This document shows positions 1 to 64,000 of a stretch of 64,000 nt of DNA, in pieces. How positions within the stretch are numbered: the stretch's first letter is position 1; each line of letters begins with the position of its first letter. The DNA comes from Acidobacteriaceae bacterium (GTDB taxonomy: Bacteria > Acidobacteriota > Terriglobia > Bryobacterales > Bryobacteraceae). The notes under the pieces were generated by a model. That model made no database searches. It saw only the letters and a program-made list of their open reading frames with translations, and was not told the DNA's origin. The DNA is taken from positions 1-64,000 of the forward strand of contig JAFAYL010000044.1 of the NCBI GenBank assembly GCA_019240405.1. Direction: 5' to 3'. The position numbers and the translations under genes are program-made.

Positions 1-1
1 T

Positions 2-883
2 TTGATGGACAGCCAGGAAAGGAAAGGCGCGACTTCATGGCAGCGCGTTGTCGCGGCGCTCAAGCGATCGAGATATCTTTTTCTGCTCGCATTCTTATTC
101 CGCATCCAACTATACGTATTTGGATTTCCCACCAGTCCAGCGAGCGAGCTCTTGCGAGTCGACATTCTGAATTGCATGGGCATGGCGATGTTGATGTTCG
201 CGCCGATGGCCGTTTTTTCGACGCAAGAGCGCATTCGGCTCTGCACGATCTTAGGTTTGGTGGTGGCGGCGCTCGCGCCATTCGTTAGCATGATCGACGT
301 ATCGGGCGTGCCCTGGGTCGTTCGCGCATACTTCTTTCCGAGCCTGAAGTCCTTTGGCTTTTTTCCATGGGCTTCGTTTCTCGCGTTTGGGATGGTGGCG
401 GGCAGCGTGATCCGATCCGTTAAGCAAGAGGAAATGAGCCGGACCATGCTTTGGAGCATGGCAATCGGCATCGGGTTGGTTATGGTAGCCGAGTATCTCT
501 CCAAGCTTCCGTATTCGATTTACCCCAGGAGCGATTTCTGGTTGAACAGCCCCGCTCTCATCCTCATCAAACTTGGCGTTGTGCTCATGATGCTAGCGGC
601 CGCATTCCTCTGGGTAAATTTAGGGGCTGCACAGCGATGGAGCTTATTCCGGCAGTTTGGGACCACTTCCCTGCTGGTCTATTGGGTGCACATCGAGCTG
701 GTCTACGGACGATGGTTTGGAGTCTGGAAAGAAGCTCTGAGCGTTCCGCAGGTTCTGGCATTTACGGCAGTGCTGCTCCTCTTGCTCACGGTGCTTTCGG
801 TCTCTAAAACGAGAGGAAAGTGGATCGGAGGATTTTTCAGGCCTATGCCAGTTCCCGCGGCGCGGCGCGCTGCGGGCGACTAG
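2..883 (+). CDS. Membrane acyltransferase, DUF1624/HGSNAT-like (5' partial)
   Basis: Hydrophobic protein with about seven membrane segments. The end (GTTSLLVYWVHIELVYGR, about residues 222-239) resembles the conserved C-terminal part of DUF1624 / heparan-alpha-glucosaminide N-acetyltransferase-like proteins, which move acyl groups across the inner membrane. The N-terminal part expected in this family (an Arg-Gly motif and first helices) is missing, and the frame is open to the window edge. The true start is therefore probably upstream and the TTG/ATG codons at positions 2 and 5 are internal. Family placement is from memory of conserved motifs; the substrate is unknown. The gene ends 94 bases before the response regulator gene and may not be co-transcribed with it. 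Confidence 0.65.
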   Translation: MMDSQERKGATSWQRVVAALKRSRYLFLLAFLFRIQLYVFGFPTSPASELLRVDILNCMGMAMLMFAPMAVFSTQERIRLCTILGLVVAALAPFVSMIDVSGVPWVVRAYFFPSLKSFGFFPWASFLAFGMVAGSVIRSVKQEEMSRTMLWSMAIGIGLVMVAEYLSKLPYSIYPRSDFWLNSPALILIKLGVVLMMLAAAFLWVNLGAAQRWSLFRQFGTTSLLVYWVHIELVYGRWFGVWKEALSVPQVLAFTAVLLLLLTVLSVSKTRGKWIGGFFRPMPVPAARRAAGD

Positions 884-977
884 CCCGCGAGCAGCACAAC
901 GACTCGCGAAAATGCGAAACAGGTGTTTCCGCGTTCTCAGATTTGGTTAGACTTTTATCAGCACGACTCTCCAATTT

Positions 978-1682
978 ATGCGGGTACTGGTTGTAGAAGA
1001 TGAGAAACGGATCGCGGACTTTTTGTCGCGAGGGCTGCAGAGCGCTGGATACGCAGTCGATGTTGCAGATAAAGGCGCAGATGCAATTGATCGCGTTCAC
1101 TCAACGGAATACGATCTCGTGGTCCTCGATTTGGGATTACCGGATATAGACGGACTGCACGTGCTTGAAAAAATCAAGAATCGCAAGACCATCCCACCGG
1201 TTCTGATCTTGAGCGCCCGCGATTCCGTCGACGATCGCGTGAAAGGGCTCGAACAGGGGGCCGACGATTACCTTGTTAAGCCCTTCGCTTTCGTTGAGCT
1301 TTTGGCCAGAGCGCGCGTGCTCCTGCGCCGCGGTCAGCCTACTCCCGAAAAACTCCAGGTCGGCGATTTGACGCTCGATTGCATCCGGCGCAAAGTGACT
1401 CGCAATAACGAAAATATCGAGCTCGCGCCAAAAGAGTTCAGCATTCTCGAATACATGATGCGCAATCGCGGGCGGCCCTTGAGTAGAACCATGATTGTCG
1501 AGCACGTTTGGGATATGGATTACGACGGGCTTACGAATATAGTCGACGTCTACATTCGCCATCTACGCAGCAAGATCGACGACAAATTCCCCGTCAAAAT
1601 GATTCACACCGTTCGTGGCATCGGCTACATGCTGGATGCACCTGAGACCGCTCAACCGGCAGTTTCTGAAACTGCTACGTGA
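978..1682 (+). CDS. OmpR/PhoB-family response regulator
   Basis: 234-residue two-component response regulator. The receiver domain (about 1-115) has the acidic pair EDE at 7-9, the phosphoacceptor D51 in VLDLGLPD and K101 in the KPF motif. A winged-helix DNA-binding domain follows (about 125-225), with the usual RGIGYML end. A short Thr/Ala-rich tail follows. It is expected to bind DNA as a dimer when phosphorylated by the histidine kinase encoded 10 bases downstream. The pair resembles QseBC/CusRS-type systems in size and layout. Targets are not evident; the genes on either side are not obvious metal or envelope operons. Confidence 0.95.
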   Translation: MRVLVVEDEKRIADFLSRGLQSAGYAVDVADKGADAIDRVHSTEYDLVVLDLGLPDIDGLHVLEKIKNRKTIPPVLILSARDSVDDRVKGLEQGADDYLVKPFAFVELLARARVLLRRGQPTPEKLQVGDLTLDCIRRKVTRNNENIELAPKEFSILEYMMRNRGRPLSRTMIVEHVWDMDYDGLTNIVDVYIRHLRSKIDDKFPVKMIHTVRGIGYMLDAPETAQPAVSETAT

Positions 1683-1692
1683 GACGCCGAAC

Positions 1693-3177
1693 ATGCTCCG
1701 GACCAAGCTGCGCCAGATCCGGTTCTTTCGGACCCTGCGATTCCGGCTTGCGAGCACGTTTCTGCTACTCCTGACAGCGGTACTGGCCGTCATGGGCTTC
1801 GTCGGCACTCGAACGCTCAAAACCGTTCTTGCAAATCAGAGCGAAGACGAGCTAAAAGAGGAGCTCGCGTCTCTTAAGGGCTGGTTAGTCTTTGACTCGA
1901 GGAGCGGCGAGCCCAACTGGGACGTGGATCGCACCGACCCTGAGGAAGAGGCGGAGGTCTCTCGGCTTCAGGCCGTATATGTCTTAGCGGATGAGCAGGG
2001 GCGAATCGACAAAGCCACTTCCGATCCCACGCTGCAGCCGCTCATCGACCGCAACACGATTCTTTCGGAACTGGCCCAAATTCAGGCTACGCATCAGCCG
2101 GTGCTGAAAACTCTGCGCGGCACGGATAACATCCCTTATCAGGTGATCAGCAGTACCATGGCGGATGCTCTTCACGGCCGGAAGTGGTACGTAGCAGAAG
2201 GCCGCAGTCTGGTCCAAGACCAAGCCGTCTTGCGGCGATTCAGACGCAATTTCTGGATTTTTTTCCCTATTGCTCTGCTTGCTTGTGCCGTCGTGAGCTG
2301 GTATTCGGCAGCCGCTGTTCTGAGTTCGCTCGGATCAGTCGAGAGAGCGGCAAAGGAGATCACCGGCTCAAATCTTGGATTGCAGATTCGCAAACGCGGC
2401 GCCGACGATGAGCTCGATCGCCTCATCGGCTCTTTCAACGAAATGAGCGGACGTCTAAAAGCCTCGTTCGAACAGATCCGGCAGTTCTCAACCGATGTCT
2501 CGCATGAGCTGCGAACCCCATTGACCGCAATTCAGGGGCAGCTTGAAGTAGCCTTGTTCACGGCCACGCGCAAAGAACAGCTCCAAGAAGCAATTGAGAA
2601 TGCGCTTCAAGACGTAGAGCGCCTCTCAAATCTCGTGCGCGCGCTACTGCTCCTTTCGCAGTCGGAGACGGGGCAGATTCCTATGAATAAGGCCGCAGTA
2701 GATTTGAACGAGCTGCTCGGAGAGCTAGTCGATCAATTTCAGATCCCGGCAGAGGCGCACAATGTTAAGCTGATCCACGCCCCATCAGGACAGGCATGGT
2801 GCGAGGTGGATCGTACGCAAATTGAGCGCGTAGTGACCAATCTGTTATCAAACGCGATCAAATATACTCCGGCAGGCGGCTGGGTGCGGGCTAGCGCTAG
2901 CGCGGCGGAATCCAATGTGCGCCTAACAGTCGAGGATTCCGGGGTCGGTATTCCGAACGACCATTTGCCCTATATTTTCGACCGGTTCTATCGGGTACCC
3001 GACCCCAATCCCGAAAAAGGCTTAGGCCTGGGACTGAGTTTCGTGGCCGCCATTGTCAAAGCTCACGGCGGCGATATTCAGGTAACCAGCGAGCCTGGAA
3101 AGGGTTCCCGCTTCGAGATCACCCTGCCGGCTGGCGCGGTTCGCACGACTGCGGAATCGGCCGTTCTGCAAAGCTAA
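1693..3177 (+). CDS. Sensor histidine kinase partner of the OmpR-type regulator
   Basis: Inner-membrane histidine kinase of about 494 residues. The ATG at 1693, 10 bases after the regulator's stop, is chosen over an in-frame GTG at 1615 that lies inside the regulator gene. A first membrane segment lies at about residues 17-38, a periplasmic domain of about 150 residues follows, and the second membrane segment is at about 183-205. Then come HAMP, HisKA with VSHELRTPL (phosphoacceptor H271), and HATPase with NLLSNAIKYTP, DSGVGIP and GLGLGLSF. All catalytic motifs are intact. It should phosphorylate the neighbouring regulator; the ligand sensed by the periplasmic domain cannot be read from sequence. 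Confidence 0.93.
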   Translation: MLRTKLRQIRFFRTLRFRLASTFLLLLTAVLAVMGFVGTRTLKTVLANQSEDELKEELASLKGWLVFDSRSGEPNWDVDRTDPEEEAEVSRLQAVYVLADEQGRIDKATSDPTLQPLIDRNTILSELAQIQATHQPVLKTLRGTDNIPYQVISSTMADALHGRKWYVAEGRSLVQDQAVLRRFRRNFWIFFPIALLACAVVSWYSAAAVLSSLGSVERAAKEITGSNLGLQIRKRGADDELDRLIGSFNEMSGRLKASFEQIRQFSTDVSHELRTPLTAIQGQLEVALFTATRKEQLQEAIENALQDVERLSNLVRALLLLSQSETGQIPMNKAAVDLNELLGELVDQFQIPAEAHNVKLIHAPSGQAWCEVDRTQIERVVTNLLSNAIKYTPAGGWVRASASAAESNVRLTVEDSGVGIPNDHLPYIFDRFYRVPDPNPEKGLGLGLSFVAAIVKAHGGDIQVTSEPGKGSRFEITLPAGAVRTTAESAVLQS

Positions 3178-3264
3178 ACTGGAAATCTTTAGTCTCCATC
3201 ACTCAGATTATTGCACCTCTTGGCACTCAGTGTTAGTCTAATGTGTAGGATCAAAAGGTAAGCT

Positions 3265-5904
3265 ATGGATTTCAACCGCCTGACCGAGAAGTCGCAAGAC
3301 GCGATCCGGCAGGCGCAAACAACGGCACTCAATTACGGCAACCAGCAGGTGGACGTAGAGCATCTCTTGCTGGCGCTGCTGGAGCAAGAGGGCGGGCTGG
3401 CCCCGTCCATTCTGGCGCGGGCGGACGTGCCGCTTGAGAACCTCCATAGGCGTGTCGTTCAAGAAATCGAGAAGCTGCCCAAGGTAAGTGGCTCTGCGGC
3501 GCGAGCAGATCAGGTTTACATCACGGCCAGGCTTTCCCGGTTGTTTACCGCAGCCGAAGAGCAGGCTAAGCGGCTAAAAGACGAGTACGTTTCGGTCGAG
3601 CATCTGCTGCTTGCCGTGGCCGAAGACCAAGGGGCGGCGGGACGTATTCTACGCGAATTCGGCCTAACGCGCGACCGCCTCATGAAGGCCTTACTCGAAG
3701 TTCGAGGAAATCAGCGTGTCACGACGCCAAATCCGGAGACTACCTATGAGGCGCTTCAGAAATACGGTCGGGATCTGACCGAGTTAGCCTCTAAAGGCAA
3801 GCTGGACCCGGTAATTGGGCGGGACGAAGAAATTCGCCGTGTGATTCAGGTACTTTCCCGCCGGACGAAGAACAATCCCGTGTTGATCGGCGAACCGGGC
3901 GTGGGCAAGACGGCCATTGTCGAGGGTTTGGCTCAACGTATTGTTCGCGGCGATGTTCCAGAAGGCCTCAAAGATAAGCAAGTTGTGGCGCTCGACATGG
4001 GCGCGCTGATCGCCGGCGCGAAGTTCCGCGGCGAATTCGAGGAACGCCTCAAAGCAGTGCTGAAGGAAGTGCAGTCTTCCGAAGGCCGGGTGATTCTGTT
4101 TATCGACGAGCTGCACACGGTTGTCGGGGCAGGCAAAACGGAAGGCGCGATGGATGCAGGGAACCTTTTGAAGCCCATGCTGGCGCGTGGTGAACTGCAT
4201 TGCATTGGGGCAACCACGCTGGACGAATATCGCAAATACATTGAAAAAGACGCTGCTTTGGAGCGCCGTTTTCAAACAGTATTTGTGGATCAACCGACTG
4301 TTGAAGACACGATCTCCATCTTGCGCGGATTGCGCGAGCGGTATGAGCTGCACCACGGCATCCGCATCAAAGACACAGCTCTCGTGGCCGCTTCAGTGTT
4401 GTCCAACCGTTACATCACCGATCGCTTTCTCCCCGACAAAGCCATCGATCTGGTCGATGAGGCCGCGGCCAAATTGCGAACTGAGATCGACTCCATGCCA
4501 AGCGAATTGGACGAGATCCTGCGCCGCACTATGCAGCTTGAAATCGAGCGAGAGGCCCTGAAAAAAGAAACTGACGCCGTTTCCAAAGAGCGGCTGGGCC
4601 GCATTGAAAAGGAGCTGGCCGAGCTGAAGACGCAGTCCACGGCATTGCAGGCGCAATGGCAAACCGAGAAGGAAGGAGTGCAGCGCGTGCGCGCGCTACG
4701 TGAGCAGATCGATCAGATCAAAATAGAAATCGCGCAAGCCGAACGCGCCTACGATCTGAACAAAGCGGCGGAGCTGAAATACGGGCGCCTGACCGAGCTC
4801 GAGCGTCAGTTGAATACCGAACGGGAGCGCGTCTCGGGAAAGCAGGGCGGAACGCGTCTGCTCAAAGAAGAAGTCGACGAGGAAGATATCGCCGAAGTTG
4901 TGAGCCGCTGGACCGGCATTCCAGTTTCGAAGCTGCTCGAAGGCGAGATGAAGAAATTACTCGCGCTCGAAGACGAATTGCACCGGCGCGTGATTGGACA
5001 AGACGAAGCTGTCATGGCGGTTGCCGAAGCCGTGCTCAGAGCCCGTTCGGGATTGAAAGATCCGAAACGCCCGATCGGAAGTTTCATCTTTCTAGGCCCG
5101 ACCGGCGTAGGCAAAACCGAGCTGGCTCGAGCGCTTGCTGAATTTCTTTTCGATGACGAGCGGGCCATGATCCGGATCGATATGTCTGAGTATCAGGAAA
5201 AACACACGGTGTCGCGATTGATCGGTGCGCCTCCCGGGTACATCGGCTATGACGAGGGAGGACAGCTCACCGAAGCAGTGCGGCGCAGGCCATATTCGGT
5301 CGTCTTATTCGACGAAATCGAAAAGGCGCACCACGATGTATTCAACACGTTGCTGCAAGTACTCGACGATGGCCGGCTGACGGACGGTCAGGGACGCACG
5401 GTTGACTTTAAGAACGTAATCGTCATCATGACGTCTAACATTGGCAGCCATCGCATTCTGGATTACCGCGGCGCGTTTGAAGGCGAAGAATACCGCCGGA
5501 TGAAGGAAACTGTGCTGGCCGAGCTACGCCAGGCGTTCCGGCCAGAGTTTCTGAACCGGTTGGACGAAATCATCGTCTTCCATGCGTTAAGCGAGGACCA
5601 TTTGAAGCAGATTGTCGAGATCCAACTCGCAGGTTTGCGGGCGCGCCTCGAAGAGCGGCATATTGAGATCGCTCTTTCGGATGCCGCGACCACGCGGCTG
5701 GTGCGCACCGGGTACGATCCCCACTACGGGGCGAGACCGCTGAAACGCGCCATTCAGCGCGAGATTGAGACTCCGCTCGCTAAGCGTATCTTGGCAGGCG
5801 AGATACGGGCCGGCCAAACCGTGAGAATTGATGCGGAGCCCGGCGGCTCGAGGCTTGTATTCCGGGCGGAAATCAGCCAGCCCCAGGAAGCGGTAGCGGT
5901 CTAA
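3265..5904 (+). CDS. clpB: ATP-dependent disaggregase ClpB
   Basis: 879-residue Hsp100 chaperone of normal family length. It has an N-terminal Clp repeat domain (about 1-145). AAA-1 has Walker A GEPGVGKT near residue 209 and pore motif region [10 protein letters not shown]. The coiled-coil middle domain, about residues 410-530, is rich in Glu/Lys/Gln. AAA-2 has Walker [10 protein letters not shown] near 611 and pore loop GYIGYDEGG. The C-terminal domain follows with [12 protein letters not shown]. The long middle domain separates ClpB from ClpA and ClpC. With DnaK partners it rescues aggregated proteins. It is followed by htrA and lon on the same strand, so this segment is a protein-quality-control block. 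A TAAGCT-spaced AAAGGTAAGCT ribosome site precedes the ATG. Confidence 0.97.
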
Positions 5905-6008
5905 ATGAAACCACGCATCGAAAAGGAATCTGGCACGTCAAACGTTATGAGAATGCGGCCGCGCTTCGTACAGGAATCGGTCGCGCAGTAAGAAAGGATT
6001 GGGAGGAA

Positions 6009-7565
6009 ATGTCACAAGTTATTCAATTTCGCCGCACAACAGCGATTCTGACGCTGATCGCGGCTTCTATCGGCGGAGGTCTCGTCGCGGCACTCGCCGT
6101 AGCAACACACAGTAAAGCGCCCGTATATGTAACGGCGCGAGCGGCGGATACGAAGGATGCGAATACCCAGCGAGTGACGCAGCTCTCAAATTCTTTTGCC
6201 GACATTATCGAGAAGGCGTCGCCTGCGGTCGTAAAGATTAGCATGACGCGAATCATCAAGGCGTCCGATCAGCAGCAGAATAATCCGTTCATGTCAGATC
6301 CATTCTTCCGGCAATTCTTTGGCGGACCGATGGCGCGTCCGCGCGATCAGCGCGAGCAGGGCTTGGGATCGGGCGTGATTGTCAGCGGTTCGGGTTACAT
6401 CCTGACCAACAACCACGTGGTCGAAAAAGCAAACAGTCTCAAGGTCAGCTTGTCGGATGGACGCGATTTCACGGGCAAGGTAGTAGGAGCGGATCCGCAA
6501 ACCGACGTCGCGGTCGTGAAGATCAATGCTTCGAATCTGCCCACTCTTCAGTTCGCGAATTCCGATGGCGCGAGAGTGGGTGATCTGTGCTTCGCGATCG
6601 GGAATCCTTTCGGCCAAGATCACACCGTAACCATGGGAATCGTGAGCGCGAAAGGACGCAAGCTCGAAGGCGGCACATACATTCAAAATTTCATCCAAAC
6701 CGATGCGGCAATTAACCCGGGCAACTCGGGTGGCGCGCTCATCAATGCTCGCGGTGAATTGATCGGCATGAACACGATGATTCTCACCGGCAACTCCGGG
6801 TTTGGCGGAGAAGGCGGCAACATCGGCATCGGATTCGCCGTTCCATCGAACATGGCGAAGCAGGTCATGGATCAGATCATGAAGACCGGCAAAGTGTCGC
6901 GTGGCTATATGGGCGTGAGCTTGCAGCCTGTCACTCCAGAGCTGGCGCAGCAATTTGGTCTGAAGACGGGCGAGCGAGGCGCAATCGTAGCCGACGTAAC
7001 CCCTGGCGCTCCCGGCAGCAAAGCAGGGTTGAAGTCCGGCGATGTGATCACGGCGATTGATGGAAAGAAGGTCGAAGGCTCGGACGACCTCACAATGGAG
7101 GTCATCTCGCACAGCCCGGGAAACACGGTTACTCTGGATGTGATCCGAAACGGCGAGCCAATGAAGGTCAGCGTAACGCTTGGGCAGCGCCCGGGCAGCG
7201 TTGATCTCAGAGACTGGAACAAGCGCAATGGTCAAGGTGAGAACAACAACGAAGAGGAAGACAACGGGAATACCGGAAACGCCTCTGCGCGCGGAATCAG
7301 CGTCGAAACGCTGACCGGCGACCTCGCGCAACAATTAAACGTACCGGCGAACACGCGAGGAGTGGTAGTCGACGAAGTGGACGAGAGTAGCCCCGCTGCG
7401 GACGCGGGAATCGGTCGGGGCATTGTGATCACCGCCGTCGATCGCAAGCCAGTGAGCAACGCGCAAGACTTCAAACGCTTGATGTCTCAGGCGCAAAACA
7501 AACCAGTCCTACTGACAGTCAATCAGGGCGGTCAGACGGGATTCGTGGTTGTTCAACCGAAATAG
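6009..7565 (+). CDS. degP: Do-like periplasmic serine protease (HtrA/DegP family)
   Basis: 518-residue trypsin-like protease with an N-terminal signal/anchor (about residues 12-32), so it acts in the periplasm. The catalytic triad is visible: H136 in TNNHVV, D166 in TDVAVV and S240 in NPGNSGGAL. Two PDZ domains follow (about 300-385 and 425-515). The linker between them is rich in Asn/Glu (about 405-425). Its role is chaperone and protease for misfolded envelope proteins. A GGAGG ribosome site lies just before the ATG. A strong hairpin terminator follows the stop, so the transcript ends before lon. Which of DegP, DegQ or MucD it equals cannot be decided here. Confidence 0.95.
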   Translation: MSQVIQFRRTTAILTLIAASIGGGLVAALAVATHSKAPVYVTARAADTKDANTQRVTQLSNSFADIIEKASPAVVKISMTRIIKASDQQQNNPFMSDPFFRQFFGGPMARPRDQREQGLGSGVIVSGSGYILTNNHVVEKANSLKVSLSDGRDFTGKVVGADPQTDVAVVKINASNLPTLQFANSDGARVGDLCFAIGNPFGQDHTVTMGIVSAKGRKLEGGTYIQNFIQTDAAINPGNSGGALINARGELIGMNTMILTGNSGFGGEGGNIGIGFAVPSNMAKQVMDQIMKTGKVSRGYMGVSLQPVTPELAQQFGLKTGERGAIVADVTPGAPGSKAGLKSGDVITAIDGKKVEGSDDLTMEVISHSPGNTVTLDVIRNGEPMKVSVTLGQRPGSVDLRDWNKRNGQGENNNEEEDNGNTGNASARGISVETLTGDLAQQLNVPANTRGVVVDEVDESSPAADAGIGRGIVITAVDRKPVSNAQDFKRLMSQAQNKPVLLTVNQGGQTGFVVVQPK

Positions 7566-7585
7566 ATCAAGATAGCCAGTCAGTT

Positions 7586-7625
7586 AAGGCCCGAGGCGGA
7601 TTTTGATCTTCCTCGGGCCTTTTTG
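7586..7625 (+). terminator. Rho-independent terminator after htrA
   Basis: A perfect 11-bp inverted repeat (arms 7586-7596 and 7611-7621, AAGGCCCGAGG paired with CCTCGGGCCTT) encloses a 14-base loop and runs into a T-rich stretch TTTTTG. It lies 21 bases after the htrA stop codon. This is directly visible and is the clearest terminator in the window; the A-rich left arm also allows weak function from the other strand. Confidence 0.9.
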
Positions 7626-7675
7626 TCGCTGTAGAAATTTGAGTGGTTTGACCGCAAGGAATCGCAGCAGGAGCT

Positions 7676-10063
7676 TTGCGCATCGAAAGAATAGGTGAAA
7701 CAGTGAACACGATAGGAGAGCATGAATTTCAGGTTCTACCGGCATTGCCGCTGAAAAACACGATCCTGTTTCCGGGACTATTACTGCCTCTTTCAGTCGG
7801 CCGCGAGAGCTCGATCACAGCAGTACAGGCGAGCTTGAAAACAGAAGGAAAGGAAGTCATCCTGATCGCCCAGCGCGATTCTCAGATTGAATCTCCTCAA
7901 CAAGACGATCTCTACACGATCGGCACCAGGGCTGTCATTCGCAAATCGTCGCGGCAGGGCGATGGAATGATGGAGATACTTGTTTTCGGTATTGAACGCG
8001 TTGTACTGGTCAAGCTCGAGCAAACAGAACCGTACTTAAACGCTAAATTTCGAGTGCTTCCTTTACCCGACGACGGTGGTTCCGAAGTTGAAGCGCTTTC
8101 GCGAGCGTTGTTTGAACTATCTGCGAAAGCAATTGCTTTGGCACAGCCCCAATCTGCGGCCGAACTAACGCGAATGCTCGCCGGCAGCGATGACCCGTTG
8201 CGATTGGCCTATCTTCTGGCCAGCATTTTCAGCCTGGATCTGGCCCGCGAACAGAAACTGCTCGAAGCCGAAACACGCGCGGATGCCCTGCGCCTGATGC
8301 ATTCTTATCTCACGCATGAGCTCCAAGTTTTGGAATTGCGGCAGAAGATCGCATCAACGGCGCGTGACGAGATGTCAAAGGAGCAGCGCGAGTATCTACT
8401 GCGCCAGCAACTCCGCGCCATTCAGCAGGAATTGGGTGAGAAGGACGGCGAGAAGGCTGATCTGGATCTTTTGCGCGAGCGCTTCGAGAAGGCGAATCTC
8501 CCCGAAGAACCAAAAAAAGAATTCGAGCGCGAAATGGCGCGCTTGGAGCGGCTTCCTTCGGGAGCACCTGATTATCACGTAACGCGCAGCTATCTCGAGT
8601 TTGTTCTCGATCTACCGTGGAATGCGCAAACGGAAGACAATCTCGAAATCTCTCATGCGCGGCAGGTGCTCGACGAAGATCACTTCGGATTGAAGGAAGT
8701 AAAGGAACGCATTCTCGAGCACTTGAGCGTTTTGAAGCGCAATCCTGAAGCGAAGGCGCCCATTTTGTGCTTCGTCGGACCTCCAGGCGTCGGCAAGACT
8801 TCTCTCGGCCAATCGATTGCCCGTGCGCTGGGTCGAAAATTTGAACGATTCAGTCTCGGCGGCATGCACGATGAGGCCGAATTGCGAGGCCACCGGCGCA
8901 CCTACATCGGAGCAATGGCGGGCCGGTTACTGCAGGCCATGCGGCGCGCTGGAGCGAAGAATCCAGTCTTGCTACTGGATGAAGTCGACAAACTGGGACG
9001 CGATTTTCGTGGCGACCCGGCTGCGGCGCTGCTCGAAGTATTGGATCCGGAACAAAACAAGAGTTTCCGCGATAACTATCTCGATCTGGCCTTCGATCTG
9101 TCGAAAGTCCTGTTCATCACGACGGCAAACTCGCTCGATACGATCCCGCAACCGCTGCTCGACCGGATGGAGATGTTACGGCTCTCCGGCTACAGCACGG
9201 AAGAGAAACTGCAAATCGCGCGGCGTTATCTGATTCCGCGGCAATTGAAAATGGCCGGATTGACCGAAGAAGAACTGGAGTTCACCGATGCCGGCCTGAA
9301 TGCGATTATCTCCGGATACACGCGCGAAGCTGGTCTGCGCCGTCTTGAGCGATCCATTGCGCGAGTTGCGCGCAAAATTACGCTACGTTTCGCCGAAGGT
9401 CAAGCCGAGAAGGTTGCTATCACACCCGAAATTTTGGGTGATTTGCTAGGCCCCGAGATGTTCCTGCCCGAGGAGATGCGCAAGGCAATGCCTGCAGGTG
9501 TCGCAACGGGGCTCGCGTGGACTGAGACCGGCGGCGATGTTTTATACATCGAGAGCAGCTTGCTGCCAAGCGGAAAAGACCTGACAATTACAGGGCAGCT
9601 CGGCGAGGTCATGCAGGAGTCCGCAAAGATCGCGAAGAGTTACATCTGGGCGCACGCGGAAGATCTCGGCATCGATCCCGAGGTAATTAAGAATAACGGT
9701 GTTCACGTTCACGTTCCCGCGGGAGCGATTCCGAAAGACGGTCCTTCAGCCGGTATCACGATGACGACCGCGATGACTTCGCTTTTCACCGGTCTGCCGG
9801 CGCGCAGCGATACTGCCATGACAGGCGAAGTGACTTTGGCTGGCCTGGTGTTACCGATCGGCGGCGTCAAAGAAAAAGTTCTGGCGGCAAGACGCGCCGG
9901 TATCACCCGCGTGATCCTGCCGAAAGGAAACAAAAAGGATTTGCGCGAGTTGCCCGACCATGTCCGCCAGGAGATGCAGTTTCACTTTGTAGACCGGGTC
10001 GAAGAAGTGCTTTCGCTCGTGATCCCGAATGTAAAATTGAGGCCGCTAGCTCTCGCGAGCTAA
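7676..10063 (+). CDS. lon: ATP-dependent protease Lon
   Basis: 795-residue Lon protease. The N-terminal LON substrate-recognition domain (about 15-210) begins with LPALPLKNTILFPG. A coiled helical region follows, then the AAA+ module with Walker A GPPGVGKTS near 368 and Walker B LLLDEVDKL. The C-terminal protease domain has the catalytic dyad S691 (PKDGPSAG) and K732 (GGVKEKVLAARRAG). The TTG start at 7676 is preceded by a good GGAG site; an in-frame GTG at 7703 is the alternative, nine codons later. It degrades misfolded and regulatory cytosolic proteins. It stands after clpB and htrA but behind a terminator, so it likely has its own promoter. Confidence 0.96.
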   Translation: MRIERIGETVNTIGEHEFQVLPALPLKNTILFPGLLLPLSVGRESSITAVQASLKTEGKEVILIAQRDSQIESPQQDDLYTIGTRAVIRKSSRQGDGMMEILVFGIERVVLVKLEQTEPYLNAKFRVLPLPDDGGSEVEALSRALFELSAKAIALAQPQSAAELTRMLAGSDDPLRLAYLLASIFSLDLAREQKLLEAETRADALRLMHSYLTHELQVLELRQKIASTARDEMSKEQREYLLRQQLRAIQQELGEKDGEKADLDLLRERFEKANLPEEPKKEFEREMARLERLPSGAPDYHVTRSYLEFVLDLPWNAQTEDNLEISHARQVLDEDHFGLKEVKERILEHLSVLKRNPEAKAPILCFVGPPGVGKTSLGQSIARALGRKFERFSLGGMHDEAELRGHRRTYIGAMAGRLLQAMRRAGAKNPVLLLDEVDKLGRDFRGDPAAALLEVLDPEQNKSFRDNYLDLAFDLSKVLFITTANSLDTIPQPLLDRMEMLRLSGYSTEEKLQIARRYLIPRQLKMAGLTEEELEFTDAGLNAIISGYTREAGLRRLERSIARVARKITLRFAEGQAEKVAITPEILGDLLGPEMFLPEEMRKAMPAGVATGLAWTETGGDVLYIESSLLPSGKDLTITGQLGEVMQESAKIAKSYIWAHAEDLGIDPEVIKNNGVHVHVPAGAIPKDGPSAGITMTTAMTSLFTGLPARSDTAMTGEVTLAGLVLPIGGVKEKVLAARRAGITRVILPKGNKKDLRELPDHVRQEMQFHFVDRVEEVLSLVIPNVKLRPLALAS

Positions 10064-10067
10064 CGGC
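10042..10067. terminator. Possible bidirectional terminator hairpin between lon and guaB
   Basis: GCCG-C-TAGCTC-TCGC-GAGCTA-A-CGGC forms a 10-bp stem with one mismatch position and a 4-base loop. It spans the lon stop codon and lies next to the guaB stop at 10070. Both strands show only moderate T-richness after the stem, so termination is plausible but not proven. Convergent genes with six bases between them commonly use such shared hairpins. Confidence 0.45.
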
Positions 10068-10069
10068 TT

Positions 10070-11536
<1,467 letters not shown>

Positions 11537-11624
11537 TCATCCTAGCAAGCGCGCACATTTCACCATTCTCAAGCGGCGTTTTGACTGAATTGAGCCTGTA
11601 AATCCGCCGCTATACTGAAGTAGC

Positions 11625-13421
11625 GTGAAGCAGGTAGGCCGCTATCAGATCTTGGAAGAGCTGCATCGCGGCGCGACCGGCACTATGTTCAAGGCTCTGG
11701 ATCCTGCCGACAGCCGAATCATAGCAATCAAGACGATTTGCCTCACCGAGCTTCCTGGCGACACGCAAGAAATCCGAGAGCGTTTGTTCCGCGAGGTGCA
11801 ATCAGCCGCCCTTCTTTCACACCCGAATATCGTCACGGTTTACGGCATAGCAGACGAAGGCCAATCTGTTCATATCTTCATGGAATTCGTCCAGGGTTCT
11901 TCTCTCGAAGAGATGCGGCGCATCCAAGCGCTCCCTGAAAATCCGGCGCTGCTCGAATCTTTCAAGCAAATCGGCGATGCTCTCGACTACGCGCACCGCA
12001 AAGGCATTGTTCACCGTCACCTGGAACCCTCGAACATCATCATTTCTGAGCGAGGAACTGAGTTCGAGCCGCTTGCGAAAATCGCCGATTTCGGTGTCGC
12101 AAAACTAGTTTCACCTCAGATAACCGAGGGCGGAGCCATGATAGGAACGCCCAGCTACATGTCGCCTGAGCAAATCCAGGGCACGCCTCTCGACGGGAGA
12201 TCGGATCAATTTTCGCTTGCCGTTATCATCTACGAAATCCTCTCGGGAACAAAACCGTTTATTGCCGAGAATCTCCCTGCGCTGTTCTATCTGATCTGCA
12301 AGCAAGATCCACCGGGAGTGCATCTCGCGAATTCCAAGCTGAATGCGAGCGTGAGCCGGATTCTCGAACGCGCGCTGGCCAAGGATGCCAATGACCGTTA
12401 CACCTCTTGCGGAGCGTTCATTGATGCCTTGTCAGTTGAGCTCGAAAGCCTGCCCGAATGGATTGGCAGCCGCGAACCAGTGGTGGTCGGCAGGACAGTA
12501 GCTGAAGAAAAGAAGCTATCTGGTGTCGCTCCGGCGAATGGCAGCATTTCCGCGTCCGGCGCTGTGCCTACGCCGCATGAAGGTCCGCTTCTAACGCCCC
12601 CACCCAACGCGTCTGGTTACGAACTTCCGCGGCTTTCGCGGCGCCGCAGGGGCTTCGACGAGGCACCGGACGAATCTAAAAGACGCACCTCCTCAGGCAA
12701 AAAACTTCTACTCCTGCTGGCGTTTTTTCTCGCGGTTGCAGGAGCGGCCGTTTTCGTCAAGCAATGGAATCCAGCACCGCAGGTGCCTGTTCAAGTGCTC
12801 GATACGAAATCAGGACCAGTGAGCCCACCACCCCAAGACGCCGGCACAGCAAATCCATCCAGCGCTCCACCAAAACAGCACCAGGATAGTTCTCGTTCCC
12901 CCGCGCCAGCAAGAAAAACGACCGAACCTGCTCGGTCCGCGAATAGTACCTCTCTTCATACTTCCACGCCCCCGCCTCAAGCCGCTCCGGACACAACCGC
13001 AGAAGCGGCAACCCGCGATGTCGAGCTTCTCACTGATCCCCCCGGCGCGAAGATTGTGGTCGACAATCGATTCGATAACGTGTGCACATCTCCCTGCACT
13101 CTGGGTCTGCGAAGTGGGCGGCACACCTTGACTGCCGATCTGAACGGATATACCGAGGCCCGCCGTATTTTTACAGTTCCGCAAGACAGCAGCTTGTTTG
13201 TGACGTTGAACAAAAGCGTGGGTGTTCTGATCGTTACTTCGTCGCCTCCGGGCGCAAGCATTTTTGTCGATGGCAAAGATTATGGACATACGCCGTCAAC
13301 GCTGCGCCTGCCTGCAGGACCTCATCGTTTGGTGCTTGTAAATGGCGCGTTACGTCATCAGGAGACGATTCAAATCGAAAACGAGGGTTTCTCTGCCCGC
13401 AATTTCCGATTCGACAGATAA
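11625..13421 (+). CDS. PEGA-domain Ser/Thr kinase-like protein with altered catalytic loop (possible pseudokinase)
   Basis: 598-residue membrane protein of the bacterial Hanks-type kinase fold. Residues 7-275 form the kinase domain: K36 in IIAIK, DFG at 155-157 and SYMSPEQ at about 177-183. The catalytic loop reads HRHLEPSN (130-137) where active kinases have HRDLKPxN. Both the catalytic Asp (His132) and the loop Lys (Glu134) are replaced, while Asn137 remains. The glycine loop is also weak (RGATGT). A Pro/Ala-rich linker, a membrane helix (about 361-378), a second low-complexity linker and two PEGA repeats (about 450-520 and 520-595) follow. GTG start. Nucleotide binding may persist, but phosphotransfer is doubtful; it may act as a scaffold. 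PEGA domains are typically extracytoplasmic surface modules. Confidence 0.85.
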   Translation: MKQVGRYQILEELHRGATGTMFKALDPADSRIIAIKTICLTELPGDTQEIRERLFREVQSAALLSHPNIVTVYGIADEGQSVHIFMEFVQGSSLEEMRRIQALPENPALLESFKQIGDALDYAHRKGIVHRHLEPSNIIISERGTEFEPLAKIADFGVAKLVSPQITEGGAMIGTPSYMSPEQIQGTPLDGRSDQFSLAVIIYEILSGTKPFIAENLPALFYLICKQDPPGVHLANSKLNASVSRILERALAKDANDRYTSCGAFIDALSVELESLPEWIGSREPVVVGRTVAEEKKLSGVAPANGSISASGAVPTPHEGPLLTPPPNASGYELPRLSRRRRGFDEAPDESKRRTSSGKKLLLLLAFFLAVAGAAVFVKQWNPAPQVPVQVLDTKSGPVSPPPQDAGTANPSSAPPKQHQDSSRSPAPARKTTEPARSANSTSLHTSTPPPQAAPDTTAEAATRDVELLTDPPGAKIVVDNRFDNVCTSPCTLGLRSGRHTLTADLNGYTEARRIFTVPQDSSLFVTLNKSVGVLIVTSSPPGASIFVDGKDYGHTPSTLRLPAGPHRLVLVNGALRHQETIQIENEGFSARNFRFDR

Positions 13422-13433
13422 ACGATTCCAGGA

Positions 13434-14975
13434 TTATTGTTTCAGGCACTCTAATCGGACATTGTGCCGGTTATTTACCAACTCCCAGCGCAGCTTAGGA
13501 TCTATCGGCAGGATAGAAATCTGGGTGGAGTTTCGCTCGAGCTCCTGAAGCGCAGTCGTCTCTAGACAAACACGTCGGCCGCTTGAGCTCGATTCGCGAA
13601 TTCTCCTCAAATCGTGAGATCCCGACACCTTTCGCCAGTTCCGTCCCGGTGCGAAGTAGTCCAAATACCAATCGTCGGGATCGAGCGCGCGGTAATACAC
13701 AATCGCGTTCTTGGGCAGTTCGCGATCGATCTTTTGGGCGAGCGTAAGCACTGGATCGGCGCTCGCATGGGAATGTGGATAGATGAAAGCTCCGAAATTC
13801 CATGCAGCCATTGCAATTACAAGCGCAGTAAGAGCCGGCGCGTGTTGCTGAAGGCTCCTCCTAGAGGCAAGATAGGACGCAACAAGTAGCACGATTGCCG
13901 GCCAGATGAACAATTTGTGATGGGTCACACCTGGGTCCCAGGAAGCGAGAAAGATCGCGCAAGGAATGAGCCATGCCCAAAAAATCGCGAGGGCTCTGGA
14001 ATCTCGATACGTGACTTCAAACTGGCCACGCGATCGCAGCAGTATTACTGCATAGATGCACATCCCGATTGCAAGCGCCAAAGCAAAACCAACCGTGACT
14101 GAAAAATAATCGCGTATTAGAGAGAGCTTTCCTCCAACAAACAGCTTTATAAAGCTACTTAGATTTGCATTTACAAGCTGCCCAAAGGAGCGAGTAAATC
14201 CTGAATCCGACGGATAATTCGTTATCCACGCAAATAAGGATGGATATGCAGCGTGGTCTTGTGAAGAATAACACGCTGCGTAAGCAGCGGTTACGCACGC
14301 ACCCGTAACTCCTGAGTAAGCACAAGCAGTCCAAAATCTTTTCCCTTTCGACCAACGACATTCCAGCGCGATGCTTACTAGTAACGGAAAATATGTGAAA
14401 ACAGCAAGCTCATGAAGCAGCATAGCCATGACATGACATACCGCGGTTGGGAAAATCCTTGGAGGGCTATCCAAAGCAAAGAAAACCGCCAGAACCAGAA
14501 ACAGAACGGCCAAAATGTAAGTGTCGGTGTCCGTTGAAAATTTCCACCACGTCGCCCCAAAAGCGAAAAGCGTAGCGCCAAAAAGCCCGATCCGTTGAGA
14601 TCGTGTGCAGCGCTTTATAAGAGCGAATAAGACCCATGTAGCTGCGAGGCTCGCACATACATTCAAAATCTGCAGAACTGTAACTGCACGAATCTGCAGA
14701 TTAAGGCCGAGCGCCGCATCATATAGGACATAGCCGAGCGCTGAATATAGAAGATGATTCTGGTGAAACAGAACCGTATACGGCAGCTCGCCGCAGCGCA
14801 CGCCTTCTATGTTGAGGGCCGACAAGACACCGTCCCAAAAATAAGTCTTCGTCAGAAATGCCCCATATATTATGGATAGGCAGATAAGAAGCAGACCAGT
14901 CCATTTAAACGCTACGGAACGCTGTTGTGAACGCGCGTCAATCTGCATCGGATGGCTTCGCGGCCCAGATTGCAT
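13434..14975 (-). CDS. Polytopic membrane protein, GT-C glycosyltransferase-like (DUF2723-like)
   Basis: 513-residue protein with roughly ten membrane segments between residues 25 and 400 and a soluble C-terminal tail of about 110 residues. The first loop has an FWDGV/HQNHLLY pattern that recalls lipid-linked sugar transferases of the GT-C class, where an acidic residue in the first periplasmic loop is catalytic. The match is by topology and loop pattern only, so the activity is inferred. An ATG ten codons in (14948) is an alternative start that would avoid overlap with the divergent gene's longest frame. Convergent with the kinase-like gene, 12 bases between stops. Confidence 0.55.
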   Translation of the reverse strand: MQSGPRSHPMQIDARSQQRSVAFKWTGLLLICLSIIYGAFLTKTYFWDGVLSALNIEGVRCGELPYTVLFHQNHLLYSALGYVLYDAALGLNLQIRAVTVLQILNVCASLAATWVLFALIKRCTRSQRIGLFGATLFAFGATWWKFSTDTDTYILAVLFLVLAVFFALDSPPRIFPTAVCHVMAMLLHELAVFTYFPLLVSIALECRWSKGKRFWTACAYSGVTGACVTAAYAACYSSQDHAAYPSLFAWITNYPSDSGFTRSFGQLVNANLSSFIKLFVGGKLSLIRDYFSVTVGFALALAIGMCIYAVILLRSRGQFEVTYRDSRALAIFWAWLIPCAIFLASWDPGVTHHKLFIWPAIVLLVASYLASRRSLQQHAPALTALVIAMAAWNFGAFIYPHSHASADPVLTLAQKIDRELPKNAIVYYRALDPDDWYLDYFAPGRNWRKVSGSHDLRRIRESSSSGRRVCLETTALQELERNSTQISILPIDPKLRWELVNNRHNVRLECLKQ

Positions 14976-15017
14976 CGGCCTGAGGCGTATCGCGGATCTG
15001 CAACACTCTGGGCTAGT

Positions 15018-15530
15018 ATGTCACCCACCTTAACAACTCGCGAGAGGTCCGCAACCGAACGCAGTCCGGCTGGAATCTTGCTGATCGGACTATTCAAGTT
15101 ATTAAAAGGCGTCTTGCTGGTCGCGGTTGGGATCGGCGCTTTAAAACTACTTCACAAAAACATGGCCGATGTCATCACGCAGTGGACTGGGATCTTGCGC
15201 GTCGACCCTGAGAATCGGTTTATTCATCCGCTGTTGGCTAAGATTCTGCCGGTTACCCCGAAACAGTTAAAAGAGCTCAGCGTGGGAACGTTCTTCTATG
15301 CCGCATTGCTTCTCACCGAAGGCATCGGGCTGCTCATGCGAAAGCATTGGGCAGAATACTTCACCGTAATATCAACAGCCGCCCTCATTCCGCTCGAAAT
15401 TCATGAGCTCGCTCGACGCGTCACGCCGGCGAAGATCGCCGTAATTGTGATCAACGTCATAATCGTCCTGTACCTCGCGGCGAGATTGCGCGGCTATAGA
15501 AGACGCCCTCAAGGAAGCCGTTACCGCTGA
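15018..15530 (+). CDS. DUF2127 membrane protein
   Basis: 170-residue protein with four hydrophobic segments (about 20-42, 86-108, 110-128 and 135-158). The conserved LLIGLFKLLKGVLL opening and FFYAALLLTEGIGLL segment match DUF2127, a family of small membrane proteins of unknown function. The ATG at 15018 is chosen: the longer frame from 14952 would begin inside the divergent neighbour and adds an Arg-rich non-conserved stretch. Its 3' end overlaps the convergent peptidase gene by 10 bases. No function can be assigned. Confidence 0.75.
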   Translation: MSPTLTTRERSATERSPAGILLIGLFKLLKGVLLVAVGIGALKLLHKNMADVITQWTGILRVDPENRFIHPLLAKILPVTPKQLKELSVGTFFYAALLLTEGIGLLMRKHWAEYFTVISTAALIPLEIHELARRVTPAKIAVIVINVIIVLYLAARLRGYRRRPQGSRYR

Positions 15531-16624
15531 TCATGAATTAAGTCGCGCGAAGCTGGATATCCTGGGATCCCGGCCGCAGTTATTACCGCGCGAACCACGG
15601 CGCGCGCCACGACTTCTGCTGCTATTGAGCCGATCGTTGTCGTGTCAGCTTGTATCTTGCTGCTAGACGAACCAGCGACGAAAATCGTATCGCCATCCCA
15701 CATCGTGTGCACTGGATTGATTGTGCGGGCAAGTCCGTCATGCCCCATCTGGGCAATTTTTGTCGCCTGATCCTTATTTAAGGCGGCATTCGTGGCAACG
15801 ACCCCAATAGTCGAGTTTTCGCCAGGTCGCGCCTCTTGTTTTTGGCCGCGCACCATCTGAGCCATCGTATTTAAGAATGTCTTGCCATCCTTACCGCGCG
15901 CGCCCGCAAGCAGTTTTCCCGTCTTCGCCTCGAACACATCTCCAACTGCATTCACGGCAACAATGGCACCTACAATCAGTCCGGTCTCGCGAATCTTAAC
16001 GCTCGCGTTACCGATACCGGATTTCATTGCCGCTTCCATGCCGAAGAGTTTCCCGATTGTTGCTCCGGCACCCGCGCCTACATTTCCTTCGGCTACATTT
16101 GAATCCGAAGCTGCCCTGCAGGCGGCGTAGCCGGAGTCTGCATTGGGACGAACTTTTGGATCGCCGACAGCTAGATCGAACAGAACCGCAGCCGGCACTA
16201 TGGGTACGACAATTGGCCCCATGTGAAACCCTGAGCCCCGCTCTTCGAGATAGCGCGCTACCCCACTAGCTGCATCTAGTCCAAACGCGCTTCCTCCCGA
16301 GAGCAAAATCGCATTGACCTGCTGCACCATATTGATCGGGTTCAGCAGATCGGTTTCGCGAGTTCCCGGTGCAGAGCCGCGCACATCCACTCCCGCCACT
16401 GCGCCATCCTCGAATATCACGACCGTGCAGCCGGTGGGTCTGCGAGTATCGGTACAGTGACCTACCCGGATTCTGCCCACATCGGTAATGCTCCCCGCCG
16501 ATTCTTCCGCGCGGATCTTCTTTTGAGTTTCCATAAACCCCTCAAGCTGCGCTGCTGCGCCAAACAACATAGCTTGTCTGATGAAGCTTCGTCTTCGGAG
16601 GTCGTCCTTCGCCTCTCTCGGCAT
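15521..16624 (-). CDS. P1/S58-family N-terminal-nucleophile peptidase (DmpA/NylC-like)
   Basis: 367-residue hydrolase. Family S58 enzymes (DmpA aminopeptidase, NylC oligomer hydrolase) mature by self-cleavage that exposes a Ser or Thr nucleophile. Here the expected site is GEN270-S271TIGVVATNA. Other family landmarks are RVGHCTD (53-59), GGSAFGLDAASG (110-121), EGNVGAGAGAT (179-189) and GHDGLARTINPVHT. An N-terminal RRRSFIRQAMLFGAAA looks like a twin-arginine export signal with a short hydrophobic core, suggesting folded export. Substrate is likely an N-terminal amino acid or amide; not determinable here. It lies divergent from the MFS gene, with 29 bases between starts. Confidence 0.88.
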   Translation of the reverse strand: MPREAKDDLRRRSFIRQAMLFGAAAQLEGFMETQKKIRAEESAGSITDVGRIRVGHCTDTRRPTGCTVVIFEDGAVAGVDVRGSAPGTRETDLLNPINMVQQVNAILLSGGSAFGLDAASGVARYLEERGSGFHMGPIVVPIVPAAVLFDLAVGDPKVRPNADSGYAACRAASDSNVAEGNVGAGAGATIGKLFGMEAAMKSGIGNASVKIRETGLIVGAIVAVNAVGDVFEAKTGKLLAGARGKDGKTFLNTMAQMVRGQKQEARPGENSTIGVVATNAALNKDQATKIAQMGHDGLARTINPVHTMWDGDTIFVAGSSSSKIQADTTTIGSIAAEVVARAVVRAVITAAGIPGYPASRDLIHDQR

Positions 16625-16653
16625 AATTCAATCCCGATCATAGACGTTTCGAG

Positions 16654-17871
16654 ATGAAGCGCCCCGATACACTGCGTTGGCTGGCATTCGGGGTATTCGT
16701 GATTTCCTCCACCTTGAGTTTCCTAGATAGGCAACTGATAGCCACACTCGCTCCGCTCATCATGAGCGATCTGCGTTTCAACCAGACTGGTTTCGGATTT
16801 CTGATTTCAGCATTCTCGATTACATATGCGATCAGCTCACCTATTGCCGGGTGGTTTCTCGATCGTGTCGGCATAAATCGCGGAATCTCCGCCGCGGTGA
16901 GTTGGTGGTCCGCCGCTGCCGTGAGTACGGGGTTCACGCGAGCACTCGGCTCGCTCACGGTGTGCAGAGCCGCTTTAGGACTTGGCGAATCGGCCGGAGT
17001 TCCGGCGGCGGGCAAACTGAACGGGATTTACTTGAAGCCCGAAGAGAGGGCACTCGGAGCTGCAGTGAATCAAATCGGCATCAGTCTCGGGTTGACACTT
17101 GCGCCGCTCTGGATCTCTGTAGCGAGAGCCCACACCTGGCGCACACCGTTCGTTATTACGGGACTGTTCGGCTTTGCGTGGCTTCCGATTTGGCTGACGA
17201 CCAGCCGGTTAATTCCGCCACAATTTGGCTCGAGCGAATCCCGCCGCAGCTCACGCGAGCATCCTGGATTTTCATTGTTGCGTGATCGTGCGTTGCTCAC
17301 CGTTGTGGTTGCGAATGTGCTTTGGATGGGGAGCTATTCCTTATGGTCCAACTGGACCACGCTTTACCTCACGCGAGTTCATCGGCTGACCTTGCAAGAA
17401 TCCGCGAAATACGTCTGGATACCGCCGCTGATCTCAAATCTCGGCGGTTTTTTTGGGGGCTGGATGTCGCTGAAATGGATGAAGCGTGGGATCGCGGCGA
17501 TACCCGCGCGCCAAAAAGCAGTCTGGGCCAGCGCGCTGGGCTCGCTGATGACGCTTTCTCTTCCGCTCGCGCCCGATGCACGTTGGGCGACTGCCGTGAT
17601 TTCAATCAGTTTCTTTTTCGCCCTCGCGGGCAGCGTCAATATTTATGCGCTCCCCATTGATCTATTCGGCCCTGCTCGCTCTGGACTTGCCGTTGCCGCG
17701 CTCACCTGCGCTTACGGACTTCTTCAAACCGTAATCTCGCCCCTAATCGGGTACCTGTCGGATCACGCGCTCTATAACCAAGTGATTTGGCTCGTAACCT
17801 TGCCTCCCATCCTGAGTGCGCTCGTGCTGATGGCCATCCGAGGTCAGCCCGTCAATGTGCGCTCCACCTGA
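16654..17871 (+). CDS. MFS transporter, anion:cation symporter (hexuronate-type) subfamily
   Basis: 405-residue transporter with 12 predicted membrane helices. The opening [15 protein letters not shown], the [12 protein letters not shown] loop and [17 protein letters not shown] (about 104-120) are typical of the ACS group that moves hexuronates and related organic anions. Its last codons overlap the start of the inositol oxygenase gene, so both are probably translated together. This makes uptake of inositol, a uronate or another sugar acid a reasonable inference. The exact substrate and the coupling ion cannot be read from sequence. Confidence 0.85.
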
Positions 17872-18772
17872 TTTGCCTGTAAACTTAAGAGGACCACTAC
17901 TCTACGCGCCTATGCAAAGTCTGCGCACACTGGGAAACGGGCCCTTAGAAAATCTCGACGAATGGGACGATTTCGTCGCTTCCCGTTATCGTGAAGGCAA
18001 ATCGGAAGACGATTTCCGAAGTTACTCTGCCGAAGCGAATCCTGGCGTGACGGAGTTCTATCGCCAGAACCACACACATCAAACACTGGATTTTGTGCTC
18101 GAGAGGAGAGCCGAATTCCTGAAGCTCAGCCGTGGCAAGAAAAGCATCTGGGAAGTAGCCGAGTACCTAAACACTCTCGTCGATGATAGCGATCCCGATA
18201 CCGACCTCTCCCAAATAGAGCACTTATTGCAAACCTCCGAAGCAATTCGCCGGGACGGCCATCCGCGTTGGTTCGTCCTCGCCGGTTTCATACACGATTT
18301 GGGAAAAGTATTGTGCCTCTATGGCGAACCGCAATGGTCCGTGGTAGGCGATACCTTTCCTGTGGGCTGCGCGCATTCAGACCAGATTGTATTTCCAGAA
18401 TTTTTCGCAGCCAACCCGGACAGCAAGATGCCCCAATATCAAACGCTTTACGGAATTTATGCGCCACGCTGCGGATTGGATCAGGTCTACATGTCGTGGG
18501 GACATGACGAGTACATTTTCCACGTCACGAAGAATTATCTTCCGGAGCCGGCGCAATACATGCTCCGGTATCACTCCTTTTACGCCGCCCACAAACACGG
18601 CGCTTACCGTCACCTGATGAACGAACAAGATGAGCGAATGTTTGAGTGGGTGAAAAAATTCAATCCCTACGATCTGTATTCCAAAAGCGCCGAGCGGCCC
18701 AATTTCAAAGAGCTTAGGCCGTATTACGAAGACTTGGTCGCGGAGTTCTTCCCGGCCCAGATCGATTGGTAG
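17855..18772 (+). CDS. Myo-inositol oxygenase (MIOX family)
   Basis: 305 residues, close to eukaryotic MIOX. This diiron enzyme opens myo-inositol with O2 to give D-glucuronate. Metal and substrate motifs are present: [20 protein letters not shown] (His and His-Asp ligands), [33 protein letters not shown], and the C-terminal NPYDLYSKS. The ATG at 17855 overlaps the transporter's end by 17 bases and has GAGGT upstream; ATG 17912 would remove a non-conserved 19-residue start. The overlap with a hexuronate-type MFS gene suggests an inositol/uronate use pair. No other inositol catabolic gene is seen nearby. Confidence 0.92.
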
Positions 18773-18781
18773 AGCGACACG

Positions 18782-20902
18782 TCAAAAGCGTAGGAGATTC
18801 TCGCCCTCGCGAACAAGATCTTCGATCTGCGGCAGAATCTCATATTCCAGTTGTGGGTTGTACCCCACCCACGTGTCGAGTGCAGCCACGCGGCGGACCG
18901 GAGCATCGAGTTCTGTAAACAGCTCGTCCGCAATTCGCGCGGCGATTTCGGCGCCATAGCCCCAGGACAGCGTATCCTCATACGCGATCAGTACACGATT
19001 GGTCTTTTTGACTGATGCGCAAATCGCATCCCAATCGTAGGGAGACAAGCTTCGCAGGTCGATGATCTCTACCGACGCATCAGGATGCCGCTGCTCAATC
19101 TGTAATGCCGCCTGGAGCGATTTCTGCACCAGCGCGCCATACGTGATAATCGTCAGCGTTTCGCCTGGTTTCACCGTCTTCGCCTTTCCAAACGGAATCG
19201 TGAAATCGGGGCCTGGATGCGGAGCGCGGTTGTACGGCTCGCGATAGAGCTTCTTGTGCTCCAGGAAGAGCACCGGGTCGTCACACCGAATCGCCGTACG
19301 CAATAGGCCACAGGCATCCAACGCGTTCGAAGGAAACACAACTCGCAGACCTGGAATATGTGTAAACGTCACCTCGCCGCACTGGCTGTGGTAAATCGCG
19401 CCGCCGGTGAGATAGCCGCCAATTGGAACACGAGCCACAACCGGACAAGAAAACCCGCCATTTGACCGCCACCGGATGGTCGCGAGCTCATCGCGGAGCT
19501 GCATCATTGCAGGCCAGATGTAATCGAAAAACTGAATTTCCGCTATCGGCCTCAGTCCGCGCACAGCGAGCCCAATGGCGCGGCCCACGATTCCCGCCTC
19601 TGCGAGCGGTGTGTTGAAGCAACGCTTCGCCCCGAACTGCCGCTGCAAATTGGCGGTCGCTTTGAACACACCACCTTTACCTTTCACTTCAGACAGATAC
19701 TGCTCGCGGCTGCAATCAGCGACATCCTCACCGAATACAACAATACGTTCATCGCGCGTCATCTCCTCGTGCAGCGTTTGATTGATCGAATCGATCATCG
19801 TGCGAGGCTCGCCTTTGAACCGAGGCTGCGCATCGAAAGCGTCCGAGGCCGGATCGACCTTGTCGGAATACAAGTGCGTGAGAGCCGAACCCTGGGGTGG
19901 CGGCGCTTCGCGAAGTACGCGGTCTGTAATCTCGGCAACCTCGCGATCAATCTCCCGAGTCATCCGTTCGAGACCGTGCTTATCCAGCAATCCTTCCCGG
20001 AAAAGAAATTCCGGATACGTTCTGAGTGGATCCCGAGCCGCCTCCTGCTCGCGCTCGGCTTGCGGCTTATACAGGCGCTCGTCGTCCGATAGTGAATGCG
20101 AATACGGACGGATAACGGAAGCATGCACTAGGGCCGGCCCGTATCCACTCCGGCAATAATCGGCAGCTTGCGTCAACGCGCGGAATGACTCAATAAAATT
20201 TGTGCCGTCGACTTCCATCCGGAATAGTCCCGGAAAGCCTTCGAGCAAGCGCGCTACATTTCCACCCGCCGTTTGGCGCTCCACCGGTACAGAGATTGCA
20301 TACCCGTTATCCTCGACCAGAATGAGTAAAGGCAGGCGCTCCAGGCAGGCTATATTCACGGTCTCCCAAAATTCGCCCTCACTCGTAGCGCCTTCGCCGG
20401 AACACACGAGCGTAATTTCGTCCGAATTAGGATCGAGATAATTTTTTCCTTGCGCGCAACCGGCAGCTTGCAGAAATTGCGTCCCTGTTGGCGAAGAGCC
20501 TGTGACGATTCGCAGCGACGCCGAGGACCAATGCGACGGCATCTGGCGGCCTCCAGAGCTCGGGTCCCGCGCCGCCCCGACTGCTTGCAGCAACATATCT
20601 TCAGCCGTCATGCCTAGTGTCAATGCGAGCGCACGATCACGATAGTAGGAGAAAATCCAATCCCGTCCAGCGTGTAGCACCATGCCCGCCGCAACACCCA
20701 CGGCCTCGTGCCCAGCGCCGCTGATCTGAAAAAAAATCCGGTTCTGCCGTTTCAGCAAAATCTCCCGGTCATCCAGCGAGCGCGCCAGATACATGATGCG
20801 AAACGCGCGAATCAGTGCTTCGCGATCAAGCTCGCCCGGTAGAGCAACTGAAGGTTCAATAGAAGCTTGTGGAGACTGGGTCTGGGTAGCCACCATCCGC
20901 AT
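18782..20902 (-). CDS. Fused E1 alpha/beta subunit of a thiamine-dependent 2-oxoacid dehydrogenase
   Basis: About 706 residues joining two usually separate subunits. The E1-alpha half (about 1-340) has the thiamine site [11 protein letters not shown] to VEDNGYA; the usual GDG Asp is Glu here. The E1-beta half (about 360-706) has [32 protein letters not shown] and DLRSLSPYD. It probably serves branched-chain 2-oxoacid (or pyruvate) oxidation with E2 and E3 encoded elsewhere. An AGGAG site favours ATG 20902 or 20896 over the upstream TTG at 20929. It ends 9 bases from the inositol oxygenase stop (convergent). E2 specificity cannot be told from this gene alone. Confidence 0.92.
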
Positions 20903-21077
20903 TATCTCCTGAGATTGAAATTCTTCCAAGCCGCGTTTAAGTGTGGGTCCGGTTCGAGTACTAACCCAAACGGGGAGGACAAGTTATGGGGTGCTATCCG
21001 CATTGCGAACAGCAAATAATGGCTCGATTCCTAGTCTTCGATCAGAACGCTGAACAGACCGAGCAGTTGTTGTAAGT

Positions 21078-22413
21078 TCATGTCACCGCTCCGTACCGGC
21101 GTAGCACTTCTCGAAGACGAGTCTCGGGGGCGCCAAGCCGCCCGCTCTGCTGCTCCAGCCATGCCAACCATCCATCCCCAACCTTGGCGCCAGCCGCCAA
21201 CAGCACTTCGAATACTGACAAGTAGTCGTTGGCAGGGCCGCCATTGGCGAAAGCCCACCCGGCATGTTCCAGAACCGTTCCGCCCCACCGGTTGACTTCT
21301 TCCAGCGGAGCGCCGCGTCTGATCAATAACTGGACGATGCTGACGTGGCCGCCGGCCGCCGCCCAGTGCAAGCCGGTCCCGCCAAGGTCGGCTTGGTCGC
21401 GAACGTCCGCACCATGGGCCAGGAAACTCCACAACCTCATGCCAGCCGTACATACAAGCCCACAGAAACCCGCGCTGTAGCTGCTGTTTGCTCGCGGTTG
21501 GCTCAAGCCTGCCGTCCTCTTGAAAGAAGGTTTTGACGATATCAGCTCTTCCGGCGCCCGCGGCCGTTTCCAGATTGAGCCGGACGCCGCGGGAGGCGAG
21601 AAACTGGGCGGCTCTGGCCCGGCCATTCGCCAGACAACCCTCGATGACGGTGTGCCGGTTACCCGCCGCGCAGGGCTTATCAATCACCGCGCCGCGCTCA
21701 AGAAGGATCTGCATTAGCGCTTCTTGCACCCCGGCGCGCTCAGGGTGAACGCTGGTTGCAACCAATCCAAGTGCGGTGCAGCCGCCGCTGTAGACATCCG
21801 ATTCAGCGTCTACCTCGCCGCCCGCATCCAGTAACAGTTCTGCGATTTCGACAATGTTGTTTGGTGTCTTCTGGCGGAAGTCCTCAATGCCATTGGCCGC
21901 AACATAATGCAGCAAAGGCGCCCGATGTTTCCGCAACGAGCGCATACGGACTAACTCTGGTTGATCGCGAAGCAGTAGCTTCAATCCTTGAATGTCGCCC
22001 GAAGTGATTGCGTCCGCTGCTGCCTCGAAGCTCGCTTCCTTGGAATTCGCTCTTTGAATCGTTTGGATCTGCTTGGCAAAGCTCGGCCAGCTCTCGAATC
22101 CGTGTTCCCGGGCGATAAAGAATTGTGCATCGGCAAGCACGGGACGGGGCTTCGAAAGCTTGCTTGCCTGAATCTTCTTCTCGATGCGCTCGATCTCTTG
22201 ATGCCGCACTGACGCACGCAACTTCGGAGTTACGGGAACACCTCTTAAGCGCCCCTCGGTCTCTACCGATTGGGCTGCGCACCGATCAAACCATCGTTCA
22301 GCCCATTCTTGGATAGCATACGGGTTGGCCAAGGCGCAGGCCTTCAGGAGATCCTTTGCGTCTTTCTTGTAATGCTCCAGGTTCGGGCGAGGGGGGAGCG
22401 GTCTGGCTTGCAT
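21078..22413 (-). pseudogene. Ankyrin-repeat protein gene with a frameshift near 21423
   Basis: The first part (about 330 codons from ATG 22413) has a helical N-terminal region followed by ankyrin-like repeats, ending at YGWHEVVEF. The same frame then loses homology. A frame offset by one base carries the rest: LAHGADVRDQADLGG, GLHWAAAGGHVSIVQLLIRRGAP, LLAAGAKVGDG, ending at 21078. The join lies at TTTCCTGG (minus strand; about 21417-21426), where one extra base, or two missing, would restore EF(L)LAHGA. It is either a genuine mutation or an assembly error. The intact protein would be about 445 residues, with repeats mediating protein binding. The long uninterrupted reading frame to 21031 is not the native C-terminus. 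Confidence 0.75.
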
Positions 22414-22605
22414 ACGAATCTCCTTTCACGCTTGCCTGGAGTCCGCCCTGATCAGGCTGAAAGAAGCTCGTACCTTCGAAATAACAGCGGTGGGTGGGCA
22501 CGGCCCTTTCCGCGGACTGGATGCGCCCCGAACGCCGATTTCATAGTAACAGCAAAAGGCCAGCCGGTTGCCAGATCGCTTGTCGAGTTGTGGTCCGGAC
22601 ACGCC

Positions 22606-22617
22606 CGCGTTAACGCG
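22606..22617. promoter_or_regulatory. 12-bp perfect palindrome upstream of citrate synthase
   Basis: CGCGTTAACGCG is fully palindromic and lies 41 bases before the citrate synthase start, followed by a -10-like TATATAGAAT stretch (about 22622-22631). Its position would suit an operator overlapping the promoter. Nothing else supports function, and short GC-rich palindromes arise by chance. The rest of the 245-base gap (22414-22658) shows no gene. Confidence 0.3.
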
Positions 22618-22658
22618 AGAGTTATATAGAATCAAAAACGGAGAGATACCACAACTTC

Positions 22659-23786
22659 ATGCCGGCAGCAGGTGCAGGTCTCGAGGGCGTAGTTGCCACT
22701 ACTTCGAAAATTTGTTTCATCGATGGCAACCGCGGCATATTGAGCTATTTCGGCTATAGCATTCACACCTTAGCCGAGAACGCTAGCTTCGAGGAGGTCA
22801 TTTATCTTCTATGGAACGGAAAGCTGCCAAACCGGCGTGAATTATCGGAACTCAAATCCTCACTGGTCGCCGAGCGCGATTTGCCGCACGAAGTAACAGC
22901 GTTTTTGAGGAACGTCCCTAAGGGCAGTCCGCCGATGGATGTGCTACGCACTGCGGTCTCCATGCTCAGCTTGCACGACGCTTTAGCGGGGGACAACTCC
23001 GAGCGGGCGAATGTGCAAAAAGCCGTCAAGCTGATGGCGCGAGTCGCCACGATTGTCACCAGTTTCGACCGGCTTCGCAACGGGAAAGAAGTAATACCCG
23101 GCGATCCGGGCCTCGGTTATGCCGCGAATTTCCTTGCGACTCTTAGCGGAAAGAAGCCCGATGATGTCATGGAACGAGTCTTCGATGTGGCGCTCATTCT
23201 CCACGCTGATCACGAGCTGAACGCATCCACATTTGCTGCTCGCGTGACCGCCGCTACACTATCCGACATCTATTCTGCTATTACTTCAGCGATTGGTGCA
23301 TTGAAAGGCCCGTTGCACGGCGGTGCAAATGAGAACGTCATTCGCATGCTGCTTTCTACGAAATCGCCCGCCGATGCCGCCGAAAAAGCCAAGAACGATC
23401 TCGATAAGAAGGTCAAGATCGCAGGCTTCGGGCATCGCGTCTATCGCGTCCTCGATCCCCGCGCGATTCACCTTAAAAGGATGAGCGAGGAGCTCGGCAA
23501 GCGCACGGGTCACACCGACCTGTATGAGAAATCCGCTCGGGTGGAGCAAACGGTCCACGATCTTAAGAATTTGAACGCGAATGTGGACTTTTACTCGGCA
23601 TCTACTTACTACTCCCTAGGTATTCCGGTCGATCTGTTCACGCCGATTTTTGCTGTCAGCCGCATGGCAGGATGGACGGCTCACACGCTCGAGCAATACA
23701 GAAACAATCGATTAATTCGGCCGAGAGCCGATTATACCGGCGTCCCTGATGGTCAGAAGTGGACGCCTCTCGAAGAGCGTTCCTAG
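22659..23786 (+). CDS. gltA: Citrate synthase (type I/short form)
   Basis: 375-residue enzyme joining acetyl-CoA and oxaloacetate at the entry of the TCA cycle, in the cytosol. Conserved elements: HADHELNASTFAAR, GPLHGGANE (catalytic His), GFGHRVYRVLDPRA (second His and Arg), NVDFYSAS (catalytic Asp) and LEQYRNNRLIRP. The length fits the short dimeric form of Gram-positive-like and archaeal citrate or 2-methylcitrate synthases, which are hard to tell apart by eye. ATG start after GGAGAGATACC. Followed 33 bases later by serS; a shared transcript is possible. Confidence 0.93.
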   Translation: MPAAGAGLEGVVATTSKICFIDGNRGILSYFGYSIHTLAENASFEEVIYLLWNGKLPNRRELSELKSSLVAERDLPHEVTAFLRNVPKGSPPMDVLRTAVSMLSLHDALAGDNSERANVQKAVKLMARVATIVTSFDRLRNGKEVIPGDPGLGYAANFLATLSGKKPDDVMERVFDVALILHADHELNASTFAARVTAATLSDIYSAITSAIGALKGPLHGGANENVIRMLLSTKSPADAAEKAKNDLDKKVKIAGFGHRVYRVLDPRAIHLKRMSEELGKRTGHTDLYEKSARVEQTVHDLKNLNANVDFYSASTYYSLGIPVDLFTPIFAVSRMAGWTAHTLEQYRNNRLIRPRADYTGVPDGQKWTPLEERS

Positions 23787-25106
<1,320 letters not shown>

Positions 25107-25310
25107 CCAGCGAAAATCCAAGTCTAGCCGCACGCACTTCACCCGTTCACAGCGTTGGCAAGAATTTTCTAGAACCTCACAACCCAAAACACGCCAGATA
25201 CTTATCGGGAATTTGAATCCCCTTTCCTGCTTCAGTTGCAAACAGTGATTCAGGCTCCCATGCTTGACTGAAATCGCCCAACGAGAGGGCGAATTTTCAC
25301 CCGAGGCATC

Positions 25311-26588
25311 ATGCTGAGACTGCTCCGACCGTTCTTCCTAATTACCGTGTGTGTGGCTCTTTTTGCATATTGCGCGTTCCCGCAATCGAATCTTACTCAA
25401 GTGCAAGATACGGTCACGAATCCCGACGGCTCGCCCTTTAACGGCACTGTGGTGATTACGTTCAACGGCTTCACAAGTCCTGGAAATACGGCCCCACAAA
25501 GCACCTCGGCGCAAATCTACAACGGCGCTCTGTCAGTTCTGTTGGTTCCTTCAACGACTGCATCACCGGGCTCTTACTATCAAGCCGTTTATAATAGCAG
25601 CAATGGCCTGGTGACTTGGACCGAAACCTGGTCAGTGCCGCCCAGCACTACTCCGGTTACCTTGAGTCAGATTCGAACGTCATCTTCACTCTCTGGCTCC
25701 AATGGCGGCTCCGGTGGCGGGTCGGGCGGCATCACATTGCCGATCAACATAAGTGACGTCGCGAACCTCAGTTCCACGCTGGCCGCGATAAATAGCTCAA
25801 TTACCGGCCTCACTACCACAACCAACACTCTGAGCAGCACGGTTAGCGGCGATACAAGCTCGATCGCGACTCTTAATACCACCGTAAACAGCTTCAACAC
25901 AACTCTTTCGGGACTCGGAAACAACGTGAACTCGATCAGCAACACGGTCTCTGGCCTGAATACGACTGTGAGCGGTCTGGGCAATACGGTGGCCGGAGTC
26001 AGTAGCACCGTCTCCGGGCTTTCAACCAATATGACGGGGCTGAGTAATACGGTGTCCACCCTCGGGGCAACGGTCAGTAGTCTTAGCAATCAGCTGAACG
26101 CGATTACTGCAGGTACAACCACTGCGAATTTCTCAGATGCGGAGGTTCCAGCCGGAACAAAGAACGGAACCAACGCAGTTTTCACATTAGCTGCGAGTCC
26201 GGCGCCGCCCGTGAGCCTTGAGATTTATCGGAACGGGCTCGCGCAGATGTTCGGAGTCGATTTTTCGCTTTCAGGAAACACAATTACATTTCTAAACGGC
26301 AATGTTCCGAAGTCGTCCGATATCATTCAGGCGTTCTATCGTATGGCTGGAACCGGCCAGACGGCAACATTCTCTGATGATGAAACCCCAGGGGGAGCTA
26401 TCAATGGCACCAACCCAACGTTTACTTTAAGCGCAACTCCGAATCCGGTGCTTGACCTAAAGCTTTATAAAAACGGCTTATTACTTCAGCAGAACGGCGA
26501 CTATACCTTGAGCGGTTCGACAATCACGTTCACGCAAATGGCGATGCCTCAAACGGGTGACTCTCTAGTCGCTTACTATCGGCATTAA
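25311..26588 (+). CDS. Secreted stalk-like protein with heptad repeats and two C-terminal repeat domains
   Basis: 425 residues. A signal peptide (about 1-24) ends at AFPQS. Residues 25-120 look like a beta domain (TNPDGSPFNGTVVITF), followed by a Gly/Ser linker. Residues 150-266 form a low-complexity stretch with a near seven-residue period of NTVSGL/STVSGL units (25758-26108), as in trimeric coiled-coil stalks of adhesins and tail fibres. Two about 75-residue tandem domains follow (about 271-346 and 349-425), each with FSDxExPxGxxNGTN...F.L...P.P...L..Y.NG.....D..LSG.TITF. Function is not recognised; a fibre or adhesin is inferred. There is no phage gene near it. Confidence 0.75.
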   Translation: MLRLLRPFFLITVCVALFAYCAFPQSNLTQVQDTVTNPDGSPFNGTVVITFNGFTSPGNTAPQSTSAQIYNGALSVLLVPSTTASPGSYYQAVYNSSNGLVTWTETWSVPPSTTPVTLSQIRTSSSLSGSNGGSGGGSGGITLPINISDVANLSSTLAAINSSITGLTTTTNTLSSTVSGDTSSIATLNTTVNSFNTTLSGLGNNVNSISNTVSGLNTTVSGLGNTVAGVSSTVSGLSTNMTGLSNTVSTLGATVSSLSNQLNAITAGTTTANFSDAEVPAGTKNGTNAVFTLAASPAPPVSLEIYRNGLAQMFGVDFSLSGNTITFLNGNVPKSSDIIQAFYRMAGTGQTATFSDDETPGGAINGTNPTFTLSATPNPVLDLKLYKNGLLLQQNGDYTLSGSTITFTQMAMPQTGDSLVAYYRH

Positions 26589-27553
26589 GAGCCCGGAGCA
26601 CCCAGATACTTTCTTAAGTCTGGATGTACTTGAGTCTGAATGTCGGGATTTTTGAGGTTTTCTATATCGACTATGCGGGGCGCCAAAAAAAGCGTCTTTG
26701 GAGTTTTCTCGCCGCGCATTGCTTTCACTGCTTCAATGACGGCTGTTTCTCCCATCCTGAAGGGATCTTGGATCACGAGCGAATCTATTAAGCCGGCTTC
26801 AACCTCATTGAGTAACATTGGACTGAAATCGAATCCAACTAACTTTACGCTCGTACCTCCTCCTTTGAGCGCTTGAACGGCACCAGCGGTTCCAGACTCA
26901 TTCGAGCAGAAGATTCCACTCAGGTCTGGATGGGCAGTAAGCATATTTTCAGTAACCGCAAGCGACTGAGCGATACTCGCCATGCCGAATCGCTCATCCA
27001 GGATCTGGATTCCGGGAAACTTTTCGTCGAGCTCATGTCTGAAGCCGCTTTCCCTAGCCGTCGTTGAAGCGCCGCCCGGTGTCGTCTTCACCATTACAAT
27101 TCTTCCCTTGCCTTTCAAAACCTTACCCATTCGGTCGGCGCCTAGCTCGCCCGCGGCATAGTTATCTGTCGCAACGAACGTCGCATATTTGTCTGTATCC
27201 ACACCCGAGTCATAAATAATGACCGGAATACCGGCGGCTGTAGCCCGGTCGACAACAATTTTGAAAGCTGATCTATCCGAAGGCGCCAATGCAATCGCAT
27301 CCACTTGGCGATTGATCATTGTTTCCACAATCTGCATTTCGCCCGCAATGTCCGTCTCGTTCGGAGGTCCATTCCAAATAATCCCAACCTTGTTCTCCCA
27401 TGCGCCTTTAACCGCGCCCGCATGGACGCTCTGCCAAAAAAGGTCAGCGCTTGCTTTGGGAATCACCGCAATTACTTTCTTGGTGTGACTCCGGTTGCAG
27501 GCCCCCATAACCAAGCAGAAGCCCAGCCAAAATAGTGCGCCGATTCGGGTCAT
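26585..27553 (-). CDS. Sugar-type ABC transporter substrate-binding lipoprotein (RbsB/LacI-fold)
   Basis: 322-residue periplasmic binding protein of Pfam type Peripla_BP_4. ATG 27553 is chosen because it gives a lipoprotein signal (FCLVMGAC lipobox), whereas the longest frame from 27631 adds a Pro/Arg-rich stretch. The fold begins [21 protein letters not shown] and has the ribose-binding-like motifs [19 protein letters not shown] and AGELGADRM. It binds a sugar or related solute. No permease or ATPase gene is adjacent, so its partner is elsewhere or it serves sensing. Its 3' end overlaps the preceding convergent gene by 4 bases. Confidence 0.87.
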
Positions 27554-27587
27554 CACATCCGGTAAGCTATCAGGGGAGGAAACGAAG

Positions 27588-28571
27588 ATGCAACTTGGCC
27601 TTGTTGGTCTTGGCCGAATGGGCGCGAACATGACGCGGCGTCTGATGAAAGGCGGTCATCAGCTAGCGGTCTTCGATCTGAACACCGCGAACGTACAGAA
27701 GGTCTCGGCTGAAGGGGCGCAAGGAGCGCTATCACTGGAGGATCTGGTCAAGAAGCTCTCGAAACCGCGCGCCGTTTGGGTTATGGTGCCTGCCGGGAAA
27801 GCAACAGAAAACACTGTTCAAAGTCTCGCAGCCGCCATGGAACCGGGGGACATCATCATCGACGGCGGAAACAGTTTTTACAAAGATGACATCCGCCGGG
27901 CCGCGGACCTTTCGCAGCGCAAAATTCATTATGTCGATGCAGGTACTAGCGGCGGAGTTTGGGGCGTCGAGCGAGGCTATTGCTTGATGATCGGCGCGCA
28001 TCCCGATGCGTTCAAGACCTTGGAACCAATCTTCAAAACTCTAGCGCCCGGCATTGGGGACATTCCGCGCACCCCCGGCCGTGAAAAGCTCAACTCCACA
28101 GCCGAATACGGATATCTCCACTGCGGGCCGCCGGGAGCTGGACACTTCGTGAAGATGGTGCACAACGGCATCGAGTACGGGATTATGCAAGCCTATGCCG
28201 AGGGTTTCGATCTGATGGCGCACAAGGATTCAGAAGAACTCCCGGAAAACGAACGCTACAAGTTGAACGTCGCGGATATCGCCGAAGTATGGCGGCGTGG
28301 AAGCGTTGTGGGATCGTGGCTGCTCGATCTTACAGCGATGGCACTCGCGGAAAATCCCGATCTTTCGAATTTCAGTGGCTTTGTCGAAGATTCAGGCGAA
28401 GGACGCTGGACCATTAATGCCGCGATTGAGCAGGCAATTCCGGTCGAAGTTCTGGCCTCAGCGCTTTTCACACGTTTCCGTTCGCGAAAAGACCACACCT
28501 TCGCCGAAAAAATCCTTTCAGCGATGCGTTACAAATTCGGCGGGCATGTCGAGCGAGCCGCCGGAGGGTAA
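27588..28571 (+). CDS. gnd: 6-phosphogluconate dehydrogenase, decarboxylating (short form)
   Basis: 327 residues, matching the short GndA/YqeC-like form rather than the 470-residue type. N-terminal Rossmann motif [12 protein letters not shown], substrate loop [33 protein letters not shown]-like segment, and catalytic Lys in [14 protein letters not shown]. It oxidises 6-phosphogluconate to ribulose 5-phosphate; short forms often use NAD. AGGGGAGG lies ideally before ATG 27588; the frame open from 27495 is an artefact. It faces the zwf-opcA-pgl operon, overlapping the capA-like gene's end by 54 bases, so the oxidative pentose phosphate enzymes cluster here on both strands. Confidence 0.95.
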
Positions 28572-29531
28572 CTCAAGCTCCGGCCCCGTTGGAGTAATCG
28601 CGATCGCCATAACGTGCGTGGCGAGAATAGTTGAGCCAAGAAAGGAAACCTCGGCAATCTCGCCATGCTGCGTTTCTTTGCGCTGATACTGATCAAAAAC
28701 ACAATTTCCTAGCGAATAGAAGATCACGCCCCCGCGATACTCCTCCATTTTTTGGATCACGTGCGGGTGATGGCCGATGACGAGTGTGGCTCCGGCGTCA
28801 ATGGCCGCATGCGCGAACTCAATTTGAGCCTGCGTGGGCTTGGGCATGTACTCGACGCCGTGATGCATCGACACGATCACGACATCCGCGCGCTTTCGGA
28901 GTGCGGAGACGTCGCGCTGCATCGCTGAAACATCCGCCATCGCAATTCGCTTGTCAATGTCGTGCCAGTTGCCATTTTGCTGATCGAATGTGTAGCCGAG
29001 GAAACCAAATCGCACACCGTGGCGCGTCAGCACGACGCCTTCGTGCGCCACGGATTCGGATTCGCCACTGCCTAACGGCGAGATCCCGTGCGAACGCAGC
29101 CATTCAACCGTGAACTCAATTCCGTGCGGGCCGCAATCCCGTGAGTGATTGTTAGCTGTGGAGGCGATTGCCACTCCCGCTAGCCTCAGCCCTTCAATCG
29201 CCGCAGGCGGAGCATGGAAGATCAATCCGTGTTCGTAATATGGGCCACGATCTGAAAACGGCGATTCTAAATTTATAAAGGCGATGTCGGCGGCGCACAT
29301 CAGCGGGGCAATTTTGCGAAATGGCAAAGCCGGATCATGCGCGGCCAATATCTGCCGCCGTACATCGCGGCAGAACATCACATCACCTGCAAACAGCAGC
29401 CTGTTGAAGGCCTGCTGAGCACACGCGTAAGGCGCCCAAAGCAGGCAAAGCGTGATGCCTAAATATCTAAAGCTTCGCCGCAGCGGCTTTATCCAGAAAC
29501 CAAACGGCTTTATCGGAACCTCGCGTCGCAA
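28518..29531 (-). CDS. CapA-family metallophosphatase-like protein
   Basis: About 337 residues from the TTG at 29531; the frame is open to a GTG at 29603. A signal-like hydrophobic stretch ([16 protein letters not shown]) precedes the domain. CapA/PgsA-type motifs: [35 protein letters not shown] and GHHPHVIQ. These form the dinuclear metal site of the calcineurin-like fold. CapA proteins are linked to poly-gamma-glutamate capsule synthesis, but no pgs genes are nearby, so the role is open. The 5' end lies inside pgl (overlap of at least 65 bases) and the 3' end overlaps gnd by 54 bases. Start is uncertain. Confidence 0.8.
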
Positions 29532-30201
29532 TCTGGCCGGGGTATTTGTGCATATCTTCGAGACCCTCGAGGACTTTGTGCACAGCCTCTGCTTTATCTT
29601 CACCTGAGACTTGCATCACGGTGCGGCGCGCAGCAAGTAAAACCCCCGGCAGAAGAGTCACACGGTGGCTCTTCATTTTTTCAACCCACACAGCAGCCGC
29701 GATGCCAGTCCGATTATCAATCAAAGGCTCGCCCGGAAACAGGCTCGCCGTGTGAGCGTCCGGCCCGAGGCCCCGATGGACGAGATCGAAGACTGGCAGT
29801 TGATGCTCGCCGAGTGAGAAGAACTGCTCGATTTCTTCGATATATCGGGACGCGGCTTCGTCCGGAATCAACTCGCCGTGAACCCGATGTATGTTGTTCT
29901 TCGACACGCGGGCCGGGAGAAGTAGCGCATCATTGGCAAGCTTGAAATTGCTCTGATTGTCGGTTGGAGGCACGCAACGCTCATCGACCCAGAAGAAATG
30001 AACCTGGGACCAATCGAAGCCCGACTTACCCATAATCGAGAAAAGCAAGCGGGGCGAGCTGCCTCCTGAGATTGCAATCGTGGCGCGCGGCTGCGATTTC
30101 AACGTATCCGAAAGCGCATCGAGGATGTATCGCGCGCACGCGTCCGCTACGCCTTGCGCATCGTTCTCTATGTGTCGTTGCTGCCTGGCCGCGGTACTCA
30201 A
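29467..30201 (-). CDS. pgl: 6-phosphogluconolactonase
   Basis: 244-residue hydrolase of 6-phosphoglucono-1,5-lactone, the second step of the oxidative pentose phosphate pathway. Family motifs: AISGGSSPRLLF, HFFWVDERCVPPTDNQSN and HRGLGPDAHTASLFPG. The start is TTG 30201, which overlaps the opcA stop (TTGA) with GGAG upstream, so translation is likely coupled. It is the third gene of zwf-opcA-pgl. Confidence 0.95.
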   Translation of the reverse strand: MSTAARQQRHIENDAQGVADACARYILDALSDTLKSQPRATIAISGGSSPRLLFSIMGKSGFDWSQVHFFWVDERCVPPTDNQSNFKLANDALLLPARVSKNNIHRVHGELIPDEAASRYIEEIEQFFSLGEHQLPVFDLVHRGLGPDAHTASLFPGEPLIDNRTGIAAAVWVEKMKSHRVTLLPGVLLAARRTVMQVSGEDKAEAVHKVLEGLEDMHKYPGQIATRGSDKAVWFLDKAAAAKL

Positions 30202-31211
30202 AACACAAACTCCTGCGCACGCGTAAAAGCTAAATCAAAAGCTGGGTCCGGCCCGAGTATGGATAGCTCCTCGTTCAGAAGTGTATAAAGACTCGCTTCG
30301 TTAAAGCTGTATTGCCGCTCTCGTCCGTTGCTGCTGCGCAGCGTCATGCAGTCGCAGCTCGTGCGATCAAGCTCGATCATCTCTGACTTCGAGCGCATGC
30401 GGATACGCTTCAGCCCTGGGGCGGGACCTTTGGTGTTAATGACCAGTACGTTTGCTCGATAGGGTGCAGAGAGCCATCCAGCCATGTACAGAACGGATGA
30501 GGACGGCTTTTCTCCGGTGTACGCGATTTCGATTGCATTGAAGTTTGAAAGACCATTCCCTGCAGCAGGGTTGTCGAATAGGTGAGCAATCGGCTCGCGC
30601 CACCGCGTTAGCCGAGTCCACTCGAGATCCGCAACCACCCGGCCTCGCGCGCGCCATTCTCCGAGAATGCCCAACGCGCCGGATGGATCCTCGTCTTTAC
30701 TGTCGACGATCACCTTGCTCGACAAATTCATAACGGCTTCGAGCCCGGCTTTCTGATCGGGCCCCGCAGACGGTTTCAATGCCGCACGATGACGGCACCA
30801 CAATATGACCGGAAGATCCGCAGGAATGATGCCGATGACAGTCGGGCCTATATTGGGCCAGCTAGCAGGCGCGGACGTAATCTCAATCTGTTCACAACAG
30901 ATTTGTTCCGCTTTTCCAAAGGGTTTCCAGCATTGGGCCAGGACACGAGCTTCAAGATCTCTCTCAGCTTTCTCGGACACGGCAAGAACAATTCCCCTGC
31001 TTGGGTGCGATTGCATCAGATCAGCTATCGTTTGGGAAGCTGAAAATCCGCCGTCCTGCTCATCGGTCGCAACAATCAGCGTCATGGAAGAAGCGCGAAG
31101 AACAGTAGGCTTGCCCTGCTGTTTTTGTTCCTGACCGACAGAAGTCCAGACTTTGGTGAGCGCCTTGAGAATTTGTTCCGGCTGCGCTGGATGAATAATG
31201 GCGGTGCTCAT
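30198..31211 (-). CDS. opcA: Glucose-6-phosphate dehydrogenase assembly protein OpcA
   Basis: 337 residues. OpcA is a small family, best known in cyanobacteria and actinobacteria, that activates or assembles glucose-6-phosphate dehydrogenase. Visible similarities are the N-terminal LTKVWTSVGQE, MTLIVAT, the WPNIGPTVIGIIPADLPVILWC segment, VIVDSKDEDP and DLEWTRLTRWREPIA. ATG 31211 overlaps the zwf stop in ATGA and has GGAGG seven bases before; the longer GTG start at 31223 is less likely. Gene order directly after zwf supports the call. No catalytic motif is expected. Confidence 0.9.
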   Translation of the reverse strand: MSTAIIHPAQPEQILKALTKVWTSVGQEQKQQGKPTVLRASSMTLIVATDEQDGGFSASQTIADLMQSHPSRGIVLAVSEKAERDLEARVLAQCWKPFGKAEQICCEQIEITSAPASWPNIGPTVIGIIPADLPVILWCRHRAALKPSAGPDQKAGLEAVMNLSSKVIVDSKDEDPSGALGILGEWRARGRVVADLEWTRLTRWREPIAHLFDNPAAGNGLSNFNAIEIAYTGEKPSSSVLYMAGWLSAPYRANVLVINTKGPAPGLKRIRMRSKSEMIELDRTSCDCMTLRSSNGRERQYSFNEASLYTLLNEELSILGPDPAFDLAFTRAQEFVF

Positions 31212-32761
31212 GGAATCCTCCACGTATGGCCTTGCCGCGCGAGCATCTCATCCGAAGCTTTCGGACCCCAGGAGCCGGCCGGATAATTCGGAAAATCGAA
31301 TTTCTCATGCGCCCATAGATCGAGGATTGGTTGAACAATCTGCCAGCTCGCTTCAACCATGTCTTGGCGCGTGTAGAGCGTTGCATCGCCGACCATTGCG
31401 TCCACTAAGAGCGTTTCGTACGCCGTAGGCGAGCGCTCGCCAAAGCTGGAACCATAATTGAAATCCATCGAGACGGGGCGGACGCGCATTCCGCTGCCCG
31501 GACTCTTCGATAGGAAACGCAGCGAAATGCCTTCTTCCGGCTGAATTCGTAGGATCAGAAGATTGGGCCGGGGCGGCAGAAGCCCGGTCTTCGTCTGCTG
31601 TTTGAAAAGCGGTAGCGGCGGCGCATGGAATTGAATGGCGATATCTGTTACACGTTTGGGCATCCGCTTTCCAGTGCGGATGTAGAACGGCACACCCGCC
31701 CAGCGCCAGTTATCAATGAAGAATGTGACTGCCGCGTATGTATCTGTCTGAGAGTTGGGATCGACGCCTGGCTCCTGGCGGAATCCGGGCAATTGCTGAC
31801 CTCCGACAATTGCTGGCCCATACTGACCGGCTACTGCGAATTTATGCACTTCCTCTGGATTCATGATGCGAACTGCGCGGAGAAGCTTGGCGCGTTCATC
31901 ACGCACATTATCGGCGTCGAAGACTATGGGCGGCTCCATCGTCACGGTCGCCATGACCTGGCTTAAGTGATTTTGGATCATGTCGCGCAGCGCGCCGGCT
32001 TCCTGATAATAAGCGCCGCGGCCTTCAACTCCGATTGACTCGGCGGCGGTGATCTGCACGTGATCGATATACCGGCGGTTCCACAACGGCTCGAATATGC
32101 CGTTACCGAACCGGAAGGCGAGAATGTTCTGTACCGTTTCCTTGCCGAGATAATGATCAATGCGATAGACAGCAGATTCATCGAGCACCTGGTGAATCTG
32201 CTCGTTTAGCTTGCGAGCGCTCTCGAGATCGTGGCCGAACGGTTTTTCGATAATGACGCGGCGCCAGCCGTTTCCGTGCTGGAGCCCGTGCGCGCCGAGC
32301 TGCTCGACCACTTCGGCATAGTAGCTGGGCTGTGTCGATAGATAGAAGACGACATTGCCCGCTGTCTGATGCGATTGCTCGACCTGATCCAGTTTTTTGC
32401 GAATCGCGTCGTAAGCGGCCGGGCTATTGAGGTCGCCCGGCACGTAGAACAGGCATTGCGCGAAAGAATCCCAAACCGCTTCATCAAAAGGCGCGTCCTC
32501 GAGAAATTTCGAGACGGATTCCTTCATGCGATCTCGAAACTGATCGTCGGACATGGGTGTGCGAGAATTGCCGATTACCCCAAAATTTTGTGAAATGCGG
32601 CGCTCGTAAAAGAGCCGGTACAGCGAAGGAAGCAGTTTTCTTTTCGAGAGATCGCCGCTAGCGCCGAAAATCACGATTGCGCACGGCGGAACGCGGCGAT
32701 CAAACCGGAGCTGATCTTGGAGGGGATTGACCTCTGGCAAGGGCTGAACGAGAACACTCAT
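31208..32761 (-). CDS. zwf: Glucose-6-phosphate dehydrogenase
   Basis: 517 residues. First enzyme of the oxidative pentose phosphate pathway, forming 6-phosphogluconolactone and NADPH. The nucleotide-binding start IFGASGDLSKRKLLPSLY and the active-site YRIDHYLGKETVQN are intact, as are KPFGHD and RTGKRMPKR. It leads a translationally coupled operon (ATGA, then TTGA overlaps) with opcA and pgl. An AGAGAGT stretch precedes the ATG. The promoter should lie in the 57 bases between it and the divergent receiver gene. Confidence 0.97.
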   Translation of the reverse strand: MSVLVQPLPEVNPLQDQLRFDRRVPPCAIVIFGASGDLSKRKLLPSLYRLFYERRISQNFGVIGNSRTPMSDDQFRDRMKESVSKFLEDAPFDEAVWDSFAQCLFYVPGDLNSPAAYDAIRKKLDQVEQSHQTAGNVVFYLSTQPSYYAEVVEQLGAHGLQHGNGWRRVIIEKPFGHDLESARKLNEQIHQVLDESAVYRIDHYLGKETVQNILAFRFGNGIFEPLWNRRYIDHVQITAAESIGVEGRGAYYQEAGALRDMIQNHLSQVMATVTMEPPIVFDADNVRDERAKLLRAVRIMNPEEVHKFAVAGQYGPAIVGGQQLPGFRQEPGVDPNSQTDTYAAVTFFIDNWRWAGVPFYIRTGKRMPKRVTDIAIQFHAPPLPLFKQQTKTGLLPPRPNLLILRIQPEEGISLRFLSKSPGSGMRVRPVSMDFNYGSSFGERSPTAYETLLVDAMVGDATLYTRQDMVEASWQIVQPILDLWAHEKFDFPNYPAGSWGPKASDEMLARQGHTWRIP

Positions 32762-32818
32762 ACTCTCTCCGTGCGCTTATCCTATCAACCTTGAAAGATA
32801 GAATCTGGTGGGGATTAT

Positions 32819-33217
32819 TTGGATACAGATTCGATGCCCAATCAGAAGAAGATCATAGCGGTATTGAGCGATTTGATGTTTACGGTGAAGATCCAGGATG
32901 CCGCGAAGCGCGCTGGGCTGGAGGCGGTATTCGCGAAATCGGAGGACCAGGCGATCGCGGAAGCCCGGCAGCATCCGGCGGTAGTGATTCTCGATTTGAA
33001 CGATAAGGCGGTGAACGCGCTAGAGGTCATTTCGAAGCTGAAAGGCGACGCGGCAACGGCGACCGTGCCGCTGCTGGGGTATATGTCGCACGTGCAGGTC
33101 GAACTGAAACGCGCGGCCGAGGAGAAAGGCTGTGATTCCGTGATGCCGCGATCGGCTTTTTCGGCCAGGTTGCCGGAGATTTTGGCTCGCTATCGCGGGG
33201 ACGACGGGCGCGAATAG
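32819..33217 (+). CDS. Atypical single-domain receiver protein
   Basis: 132 residues with a CheY-like alternating pattern: IIAVLSDLMFTVKIQDAAKRAG, then VVILDLND with an Asp at the phosphorylation position (about D59), then VPLLGYMSH and a final helix. The usual acidic pair at the end of strand 1 is reduced to one Asp, and the conserved Lys-Pro is replaced by MPRS. It may be phosphorylation-independent. The TTG at 32819 has GGTGGGGA upstream; ATG 32834 is the alternative. It is divergent from zwf with no kinase nearby. Confidence 0.7.
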   Translation: MDTDSMPNQKKIIAVLSDLMFTVKIQDAAKRAGLEAVFAKSEDQAIAEARQHPAVVILDLNDKAVNALEVISKLKGDAATATVPLLGYMSHVQVELKRAAEEKGCDSVMPRSAFSARLPEILARYRGDDGRE

Positions 33218-33272
33218 GGCGAAAGCACGGAACGAAACCCAAATCCGGCCGTTTTTTGCGAAACGAACTCGA

Positions 33273-34724
33273 TCAGCTTTGAGGCAGCTTCGAGGTCTCC
33301 CAGCCGCCGCCGAGTGCCTTCACTAACAACACGGTTGCATCCATGCGACGACGTAACAAATCGACTTCCGTGCGCTCGTTCGATAAGGCAATGCTTTGAG
33401 CCGTCACGACTTCGAGATATGTGACCAAGCCGCCTTTGTAGCGATTGACCGAAAGCTCGAGCGAGTTTTCGGCTGAGGCCGTGGCCTCGCGCTGCTTGGC
33501 GAGTTCCTGCTCCAAAATCCGCAACGTTGATAGGTTATCCTCAACTTCCTGGAACGCGGAAAGGGCCGTCTGGCGGTAGGTGGCGACTGTAGCATCATAG
33601 GCTGCCTGCGCCTGTTCGACTTGAGCGCGCCGCCGGCCCGCATCGAAGAGGGTCTCGAGCATCTGCGGACCGACCGCCCAGAACCGGCTCGGCCAATTGA
33701 ACCAGTTCACGATGCTAGAACCTTCGAGCCCTCCGCTTGCGCTGATCAAGAGCTGCGGGAAAAACGCGATGCGCGCGATGCCGATTTGTTCGTTGGCGGC
33801 GGCCATGCGGCGCTCTGCGGCCGCGATATCGGGACGGCGTTCAAGGAGCTGAGAGGGCACACCGATCGGGACCGGAGGAGGAGCTTCTTCGAGCGGCTTG
33901 GGCAAAAGTTTGAAGGATTCCGGTGTCTTGCCCACCAGCACCGCTAGAGCGTGCTCATACTGAGCGCGAGCAACACTTACGTCAATCTCCTGCGCTTCGG
34001 TGGTGCTGAGCTGCGTTTGCGCCTGGGCGACTTCGGCTTTTGATGCGATTCCGCCCTCGAAACGATTGCGCGTGAGCTGCAATGCCCGCCTGTATGCGGC
34101 GACTGTGTTGTCGAGGAGCTGCTTTTGTGCATCGAGGCTGCGCGCTTCGAAGTAGTCGGTACCGACTTCGGCGTGCAGAGAGAGTTTCGCATTTTCGAGA
34201 TCGGCGGCGGAAGCCTGAAATTGCTCGCGGGCGGCTGTGATGTTACGCCGGATGCGGCCCCAAAGATCGACTTCATAGGAGAGATCGAGGGGAAGGATGA
34301 AATCTCCACCGGTTCTTGCGCCGAGGCCGACGAGCCGGTTCGCAGATGTGTGCTGGGCAGTGATCTGCGGAGCGGCCGTGATGGTTGGGAAGAGAGATGA
34401 ACGGTTCACGGTGATGGCAGCGCGCGCTTGCCTCAGATTCGCTTCGGCGGCTTTGAGCGTTTGATTCGCAGGCTCGACTTGCTCTTCGAGAGCATTCAGG
34501 CCCGAATCGTGAAACAGCTCCCACCATTTGCCCCGGATCGCGGCATCGCTCGGCTGGGCAGGTTTCCAACCGTTTGCTTCGCGGAAGCCGGCGGGCGCCT
34601 GTTCGCTGTAGCTGGGAGCCGCGGGGACGGACGGCTTTGTGTATTTCGGACCGACGGCGCAACTGGTGAGAGTGAGCACCAGGAGCGTGAAGAGCAGGGT
34701 TTGGGGGTGGAATGGTCGGGACAA
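33273..34724 (-). CDS. RND efflux outer-membrane lipoprotein (NodT/OprM family)
   Basis: 483 residues. A lipoprotein signal (LTLTSCAVGPKY) is followed by the typical YTKPSVPAAPSY start of the family. Two outer-membrane-efflux repeats follow (about 60-250 and 270-475), with ANLRQARAAI, RPDIAAAERRMAAANEQIGIARIAFFPQL and RYKGGLVTYLEVVTAQ. It forms the trimeric outer-membrane channel of a tripartite pump. The RND pump and adaptor genes are not adjacent; upstream lie toxin-antitoxin remnants. Export substrate unknown. Confidence 0.93.
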   Translation of the reverse strand: MSRPFHPQTLLFTLLVLTLTSCAVGPKYTKPSVPAAPSYSEQAPAGFREANGWKPAQPSDAAIRGKWWELFHDSGLNALEEQVEPANQTLKAAEANLRQARAAITVNRSSLFPTITAAPQITAQHTSANRLVGLGARTGGDFILPLDLSYEVDLWGRIRRNITAAREQFQASAADLENAKLSLHAEVGTDYFEARSLDAQKQLLDNTVAAYRRALQLTRNRFEGGIASKAEVAQAQTQLSTTEAQEIDVSVARAQYEHALAVLVGKTPESFKLLPKPLEEAPPPVPIGVPSQLLERRPDIAAAERRMAAANEQIGIARIAFFPQLLISASGGLEGSSIVNWFNWPSRFWAVGPQMLETLFDAGRRRAQVEQAQAAYDATVATYRQTALSAFQEVEDNLSTLRILEQELAKQREATASAENSLELSVNRYKGGLVTYLEVVTAQSIALSNERTEVDLLRRRMDATVLLVKALGGGWETSKLPQS

Positions 34725-34839
34725 GCGCTTCTATGAATGAGAATATCGGAGCAAGTTCCTTGACTCAGTATTCCGAGAAAATTCCGCCAGTTCGAGGAGA
34801 AACTTATTCGCGCGAGATGATTTATCAAGACCAAGATTG

Positions 34840-34944
34840 ATGGTCCTGATAGATGCGAACGTTTTGCTACGGTTAACGCGGCCCCAGCAACCGGAATACT
34901 TGCTGATTAAAGTGTTGACCCCCAGCTATGGACCGCGGTCTTGA
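34840..34944 (+). pseudogene. Truncated PIN-domain (VapC-like) toxin fragment
   Basis: A 34-codon frame beginning MVLIDANVLLRLTRPQQPEY. The first 20 residues match the start of VapC-type PIN nucleases, where the Asp of LIDANVLL is a metal ligand. After that the homology is lost, and the frame ends in TGA just as the ParE-like gene's 3' end begins on the other strand. Only the first strand and helix of the fold remain. It is interpreted as a decayed toxin gene; chance resemblance cannot be fully excluded for so short a frame. Confidence 0.5.
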
Positions 34945-35204
34945 GCGGCGTGATAGATGCGCAACACTTCAACCGTCTCTTCTTTGACACGGTAAACGGC
35001 GATATAGGGCATGGGTGGAAAGAGAAGTTCCCGTGTTCCTTCCTCTACTCCGGGGCGGCCGCGATGCGGTGCGTGTTTCAATGTACGCATAGTCTCGTAC
35101 AGTTTGCGGAGAGTGGGCTGCCGGTAAATGGGATGATGCTGTTTGAGGTAAACGCTGATCTGCTGCAAATCCGCCAGAGCAGCGTGCGTCCAGCGGATTC
35201 GCAT
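34926..35204 (-). CDS. ParE/RelE-superfamily toxin
   Basis: 92 residues with the compact ParE/RelE pattern: an N-terminal RIRWTHAALADLQQISVYL, a helical middle LYETMRTLKHAPHRGRPGV, and a final strand pair YIAVYRVKEETVEVLRIYHAAQ. Such toxins inhibit gyrase or cleave ribosome-bound mRNA. The gene follows the antitoxin gene with TAAATG, no gap. The size and order are those of a type II toxin-antitoxin pair. Which target it has is not readable. Confidence 0.88.
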   Translation of the reverse strand: MRIRWTHAALADLQQISVYLKQHHPIYRQPTLRKLYETMRTLKHAPHRGRPGVEEGTRELLFPPMPYIAVYRVKEETVEVLRIYHAAQDRGP

Positions 35205-35441
35205 TTATGAGTTCAACATCTGTTCAAAGCGCGCGTTCATCTCTTCTTCGTCGATGAGCTCACCGCGGTCGGCTTGTGCGATGCCTTCTCGCACCGCTGC
35301 ACGAAGATGATTATTGTCTTCGAGCAAGCGCAACGCAGCGTTCTTCACAAGTGCCTCGGGCTCGACTCCCACGGTGCTGGCAATTCTGGCAAGCTGTGCT
35401 TCTTCTTCGCGAGTAAACTGAACTTCCATCTTCTTCACCAT
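35205..35441 (-). CDS. Antitoxin of the ParE-like pair
   Basis: 78-residue protein from ATG 35441 (a longer frame reaches 35465). MVKKMEVQFTREEEAQLARIAS resembles ParD-like N-termini, with a DNA-binding ribbon followed by helices and an acidic C-terminus (IDEEEMNARFEQ) that would wrap the toxin. It directly precedes the toxin gene on the same strand. It presumably represses its own promoter. Confidence 0.82.
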   Translation of the reverse strand: MVKKMEVQFTREEEAQLARIASTVGVEPEALVKNAALRLLEDNNHLRAAVREGIAQADRGELIDEEEMNARFEQMLNS

Positions 35442-35600
35442 AGGGGAAAAGTCGGAACTGAGCAACCGCCTGCTGAGCAGCGCAGGCGAGGCCTGGCTCG
35501 CCGTCCGCCGAATCGTATTGTGAAGAGCGGAGCGAAAAATAGATGAAGTCGATCTAAAAAGGACCCAGGACCCCGGTCGTTCTTAGTATCTGTTTATTGT

Positions 35601-35613
35601 GTCTAAAATAGAC
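35601..35613. promoter_or_regulatory. Inverted repeat before the HicB-like gene
   Basis: GTCTA-AAA-TAGAC, 5-base arms with a 3-base spacer, ends 14 bases before the HicB-like start codon. The region around it is AT-rich (TGTTTATTGTG). Position and symmetry suit an operator for an autorepressed antitoxin gene, but no experiment or second copy supports it. Confidence 0.35.
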
Positions 35614-35627
35614 GATAACGAACTCAT

Positions 35628-35843
35628 TTGCGACGCCAATTTGATGTAGTGATAGAACGCGACGAAGAGGGCTACTATCTCGCTTCTGTTCCACAGATTC
35701 CCGGATGTCATACGCAAGCGCGAACACTCGATCAAGTCACGGAACGAATTCGTGAAGCGATTGAGTTGTGTTTGGAGGTCGATGGAGCACCTGAACAGAG
35801 TCTCGAGTTCGTCGGAATCCAGCGAATCACGGTCGCAGCTTGA
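35628..35843 (+). CDS. HicB-like antitoxin domain protein (orphan)
   Basis: 71 residues matching the HicB/UPF0150 fold: FDVVIERDEEGYYLASVPQIPGCHTQARTLDQVTERIREAIELCLE. This domain neutralises HicA mRNA-interferase toxins. A C-terminal DNA-binding domain is absent, as in short-form HicB proteins. No HicA-like frame is seen on either side, so it is an orphan or guards a toxin elsewhere. Start TTG 35628. Confidence 0.85.
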   Translation: MRRQFDVVIERDEEGYYLASVPQIPGCHTQARTLDQVTERIREAIELCLEVDGAPEQSLEFVGIQRITVAA

Positions 35844-35900
35844 GCGCACCCTGCGTTGGTTCTGACCTATTGGCCCGCTCGGTCGGACAACTAGAGAGAC

Positions 35901-36365
35901 ATGAAAACTTACAAGTTCAAAGCCAAGATCGAGACGGGCGATCGGGGCGGAGCTTATGTGCTCTTTCCTTACGATGTCGAGAAAGAATTCGGCACGAAGG
36001 GGAACGTACCGGTGAAAGCGACGTTCGATGGCGTGCCGTACACGGGATCGCTAATTAAGTATGGGCAGCCGAAGCACATGCTGGGTCTGCTCAAATCGAT
36101 CCGCGACAAAACCGGCAAAGGGCCGGGCGATACGGTTGAAGTCGAGCTTTCAAAAGATGAGGGACCGAGAACGGTTGAGGTGCCCCCTGAGTTCAAACAA
36201 GCGATGAAGAGCGGCGGCGTGCTCCCGGCCTTCGAGCGCCTCAGCTACACGCATCGCAAGGAGTACTGCCGCTGGATCACTGAAGCCAAGAAGGAAGAGA
36301 CGCGATTGAACCGGTTGCAGAAAGCCGTTGAGATGCTCAAAAAAGGAGTGCGTACTCCCGGGTAG
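35901..36365 (+). CDS. DUF1905 / YdeI-OmpD-associated family protein
   Basis: 154 residues with two parts. The N-terminal DUF1905 barrel (about 1-90) reads YKFKAKIETGDRGGAYVLFPYDVEKEFGTKGNVPVKATFDG. The helical YdeI-type C-terminus (about 95-150) has FKQAMKSGGVLPAFERLSYTHRKEYCRWITEAKKEETR and RLQKAVEML. YdeI proteins are linked to protection against cationic peptides in enterobacteria; the molecular role is unclear. A GAGAGAC site precedes ATG. Stands alone between the HicB-like gene and a convergent peptidase. Confidence 0.88.
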   Translation: MKTYKFKAKIETGDRGGAYVLFPYDVEKEFGTKGNVPVKATFDGVPYTGSLIKYGQPKHMLGLLKSIRDKTGKGPGDTVEVELSKDEGPRTVEVPPEFKQAMKSGGVLPAFERLSYTHRKEYCRWITEAKKEETRLNRLQKAVEMLKKGVRTPG

Positions 36366-36386
36366 AGCGCATTCAGCTTTGCGCGG

Positions 36387-37892
36387 TTAATGCGTGTTCA
36401 CCATTTCGATCACATCCTTGCGTAGAGCAAGATCGCTTGCAGGCCGCGAATAGTACATGTGGCCGCCGGGATACATGTGAACCTGGACGCGCGTGGGATC
36501 GCCCATAACCGGGATTTGACTAACCGTAAGGATGGACCCCATGAAGGGGCATGAGAGATCGGCCCAGCCGTGCGCGATGAGAACGCGCAGCTTAGGATCC
36601 GTTGCGACAGCGACTCGCAGATCTGTTGCAGAGGCGGCTTCGGCGCCGAATGCGGTCGAATCGTTCCGCTCCCAAGCCTGGTTCACTTCATAAGACAATG
36701 CGTTGTATCGCGCATCGGTTTTCCAGCCCACCACGCGAGTCACGAAATCGACCATCGCGGTGGTCGTCGGCGCAATGATGCTCAGCAGAATCGGGTCATT
36801 CGTTCGTTGCGTGGGATCGAACGGAAACGGGTCAAACGCTGTGACATTGGGATCGTAGCGGCTGCCCAGCTTGCCTGTCTCGCGGAACTCCTCGCGCAAA
36901 AAGGCCTGCGTCTCAAGTCTCCCGCCGGCCTGCTTCACGAATGTCGGATCGAGACCGGTAAGCTCGGTGACTTTCTTGACAATGCGCGGCGTAGCGCCGG
37001 GATCGCTCGTTCCCTTGAGCAAATCCGTCGCGTATTCACCGCGTGTGTATTCGATTACTGGAGCCATGTTTTCTGCGGTCAGCTTGTCATGCCGCTCGTA
37101 ATTCGCGGCCACGATCGATGGCAGCGTCAGCATCCAAGGGATGGGCGAGAGGTCGCGTGAGCCGCCGTCGGGCATCAACGCCGGGGACACCAATATCAGC
37201 CCGTTAATGGCTACTCCGATCTTCGATTGCAGGTATTGCACCAGGCGGGGCCCGCGATAACCGCCGTAGCTCTCGCCGACGATGTACTTGCGGGATGCGA
37301 GCCGGCCATTTTTCACCAGCCAGTCGTAAATAATTTGCGAAAGATAGGCGATGTCCTGATTGGGGCCGAAGAAAAGCTTTTTGCTTTCGTCAGGAGAGAC
37401 GAGCGAGCGGCTGAAGCCAGTGCCGACAGGATCGATGAAGACGAGGTCCGTGAAATCGAGCCACGTTCCCGAGTTATCGGTTAGGGTAGCAGGATCCGAG
37501 GGGCTCTGGCCCTCAGCTCCGAACGCTACTCGCTTCGGCCCGATTGCGCCGAGATTCAGGTAAACAGATGCCGCGCCTGGGCCGCCGTTAAAAGCGAAGG
37601 TAACAGGCCGGTTGGGCGCGTTGACTATATAAGAGGTGAAGACGACCTCACCTGTGGCTTTGGCCTCCGCGTTCTTGGTGTGGAGGGTACCGACGGTCGC
37701 CGTGTAGTTGAGTGTCTTGCCGTTCAGTTGAATACTTTGGGCGACATGCGCGTCTGCCGGGAGGCTTGGAGGCAGCGGAAACTTGGCGGCAGGGGCTTCG
37801 GGCTTGGTCTCCGGCTTCGGGTCTTGCGCGGAGAGGGCTGGCGCAAGCATCACTGTGAGGGCACAGGCGAGAGAAATTCGCGAAAAAGTCAT
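36387..37892 (-). CDS. Secreted S10-family serine carboxypeptidase
   Basis: 501 residues. A signal peptide (about 1-22, ends LSAQ) sends it across the inner membrane. The alpha/beta-hydrolase fold has FNGGPGAASVYLNLG, the nucleophile in GESYGGYRGPRL, LVFIDPVGTGFSRS, and a His near the end in MYPGGHMYYS. S10 enzymes remove C-terminal residues at acidic pH. The bacterial set is common in Acidobacteriota and related soil bacteria, consistent with the proposed origin. Convergent with the YdeI-like gene. Confidence 0.92.
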   Translation of the reverse strand: MTFSRISLACALTVMLAPALSAQDPKPETKPEAPAAKFPLPPSLPADAHVAQSIQLNGKTLNYTATVGTLHTKNAEAKATGEVVFTSYIVNAPNRPVTFAFNGGPGAASVYLNLGAIGPKRVAFGAEGQSPSDPATLTDNSGTWLDFTDLVFIDPVGTGFSRSLVSPDESKKLFFGPNQDIAYLSQIIYDWLVKNGRLASRKYIVGESYGGYRGPRLVQYLQSKIGVAINGLILVSPALMPDGGSRDLSPIPWMLTLPSIVAANYERHDKLTAENMAPVIEYTRGEYATDLLKGTSDPGATPRIVKKVTELTGLDPTFVKQAGGRLETQAFLREEFRETGKLGSRYDPNVTAFDPFPFDPTQRTNDPILLSIIAPTTTAMVDFVTRVVGWKTDARYNALSYEVNQAWERNDSTAFGAEAASATDLRVAVATDPKLRVLIAHGWADLSCPFMGSILTVSQIPVMGDPTRVQVHMYPGGHMYYSRPASDLALRKDVIEMVNTH

Positions 37893-37976
37893 ACGTTCGA
37901 CAGTGTAGCGGGTTCACATGCGCTGATAGATTGTGTTACGGTCAAGATCTCCGAAACGCGATATCTTTTCATTGTT

Positions 37977-38633
37977 ATGCCACTATCCGCCGAGTTGAAA
38001 GAACAGCTTCGGACACTATGCGCGAAGGACACGAATGATTGTGAAGAAATCCTCGCGGCTTTGCCTCCGAACGTCCATGACGAATTGTTGGAGAAACGGG
38101 TAAAGGCGCTTGCGGACGAGAGGGACCGGGCGGAAGCGAGACTGAAGAAGGTGCGAGCCATCGCGGTCAACCTAACAGAGGACAATTTACGGATGGCATA
38201 CAAAGAATATAGCGATGAGATGCGTCATTTCAGCACAGTGCGCTCGGCCCTGACAACATTCCTGGTGACGGTGTCGTTAGCGGCGTTTTCGGCGTATTTC
38301 AACAAGAGCCAGAGCCACCCGTTCCTGATTGCCGCGGCTCTGATATTTGCGGTAGCGGCAGTTGCCGTTTGTTTCGAGTTCTCGCGGCGAACGTCCAAAG
38401 CGTACTTGCGGCGCGGACGCATCTGGAAGCACTTTACGAACGCCAAGCCGGTAACCGAGTTGGAACAGAAGGATTACCCGGGGCCGGGGCAAGTTGTCGG
38501 GAAAATGTTGCAAGATCCGACGAACTATTTCCTGCTGATCGGTTTGGGGCTGATCGTTTTGGCGTTTTACAATCGGGATTCGCTAAGCGCCTTCCTGCCC
38601 GCACTACATTCGAATTTGAACTTTCCTAAGTAA
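37977..38633 (+). CDS. Membrane protein with cytoplasmic coiled-coil N-terminus, function unknown
   Basis: 218 residues. The start ATG 37977 is chosen over an open frame from 37680 that overlaps the divergent peptidase gene. Residues 1-70 are charged and helical (ADERDRAEARLKKVRA), followed by two close membrane segments (about 88-106 and 112-131) and a third (about 182-200). No known family is recognised. It lies alone between divergent and convergent neighbours. Confidence 0.6.
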   Translation: MPLSAELKEQLRTLCAKDTNDCEEILAALPPNVHDELLEKRVKALADERDRAEARLKKVRAIAVNLTEDNLRMAYKEYSDEMRHFSTVRSALTTFLVTVSLAAFSAYFNKSQSHPFLIAAALIFAVAAVAVCFEFSRRTSKAYLRRGRIWKHFTNAKPVTELEQKDYPGPGQVVGKMLQDPTNYFLLIGLGLIVLAFYNRDSLSAFLPALHSNLNFPK

Positions 38634-38692
38634 CGTGTCAGAGCGCTGGGAGCGGCGCAAAGATCCCATAGACCGGCTCGTTCGTTCTTAAT

Positions 38693-39829
38693 TCACTGTC
38701 CCGCCGCTCGTTCCGCATGTACTAACTTCTTTTCCGGCTTCACCGGCGACTTCTCAAACTTCTGTCCCTGTCCCTGTCCCGGCCTGCGCCGCTTCTCAAA
38801 TGGCCCCAACTTGACTGGACGTCCGGATCGCATCGACTCCAACAGCCCCTGGACAATTCGCACATCCGCCAATCCCTCAACTCCGGAAGGCTCCGGCTCG
38901 GCATCATTCAAGATGCATTGCGAAAAATATTCAATCTCCGCGCCGAACTGGTCCACCTTGTCGATTGAAATCTCCTTCTCTTTGCCTTCGATCTTCAATT
39001 GCAGCTTGTAAGGTTCGTGATAATCGAAACCCGGTTTCAACCTCAGCTCGCCTTTCGTGCCCACCACCTGGTAAGCATCAGCGGCCGACGCCCCGAAACT
39101 GCAAGTGAAAACCCCCAACCGGTCACCCGGAAAGCGCAGAATGCCCGTAGCCATTTCGTGTACTTCGCTGAACCGCGGGTCGCCGCCGTTGGCGCCCACG
39201 CCGGTCACTTCAGTCGGCTCATCCTGGAACAGATACCTCGCTGCATTGATCGGGTACACGCCCATGTCCATCAGCGGCCCGCCTCCCAGCGCTTTTTTCA
39301 ACCGTATGTTGCCTTCTACTACCTGCTGGCTGAAAACCGAGCTGAAAATTCGTGGCTCGCCAATTTCGCCGCTCTTGATGATCTCGATCGCCTTCAAATT
39401 GGCAGGCTCAAAATGCAGCCGGTACGCAATCATCAGCTTGACGCCGCCTTCCTCAGCGGCGCGAATCATTTCCTCGCATTCCGCGACGTTGTCCGCCATC
39501 GGCTTCTCGCACAAGACATGCACACCCGCTCCCGCCGCGCGCATCGTGTAGTCTTTATGCATGTTATTCGGGAGTGCGATATAAACTGCGTCAATCGAAC
39601 CGCTCCGAAGCAGCTCGTCATACCCCTCATACCCGACACTCTGCGAAACATCGTATTTCTTCCCCAGTTCCTGAGCTTTTGTCGGATCTCCGGTGACGAA
39701 GGCCGTCAATTCGGAGTATTTCGTCTTTTTGAATGCGGGCAAGACCACCTCTTGCGCGATCCAGCCTAGCCCTACAACGGCATACCGGATTTTCTGTGAA
39801 TCGTCCTTCTCTTGACCAAATAGCGCCAT
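38693..39829 (-). CDS. Gfo/Idh/MocA-family NAD(P)-dependent oxidoreductase
   Basis: 378 residues. An N-terminal Rossmann domain (YAVVGLGWIAQEVVLPAFKKT) and the family motif HVLCEKPMADNVAECEEMI carry the cofactor site with the catalytic Lys. The C-terminal beta-sheet domain has LKKALGGGPLMDMGVYPINAARYLF. It resembles glucose-fructose oxidoreductases, which act on sugars. The C-terminus is basic and rich in Arg/Lys (KRRRPGQGQGQKFEKSPVK), unusual for this family. AGGAG precedes ATG. Substrate unknown. Confidence 0.92.
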   Translation of the reverse strand: MALFGQEKDDSQKIRYAVVGLGWIAQEVVLPAFKKTKYSELTAFVTGDPTKAQELGKKYDVSQSVGYEGYDELLRSGSIDAVYIALPNNMHKDYTMRAAGAGVHVLCEKPMADNVAECEEMIRAAEEGGVKLMIAYRLHFEPANLKAIEIIKSGEIGEPRIFSSVFSQQVVEGNIRLKKALGGGPLMDMGVYPINAARYLFQDEPTEVTGVGANGGDPRFSEVHEMATGILRFPGDRLGVFTCSFGASAADAYQVVGTKGELRLKPGFDYHEPYKLQLKIEGKEKEISIDKVDQFGAEIEYFSQCILNDAEPEPSGVEGLADVRIVQGLLESMRSGRPVKLGPFEKRRRPGQGQGQKFEKSPVKPEKKLVHAERAAGQ

Positions 39830-39932
39830 TTCGAACTCCTGCTGAAAGAATGCTTCATCGACTGGATGCGCGCGAATCAGCCATGTTTCAGTTGATCGCT
39901 ACTTCTCATTCCGAATTCACATCGAATACCTG

Positions 39933-42230
39933 GTGACCACTCTCCCAAAAGACCCGGTTTGCGGAATGCAAGTGGATCCGGAGAAGGCTTCAGCTACAGC
40001 CGAGTTCGACGGCCGCACTTATTATTTCTGCTGCCCTCGCTGTCGGAGCAAATTTCAAAACCAACCAGGCGCGTACACGGGGAGCTCGCAAGCCCTCCCT
40101 TCAAGACCGCAAAAAGCCACCGGCGAATACACCTGCCCGATGCACCCCGAAGTTCGCCAGATCGGTCCCGGCCCTTGTCCCAAGTGCGGCATGGCTCTTG
40201 AGCCCGCTGGCATTCCCACCGGCGCCGCCGATCCCGAGCTCGCGGCCATGACGCGCCGCTTCTGGATCAGCGCGCTGCTTACCCTGCCGCTGCTCTCCCT
40301 GATGCTTCTTAATTTCCACGCTGCGCGCCCGTGGATCGAACTCGCTCTCGCCACACCTGTGGTTCTCTGGGGTGGCTGGCCCTTTTTCGAGCGAGGCTGG
40401 ACATCCATCCGAACCGGCAATCTGAATATGTTCACGTTAGTCGCTATGGGAACCGGCACTGCGTACCTCTTCAGCGTCTTCGCTGTTCTCTTCCCATCAA
40501 GCCTTCCCGCCGCCTTTCGCAATCAAGCCGGACAACTTCCCCTCTATTTCGAGCCCGCCGCAGTCATCACGGCTCTCGTGCTTCTTGGTCAAGTGCTCGA
40601 GCTTCGTGCCCGCGCGCGCACAAGCAGCGCGATCAAATCTCTGCTCTCCTTACTCCCGAGGACCGCGCGGCTCGTCGCGAGCTCTGCTGATCGAAACAGC
40701 CCTTTCCCGCAGGTCGTCGTTGAACGTGATATTCCAATCGAACAAATTCGAGCCGGAGACCGGCTTCGCGTTCGCCCCGGTGAAAAGATTCCTGTGGACG
40801 GCATTGTCCTCGAAGGAACCACCTCGGTTGATGAGTCTATGCTCACCGGCGAATCGATTCCCGTCGAGAAGCTCTCCGGGTCAAAAGTGATCGGCGGGAC
40901 CATCAATGGCACTGGAAGTTTCATCTTCGAAGCCGAGCGCGTCGGCAGCGACACGTTACTCAGCCAAATCGTTCGGCTTGTCGCAGAAGCGCAACGAACT
41001 CGTGCGCCCGTTCAACGCTTGGCCGATATCGTCGCATCCTATTTCGTGCCGGTTGTGGTGCTGGTGGCGATTATTACCTTCATCGCCTGGGCCATCTATG
41101 GTCCGGAGCCACGCTTGAGCCACGCTCTAGTCAACGCAATCGCGGTGCTGATCATCGCTTGCCCGTGTGCACTCGGACTCGCTACGCCAATGTCGGTCAT
41201 GGTCGCTACCGGACGCGGCGCAACCGCCGGAGTTCTGATCCGCAACGCCGAAGCGCTCGAGGTGCTTCACAAAATCGACACATTAGTCATTGACAAAACC
41301 GGCACACTGACCGAGGGCCGGCCAAAACTAACCACCGTCGAGATACTCAGCGACTTCTCCGAAACCGAGGTGCTGCGACTTGCCGCGAGCCTCGAACAAG
41401 CGAGCGAACATCCGTTAGCCGCGGCAATTGTGACAAGCACACGCGAGCGAGGCATCTCGCTCCAAAAGCCCGATAGCTTCAACTCCACCACGGGCCTCGG
41501 AGTAAGCGGGATTACCGGCAATCATTCCGTATTGATCGGCAATCGCAACCTGCTCGATGACTCGAACATCCCAACAGGAGAACTTGCATCCCGCGCCGAA
41601 ACTCTCAGAATTAGCGGTCAATCGGTCGTCTTTGTCGCCATCGACGGAAGACCCGCGGGCCTCCTTGGGATCGCAGATGCTGTCAAACCGTCGACATTCG
41701 AGGCCGTCTCACTGATTCATGAAGAGCAGGTCCGCATCTCCATGCTGACGGGCGATAACCCTGTCACGGCGCTTGCAGTCGCCAAACATCTCGCCATAGA
41801 TGATGTCCAACCGGAGAGCCTTCCCACCCAAAAGGCAACCTTCGTGAAGAAACTTCAATCCGAAGGTCACATCGTCGCTATGGCGGGCGACGGCATCAAT
41901 GACGCCCCCGCAATCGCGGCAGCCAACGTCGGAATCGCAATGGCAACCGGTACCGATATCGCCATTGAAAGCGCCGGCATCACTCTTCTGCACGGCGATC
42001 TGCGCGGCATCGCTCGTGCGCTCCGCCTGAGTCGCGCTACCATGCGCAACATCCGCCAGAATCTATTCTTTGCTTTCGTATACAACCTGCTAGGCGTGCC
42101 CATCGCAGCCGGAATTCTCTATCCCTTCTTCGGAATCCTGCTGAGCCCAATCATCGCGAGCGCCGCCATGACCTTCAGCTCCCTTTCGGTCATCACAAAC
42201 GCTCTCCGCCTGAGAAACGTCAAACTCTAA
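39933..42230 (+). CDS. copA: Heavy-metal P1B-type ATPase with N-terminal YHS and metal-binding domains
   Basis: 765-residue inner-membrane pump. It starts with a YHS domain (about 5-50: DPVCGMQV...[12 protein letters not shown]). A Cys/His-rich metal-binding segment follows (about 66-92: [22 protein letters not shown]). Eight membrane helices follow, with the metal-selective CPC motif (C410-P-C412) in [13 protein letters not shown]. The phosphorylated Asp is D454 in DKTGTLTEG, and the hinge is [12 protein letters not shown] plus His-rich start suggests Cu(I) or Ag(I) export. GTG start with weak ribosome site. No regulator or chaperone is adjacent. Confidence 0.95.
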
Positions 42231-42782
42231 TTATTTGTCCTGTTCCTGCTTACTCTCAAACGCGCGTATCGCCGAATCTAAAATCGCGACTGCCCGCTCG
42301 GGTCCGGCAATTCCCTTCACTTCGTCCTGTTTATCCGAGTTCTTGTTGTACAGCTCCAAAAACTCTTTCACCTGCTCAACAAATGAACGCTGAAGTTTTG
42401 AAACCGACTTCACCTCTCCATAGTCGAAGGAATCCACCGGAACCGCGACAAGCCGGTCGTTCTTTGATCGCTTTCCGTTCTCCGTCTGAACTATCTCGAC
42501 CACGCCGATTAGCCGGACCTGTAATATGCAACCGACGTGCGCGGGTTCATCCATCAGCACAATGACGTCAAGCGGATCTCCATCTTCACCCTCCGTGGAC
42601 GGAATAAATCCGAAATCAAATGGAAAGCTGAAGCCTTGCGGAAGCACGCGTGAAAGCGAAAACAATCCGGAGTCAGGCTCGTATTTGAATTTGTTTCTCC
42701 GCCCTTTCGGAGTCTCAATAATCGCCTTGCACTCTTTCGTTCTCTTGTTCAGTTCGTGCGGCAGCCTGCTGATGTCTTCCAT
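42231..42782 (-). CDS. ppa: Inorganic pyrophosphatase (family I-like)
   Basis: 183 residues. Hydrolyses pyrophosphate and so drives biosynthesis. The family signature DGDPLDVIVLMDEPA is intact, as are ETPKGRRNKFKYEPDSGLF and FGFIPSTEGED, and the C-terminal helix (EQVKEFLELYNK) is present. Its stop directly adjoins the ATPase stop (convergent, no gap). Confidence 0.95.
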   Translation of the reverse strand: MEDISRLPHELNKRTKECKAIIETPKGRRNKFKYEPDSGLFSLSRVLPQGFSFPFDFGFIPSTEGEDGDPLDVIVLMDEPAHVGCILQVRLIGVVEIVQTENGKRSKNDRLVAVPVDSFDYGEVKSVSKLQRSFVEQVKEFLELYNKNSDKQDEVKGIAGPERAVAILDSAIRAFESKQEQDK

Positions 42783-42818
42783 ATGCGTCTTGATTGTAGT
42801 CCCTTAATCCGACCTAAA

Positions 42819-43556
42819 ATGGTATCCATGCGGCCCAGGATGCTTGTTGCGCTGTGCTTCTTGTCCGCGGCATCATTCAGCCAAGAAGTGATGAACCCCA
42901 CCGGCCCGGATGCATCCTACGCGCCCTGCTTAGAAGGACAGAAAGGTTCGCGTTTTTACGAGAGTCCGATCCTTACATCGCCTGACGGCCTCTGGCGCGC
43001 ACGCGCCAGTGTCGAAGCTGAAGCTGATGGAAAGCGGGGTTGGTGCTCTAATACCTCGACACTTCTCGTTCAAGGTCCCGACCACAGCGACTATCGGCCG
43101 GTTTATGTAGAAAAACCGACGAGTGATTTGCTGGGCAACTCACTCAAGCTCATCGCCTGGTCGTCCCAAGGGCATCTTTTAGCCATAGCGAATTTGCAGT
43201 TCCAATACGGTTCCGATGTTGGTGGTTTTTCCCCGCTGATATATGACGCTGACCAGAACCGCGTAATCGAACCAGAGCTTGAGAAACTGTTCGCTGCAAA
43301 ATTCCACAAGAAAAATTGTGCTGTTAGCTTCGGTGAAGTGCTTGGGTTCGACTCACGAAGTCGCCTTCTTTTTGAAGCCGGCGATTGGTACGGATATGCG
43401 CCGGAAGAGGGCGAGCAGCCAGACCCGCAAACCCGCTGCCTCGGTTCGCCGGGCGTTTGGGCTCTCGATCTCCGCGCCAACTCCCTCGAGCTCGTCCGTT
43501 CCCTCGAAGATTCTACTGCGCAACCGCTTTCGGGTACTTCTCTTCCCGCTCACTGA
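42819..43556 (+). CDS. Secreted protein of unknown function
   Basis: 245 residues from ATG 42819; the earlier frame from 42756 overlaps the divergent ppa gene. A signal-like start (MLVALCFLSAASFSQ) leads to a mature domain with several Trp/Tyr-rich strands and five Cys. Phrases such as LLAIANLQFQYGSDVGGFSPLIYDADQNR suggest a beta-rich, possibly propeller-like fold. No family is recognised. The 3' end overlaps the ABC exporter gene by 44 bases on the other strand. Confidence 0.6.
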   Translation: MVSMRPRMLVALCFLSAASFSQEVMNPTGPDASYAPCLEGQKGSRFYESPILTSPDGLWRARASVEAEADGKRGWCSNTSTLLVQGPDHSDYRPVYVEKPTSDLLGNSLKLIAWSSQGHLLAIANLQFQYGSDVGGFSPLIYDADQNRVIEPELEKLFAAKFHKKNCAVSFGEVLGFDSRSRLLFEAGDWYGYAPEEGEQPDPQTRCLGSPGVWALDLRANSLELVRSLEDSTAQPLSGTSLPAH

Positions 43557-45552
43557 TTACGTGCCGCGAAGGCGTACTGGACTTTCCTTCCAGGAATTGG
43601 ACCCCAAACAATTTCTGATACGTCTCGCAGCTCGCGAGCAGCTCACGATGTGTTCCGATTGCCTCAATCCCGCCCTCGGCGAAAACCACCACCAGATCTG
43701 CATCTTTGACCGTTGAGAGCCGGTGAGCGACGATGAAGCACGTCCGCTCGCGAATGAGCTGCTTCATTCCAGCCTGAATCAGCCGCTCGTTCTCCGTGTC
43801 GAGGTGACTGGTTGCCTCGTCAAAGATGAGGATATTCGGATTACGGACAATCGCCCGCGCGATTCCTATCCTCTGCCGTTCGCCGCCCGAAAGCTTGGCG
43901 CCTCGCTCCCCGACCTGCGTTTCGTATGCGTGTTCGCATCTTTCAATAAAGCCTTCGGCTTGGGCCACTCGCGCCGCTCGTTCCACTTCTTCCGCCGCGA
44001 CCTCATTCCGCCCGTACGCAATGTTCTCGAAAATCGGACGGCAAAACAGATCCACCTCTTGGGGAACAACCGCGATCTGCTCCCGAAGGCTCTGCTGCGT
44101 TACATCTCGGATATCGATGCCGTTAATCAATACGCTGCCGTGCTGCGGGTCGTAAAGTCGCTGCAGCAAACTCATCAGCGTGCTCTTGCCCGTCCCGCTG
44201 GCGCCCAATAAGGCAACCTGACTGCCTCCGGGAACATAAAGGTTTGCGTCCTTTAAGATCCATCGATCGCTCGTTTCATACCGGAACCAAACATTGCGGA
44301 ACTCTATGGAATCTGCGCGACCGCGTAGCCTCTTCGCATGAGGCGCATCGCAGACGGTCGAACCTCGCTCGAGAATTTCAAAGAGCCGTTCGGCCCGAGA
44401 CAAATTGCGCCGCAGCTTAGGCAGAATGATCGAAAGCTGAGAGATAGGCCCGTACACCATATCTTGGAGAGCCATGAACATCACGTAGTCGCCGACCGTG
44501 CATCGCCGCGACAGAACAAAATACCCGCCTAGCGCAATCACGCTCACCCGCCCCGCAGTCGCGATCCATGTCTGAACGTTCTCAATCAGCGCCCAAACTC
44601 GCTCTCCCCGGTATTGCTTCACCCGCGCCAATCGCATCAGCTTGCGCTGCGTCGCCGCTTCGTGGTGTTCCCGGCCAAACTTCTTGACCACTCTCACATT
44701 GCTGGCGATGTCGTAAGATTCTTTGCTCACGGCTTCAAAGCCCAGGCTGACCTCGCGCTCGAGCTGATGCATTTGACGCCCCAGCCGCCCTACGGTCATG
44801 ACATACGCCGGCAGCGGCAAGAAGACGGCCATCGCAATATAGAGGTTCTTCGCCAAGAGCGCGACCATGACTCCCGCGAACACAAGAAGCGGCGGAACGA
44901 GGTTTTGGCCCAGAATCTCGTAGAGCACCACAAAAATCGCCGTGCCCCCCCGGTCGAGCGCTCCCACAACTTCTCCTGTATTTGCCTTTCCCTGCGACTC
45001 GGTATCCAGGCGCAGGAAATTCAGAAACGCCGCATTCTTAACCTCGTCTTCACAAAGCGATGCCGCATGATAGAGCCGGTAATTATAAAAGGACCGAAGG
45101 ACCCGTGTCGCCGCCGTGATCGCAAATATCCCTAGAGCGGATTGGAGGAGCGTCCGTATCGCTTCGCGGCCCGCGCCCCCAAGCGAGTGAACGATCTCAT
45201 CGATTAGCCGCCTGGCGATGAACGGCACCGCCAAATCAAGCAAAGCGGTAATCAGGATCAGCGCCGAAAGCCCGATGAGCGTCTTTCGGTGCCGCCCTAA
45301 TAGCGAAATGATCTTCCAGGCAAGCGACGCCTCACTTCCGCTCGGGACTTCCGCGGCTTGCACGACTTTTGGCACTTTCAAATAAAGTTGCGTAGGATTT
45401 TTCAACCTCTCAAAGGAACTACTTAGATCCTTCTTTGCGGTCTCAGCGCATTTCGCAAAAACGAACCCACTTTGGGCAAGTACCTGATTCCAAAAGCCTC
45501 GGTCCACCACAGTTCGTTTCGCAAAACGCGCATCCCTGGGTTCGTTTCGCAA
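43513..45552 (-). CDS. ABC exporter, fused membrane and ATPase domains
   Basis: Up to 679 residues. A type-I exporter membrane domain with six helices (about residues 75-370) and a nucleotide-binding domain (about 430-640): Walker A LLGASGTGKST, signature LSGGERQRIGIARAI, Walker B ILIFDEATSHLD and the H-loop IVAHRLST. The family includes lipid and drug exporters. The first 60 residues in the long frame are not typical, and the leader overlaps a repeat-rich region (45451-45554), so the true start may be downstream; no clear ATG with a ribosome site is seen. Substrate unknown. Confidence 0.88.
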   Translation of the reverse strand: MRNEPRDARFAKRTVVDRGFWNQVLAQSGFVFAKCAETAKKDLSSSFERLKNPTQLYLKVPKVVQAAEVPSGSEASLAWKIISLLGRHRKTLIGLSALILITALLDLAVPFIARRLIDEIVHSLGGAGREAIRTLLQSALGIFAITAATRVLRSFYNYRLYHAASLCEDEVKNAAFLNFLRLDTESQGKANTGEVVGALDRGGTAIFVVLYEILGQNLVPPLLVFAGVMVALLAKNLYIAMAVFLPLPAYVMTVGRLGRQMHQLEREVSLGFEAVSKESYDIASNVRVVKKFGREHHEAATQRKLMRLARVKQYRGERVWALIENVQTWIATAGRVSVIALGGYFVLSRRCTVGDYVMFMALQDMVYGPISQLSIILPKLRRNLSRAERLFEILERGSTVCDAPHAKRLRGRADSIEFRNVWFRYETSDRWILKDANLYVPGGSQVALLGASGTGKSTLMSLLQRLYDPQHGSVLINGIDIRDVTQQSLREQIAVVPQEVDLFCRPIFENIAYGRNEVAAEEVERAARVAQAEGFIERCEHAYETQVGERGAKLSGGERQRIGIARAIVRNPNILIFDEATSHLDTENERLIQAGMKQLIRERTCFIVAHRLSTVKDADLVVVFAEGGIEAIGTHRELLASCETYQKLFGVQFLEGKSSTPSRHVISEREEKYPKAVAQ

Positions 45553-45554
45553 AA
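45451..45554. repeat. Three TTTCGCAAAA repeats upstream of yceD
   Basis: TTTCGCAAAA occurs at 45451-45460, 45517-45526 and 45545-45554. The last two extend left to GTTCGTTTCGCAAAA and the first extends right into ACGAACC, the reverse complement of GGTTCGT. They lie between the divergent ABC exporter and yceD. A protein-binding site cluster or decayed repeat is possible. Confidence 0.5.
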
Positions 45555-45625
45555 TGGACTGCTATACTTGGGTTTTGTCAGCCGGAACGTTTGGCCGACT
45601 CCCCATCGGTCGCCGGAGGATAGGA

Positions 45626-46165
45626 ATGTTCATCAGCCTCCAGGAACTGCAACTTCGTACCGTCCGTTTTAAAGTTGATATCCCCCAAGGCGAAATCGAG
45701 TACGACAACAACATCACGCAGAAATCCACGCTTCACGCCGAAGGAACTGCACAGTTGCTGAATCACTCGCTCGGCGAGATTCGGGTCTGGGGAAAGCTTG
45801 CGGTTACGGGCGAAGCGCTCTGCGATCGTTGCCTCGAATCGGCCACTTTTCCGATCGACAAGACCTTCGATCTCGTTTACATGCCTGCCGATGAGGCGTC
45901 ATCCGCTTCGGAGAACGAGGTGGATGAGGCGGGGATTGAGGTCGGCTACTACGAAGGCGGGGGTCTGCCTCTGAACGATGTTCTTCGTGAGGTCGTTCTT
46001 TTGGCGCTTCCGATGCAACTCGTCTGCAGCGAGGCCTGCAAAGGAATCTGCCCCGCTTGCGGCGGAAACCGTAACCAGCGCGATTGCGATTGCCATGCTG
46101 AGGCGATGGACGATCGCTGGAGTAAACTGAAGAATTTTCGGGCCGAAGTCGGTCCGCGCAACTGA
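45626..46165 (+). CDS. yceD: YceD/DUF177 family protein
   Basis: 179 residues from ATG 45626, preceded by GGAGGATAGGA. The family landmark is a metal-binding-like Cys cluster: CDRCLESATFPI in the middle and CSEACKGICPACGGNRNQRDCDC near the C-terminus. DUF177 proteins are coded just before rpmF and plsX in many bacteria, as here; in plants and E. coli the family is linked to 23S rRNA processing. The longer frame from 45554 lies in the repeat region and is not favoured. Confidence 0.9.
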   Translation: MFISLQELQLRTVRFKVDIPQGEIEYDNNITQKSTLHAEGTAQLLNHSLGEIRVWGKLAVTGEALCDRCLESATFPIDKTFDLVYMPADEASSASENEVDEAGIEVGYYEGGGLPLNDVLREVVLLALPMQLVCSEACKGICPACGGNRNQRDCDCHAEAMDDRWSKLKNFRAEVGPRN

Positions 46166-46216
46166 ACGGCTTGCCGCTCGGAGCCGTAACCATCATATTG
46201 AGAGACTAGAAAGAGT

Positions 46217-46399
46217 ATGCCGAATCCAAAACGTCGACATTCGAAGCGCCGGACCTCCACCCGCCGCGCCCATGACGCACTGCGAATCCCGCACCTTGCT
46301 GAGTGCCCCAACTGCCACGAAAAGGTGCTTCCGCACCGGGTCTGCCCGCACTGCGGCAAGTACAAAGGCCGCGAAGTGCTTGAGGTAGTCGAAAGCTAG
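46217..46399 (+). CDS. rpmF: 50S ribosomal protein L32
   Basis: 60 residues beginning [22 protein letters not shown], the signature N-terminus of L32, followed by a zinc-type Cys ribbon ([26 protein letters not shown]). It is part of the large ribosomal subunit. Located between yceD and plsX, the usual order. Confidence 0.97.
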
Positions 46400-46419
46400 A
46401 AGTTAAGAACACCCGCGAC

Positions 46420-47439
46420 ATGGTGACCATAGCCCTCGACGCGATGGGAAGCGATCACTTCCCGAAGCCCGAAGTCGAAGGCGCGCTCCAGGCAGCAAAG
46501 GCGTTTGGAGTAAAAGTGATTCTCGTTGGACGCGAGGACATCGTCTGCAGAGAGTTAGATCGCCATCCGGGCTGGAAGGCGCTCCCCATTGAGTTTAGGC
46601 ATGCCAGCCAGCAGATCACTATGGAGGAAACCGCTGGAAAAGCCGTCCGAGCTAAGAAAGATAGCTCGATTCGCGTATCCTCCCGGCTCGTGCGCGAAGG
46701 AGTGGCACAGGGCCTCGTCTCTGCCGGTAATACCGGCGCTGTAATGGCAACAGCAAAGCTGGTTCAAGGCATGCTTCCCGGTGTCGATCGCCCGGCTCTC
46801 GCCTCCGCCTTCCCGACCCTCGGCGGTACGCCCGCTGTCATGATCGACGTCGGCGCAAATGTCGATTGCAGTCCCAAGATGCTCGCTCAATTCGCCGTTA
46901 TGGGCAACATCTATTCCCGAGTCATATTTCGCACTCGCGAGCCGCGAGTCGGTTTGCTTTCCATCGGCGAAGAAGAACATAAGGGCAACGCGCTCACGCA
47001 CGAGTCTCTTCCGCTGCTCAAAAGCCTGAAGCATCTAAACTTCATCGGGAACGTAGAAGGTCGCGACGTCTATACCGGCTTTGTCGACGTTATCGTCTGC
47101 GACGGTTTCGTCGGAAATGTCGCCCTAAAAGTAAGCGAGGGCTTGGTCGACGTTGTCCGCCAGCTTCTCAAACAATCTCTCAAAACGAGCATCACTCGAA
47201 AGGTCGGCGCCTATCTCGCGCAGGGCGCTTTCAACGAATTCAAGAAGCGGGTCGACTATTCCGAGTACGGTGGCGCGCCGCTGCTCGGCCTGAACGGCAT
47301 TTGCGTCATTTGCCACGGCCGTTCGAACGCTAAAGCCATCAAAAACGCGATTCGGGTCGCAAAAGAGTTCGCGGAAGGCAAAATCAACGAGCGAATCGCA
47401 ACGGAACTCGACGACTGGGCATCAGCACAAGCAGGGTAG
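46420..47439 (+). CDS. plsX: Phosphate acyltransferase PlsX
   Basis: 339 residues. Makes acyl-phosphate from acyl-ACP for phospholipid synthesis at the membrane surface. Family motifs: [91 protein letters not shown] and the C-terminal [14 protein letters not shown]. It lies 20 bases after rpmF, so the yceD-rpmF-plsX order is likely an operon that couples lipid and ribosome synthesis. The genes fabH/fabD that often follow are replaced by a dsbD-like gene. Confidence 0.96.
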
Positions 47440-47445
47440 TCCTTT

Positions 47446-49371
47446 ATGCGTCTTTACCTTCGTCTTTTGGGACTGTGCGCGTTAAGTGTTACCTGGCTTT
47501 TTGCCGCGAAAGAAGATCCAATTCAATGGAATCTCGCGCCCGCGGACGGAAAAGCTGAAATCGCGCGCGGCGCAAAAAAATATTTCGATCTAAAAGCGAC
47601 CATCCAGCCGGGTTGGCACCTGTACTCGCCCACGACGCCGCCCGGCGGCCCGATCATCACAAAAATCAAGCTCAGCGAAAATTCGGCAATCGCCGGATAT
47701 CACGTCTACCGCCCGCAACCCGTCCGTAAACTGGATCCCAATTTTCAGCTCGATACCGAAACGTACACTGGAAGCGCAACATTCCTCATCGAAGCCGAAA
47801 TCAGTAAATCTGCAACGGGCAAATCAACCGTCGAGGCGATTGCGCGTTATCAGGCGTGTTCCGAAACCAAGTGTCTCAATCCGGTTCAGAAGACTGCTGT
47901 CACAGACGTGAGCTTCAGCCCCACAGCGACGATACCTGATTTCACAATCCCCTCCGGTTACGCAATGGTCGGAGCTCCCCAGTCTTTACCTTCATCAACG
48001 CCTCGACCGGCCCAGGAGCGAAGTGAGGCTTCATTACCTTTCCTTCTCGCCGCTTTCGGCTTCGGTCTTGCAGCTCTGTTCACGCCGTGTGTCTTCCCCA
48101 TGATCCCGATCACGGTCTCATTCTTTTTGAATCAGAGCAGCTCGGCTGATCCGGCAAGTAGAGAAAGCGGCTGGAAGCAAGCTCTCGTGTTTTGCCTCGG
48201 CATCATCGTTTTGTTCACCGCGCTCGGATTCTTGGTAACCGCCATTGCCGGACCATTCGGGGTCGTACAGCTCGGCTCGAGTCCTTGGGTGAACGGTTTC
48301 ATCGCCATCGTGTTTTGCATTTTCGGCCTCAGCCTCCTGGGTGCCTTTGAGTTGCATCTTCCATCAGGTGTGCTCACGAAACTTGACCAGGCTTCGCGCG
48401 GCGGAGGGTACGCCGGCACGCTGCTGATGGGCCTGACGTTTTCTCTCACGTCGTTCGCTTGCATCGGCCCCATCGTCGGCCCACTTTTGATCGCGACCGT
48501 CCAATCAAAAGGAGCCCTGCCCGTACTCGGAATGCTGGTCTTCGCAACCGGATTAGCCGCGCCTTTCTTCTTTCTAGCCCTTTTCCCTTCCTATTTGAAT
48601 CGGCTTCCCCGGAGTGGAGGCTGGATGGCGCGCGTGAAAATCGTGCTCGGCTTCATCGTTCTCGCCGTGATGCTGAAGTATCTCAGCAACATCGACCAAG
48701 TTCTTCAATTACATCTGCTGACGCGCGATCGTTTTCTTGCTGCCTGGATCGTGCTCTTCGCCTTGCCTGGCCTCTATCTGTTGGGATTGCTCCGCATGGA
48801 GGGAATCAAGAGCGATGAGCCGCTCGGTGTCGCGCGCGCGCTCGTCGCTGCCGCGTTTTTGATCTTTTCGATCAGCTTGGTCCCAGGTTTATTCGGCGGC
48901 CATCTTGGCGATCTCGATGCCTTCGTTCCCGAAGCATCAGGCAGCATTTTCGGCGGCCCCTCGGCGCAGACCGAAGCCGCTCCTGCCAACTACTATAAAA
49001 ACCAACTGGACTCCGCCCTCGCGGTAGCTCGCCAGCAAAACAAGCTCCTCCTCCTCAATTTCACCGGCTATGCCTGCACCAATTGCCATTGGATGAAGGC
49101 CAACATGTTCCCCCGCCCCGAGATCCAGTCGGCGCTCAAAGATCTCATCATCGTCGATCTTTACACTGACGGCACAGATGAGGAATCGGCAAAGAATCAG
49201 AAGCTCGAAGATCAGAAATTCGGAACAGCCTCGATTCCGTTCTATGCCATTGTGGACGCCGATCAAAACGTAATCGCGACGTTCCCGCAACTAACTCGCA
49301 ATCCACGCGAATTTCTAAGCTTTCTCGAGAGCAAGCCAGGGGCAAAGTCACAGACCGCGATGTTACGCTGA
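47446..49371 (+). CDS. dsbD: Thiol:disulfide interchange protein (DsbD-like)
   Basis: 641 residues, close to the DsbD length. A signal peptide leads to an N-terminal periplasmic immunoglobulin-like domain with one visible Cys pair (YQACSETKCLN near 143-152). Eight membrane helices follow with conserved membrane Cys in LFTPCVFPMIPI and TSFACIGPIVGPL. The C-terminal thioredoxin-like domain has CTNCHWMK. It carries reducing power from the cytosol to periplasmic thioredoxin-like proteins. It lies 6 bases after plsX and may be cotranscribed. Confidence 0.93.
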   Translation: MRLYLRLLGLCALSVTWLFAAKEDPIQWNLAPADGKAEIARGAKKYFDLKATIQPGWHLYSPTTPPGGPIITKIKLSENSAIAGYHVYRPQPVRKLDPNFQLDTETYTGSATFLIEAEISKSATGKSTVEAIARYQACSETKCLNPVQKTAVTDVSFSPTATIPDFTIPSGYAMVGAPQSLPSSTPRPAQERSEASLPFLLAAFGFGLAALFTPCVFPMIPITVSFFLNQSSSADPASRESGWKQALVFCLGIIVLFTALGFLVTAIAGPFGVVQLGSSPWVNGFIAIVFCIFGLSLLGAFELHLPSGVLTKLDQASRGGGYAGTLLMGLTFSLTSFACIGPIVGPLLIATVQSKGALPVLGMLVFATGLAAPFFFLALFPSYLNRLPRSGGWMARVKIVLGFIVLAVMLKYLSNIDQVLQLHLLTRDRFLAAWIVLFALPGLYLLGLLRMEGIKSDEPLGVARALVAAAFLIFSISLVPGLFGGHLGDLDAFVPEASGSIFGGPSAQTEAAPANYYKNQLDSALAVARQQNKLLLLNFTGYACTNCHWMKANMFPRPEIQSALKDLIIVDLYTDGTDEESAKNQKLEDQKFGTASIPFYAIVDADQNVIATFPQLTRNPREFLSFLESKPGAKSQTAMLR

Positions 49372-49392
49372 GAAAGCATTCCTCCAGATGAT

Positions 49393-49479
49393 GCGGATGT
49401 GGCGGAATTGGCAGACGCACTGGACTTAGGATCCAGCGGGCGCAAGCCCGTGAGAGTTCAAGTCTCTCCATCCGCACCA
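49393..49479 (+). tRNA. tRNA-Leu (anticodon UAG)
   Basis: 87 bases including encoded CCA. The acceptor stem GCGGATG pairs with CATCCGC (49469-49475), the anticodon loop CTTAGGA lies in stem CTGGA/TCCAG with anticodon TAG, and a long variable arm (GCGGGCGCAAGCCCGT) is typical of class II tRNA-Leu. The T arm has GTTCAAG. It reads CUA codons. It stands between dsbD and a DD-peptidase gene. Confidence 0.97.
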
Positions 49480-49559
49480 AAATTTAAGCAGACCGGCATC
49501 GATGTATATCATTGTGGCTCGTCTCAGCGGCGATACGATTTAGCGCGGCAATTTCGCTG

Positions 49560-51170
49560 TTAGTTGTCGCGCCAAAGAATAGCCGAGATGGTGCCCTCGT
49601 CCTGAAACACACGAATCAGATCGTTCAGATTGTGGAACGGCACATTATTCACGACCACTTCATAGACGAGCTCACTTCCGCTCTTGGCATGAATGTAGCC
49701 TGCAAAGGCCTGACCTCTGATCAGTGAACCTTCAAGGAAGGTTCCGGGTTTCGCGTGCACCCGTCCCTTAGCGGGCGCGAGGCTTGGGTTGCACTCGAAT
49801 TCATTGACGCTTGCAAGCGACCCATCGACCGCAAGAATAGGAAAGCTGGCAAGATACTGGGCAAAGCCGGACTTAGTGTACATATCGGCTAAAAAGCGCG
49901 TGACTGCCCGCGGTGTTGCAGTAGATTCTCCGCCACCGCTGCCATCGATGAAAAAGTATTCGCTGGGTTCGATCCCATACTTCGTTTGTAAGTTTTTCCT
50001 TTCCGCCGCGAGCGCCGATTCCATGTTGTCGACACCCTGAGTCAGGCCGTACAGAACGATGCTCGTGTCCGCGCCGATGTTGTAACTGACCTTGTTGATC
50101 AGCTTGATGTCTTCAGAATACGGAAGGCCGCGAAGCTCCGCGACACGCATATCGCGTTCGTAACTATCCTTCGGAGGGAGCAGCTCACTGGGATTACGTT
50201 CAACTGCCGGCGCTTTCACAATCACACCGGCGGCGCGGAGTTTTTCGATAAGCACAGTGCGGACGTAACTCGACGGGTCGACGATTCGGAATGTCCGGAT
50301 GAGAGGATAACGGCCAGTGAACGGTGGTACGAAACCGACAGGAAGATTGCCGCTGATCGTAACAGTGCAATCGGGTTGTCCTATGCATCGAGGAAGCACC
50401 GGCTCAATGTTGACGCTTGTACCGGGGGGCGTCATGAGGATATCGTTGTCGATCGCCAGCGCGGCAGATCGGGGACGGTGCTCGATATGGGCTAATTCGC
50501 CAAGGTTTGCGGGATCGATAATAACGTCCACTACGTCGTCGTTGACGAAGATGGGTTTAACATCAAACTCACCGCGAAAGTTAAAGGGCTTGAAGAGCCG
50601 GTCATCGATCACAATCTCGCCGCGGATCTCCTTGATCCCGCTGTCTGCGATTTGATTGGCGAGAGCAGCATATCCGCGCAAGGGATCGGGTTTAGTAAGT
50701 ACAGCGTTGCCGAGCGAATTCGCTTCGTTGTGATCGAAATCGCTGTACGCGATGGTGCCATTCTGCTTTGTGCGTCCACCCATGGTGAGGTCGCCCGAGG
50801 CGACTAGGATGAGATCGCCGTCCAAGGTGCCCTTATCGCTGACCGTGCCTTGGCGGTACGCGGGAGTGTTAAACGTGTGGGCGGGGCCGATCTGATTCAA
50901 TAGCTCACCTGTTGAGAAGACCTTACGGACGGATCCAAGGAGGAATTTGTGGCCGGGATCGAGATCGATCACCAGCTTGCCGGTTTTGAGATCAATGACA
51001 CGAAGGCCCCAAGTGGCCCCTTTATAGCGCGGCGCATCTAAGATGGCCTTGATTTCAGGAGGAACACTAGCCGCGTTGTTGGCATCCTGCGCGCTGACCA
51101 GGCGCATACCTGGGCACAAGGCCAGCAGAGAAATGACGAGCGGGAATAGACGATGTCGAATGTTACTCAT
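49560..51170 (-). CDS. dacB: D-alanyl-D-alanine carboxypeptidase/endopeptidase, PBP4 family
   Basis: 536 residues with a signal peptide (ends VSAQ). Class C low-molecular-weight penicillin-binding proteins trim peptidoglycan peptides in the periplasm. The SxxK motif is S80-V-R-K83, SxN is S362-Y-N364. The third motif, usually KTG, reads K474-P-G476 (HAKPGTFLEGSL), a substitution at a position that helps hold substrate and beta-lactams. A long insert between the first two motifs (about 100-350) matches the PBP4 pattern. Next to the M23-peptidase gene cluster but on the other strand. Confidence 0.9.
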   Translation of the reverse strand: MSNIRHRLFPLVISLLALCPGMRLVSAQDANNAASVPPEIKAILDAPRYKGATWGLRVIDLKTGKLVIDLDPGHKFLLGSVRKVFSTGELLNQIGPAHTFNTPAYRQGTVSDKGTLDGDLILVASGDLTMGGRTKQNGTIAYSDFDHNEANSLGNAVLTKPDPLRGYAALANQIADSGIKEIRGEIVIDDRLFKPFNFRGEFDVKPIFVNDDVVDVIIDPANLGELAHIEHRPRSAALAIDNDILMTPPGTSVNIEPVLPRCIGQPDCTVTISGNLPVGFVPPFTGRYPLIRTFRIVDPSSYVRTVLIEKLRAAGVIVKAPAVERNPSELLPPKDSYERDMRVAELRGLPYSEDIKLINKVSYNIGADTSIVLYGLTQGVDNMESALAAERKNLQTKYGIEPSEYFFIDGSGGGESTATPRAVTRFLADMYTKSGFAQYLASFPILAVDGSLASVNEFECNPSLAPAKGRVHAKPGTFLEGSLIRGQAFAGYIHAKSGSELVYEVVVNNVPFHNLNDLIRVFQDEGTISAILWRDN

Positions 51171-51274
51171 TTAACTCTCTCCAAACAGATAATTTAGCCT
51201 TACCGGCGCTGGGAAACAGTGACATAATTTGAGAATCCTAAATCTCGGCTTCACCAACCCGAAGGAGGTGTAGA

Positions 51275-51822
51275 GTGTTGTCTCCGAATCGCGCCGTTGC
51301 GCTATTGATCGCGCTCTTTAGTGTATGCTCTTTGGTTCGAGCTCAAACAGTAACTGCTTCAGAGCCGGATTACAGCAAGGTGAATGATTTCCTTGACGGC
51401 CGCCGGACTCTTCTCGCGATCAACGACCTCATCATTGGCGGATTGGTTTTGCCGACAAGTGATGGCACGACAAGAGCATTTATACGCTACCTGGGTATGA
51501 TCCGAAAAACGCAGGTCCGGAGATCTCGACGCGCGTGTTCAACTCGAGTTACGACACGTTGGTATACACCAATGGTGACACGATCTTCATGCAGGATCTT
51601 GTTTCCAAAAAAGTGGCATCGTTCCGCTGGGCTGGGCAGGACTTAAGATCTGCGCTTATCGCTGCCGGCGATTTCCGGGGTGATGGCTTCAATGAGGTTG
51701 TAATTGCCACAAACGGCGGATCGATGATCGTCGCCGTTGCGGTCGAGTTCGACAGCCGCGGACGCTGCTTGCGCGGCGTATGCAGCGCCTTCGGCGTTGG
51801 CCGCTATTGTCTTCAGCTCTAA
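51275..51822 (+). pseudogene. Broken mosaic copy of the large FG-GAP-like secreted protein
   Basis: Starts GTG 51275 after GGAGGTG with a signal peptide (LIALFSVCSLVRAQ) and SEPDYSKVNDFLDGRRTLLAIND. A deletion of about 10 bases around 51468-51480, relative to the intact copies, shifts the frame. Homology continues in another frame from about 51480 to 51730 (FNSSYDTLVYTNGD to EVVIATNGGS), then stops and unrelated sequence takes over. Leader sequence is nearly identical to the downstream copy (57268) and the propeller part to the upstream copy (53724), so it is a mosaic. About 150 codons of about 1175 remain. Confidence 0.9.
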
Positions 51823-51880
51823 GTTACATACCGCCGTAAGAGCGGGCAATAAAAGGTACCTCCACTTCTTCATGTCCTAG

Positions 51881-52201
51881 GCTTCGCATCCATACTCTTC
51901 GCAGCCACACGCGGCCGAGCTAGGTTTCAGTCGCGGAGGAGAACATCGCATGCTGGAGGCTATGCGCATCGCTCAGCAGCGCTACTTCGACAGCGGCCAG
52001 TCCTCCGGCTTCGAGCTAGCTCGCACCTGCGCCCTGCTGGGAAGAAGCCGGGACGCAGTTACGGCTCTCAAAGGAGCCCTCCCCGCGCACGACTACGCCG
52101 TCTTGGAGACAGCCACCGATCCCAACTTCAACGAGCTGTCTGGCGACCCCGCCTTCCAGGATCTCGTTCGTCAGGTCACCGAGCGCGCTTACCGCCCCTG
52201 A
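51881..52201 (+). pseudogene. C-terminal fragment of a TPR-type protein
   Basis: The frame is open from after a stop at 51878. MLEAMRIAQQRYFDSGQSSGFELARTCALLGRSRDAVTALKGA followed by LETATDPNFNELSGDPAFQDLVRQV is the typical final repeat and tail of TPR regions in Acidobacteriota winged-helix or kinase proteins, where it reads DPxFDPLRSDPRFQxL. The rest of such a protein is missing. The first possible start is ATG 51950, but this is probably a remnant and not a gene. The flanks 51823-51880 and 52202-52380 show nothing else recognisable. Confidence 0.6.
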
Positions 52202-52380
52202 GCCCCAACGGAGAATCTTGGTCGGTGGATTGGCCCCGAAATCGGCGGATTACGACAATCGGACGTTTGGGGACGCGAATCCAACTCATGCTGAAGGGCT
52301 CCAAATCGCTCGTGCAGGTACGCTTGATTACTGATTTCGTTTTGGATATCATCTACTGATTTCCCCAGGAGGGAGTTCCC

Positions 52381-53688
52381 ATGCATCACCTCAAGGCCAT
52401 TCTCTTGAGTGTTGCCTTGCTGGCCGTTCGTGCGCCTTCACCTGCACTGCTATTCGCAGCGGGATGTCATGCGGCCCAAGACAAGACTCAGATTCATGTT
52501 CCAATTCCCCAGCCGATGAGCTCGCCGTTCGTGATCCATCTGCTCAGTCCCATCCATCCCGTAGCCGGAATCGACGGCATGATCCATCTCTCTTATGCGG
52601 TGCAAGTGACAAATACTACGTTCAATAGCGGAAAAGAGTTCAAGGCAATTCCTGTAGATCCGTTAAATAATTTCGAAGAGACCGGTCACAACTTCGTCGA
52701 GACTGACGACGGCAAGGACATCACCGGGCTGATCAGACGCTTCAGCGTAAACCCAAACGCAGGCGCTGGCGGGGCACTCGCGCCTGAGGATGTTGCCGCT
52801 GAAACCGACACGCCACAGTACCTCAATGCATTAGGTCCCGGACAGTCGGGTGTCATGTTTTTTGACGTGACCTATCCAGATCCCACTCAGGTGCCTTTGT
52901 TCTTCTCACATCATCTTTTTGTCGAGGTCGCGGATCTTGGTCAAAATACCCACAATGCATTCACAATACCTGTCCCGGTGAGCTGCGAAAAAGCTGTAAC
53001 ACTCCGGCCACCGCTCGCTGGAGCCGGATGGTTTGACGCGAATGGATGCTGTGCCATCGTGAACGGGCATCGCTCCGCTGTGATCCACTTGAATGGCGAT
53101 CTCTGGGTACCCGAGCAGTTTGCGATTGACTGGCTACGCCTGGATGCTGAAGGTAGATGCTGCAACGGAGACCCGGCCGACCTGAAGTCCTGGCAGTATT
53201 ACGGCGTGCCGATCTACGCGGCAGCTTCAGGAACTGTTGCTAAGGTGCTCGCGCGTGACTTGCCCAACCAAAAGCCCTTGCACCCTGAACCTCCCACGCT
53301 CGACACCCTTGCGGGTAACGGAATTATCGAGAACATCGGAGACGGCCGGTTCATCATGTATGCGCACCTTGCACCGGGGAGCATTCCGGCGAACATCATT
53401 GAGGGCACGCATGTCGAGGCTGGCCAAGTGATAGGAAAATTGGGGAACTCCGGCAATAGCGCCGCGCCGCATCTGCACTTTCAGGTGATGGATCGTCCGT
53501 CGGCGCTCGTCTCTCATGGCCTCCCATTTGTTTTCGATCATCTCAAAGTCGAAGGACATGTGATTGGGAAAGAGGGCCCGGTTGTGGATGATTTCCTGGC
53601 TGGAAAAGCAGTGCGGCTCAATACCAGTAATGCAGGGCCGCAGAGCGAAAAAATGCCTCTTTCCAGTAACGTTTACAGATTTCAGTAG
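52381..53688 (+). CDS. Secreted M23-like metallopeptidase-domain protein
   Basis: 435 residues. A signal peptide (about 1-32) is followed by a beta-rich domain (about 45-205) with VQVTNTTF and then a peptidase domain (about 210-400). M23 features: QFAIDWLRLD (the Asp ligand), VPIYAAASGTVAKV, IIENIGDGRFIMYAHLAPGSI, GKLGNSGNSAAPHLHFQV (H364 and H366). M23 enzymes cut peptidoglycan cross-links, but some related domains have other roles. AGGAGGGA precedes ATG. It lies 35 bases before the first large paralogue and may share a transcript with both paralogues. Confidence 0.85.
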   Translation: MHHLKAILLSVALLAVRAPSPALLFAAGCHAAQDKTQIHVPIPQPMSSPFVIHLLSPIHPVAGIDGMIHLSYAVQVTNTTFNSGKEFKAIPVDPLNNFEETGHNFVETDDGKDITGLIRRFSVNPNAGAGGALAPEDVAAETDTPQYLNALGPGQSGVMFFDVTYPDPTQVPLFFSHHLFVEVADLGQNTHNAFTIPVPVSCEKAVTLRPPLAGAGWFDANGCCAIVNGHRSAVIHLNGDLWVPEQFAIDWLRLDAEGRCCNGDPADLKSWQYYGVPIYAAASGTVAKVLARDLPNQKPLHPEPPTLDTLAGNGIIENIGDGRFIMYAHLAPGSIPANIIEGTHVEAGQVIGKLGNSGNSAAPHLHFQVMDRPSALVSHGLPFVFDHLKVEGHVIGKEGPVVDDFLAGKAVRLNTSNAGPQSEKMPLSSNVYRFQ

Positions 53689-53723
53689 AGTTGGATCTCG
53701 CCATTAAACGACGGAGGCTGAGA

Positions 53724-56700
53724 ATGCTAACGCGAGCGATTTTGTTTTGGAGTACGTTCCTAATTACGTCAGCTCAAATACTGAGCGCTTCAGAGCCGGA
53801 TTACAGCAAGGTGAATGATTTCCTTGACGGCCGCCGAACTCTTCTCGCGATCAACGACATTATTATCGGCGGGTTAGTGCTGCCGACGAGCGATGGAACC
53901 AAGATCGATGACAAGAGCATTTATACGCTACCTGGGTATGATCCGAAAAACGCAGGTCCGGAGATCTCGACGCGCGTGTTCAACTCGAGTTACGACACGT
54001 TGGTATACACCAATGGCGACACGATCTTCATGCAGGATCTTGTTTCCAAAAAGGTGGCGTCGTTCCGCTGGGCTGGGCAGGACTTAAGATCTGCGCTTAT
54101 CGCTGCCGGCGATTTCCGGGGTGACGGCTTCAATGAGGTTGTAATTGCCACAAACGGCGGATCCAGGATCGTCGCAGCGCAAGATCCTAACGATTTTTCG
54201 AAAGGCATCTTTGCCGGAGCTGTCTCGCGTCCCTCAGAGGCTTTCGGGGATGCTAAACCGGCAGCCCTAGCTGTCGCCGACATCCGAGGTCGTGGGCGGC
54301 GCTACGTAGTGACAATCTACAATTCGGAGACCATTCCGCGAGGGCGAAGGCAGGGCGTTCTGGTCTATCACGAGGTCGATCCAAAACTCCTGCAAATTAC
54401 CTCAGCCGGCGGGTTCAAAAATCTCACGGAGCCCAGTACCAATACAGACTTTGCCTTACACGCGAGCCTTGCCGCGGGACGATTTGGGACGACTTTGCGC
54501 GACCAGCTGGCAGTTGCCTATTACACAACAAGGACGAACGGTAGCCACGTCGGCGAGCTCTCGATTAAGTCTTTCGATCTTGAACAGTACATTACTCATA
54601 CCGTCGTGCCGTCCCTCCCCGCGGTGAACAGCGAAGTCGTCTTGAAAACGGGTCGGTTCGATCCCAACTCGCCGTATGAACAGGTAGCGATGAAATGGAA
54701 CTCCGGGCGTGCTGTTTTCCTCGGTATCGTCAGCTTCGATAAGATCCTGAACATCCGATTACCGAACTTCACTATCGCCCCTCCCGCTTGCAGCACTCCC
54801 GGCCTGGCGGTTGGAAATTTCAGCCGGACAGAGCCAATTCCTCAGGATCCCTCGAAAACACAGCTCAGCTTAAAGCTTCAATTGGCGATTGAAACATATA
54901 ACTGTTTCGGGAGGGACATGGGACTGAATATCTTCAACGTCAATCCGCCGACCAGTTCGTCAGGGGATTTCGTTGTCGAGCAAACGCAGGCATTCACCAA
55001 GACTACCAATGACCCAATCTGGCTGATGTACCTAAACACCCCGATTGTCGCGGGCGATGTACAGGGCCGATCTTACATACTTGGCGATCCAAGCAAAGTC
55101 GTTATCGAAGATACGGATCAGCCATCGGTCATCGCGGCTATGCCCCCGATGCATGTCGATTTTATTCCTCCCGTGGGAAGCAATGAACCTGAGGAGCTGA
55201 ATTTGAGTGCAATCCCGGATGGCTTTCGCACGCTCTACGAAACAACATCGTCAGAGAAGTTTGAATCCTCGACCGTAAATACAACGAGTTTGAGTTTTGG
55301 CGCGAGACAAAGCGTTGCGTCTTCAGTGGAGGTTGGCGACGTTGAAGCTGGATTGGGCGCAAAGGTTTCAGCGGCGGTGCGCGCAGCGCAGGATTTTAAG
55401 GGTATTGCCGAAAGAGAACATGGCAGCTACACAACCAACGACTTCAGTGTGCACCTCAAGACGGGGTTCTCCGACCATGTTTGGTTCACCGCGACGCGAT
55501 TCAACATTTTTGTGTATCCCGTCATTGGAAGAACGGTTTGTCCAGCCGCTAAGCCAAACTGCAAAGACTATGAAAAAGTCCCACTCACCATTCAATACTC
55601 GGCGCCCGACCTTAGCTCTTATGAGCATGTCGACGGCAAGCTGCTGCCGTGGTATCAGCCGGCTTGGGAGCCTGGAAACGTATTTTCCTATCCGGCAACC
55701 TACGAACAGTTACAGCAAGCGGTTCCCGCAATTGAGAAGCTTTCCGCAGATCACACGTGGCGGACGGATGGAAGCACGCTGACCGAAGAAACGAAATGGA
55801 CCACGGAGTCAAGAGATGGATCGAGCGCAAGCTTCGATCAGAACTATTCTTTCGAATACGACCTGTCGGTTGTGGGCGCATGTTGCGGGCGGTTGGTCAC
55901 CGGCACGGTTTCGGCTGAACTAAACCTCAGCGGAAGCTTCGGCTTCACGAACCTGAACAAGGCCGTTGCGACGGTTGGAAAATCCACGGGCATCGGGGTG
56001 GAAAAACCCGGAACGTTCCTGACGCCCACCAATTACAATTACCCGGTTACGCCCTACATCTTTGGGCAGCCGAACCCGCCCAATCTCGTTGACAAGGTCC
56101 CGCTGGAAGGCGATGTAGAGACCGCTGGGATTCTGCGGACTGCATTCGTCGCCGACCCGGCGCGGAATAACTCCGGCAGTTGGTGGAAGACCGCTTATTC
56201 GAGTGCGCCCGACGTGGCTTTGAATCACCCCTCACGTTGGGAGATCGACTCGCTCGGTTTAGAGAATCCAATCCCCCCTAACTGCAGGCAGGTGGGATCG
56301 AGAGAATCGACGATGGACTGCGCTGTTTTCGGACCGAGTTTTCCGAACAAACCTTGGGACAGCCTGTTTCACATCATGCGCGGATTCTTCATTTCGAGTG
56401 CGCTGAATCCCGGCAAAGGACCGCAGCTTACGACCGCCAAAGCCGGTGACAAGCTTACGCTCCAGGCTCGCGTTTATAACTACAGCTTTACGCCAATGAA
56501 TCCGGATAACGAAGTGCACGTTCGCTTCTACGTCCAGCCGGTCGATAACCTAAAGCAGCTCATCGGGAACAGCCGTTTGATCAATGACCAAGATGTCGTG
56601 CTTTCGCCGATTCCACCGTTGAGCGATGAGGCTGGCGCACCGGTCAATTGGGTGCTGGCTAACACTACTTTCGATACGACGCCGTATGCCAATCAGTACC

Positions 56701-57248
56701 TAACCTTCTGGGTCGTGGTTTGGATGCAATCGCCTGGGGGAAAACTTGTTAAAGAAATTCGGGGTCATGGGCTCCAGCAGATTCCAGGCACGCTGAATTC
56801 AATCGCTGATGTGAAACCGGAGAAATACAGCAACAACGTCGGCTTCTACAATTCCGAATTTTATGTGTTCCCCGCAAGCTCGGTTGAAGCATCGCCTTCG
56901 CCGAGCGCTGAACCGGCTACTGTCGCCATGGATGCGCTCCAGCTTTCCGATTGCCATGCCGGTCGCGGGCAGGTGATCGATGTGTCCACGCTGATCAGCG
57001 CCGAGGGCAACAGCGCTTCAGGAGTGACAGCAATTTTCTACGACGGCGACCCGCAGGCTGGCGGTACGGCGTTCGGTGTCGAGCGCGCCCCTTACGTGGC
57101 GGAGAACGGTTTGTACAAGATCGAGGCGCCGTATTACGCAAGTACGTGTGGAACACACGAAATATTTGTCGTGGTACACGAGGGATCGCCGAACGAGGTT
57201 TCGCGAAAATCCCCGCTTACTGTCGATTGCACAGCATCTAAACGTTAG
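53724..57248 (+). CDS. Large secreted FG-GAP-like protein, paralogue A
   Basis: 1174 residues from ATG 53724 (GGAGG upstream; a TTG at 53691 is the longer option). Signal peptide about 1-24. Residues 25-490: beta-propeller-like with FG-GAP-type loops AAGDFRGDGFNEVVIA, VADIRGRGRRYVV, GRFDPNSPYEQVAMK, AGDVQGRSYILGDPSK. Residues 500-700: an unknown region with alternating small residues (ARQSVASSVEVGDVEAGLGAK). Residues 720-860: repeated Ser/Thr-rich strands with GACCGRLVTG. C-terminus: two Ig-like modules ending KSPLTVDC. Probable extracellular or surface binding protein. Nearly identical to paralogue B from residue about 303 onwards. No known function. Confidence 0.85.
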   Translation: MLTRAILFWSTFLITSAQILSASEPDYSKVNDFLDGRRTLLAINDIIIGGLVLPTSDGTKIDDKSIYTLPGYDPKNAGPEISTRVFNSSYDTLVYTNGDTIFMQDLVSKKVASFRWAGQDLRSALIAAGDFRGDGFNEVVIATNGGSRIVAAQDPNDFSKGIFAGAVSRPSEAFGDAKPAALAVADIRGRGRRYVVTIYNSETIPRGRRQGVLVYHEVDPKLLQITSAGGFKNLTEPSTNTDFALHASLAAGRFGTTLRDQLAVAYYTTRTNGSHVGELSIKSFDLEQYITHTVVPSLPAVNSEVVLKTGRFDPNSPYEQVAMKWNSGRAVFLGIVSFDKILNIRLPNFTIAPPACSTPGLAVGNFSRTEPIPQDPSKTQLSLKLQLAIETYNCFGRDMGLNIFNVNPPTSSSGDFVVEQTQAFTKTTNDPIWLMYLNTPIVAGDVQGRSYILGDPSKVVIEDTDQPSVIAAMPPMHVDFIPPVGSNEPEELNLSAIPDGFRTLYETTSSEKFESSTVNTTSLSFGARQSVASSVEVGDVEAGLGAKVSAAVRAAQDFKGIAEREHGSYTTNDFSVHLKTGFSDHVWFTATRFNIFVYPVIGRTVCPAAKPNCKDYEKVPLTIQYSAPDLSSYEHVDGKLLPWYQPAWEPGNVFSYPATYEQLQQAVPAIEKLSADHTWRTDGSTLTEETKWTTESRDGSSASFDQNYSFEYDLSVVGACCGRLVTGTVSAELNLSGSFGFTNLNKAVATVGKSTGIGVEKPGTFLTPTNYNYPVTPYIFGQPNPPNLVDKVPLEGDVETAGILRTAFVADPARNNSGSWWKTAYSSAPDVALNHPSRWEIDSLGLENPIPPNCRQVGSRESTMDCAVFGPSFPNKPWDSLFHIMRGFFISSALNPGKGPQLTTAKAGDKLTLQARVYNYSFTPMNPDNEVHVRFYVQPVDNLKQLIGNSRLINDQDVVLSPIPPLSDEAGAPVNWVLANTTFDTTPYANQYLTFWVVVWMQSPGGKLVKEIRGHGLQQIPGTLNSIADVKPEKYSNNVGFYNSEFYVFPASSVEASPSPSAEPATVAMDALQLSDCHAGRGQVIDVSTLISAEGNSASGVTAIFYDGDPQAGGTAFGVERAPYVAENGLYKIEAPYYASTCGTHEIFVVVHEGSPNEVSRKSPLTVDCTASKR
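54631..57240 (+). repeat. Long direct duplication, left copy (shared part of paralogue A)
   Basis: About 2610 bases, aligned with 58172-60784 of paralogue B. Long stretches are identical at the DNA level, for instance around 56232-56450 and 56660-56740. The lengths differ by one codon. The pair looks like a recent tandem duplication or gene conversion rather than old divergence. Confidence 0.85.
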
Positions 57249-57267
57249 ATCCCAGGAAGGTGCAAAA

Positions 57268-60200
57268 ATGTTGTCCTCGAACGCCACTAGCGCATTTTTG
57301 ATCGCGCTCTTTAGTGTATGCTCTTTGGTTCGAGCTCAAACAGTAACTGCTTCAGAGCCGGATTACAGCAAGGTGAATGATTTCCTTGACGGTCGCCGGA
57401 CTCTTCTCGCGATCAACGACCTCGAAATTGGCGGATTGGTGCTGCCGACGAGCGATGGAACCAAGATCGATGACAAGAGCATTTATACGCTACCTGGGTA
57501 TGATCCGAAACTCAAAAACCCGGCCGAGATATTCGCCCGCATGTTCGATTCGCCGATAGATACGTTAGTCTACGCGCAAGGCTCCACCATCTACGCCGTC
57601 GATCCAGTATCCAAACAGTCGATATCGCTTGGCTTGGACGTGCCTGCGGACGAGCTCAGAAAGGCACGCATCGCGACGGGCGATTTCAGGGGAGATGGAT
57701 TCAATGAAATCGTGCTCGTATTGAGATCCGGAGTGCGGATCATTAGCGCGGTCAACCCTTTCGATTTCTCAAGGGGCTTGCAGTCGGGGCCGGTTTGGAA
57801 ACGCAAATACGGAACTAAGATCGACTCCTTCGCACTCGCAGTAGGTGATTTCCACGGAGACGGACGGCGCGAAGTTGTAATCGGCTATCAGGATATAGCC
57901 TCTAATACTACATTGATCCGCGTCCAGTCTCTTAGGGTTGATCAAAAAACATTCAGGCTTGATGCTGCGGACATAAACGACAGCTTCTCTCCCATCTCTG
58001 CTGCCGGCGGTAGTGCCGCTGCAGGAAGGTTCGGCAGCACTCTCCATGACCAGTTGATACTCGCCTACTACAGTGTGCAGGCAAAACAACTACAAATTAG
58101 GTCTTTCGATTTCGATAGCTCTCTGAGACCTGTATTAAAACATCATCTCGTGACCGATCTCCCCGCCGGCGGCGAAGTCGTTTTGAAAACGGGCCGGTTC
58201 GATCCCAACTCGCCGTACGATCAGGTCGCGATGAAGTACAACCTGGGTCGGGATAATGTTCGACTCGGGATTGTGACATTCGATAACACACTAAAGTTCC
58301 GATTACCGAACTTCACTGTCGCCCCTGTCGCTTGTAGTACGCCCGGCTTGGCCGTTGGGAACTTCAGCCGGACAGAGCCAATTCCGCAAGACCCTTCGAA
58401 AATGCAGATCAGTTTCAAGCTTCAATTGGCGATCGAAACTGATAACTGCGGCGGAAGAGATATGGGGCTCAATATCTTTAACGTGAATCCTCCCAGCAGT
58501 CCATCAGGGGAATTCACTGTCGAGCGAACTCAGGCATACACCAACACGACCAATGACCCAACCTGGCTGATGTATCTCAATGCTCCAATCATCGCGGGGG
58601 ACGTACAGGGCCGATCTTTTATACTTGGCGATCCAAGCAAGGTGGTTATGGAGGATACGGATCAACCGTCGGTCATCGCGGCCATGCCCCCAATGCACGT
58701 GGATTTTATTCCTCCCGTGGGCAGCAATCAGCCCGAAGAGCTGAACCTGAGTGCGATTTCGGATGGCTTTCGCACGCTCTACGAAACGACATCATCGGAG
58801 AAGTTTGAATCGTCGACTGTAGATACAACCAGTTGGAGTTTTGGCGCGAGACAAAGCGTTGGATCTTCAGTGGAGGTTGGGGACGTTGAAGCGGGATTGG
58901 GCGGAAAAGTTTCAGCCGCCACGCGCGCAGCGCAGGATCTAAAGGGTATTGCCGAAAAAGAACACGGTAGCTACACAGCGAATGATTTCAGCGTTCATTT
59001 GAAGACAGGCTTTTCGGACCACGTCTGGTTTACCTCGACGCGATTCAATATCTATGTTTATCCGGTCATCGGGAGAAAGGTCTGTCCAGCAGCCAAGCCG
59101 AATTGCGGCAACAATGAAAAGGTTCCGCTAACCATTCAATACTCAGCGCCCGACTTTAGCTCGTACGAGCATGTCGACGGCAAGCTGATCCCGTGGTATC
59201 AACCGGCTTGGGAACCCGGAAACGTATTGTCGTATCCGGCAAATTACGCTCAATTGCAGCAGGCGATTCCTGCAATTGATAAGCTTTCCGCGGATCACAC
59301 ATGGCGGACCGATGGGAGCACGCTCACCGAAGAAACCAAATGGACCACGCAAGCGACGGATGGCTCAAGCGCAAGCTTCGATCAGAACTATTCTTTCGAA
59401 TACGACCTGTCCGTTGTGGGCGCATGTTGCGGACGGCTGGTCACCGGCACCGTTTCGGCTGAACTAAACCTGAGCGGGAGCTTTGGCTTCACAAACCTGA
59501 ATAAGGCCGTTGCTACCGTCGGGAAATCCACCGGCATTGGCGTGGAAAAACCTGGAACATTTCTGACTCCAACCAATTACAACTACCCTGTCACGCCCTA
59601 CATCTTCGGGCAGCCGAACCCGCCCAATCTCGTCGACAAGGTTCCACTTGACGGTGATGTGGAGACCGCTGGGATTCTGCGGACTGCGTTCGTCGCCGAC
59701 CCGGCGCGGAACAACGCCGGCGGTTGGTGGAGAGAAGCCTACTCCAGTGCGCCTGATGTGGCTTTGAATCATCCCTCACGTTGGGAGATCGAGTCGCTCG
59801 GCCTGGAGAATCCAATCCCCCCTAACTGCAGGCAGGTGGGATCGAGAGAATCGACGATGGACTGCGCTGTTCTCGGACCTAGTTTTCCGAACAAACCGTG
59901 GAACAGCTTATTTCACATCATGCGCGGATTCTTCATTTCCAGCGCGCTCAATCCCGGCAAAGGACCGCAGCTCACGACGGCGAAGGCAGGCGACAAGCTT
60001 ACGCTCCAAGCTCGCGTTTATAACTACAGCTTTGGGCAGATGCGTTCCGATACTGAAGTGCACGTTCGTTTCTACGTCCAGCCGGTCGATAACCTGAAAG
60101 TACCTGTTGGGAACAGCCGCCTCATTAACGATCAGGATGTGGTGCTCTCGCCGATCCCTCCGTTCAGTGACGATGATGGAGCTCCGGTCAACTGGGTGCT

Positions 60201-60798
60201 GGCGAGTACTACTTTCGATACGACGCCGTATGCCAATCAGTACCTAACCTTCTGGGTCGTGGTTTGGATGCAATCGCCTGGGGGACAACTGGTGAAAGAG
60301 ATTGTGGGTCACGGTCTCGAACTGATTCCAGGCACGCTGAATTCCATCGCTGATGTGAAAACTGAAAAATACAGCAACAACGTGGGCTTCTACAATTCCG
60401 AATTTTATGTGTTCCCGCAGGATTCTGTCGAAGGGGAACCTTCACCGAGCGCTGAACCGGCCACTGTCGCGATGGATGCGCTCCAGCTTTCCGACTGCCA
60501 TGCCGCTCGCGGGCAAGTGATCGACGCGTCCACTTTGATCAGCGCCGAGAATAATAGCGCCTCAGGCGTGACAGCAATTTTCTACGACGGCGACCCGCAC
60601 GCTGGCGGTACGGCGTTCGGTGTCGAACGCGCCCCTTACGTGGCGGAGAACGGTTTGTACAAGGTAGAGGCGCCGTATTACGCAAGCGCGTGCGGAACAC
60701 ACGAAATATTTGTCGTGGTACACGAGGGATCACCGAACGAGGTTTCGCGAAAATCCGCGCTTACTGTCGATTGCACAGCATCTAAAACGTTAAACTAG
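57268..60798 (+). CDS. Large secreted FG-GAP-like protein, paralogue B
   Basis: 1176 residues from ATG 57268 (AGGAAGGTG before it); the frame open from 57076 lies in the 3' end of paralogue A and is not coding. Signal peptide about 1-24 (LIALFSVCSLVRAQ), same as in the broken copy. It shares the N-terminal SEPDYSKVNDFLDGRRTL and the whole C-terminal two-thirds with paralogue A, but residues about 82-301 differ greatly. Extra FG-GAP-like motifs: ATGDFRGDGFNEIVLV and AVGDFHGDGRREVVIG. The gap after paralogue A is 19 bases, so the two are likely cotranscribed. Confidence 0.87.
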   Translation: MLSSNATSAFLIALFSVCSLVRAQTVTASEPDYSKVNDFLDGRRTLLAINDLEIGGLVLPTSDGTKIDDKSIYTLPGYDPKLKNPAEIFARMFDSPIDTLVYAQGSTIYAVDPVSKQSISLGLDVPADELRKARIATGDFRGDGFNEIVLVLRSGVRIISAVNPFDFSRGLQSGPVWKRKYGTKIDSFALAVGDFHGDGRREVVIGYQDIASNTTLIRVQSLRVDQKTFRLDAADINDSFSPISAAGGSAAAGRFGSTLHDQLILAYYSVQAKQLQIRSFDFDSSLRPVLKHHLVTDLPAGGEVVLKTGRFDPNSPYDQVAMKYNLGRDNVRLGIVTFDNTLKFRLPNFTVAPVACSTPGLAVGNFSRTEPIPQDPSKMQISFKLQLAIETDNCGGRDMGLNIFNVNPPSSPSGEFTVERTQAYTNTTNDPTWLMYLNAPIIAGDVQGRSFILGDPSKVVMEDTDQPSVIAAMPPMHVDFIPPVGSNQPEELNLSAISDGFRTLYETTSSEKFESSTVDTTSWSFGARQSVGSSVEVGDVEAGLGGKVSAATRAAQDLKGIAEKEHGSYTANDFSVHLKTGFSDHVWFTSTRFNIYVYPVIGRKVCPAAKPNCGNNEKVPLTIQYSAPDFSSYEHVDGKLIPWYQPAWEPGNVLSYPANYAQLQQAIPAIDKLSADHTWRTDGSTLTEETKWTTQATDGSSASFDQNYSFEYDLSVVGACCGRLVTGTVSAELNLSGSFGFTNLNKAVATVGKSTGIGVEKPGTFLTPTNYNYPVTPYIFGQPNPPNLVDKVPLDGDVETAGILRTAFVADPARNNAGGWWREAYSSAPDVALNHPSRWEIESLGLENPIPPNCRQVGSRESTMDCAVLGPSFPNKPWNSLFHIMRGFFISSALNPGKGPQLTTAKAGDKLTLQARVYNYSFGQMRSDTEVHVRFYVQPVDNLKVPVGNSRLINDQDVVLSPIPPFSDDDGAPVNWVLASTTFDTTPYANQYLTFWVVVWMQSPGGQLVKEIVGHGLELIPGTLNSIADVKTEKYSNNVGFYNSEFYVFPQDSVEGEPSPSAEPATVAMDALQLSDCHAARGQVIDASTLISAENNSASGVTAIFYDGDPHAGGTAFGVERAPYVAENGLYKVEAPYYASACGTHEIFVVVHEGSPNEVSRKSALTVDCTASKTLN
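58172..60784 (+). repeat. Long direct duplication, right copy (shared part of paralogue B)
   Basis: About 2613 bases matching 54631-57240. A second, shorter shared block of 162 bases lies at 53787-53948 and 57349-57510 and recurs in the broken copy near 51349. Between the shared blocks lie the divergent parts 53949-54630 (A) and 57511-58171 (B). Confidence 0.85.
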
Positions 60799-60844
60799 TT
60801 GCGGTATCCGAAGCGGAAATCAAATCTCCAGGGGCCGCAAGCCC

Positions 60845-62173
60845 GTGAGCAAACCCTGGGAGCGCGTTCGTTGTATCGCGCTGCTGATTCTACTGGCGCT
60901 AAGCACCGCATGTTCGGGCTCGCGGCCGAGAGCCGACAATCCGGCGACAGTAACCGCTTTGATGTGGATGCCGGAATCGAACCGGCTCGATCAAGACATC
61001 GCGCGCGAGTTCACCCAAAAAACCGGCATTTCCGTTCGACTCATTCCCGGTTCTGAATCTGCGCCGCGCCGGCTGGCCCAAGAAATGGCGCTCCTCGAGC
61101 AGGGTTCGAGCGCCGTTGACGTATTTCAAGTGGATACCATTTGGCCCGGAGCCGTTGCAGATTACATGCTTGATTTGAAAGATGTGCTTCGAGACGAGCT
61201 GACCGGCGAATTGCCTCAAGTCGTCGAGAACGCGACTGTAAGCGGCCGTCTCATTGCGGCTCCGTTCTATGTGGATTACAGCATGCTGTATTACCGGACA
61301 GACCTCCTCCAGAAGTACGGGTTTTCTCACCCGCCGCGCACATGGGATGAATTGGAGCTCCAGTCCTCGCGTATCCAAAAAGGCGAGCGCGCGGGCGGCA
61401 GGCAAGATTTTTGGGGCTACATCTGGCAAGGCGCACAATACGAAGGGCTGACTTGCAATGCACTCGAATGGCAATCGTCTCAAGGAGGCAGGAATTTGCT
61501 ATCGCCCGACCATAGTGTCAACGTTGCCAATCCGCGCGCCGTCCGCGCTTTCTCGCGAGCGGCACGATGGGTTGGAACCATTTCACCGCCCGGGGTTGTT
61601 GCATATATCGAAGAGGACTCGCGGAACATTTGGCAGAGCGGAAGAGCCGCATTTCTTCGAAATTGGAGTTATGTTTATCCCCTAGCAAAAAGATCTCGTG
61701 AAGTCGGCAATCGCTTTTCTGTAGCGCCGATGCCGGTTGGGGTTGACCGCCATTCAAGCGTTCTGGGCGGATGGTATTTGGGTGTTTCCAAAAACGCTCC
61801 GCACCGGCGCGAAGCGATTGCGTTCATCAGATATATGACCAGCCGAGAAGCGCAAAAACGCAGAGCCGTCGAGGGCGGATTCTTACCAACCATTTCCTCC
61901 CTATACCAGGATTCGGACGTACTTCGGGCGAATCCATTTCTCGCCGGCATATCGGATGTGCCGAATCGGGTGATAAGGCGGCCAGCTTCGCTTGTCGGCG
62001 CAAAATACGCGCGTGTCTCTGAAGCATACGCGCACGGTGTCCACACGATTCTTACAGGCCAGATCAGTGCGTCGACAGGAGCCGGAAATATTCAATCTGA
62101 GCTTGAGCGCTTAACTGGGTTCAGCAGGCCGGTTGAGGCTTCGGCGAGACCCGTGAAGCAGGAACACCCGTGA
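60845..62173 (+). CDS. Family 1 (sugar-type) ABC solute-binding lipoprotein
   Basis: 442 residues. Lipobox LALSTAC with Cys23. The mature chain has the SBP family 1 pattern: VTALMWMPESNRLDQDIAREFTQKTGISV, QVDTIWPGAVADYMLDLKDVL, YYRTDLLQKYGFSHPPRTWDEL and FAVAPMPVG-like FSVAPMPVGVDRHSSVLGGWYLGVSKNAPHRREAIAFIRYMTS. It binds a sugar or oligosaccharide. No permease gene follows; instead its end overlaps a sensor kinase gene in GTGA. GTG start at 60845. Confidence 0.92.
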   Translation: MSKPWERVRCIALLILLALSTACSGSRPRADNPATVTALMWMPESNRLDQDIAREFTQKTGISVRLIPGSESAPRRLAQEMALLEQGSSAVDVFQVDTIWPGAVADYMLDLKDVLRDELTGELPQVVENATVSGRLIAAPFYVDYSMLYYRTDLLQKYGFSHPPRTWDELELQSSRIQKGERAGGRQDFWGYIWQGAQYEGLTCNALEWQSSQGGRNLLSPDHSVNVANPRAVRAFSRAARWVGTISPPGVVAYIEEDSRNIWQSGRAAFLRNWSYVYPLAKRSREVGNRFSVAPMPVGVDRHSSVLGGWYLGVSKNAPHRREAIAFIRYMTSREAQKRRAVEGGFLPTISSLYQDSDVLRANPFLAGISDVPNRVIRRPASLVGAKYARVSEAYAHGVHTILTGQISASTGAGNIQSELERLTGFSRPVEASARPVKQEHP

Positions 62174-63678
62174 CCATTGGACGCCGGCTGACGCTCGCGT
62201 TCGGCAGTTTGGCGCTGGTGATTGCCGTAGGCGCAGCGGTCACCGGAGCGGAATTTGTCGCGAGCCTGCGCCAGGCCAGAACGTTGACTGCGGGAGCCGA
62301 CAGGGTCATGGCGCTATATCGGGTAGAACGAGATCTAGGCGACATCCGCCGCAAGCTGGATAACGTCACGAATACCCGGGACGCCGCCCTGTTCTCCTCC
62401 ACTGCTCACCTACTTCGACAGGAGCTGTTCGATGACATCGAGCAGGCACTCGCGTTTTTTCGCGAAACAGGAACTCCGGTGCCCGGTACCCTAAGCGCTC
62501 TTCGCGACACCATCAGCGACCAGCTTGAAGCAATGCAGCGCCTGGTTGATGTGAACGACTGGACGGCAATCACGCTACGGCTCGACGGCCAAGTCGAGGG
62601 AATCCTCAACAGTGTCAAAGCAATGGTCGAGCGTGTAAACGCCGATGTAAGTGATCAGCGAATCCGCGCTTCGCTCGAAATTGAAGCCGCTCAGCGGCGC
62701 GCGCAGGTCATATTGGGCTTCACTGCGCTCGCATCACTCGTGATCGCTGTCGCTTTAGGGCTCTATGTAACACGCAGCATCGTGGTTCCTCTTGCGGAAC
62801 TCGAAGCCGCGGCCCTTCAGTTCGCGAAAGGCGATTTCAATGTATCGCTCAATCTTCGCTCGAACGACGAGCTAGCCGAAGTGAGCCGGGCCTTCACGGT
62901 TGCCGGCCGGCAATTGCACGATTATTATTCAGCCCTGAAGCGCTCCAATGAAGCGCTAGAGCAATTTGCGTACGCTGCCAGCCACGATTTACAGGAACCA
63001 CTCCGCACTATTTCCTCCTTCTCAGAACTACTGAAACGAAAATACGGAACTAGCCTCACGTCCGAGGCCAAACAGTATCTGTCCTACCTTAGTGACGCTT
63101 CAACTCAGATGCAGAAACTCGTCGCCGGAATTCTGGAGTATTCGCGTCTGACCACCTTGACCGATCAGCAGGAAGAGTCCGTGGAAACGGAGGACATCGT
63201 AAGATCCGTTCTCAAATACTTGCACGCAGCGATCCAACAAACCCATGCGGTTATAACTCACGATCCTCTCCCGGCAGTGATGGGCAGCGGACCGCAATTA
63301 GTACGCCTGTTCCAGAACTTGATTGGAAATGCAATTAAGTATGGCCGGGATGACACTCCTCCGTGGGTCCAAATTTCAGCTCAAGAGGACGGCGAAATGT
63401 GGCGCTTCTGCATCCAAGACAACGGTATGGGTATCGACCCCAAATATCACGAACAGGTTTTTAAGATGTTCAAACAATTGGAGCGCGGCGGAAAAGGCGG
63501 TGTAGGTCTGGGACTTGCGATTTCGAAGCGCATCGTTGAAAGGCATGGAGGGAGGATTTGGCTCGTCTCAGCCGTGAACCAGGGATCTCGCTTTTATTTC
63601 ACGTTAAGACGCGCCACACCGCGAGGACAGCCGCAACACGCCGGTGCCGAACCGGATCACGCGATGCGGCATTCCTAG
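62170..63678 (+). CDS. Sensor histidine kinase, HAMP type
   Basis: 502 residues. Two membrane segments (about 8-30 and 176-198) flank a periplasmic helical domain of about 145 residues, the four-helix type used by sensors. HAMP follows (about 199-255), then HisKA with YAASHDLQEPLRTISSF (H272), then HATPase with LIGNAIKYGRD, DNGMGIDPKY and GVGLGLAISKRIVERHGG. This kinase domain is of the phytochrome-like HK subgroup. Overlap with the upstream binding lipoprotein suggests the lipoprotein is its sensory input. A response regulator is not found within the window. Confidence 0.93.
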   Translation: MTIGRRLTLAFGSLALVIAVGAAVTGAEFVASLRQARTLTAGADRVMALYRVERDLGDIRRKLDNVTNTRDAALFSSTAHLLRQELFDDIEQALAFFRETGTPVPGTLSALRDTISDQLEAMQRLVDVNDWTAITLRLDGQVEGILNSVKAMVERVNADVSDQRIRASLEIEAAQRRAQVILGFTALASLVIAVALGLYVTRSIVVPLAELEAAALQFAKGDFNVSLNLRSNDELAEVSRAFTVAGRQLHDYYSALKRSNEALEQFAYAASHDLQEPLRTISSFSELLKRKYGTSLTSEAKQYLSYLSDASTQMQKLVAGILEYSRLTTLTDQQEESVETEDIVRSVLKYLHAAIQQTHAVITHDPLPAVMGSGPQLVRLFQNLIGNAIKYGRDDTPPWVQISAQEDGEMWRFCIQDNGMGIDPKYHEQVFKMFKQLERGGKGGVGLGLAISKRIVERHGGRIWLVSAVNQGSRFYFTLRRATPRGQPQHAGAEPDHAMRHS

Positions 63679-64000
63679 TAGATCGGTTTATATCCGTAGA
63701 ACGCTTTATCGCTTCTCATTTTGGCCGTGTGCACATTGAAATCGGTCCCAGGGAGAAGCGAGCGCAATATAAATGCGTCGAAGTCTCGCCCCACGATTTC
63801 AGTATTGCGATAGACTCTTGGCTCGCTCTCCACCTTCTCGTGCTGGCCATCGAAGTCATCCAAGAAAAGCTGCGCTTCTTTGATAGACGGCGCGGCGGCC
63901 GGCTTATTGGAATTCAAGCGCAATGTAACTGCCTCGGCCGCGTAGGAGCGAATCAGTTTAGGCCAGTACTTATCGAAGAGCCCGGTACTAGCGAACGCAT
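63675..64000 (-). CDS. ARPP-1/DUF6569-like protein (5' partial)
   Basis: The frame is open from the right edge to the stop at 63675-63677. The visible part includes FDKYWPKLIRSYAAEAV and FLDDFDGQHEKVESEP, a pattern I recall from the ARPP-1 (DUF6569) family, of unknown biochemical role. The start lies beyond the window. It overlaps the kinase gene end by 4 bases, convergent. Confidence 0.55.
   Translation of the reverse strand, partial: AFASTGLFDKYWPKLIRSYAAEAVTLRLNSNKPAAAPSIKEAQLFLDDFDGQHEKVESEPRVYRNTEIVGRDFDAFILRSLLPGTDFNVHTAKMRSDKAFYGYKPIY

Follow-up and report, generated by a model that had tools for sequence, protein, structure and literature searches.

Tandem genes for large, putatively exported integrin-like propeller proteins in an acidobacterial genome, and their relatives fused behind PEP-CTERM modules

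The window considered here, i.e., the whole stretch of 64,000 nucleotides that was analysed, carries two tandem paralogous genes whose products are, on balance, probably exported, surface- or matrix-associated binding proteins, in which a propeller would do the binding while the middle and Ig-like parts are kept constant. They would leave the cell by the Sec route and be cleaved by signal peptidase I before a conserved Gln; the propeller would then present a variable ligand-binding face, its front changing fastest, and the middle and Ig-like parts would serve as a constant stalk or attachment part. With these genes comes a lineage-restricted family of large exported-type proteins that join an integrin-like head to a sizeable conserved section absent from the libraries searched.

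Three genes stand in a row on the forward strand. The first (52381-53688) codes for an exported-type protein of 435 aa with a C-terminal M23 domain (residues ~274-371), and it is followed by paralogue 1 (53724-57248, 1174 aa), composed of a signal-like N-terminus, a propeller, a middle section, and an Ig-like end, and by paralogue 2 (57268-60798, 1176 aa), which has the same architecture. The original prediction had described three same-strand genes separated by 35 and 19 bases, and the coordinates bear this out; it had also assigned signal peptides to all three products, each of which, judged by eye, does begin with a hydrophobic signal-like N-terminus. Its remark that the proteins share a Cys-rich style holds only in part: the CC pairs it named are present, but Cys accounts for about 1% of the residues (6 of 435, 11 of 1174, and 12 of 1176).

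The two paralogues are 81% identical, with a dN of 0.136 against a dS of 0.708 over 1149 codons, and are therefore genes under selection and not chance open reading frames. The propeller front diverges between the copies, and the remainder is conserved: identity is 54% in columns 1-330 of the alignment, which cover the signal peptide and the propeller front (281 codons; dN 0.44, dS 1.15), and in the successive later segments, which open with what remains of the propeller, it is 81%, 90%, 94%, 89%, and 91%. The front is still under purifying selection, so that its divergence cannot be taken to prove a change of ligands.

In the structure predicted for the full paralogue 2 (mean pLDDT 44.9), the propeller core and the Ig part are usable, and the middle lies at about 20. 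Residues 52-450 (57421-58617, forward strand) match a seven-bladed beta-propeller of the FG-GAP/integrin-alpha type, which supports the propeller-like front proposed earlier for the large proteins; the Ig-like end (59965-60777, forward strand; residues ~900-1170), probably made of two domains, is supported as well, more weakly than the propeller. Bacterial propellers of the integrin-alpha (FG-GAP) type are described as seven-bladed (PMC3192720). The window copies share with them the predicted fold and an FG-GAP-like stretch, but this stretch is a lone one in each copy and stays below the Pfam cut-off, the canonical calcium motif is missing, and the propeller is joined to a middle section for which the searches gave no family. 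Among relatives, FG-GAP exceeds the cut-off in L053, L096, L098, and L099, and the DxDxDG-type calcium motif, found zero times in both window copies, occurs once or twice in 12 of 14 propeller-bearing members, a count from which two relative rows without a propeller were left out. Moreover, neither window paralogue gives a PEP-CTERM match up to E 1 or a C-terminal anchoring domain in the Pfam and NCBIfam scans, and for this reason the proteins may be freely secreted.

The middle section, which may serve as a stalk, as an enzyme, or for insertion into a membrane, covers residues ~455-885 of paralogue 2 (58630-59922, ~430 residues) and positions 55071-56387 of paralogue 1, both on the forward strand and 92% identical. 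Searches with it gave no match in Pfam or NCBIfam and no convincing one among PDB sequences, and none of the models in the two family libraries extended over the length of the paralogue family, in agreement with the earlier description of the middle section as uncharacterised. A Pfam match in one of 11 members (E 0.18) and two PDB chains (E 1 and 1.7) were discarded, and a weak NCBIfam hit from L048, to a model for serine-rich proteins (E 8e-5; 20 bits, cut-off 650), was put down to composition.

Three near-invariant motifs of this section, namely PPMHxD, YQPxxExGN, and D[VI]xxNHPxRW, contain His and Asp residues that would suit an enzyme too, and one might picture an enzyme domain, acting for example on polysaccharide, with the propeller and Ig parts as binding modules. 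We consider this unlikely: Pfam, NCBIfam, and the PDB gave no enzyme sequence match, and many of the invariant residues are Pro, Gly, Trp, or Tyr, which would fit a structural role equally. A second proposal sees in the section a membrane-inserting beta-hairpin domain and in the proteins exported effectors that the propeller would direct to other cells; it takes its appeal from two segments of strand-like hydrophobicity alternation, whose z values relative to shuffled sequence are 4.6 (16 sequences) and 6.6 (17 sequences) and are inflated by the relatedness of the sequences, and from five strands of 18-20 residues drawn in a model of the section alone. However, the Ig-like segment alternates similarly (z 5.2), the model has a mean pLDDT of 31.3 and its fold matches are meaningless, and no Pfam pore-forming family is matched among 11 members, so that we give this proposal the same low credence as the enzyme. 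The fold matches themselves, weak and mostly of barrel type (best E 0.0037, TM 0.09-0.10), were discarded, and hhalign lent no support to the idea that the two alternating segments are copies of a repeat within the section (probability 4.4% and 0.4%).

Judged by profile and sequence matches, the family is rare and patchy, with more distant members in the class. A seven-sequence profile finds it in seven of 237 genomes of the taxonomic family, the source genome included. Another search matched nine genomes, of which G094 and G095 are not reckoned to the family because they show only short FG-GAP-like stretches. The middle section occurs in 5 of the 399 genomes of the class sample, i.e., the source genome, G024 (KBS 96), and three genomes of another family (G771, G783, and G869), and in the phylum sample five of 396 genomes match, four of them over short FG-GAP-like stretches only and hence not counted as family. 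The isolate KBS 96 has two family genes in tandem, whereas each distant member is a single gene, 1361-1602 codons long; the two of these that were scanned with NCBIfam, both from G869, carry the putative anchoring domain NF058595 at their C-terminus. In addition, RepA_C plasmid-type replication genes lie ~2.2 kb from family genes in L039 (12285-15809) and L043 (4912-9912), the latter also having a ParA-like ATPase gene and a transposase nearby, and such plasmid-type or mobile surroundings fit the patchy distribution. With tblastn, plasmid records gave no match to the whole of paralogue 2 and phage records none to its middle section, and none of 27 pattern matches in viral contigs was confirmed. 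In the open PMC literature, FG-GAP with Acidobacteriaceae returned only lasso-peptide work by title, and nothing was returned for NF058595/lipo-invert, for PEP-CTERM with Acidobacteria and exosortase, or for exosortase with polyprotein, none of which implies that the family or its fused form is absent from print.

The M23 gene is most likely a neighbour and not part of a conserved system. Its product resembles M23 peptidases of the lysostaphin/LytM type in its Pfam M23 domain (E 2.9e-14, over the cut-off), in having lysostaphin among its PDB matches, and in its HLHF motif. It differs from them in lacking His four residues before the conserved Asp, the usual place of the first metal-ligand His in M23 peptidases; this holds for all 12 aligned sequences, in which a His further upstream is conserved. 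The alignment kept 11 of 14 relatives picked (L036, L037, and L038 were dropped), and the conservation of HLHF in it is uninformative because that motif was the picking condition. A QRFAIDW-like motif is seen in the window protein (52381-53688) and in those of L054-L057 and L028-L034.

The original prediction had joined this gene to the paralogues as one apparatus in which the peptidase opens peptidoglycan so that the large proteins can get to the surface or to another cell, or become attached there, a proposal that we now regard as improbable. In its favour are the common strand, the 35- and 19-base gaps free of terminator-like matches, and Shine-Dalgarno-like sequences recognised by eye before all three starts, which fit co-transcription in the source genome, where the M23 gene may indeed share a transcript with the paralogues. 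To these can be added the S13 D-Ala-D-Ala carboxypeptidase gene on the other side (49560-51170, reverse strand); G015, too, has an S13 gene close to a broken family gene (L052, 1-915 and 2245-2740). Linkage elsewhere, which the original prediction itself had chosen as a test, speaks against it: with tblastn at E 1e-4, the window M23 protein has no relative in any of the 18 further family loci, which come from nine genomes, and paralogue 2 has none in any of six loci with M23 relatives, many of these loci being contigs of 3-8 kb that show partial surroundings, and two of them, L045 and L053 of G016 (94.7% identical over 302 bases), probably being the two ends of one gene. In KBS 96, no M23 relative occurs within 19.4 kb around the two tandem family genes, and the two kinds of gene are found at positions 2.35 Mb and 6.36 Mb of a single scaffold of 6.69 Mb. 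M23 relatives are found in 74 of 100 related genomes, the source genome included, mostly over the catalytic domain only. A terminator-like match inside the end of paralogue 1 (57145-57159) also counts against the proposal on its face, and a promoter-like match is present upstream of the M23 gene (52324-52352), but such matches are rarer (four promoter-like and five terminator-like) than in shuffled sequence (5.9 and 12.1) and are given no weight.

Upstream of the M23 gene lies a feature absent from the original prediction, namely a broken third copy of the paralogue gene (51275-51762, forward strand), which opens with GTG and whose similarity fades at about 51735. It is a mosaic: its first ~65 codons, to about 51470, resemble paralogue 2 and the remainder resembles paralogue 1, with a net gap of 10 bases and a frame shift between the two parts. 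The array therefore once had at least three copies, and the source genome assembly (95.8% complete) shows no further one. The M23 gene is flanked by this broken copy and by paralogue 1, and ~600 bases without similarity to the paralogues separate it from the former, which again argues against a joint system; at 51940-52200 this interval holds a short coding-like remnant, TPR-like by eye only.

Downstream, a gene for a solute-binding-protein-like product (SBP_bac_1; 60845-62173) starts on the same strand 46 bases after paralogue 2 and is overlapped by a histidine kinase gene (HisKA/HATPase; 62170-63678, forward strand). The paralogues might then be extracellular partners that capture ligands for these two proteins, and in KBS 96 a sensor kinase with propeller repeats of its own and a response regulator do lie just upstream of the family genes. 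We nevertheless hold this to be very improbable, as the window solute-binding protein recurs in none of 24 loci and its kinase in none of the 18 family loci (E 1e-4).

The paralogues read as stand-alone binding proteins have relatives in which the family protein is continued from something else. In five genomes it follows, in frame, a DVUA0089 domain (NF038127) and a PEP-CTERM segment: the first gene of L039 (3400-7731), L043 (10077-14294), and L053 (1986-3401), with the internal PEP-CTERM over the Pfam cut-off, and L044 (4992-9461) and L042 (221-4192), with it under the cut-off. A further fused copy, L086, keeps the same module order in a broken frame. The DVUA0089 domain matches at E 1e-31 to 1e-36 in the five genes and at 3e-11 in L086. 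All six junctions run in one order, i.e., the PEP motif, a hydrophobic stretch, an Arg/Lys cluster (including His in L044), a second hydrophobic stretch, [AV]-x-A-Q, and the start of the family protein, so that the motif, stretch, and basic cluster of a PEP-CTERM tail are present in six of six and at the extreme C-terminus in none. The A-Q of the junction aligns with the apparent signal peptidase site of the plain members, the window copies included. The same genomes also have DVUA0089 proteins that stand alone, and three of these stop, by eye, shortly after the PEP motif. In the tree, fused and plain members fall on opposite sides of one branch, with a support of 77/80 only, and G016 and two other rows belong to no group.

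Compared with PEP-CTERM/exosortase substrates that carry DVUA0089, these relatives bear the same module at their N-terminus, but their PEP-CTERM lies inside the protein, with a second signal-like segment and ~1150 residues behind it, and the window copies have no such module. According to the paper in which the signal was described (PMC1569441), the few PEP-CTERM proteins with long tails may be non-functional. The source genome has one EpsH-type exosortase over the cut-off and three PEP-CTERM matches over the cut-off, and the control gave matches in six of 14 genomes, none over it. An exosortase is present in 14 of 17 other genomes, and none was found in G016 (93% complete), which has a fused gene.

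Tentatively, and with rather less than an even chance of being right, the fused relatives can be read as two-in-one precursors, in which a complete exosortase substrate, made up of a signal peptide, the DVUA0089 domain, and a PEP-CTERM tail, is followed by a second exported protein with its own signal peptide. Cleavage by exosortase at the PEP motif and by signal peptidase I at [AV]-x-A-Q would turn each translation product into one sorted PEP-CTERM protein and one propeller protein of ~1150 residues, and the two would arise in equal amounts; the window paralogues would correspond to the second half without the fusion. Were both cuts made, the internal PEP-CTERM of the fused relatives would be one that is used on purpose. 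It is also possible that the family-protein part is translated from an internal start codon, since three of the six junctions (L039, L053, and L086) have an in-frame ATG at the basic cluster or directly behind it and the remaining ones contain GTG or TTG codons, but the internal ribosome-site matches are poor, at best four of six bases in the five unbroken genes and five of six in the broken one. The missing exosortase of G016 speaks against two cuts as well.

Beyond the precursor-like genes, DVUA0089 matches are found in 38 of 399 class genomes, at 50 places among the matches listed. Four open frames with this domain exceed 1000 codons, and only the one in KBS 96 has an internal PEP-CTERM; the long frames of G117, G118, and G114 were set aside, as they show Ig-like repeats, no PEP motif at a junction by eye, and no clear similarity to paralogue 2. 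DVUA0089-type starts are seen in L110 (1344-6383), L111 (696-5786), and L112 (1180-5793), which code for proteins of 1537-1696 residues with Ig-like repeats by eye, that of L110 carrying the Solibacter C-terminal domain (TIGR03437).
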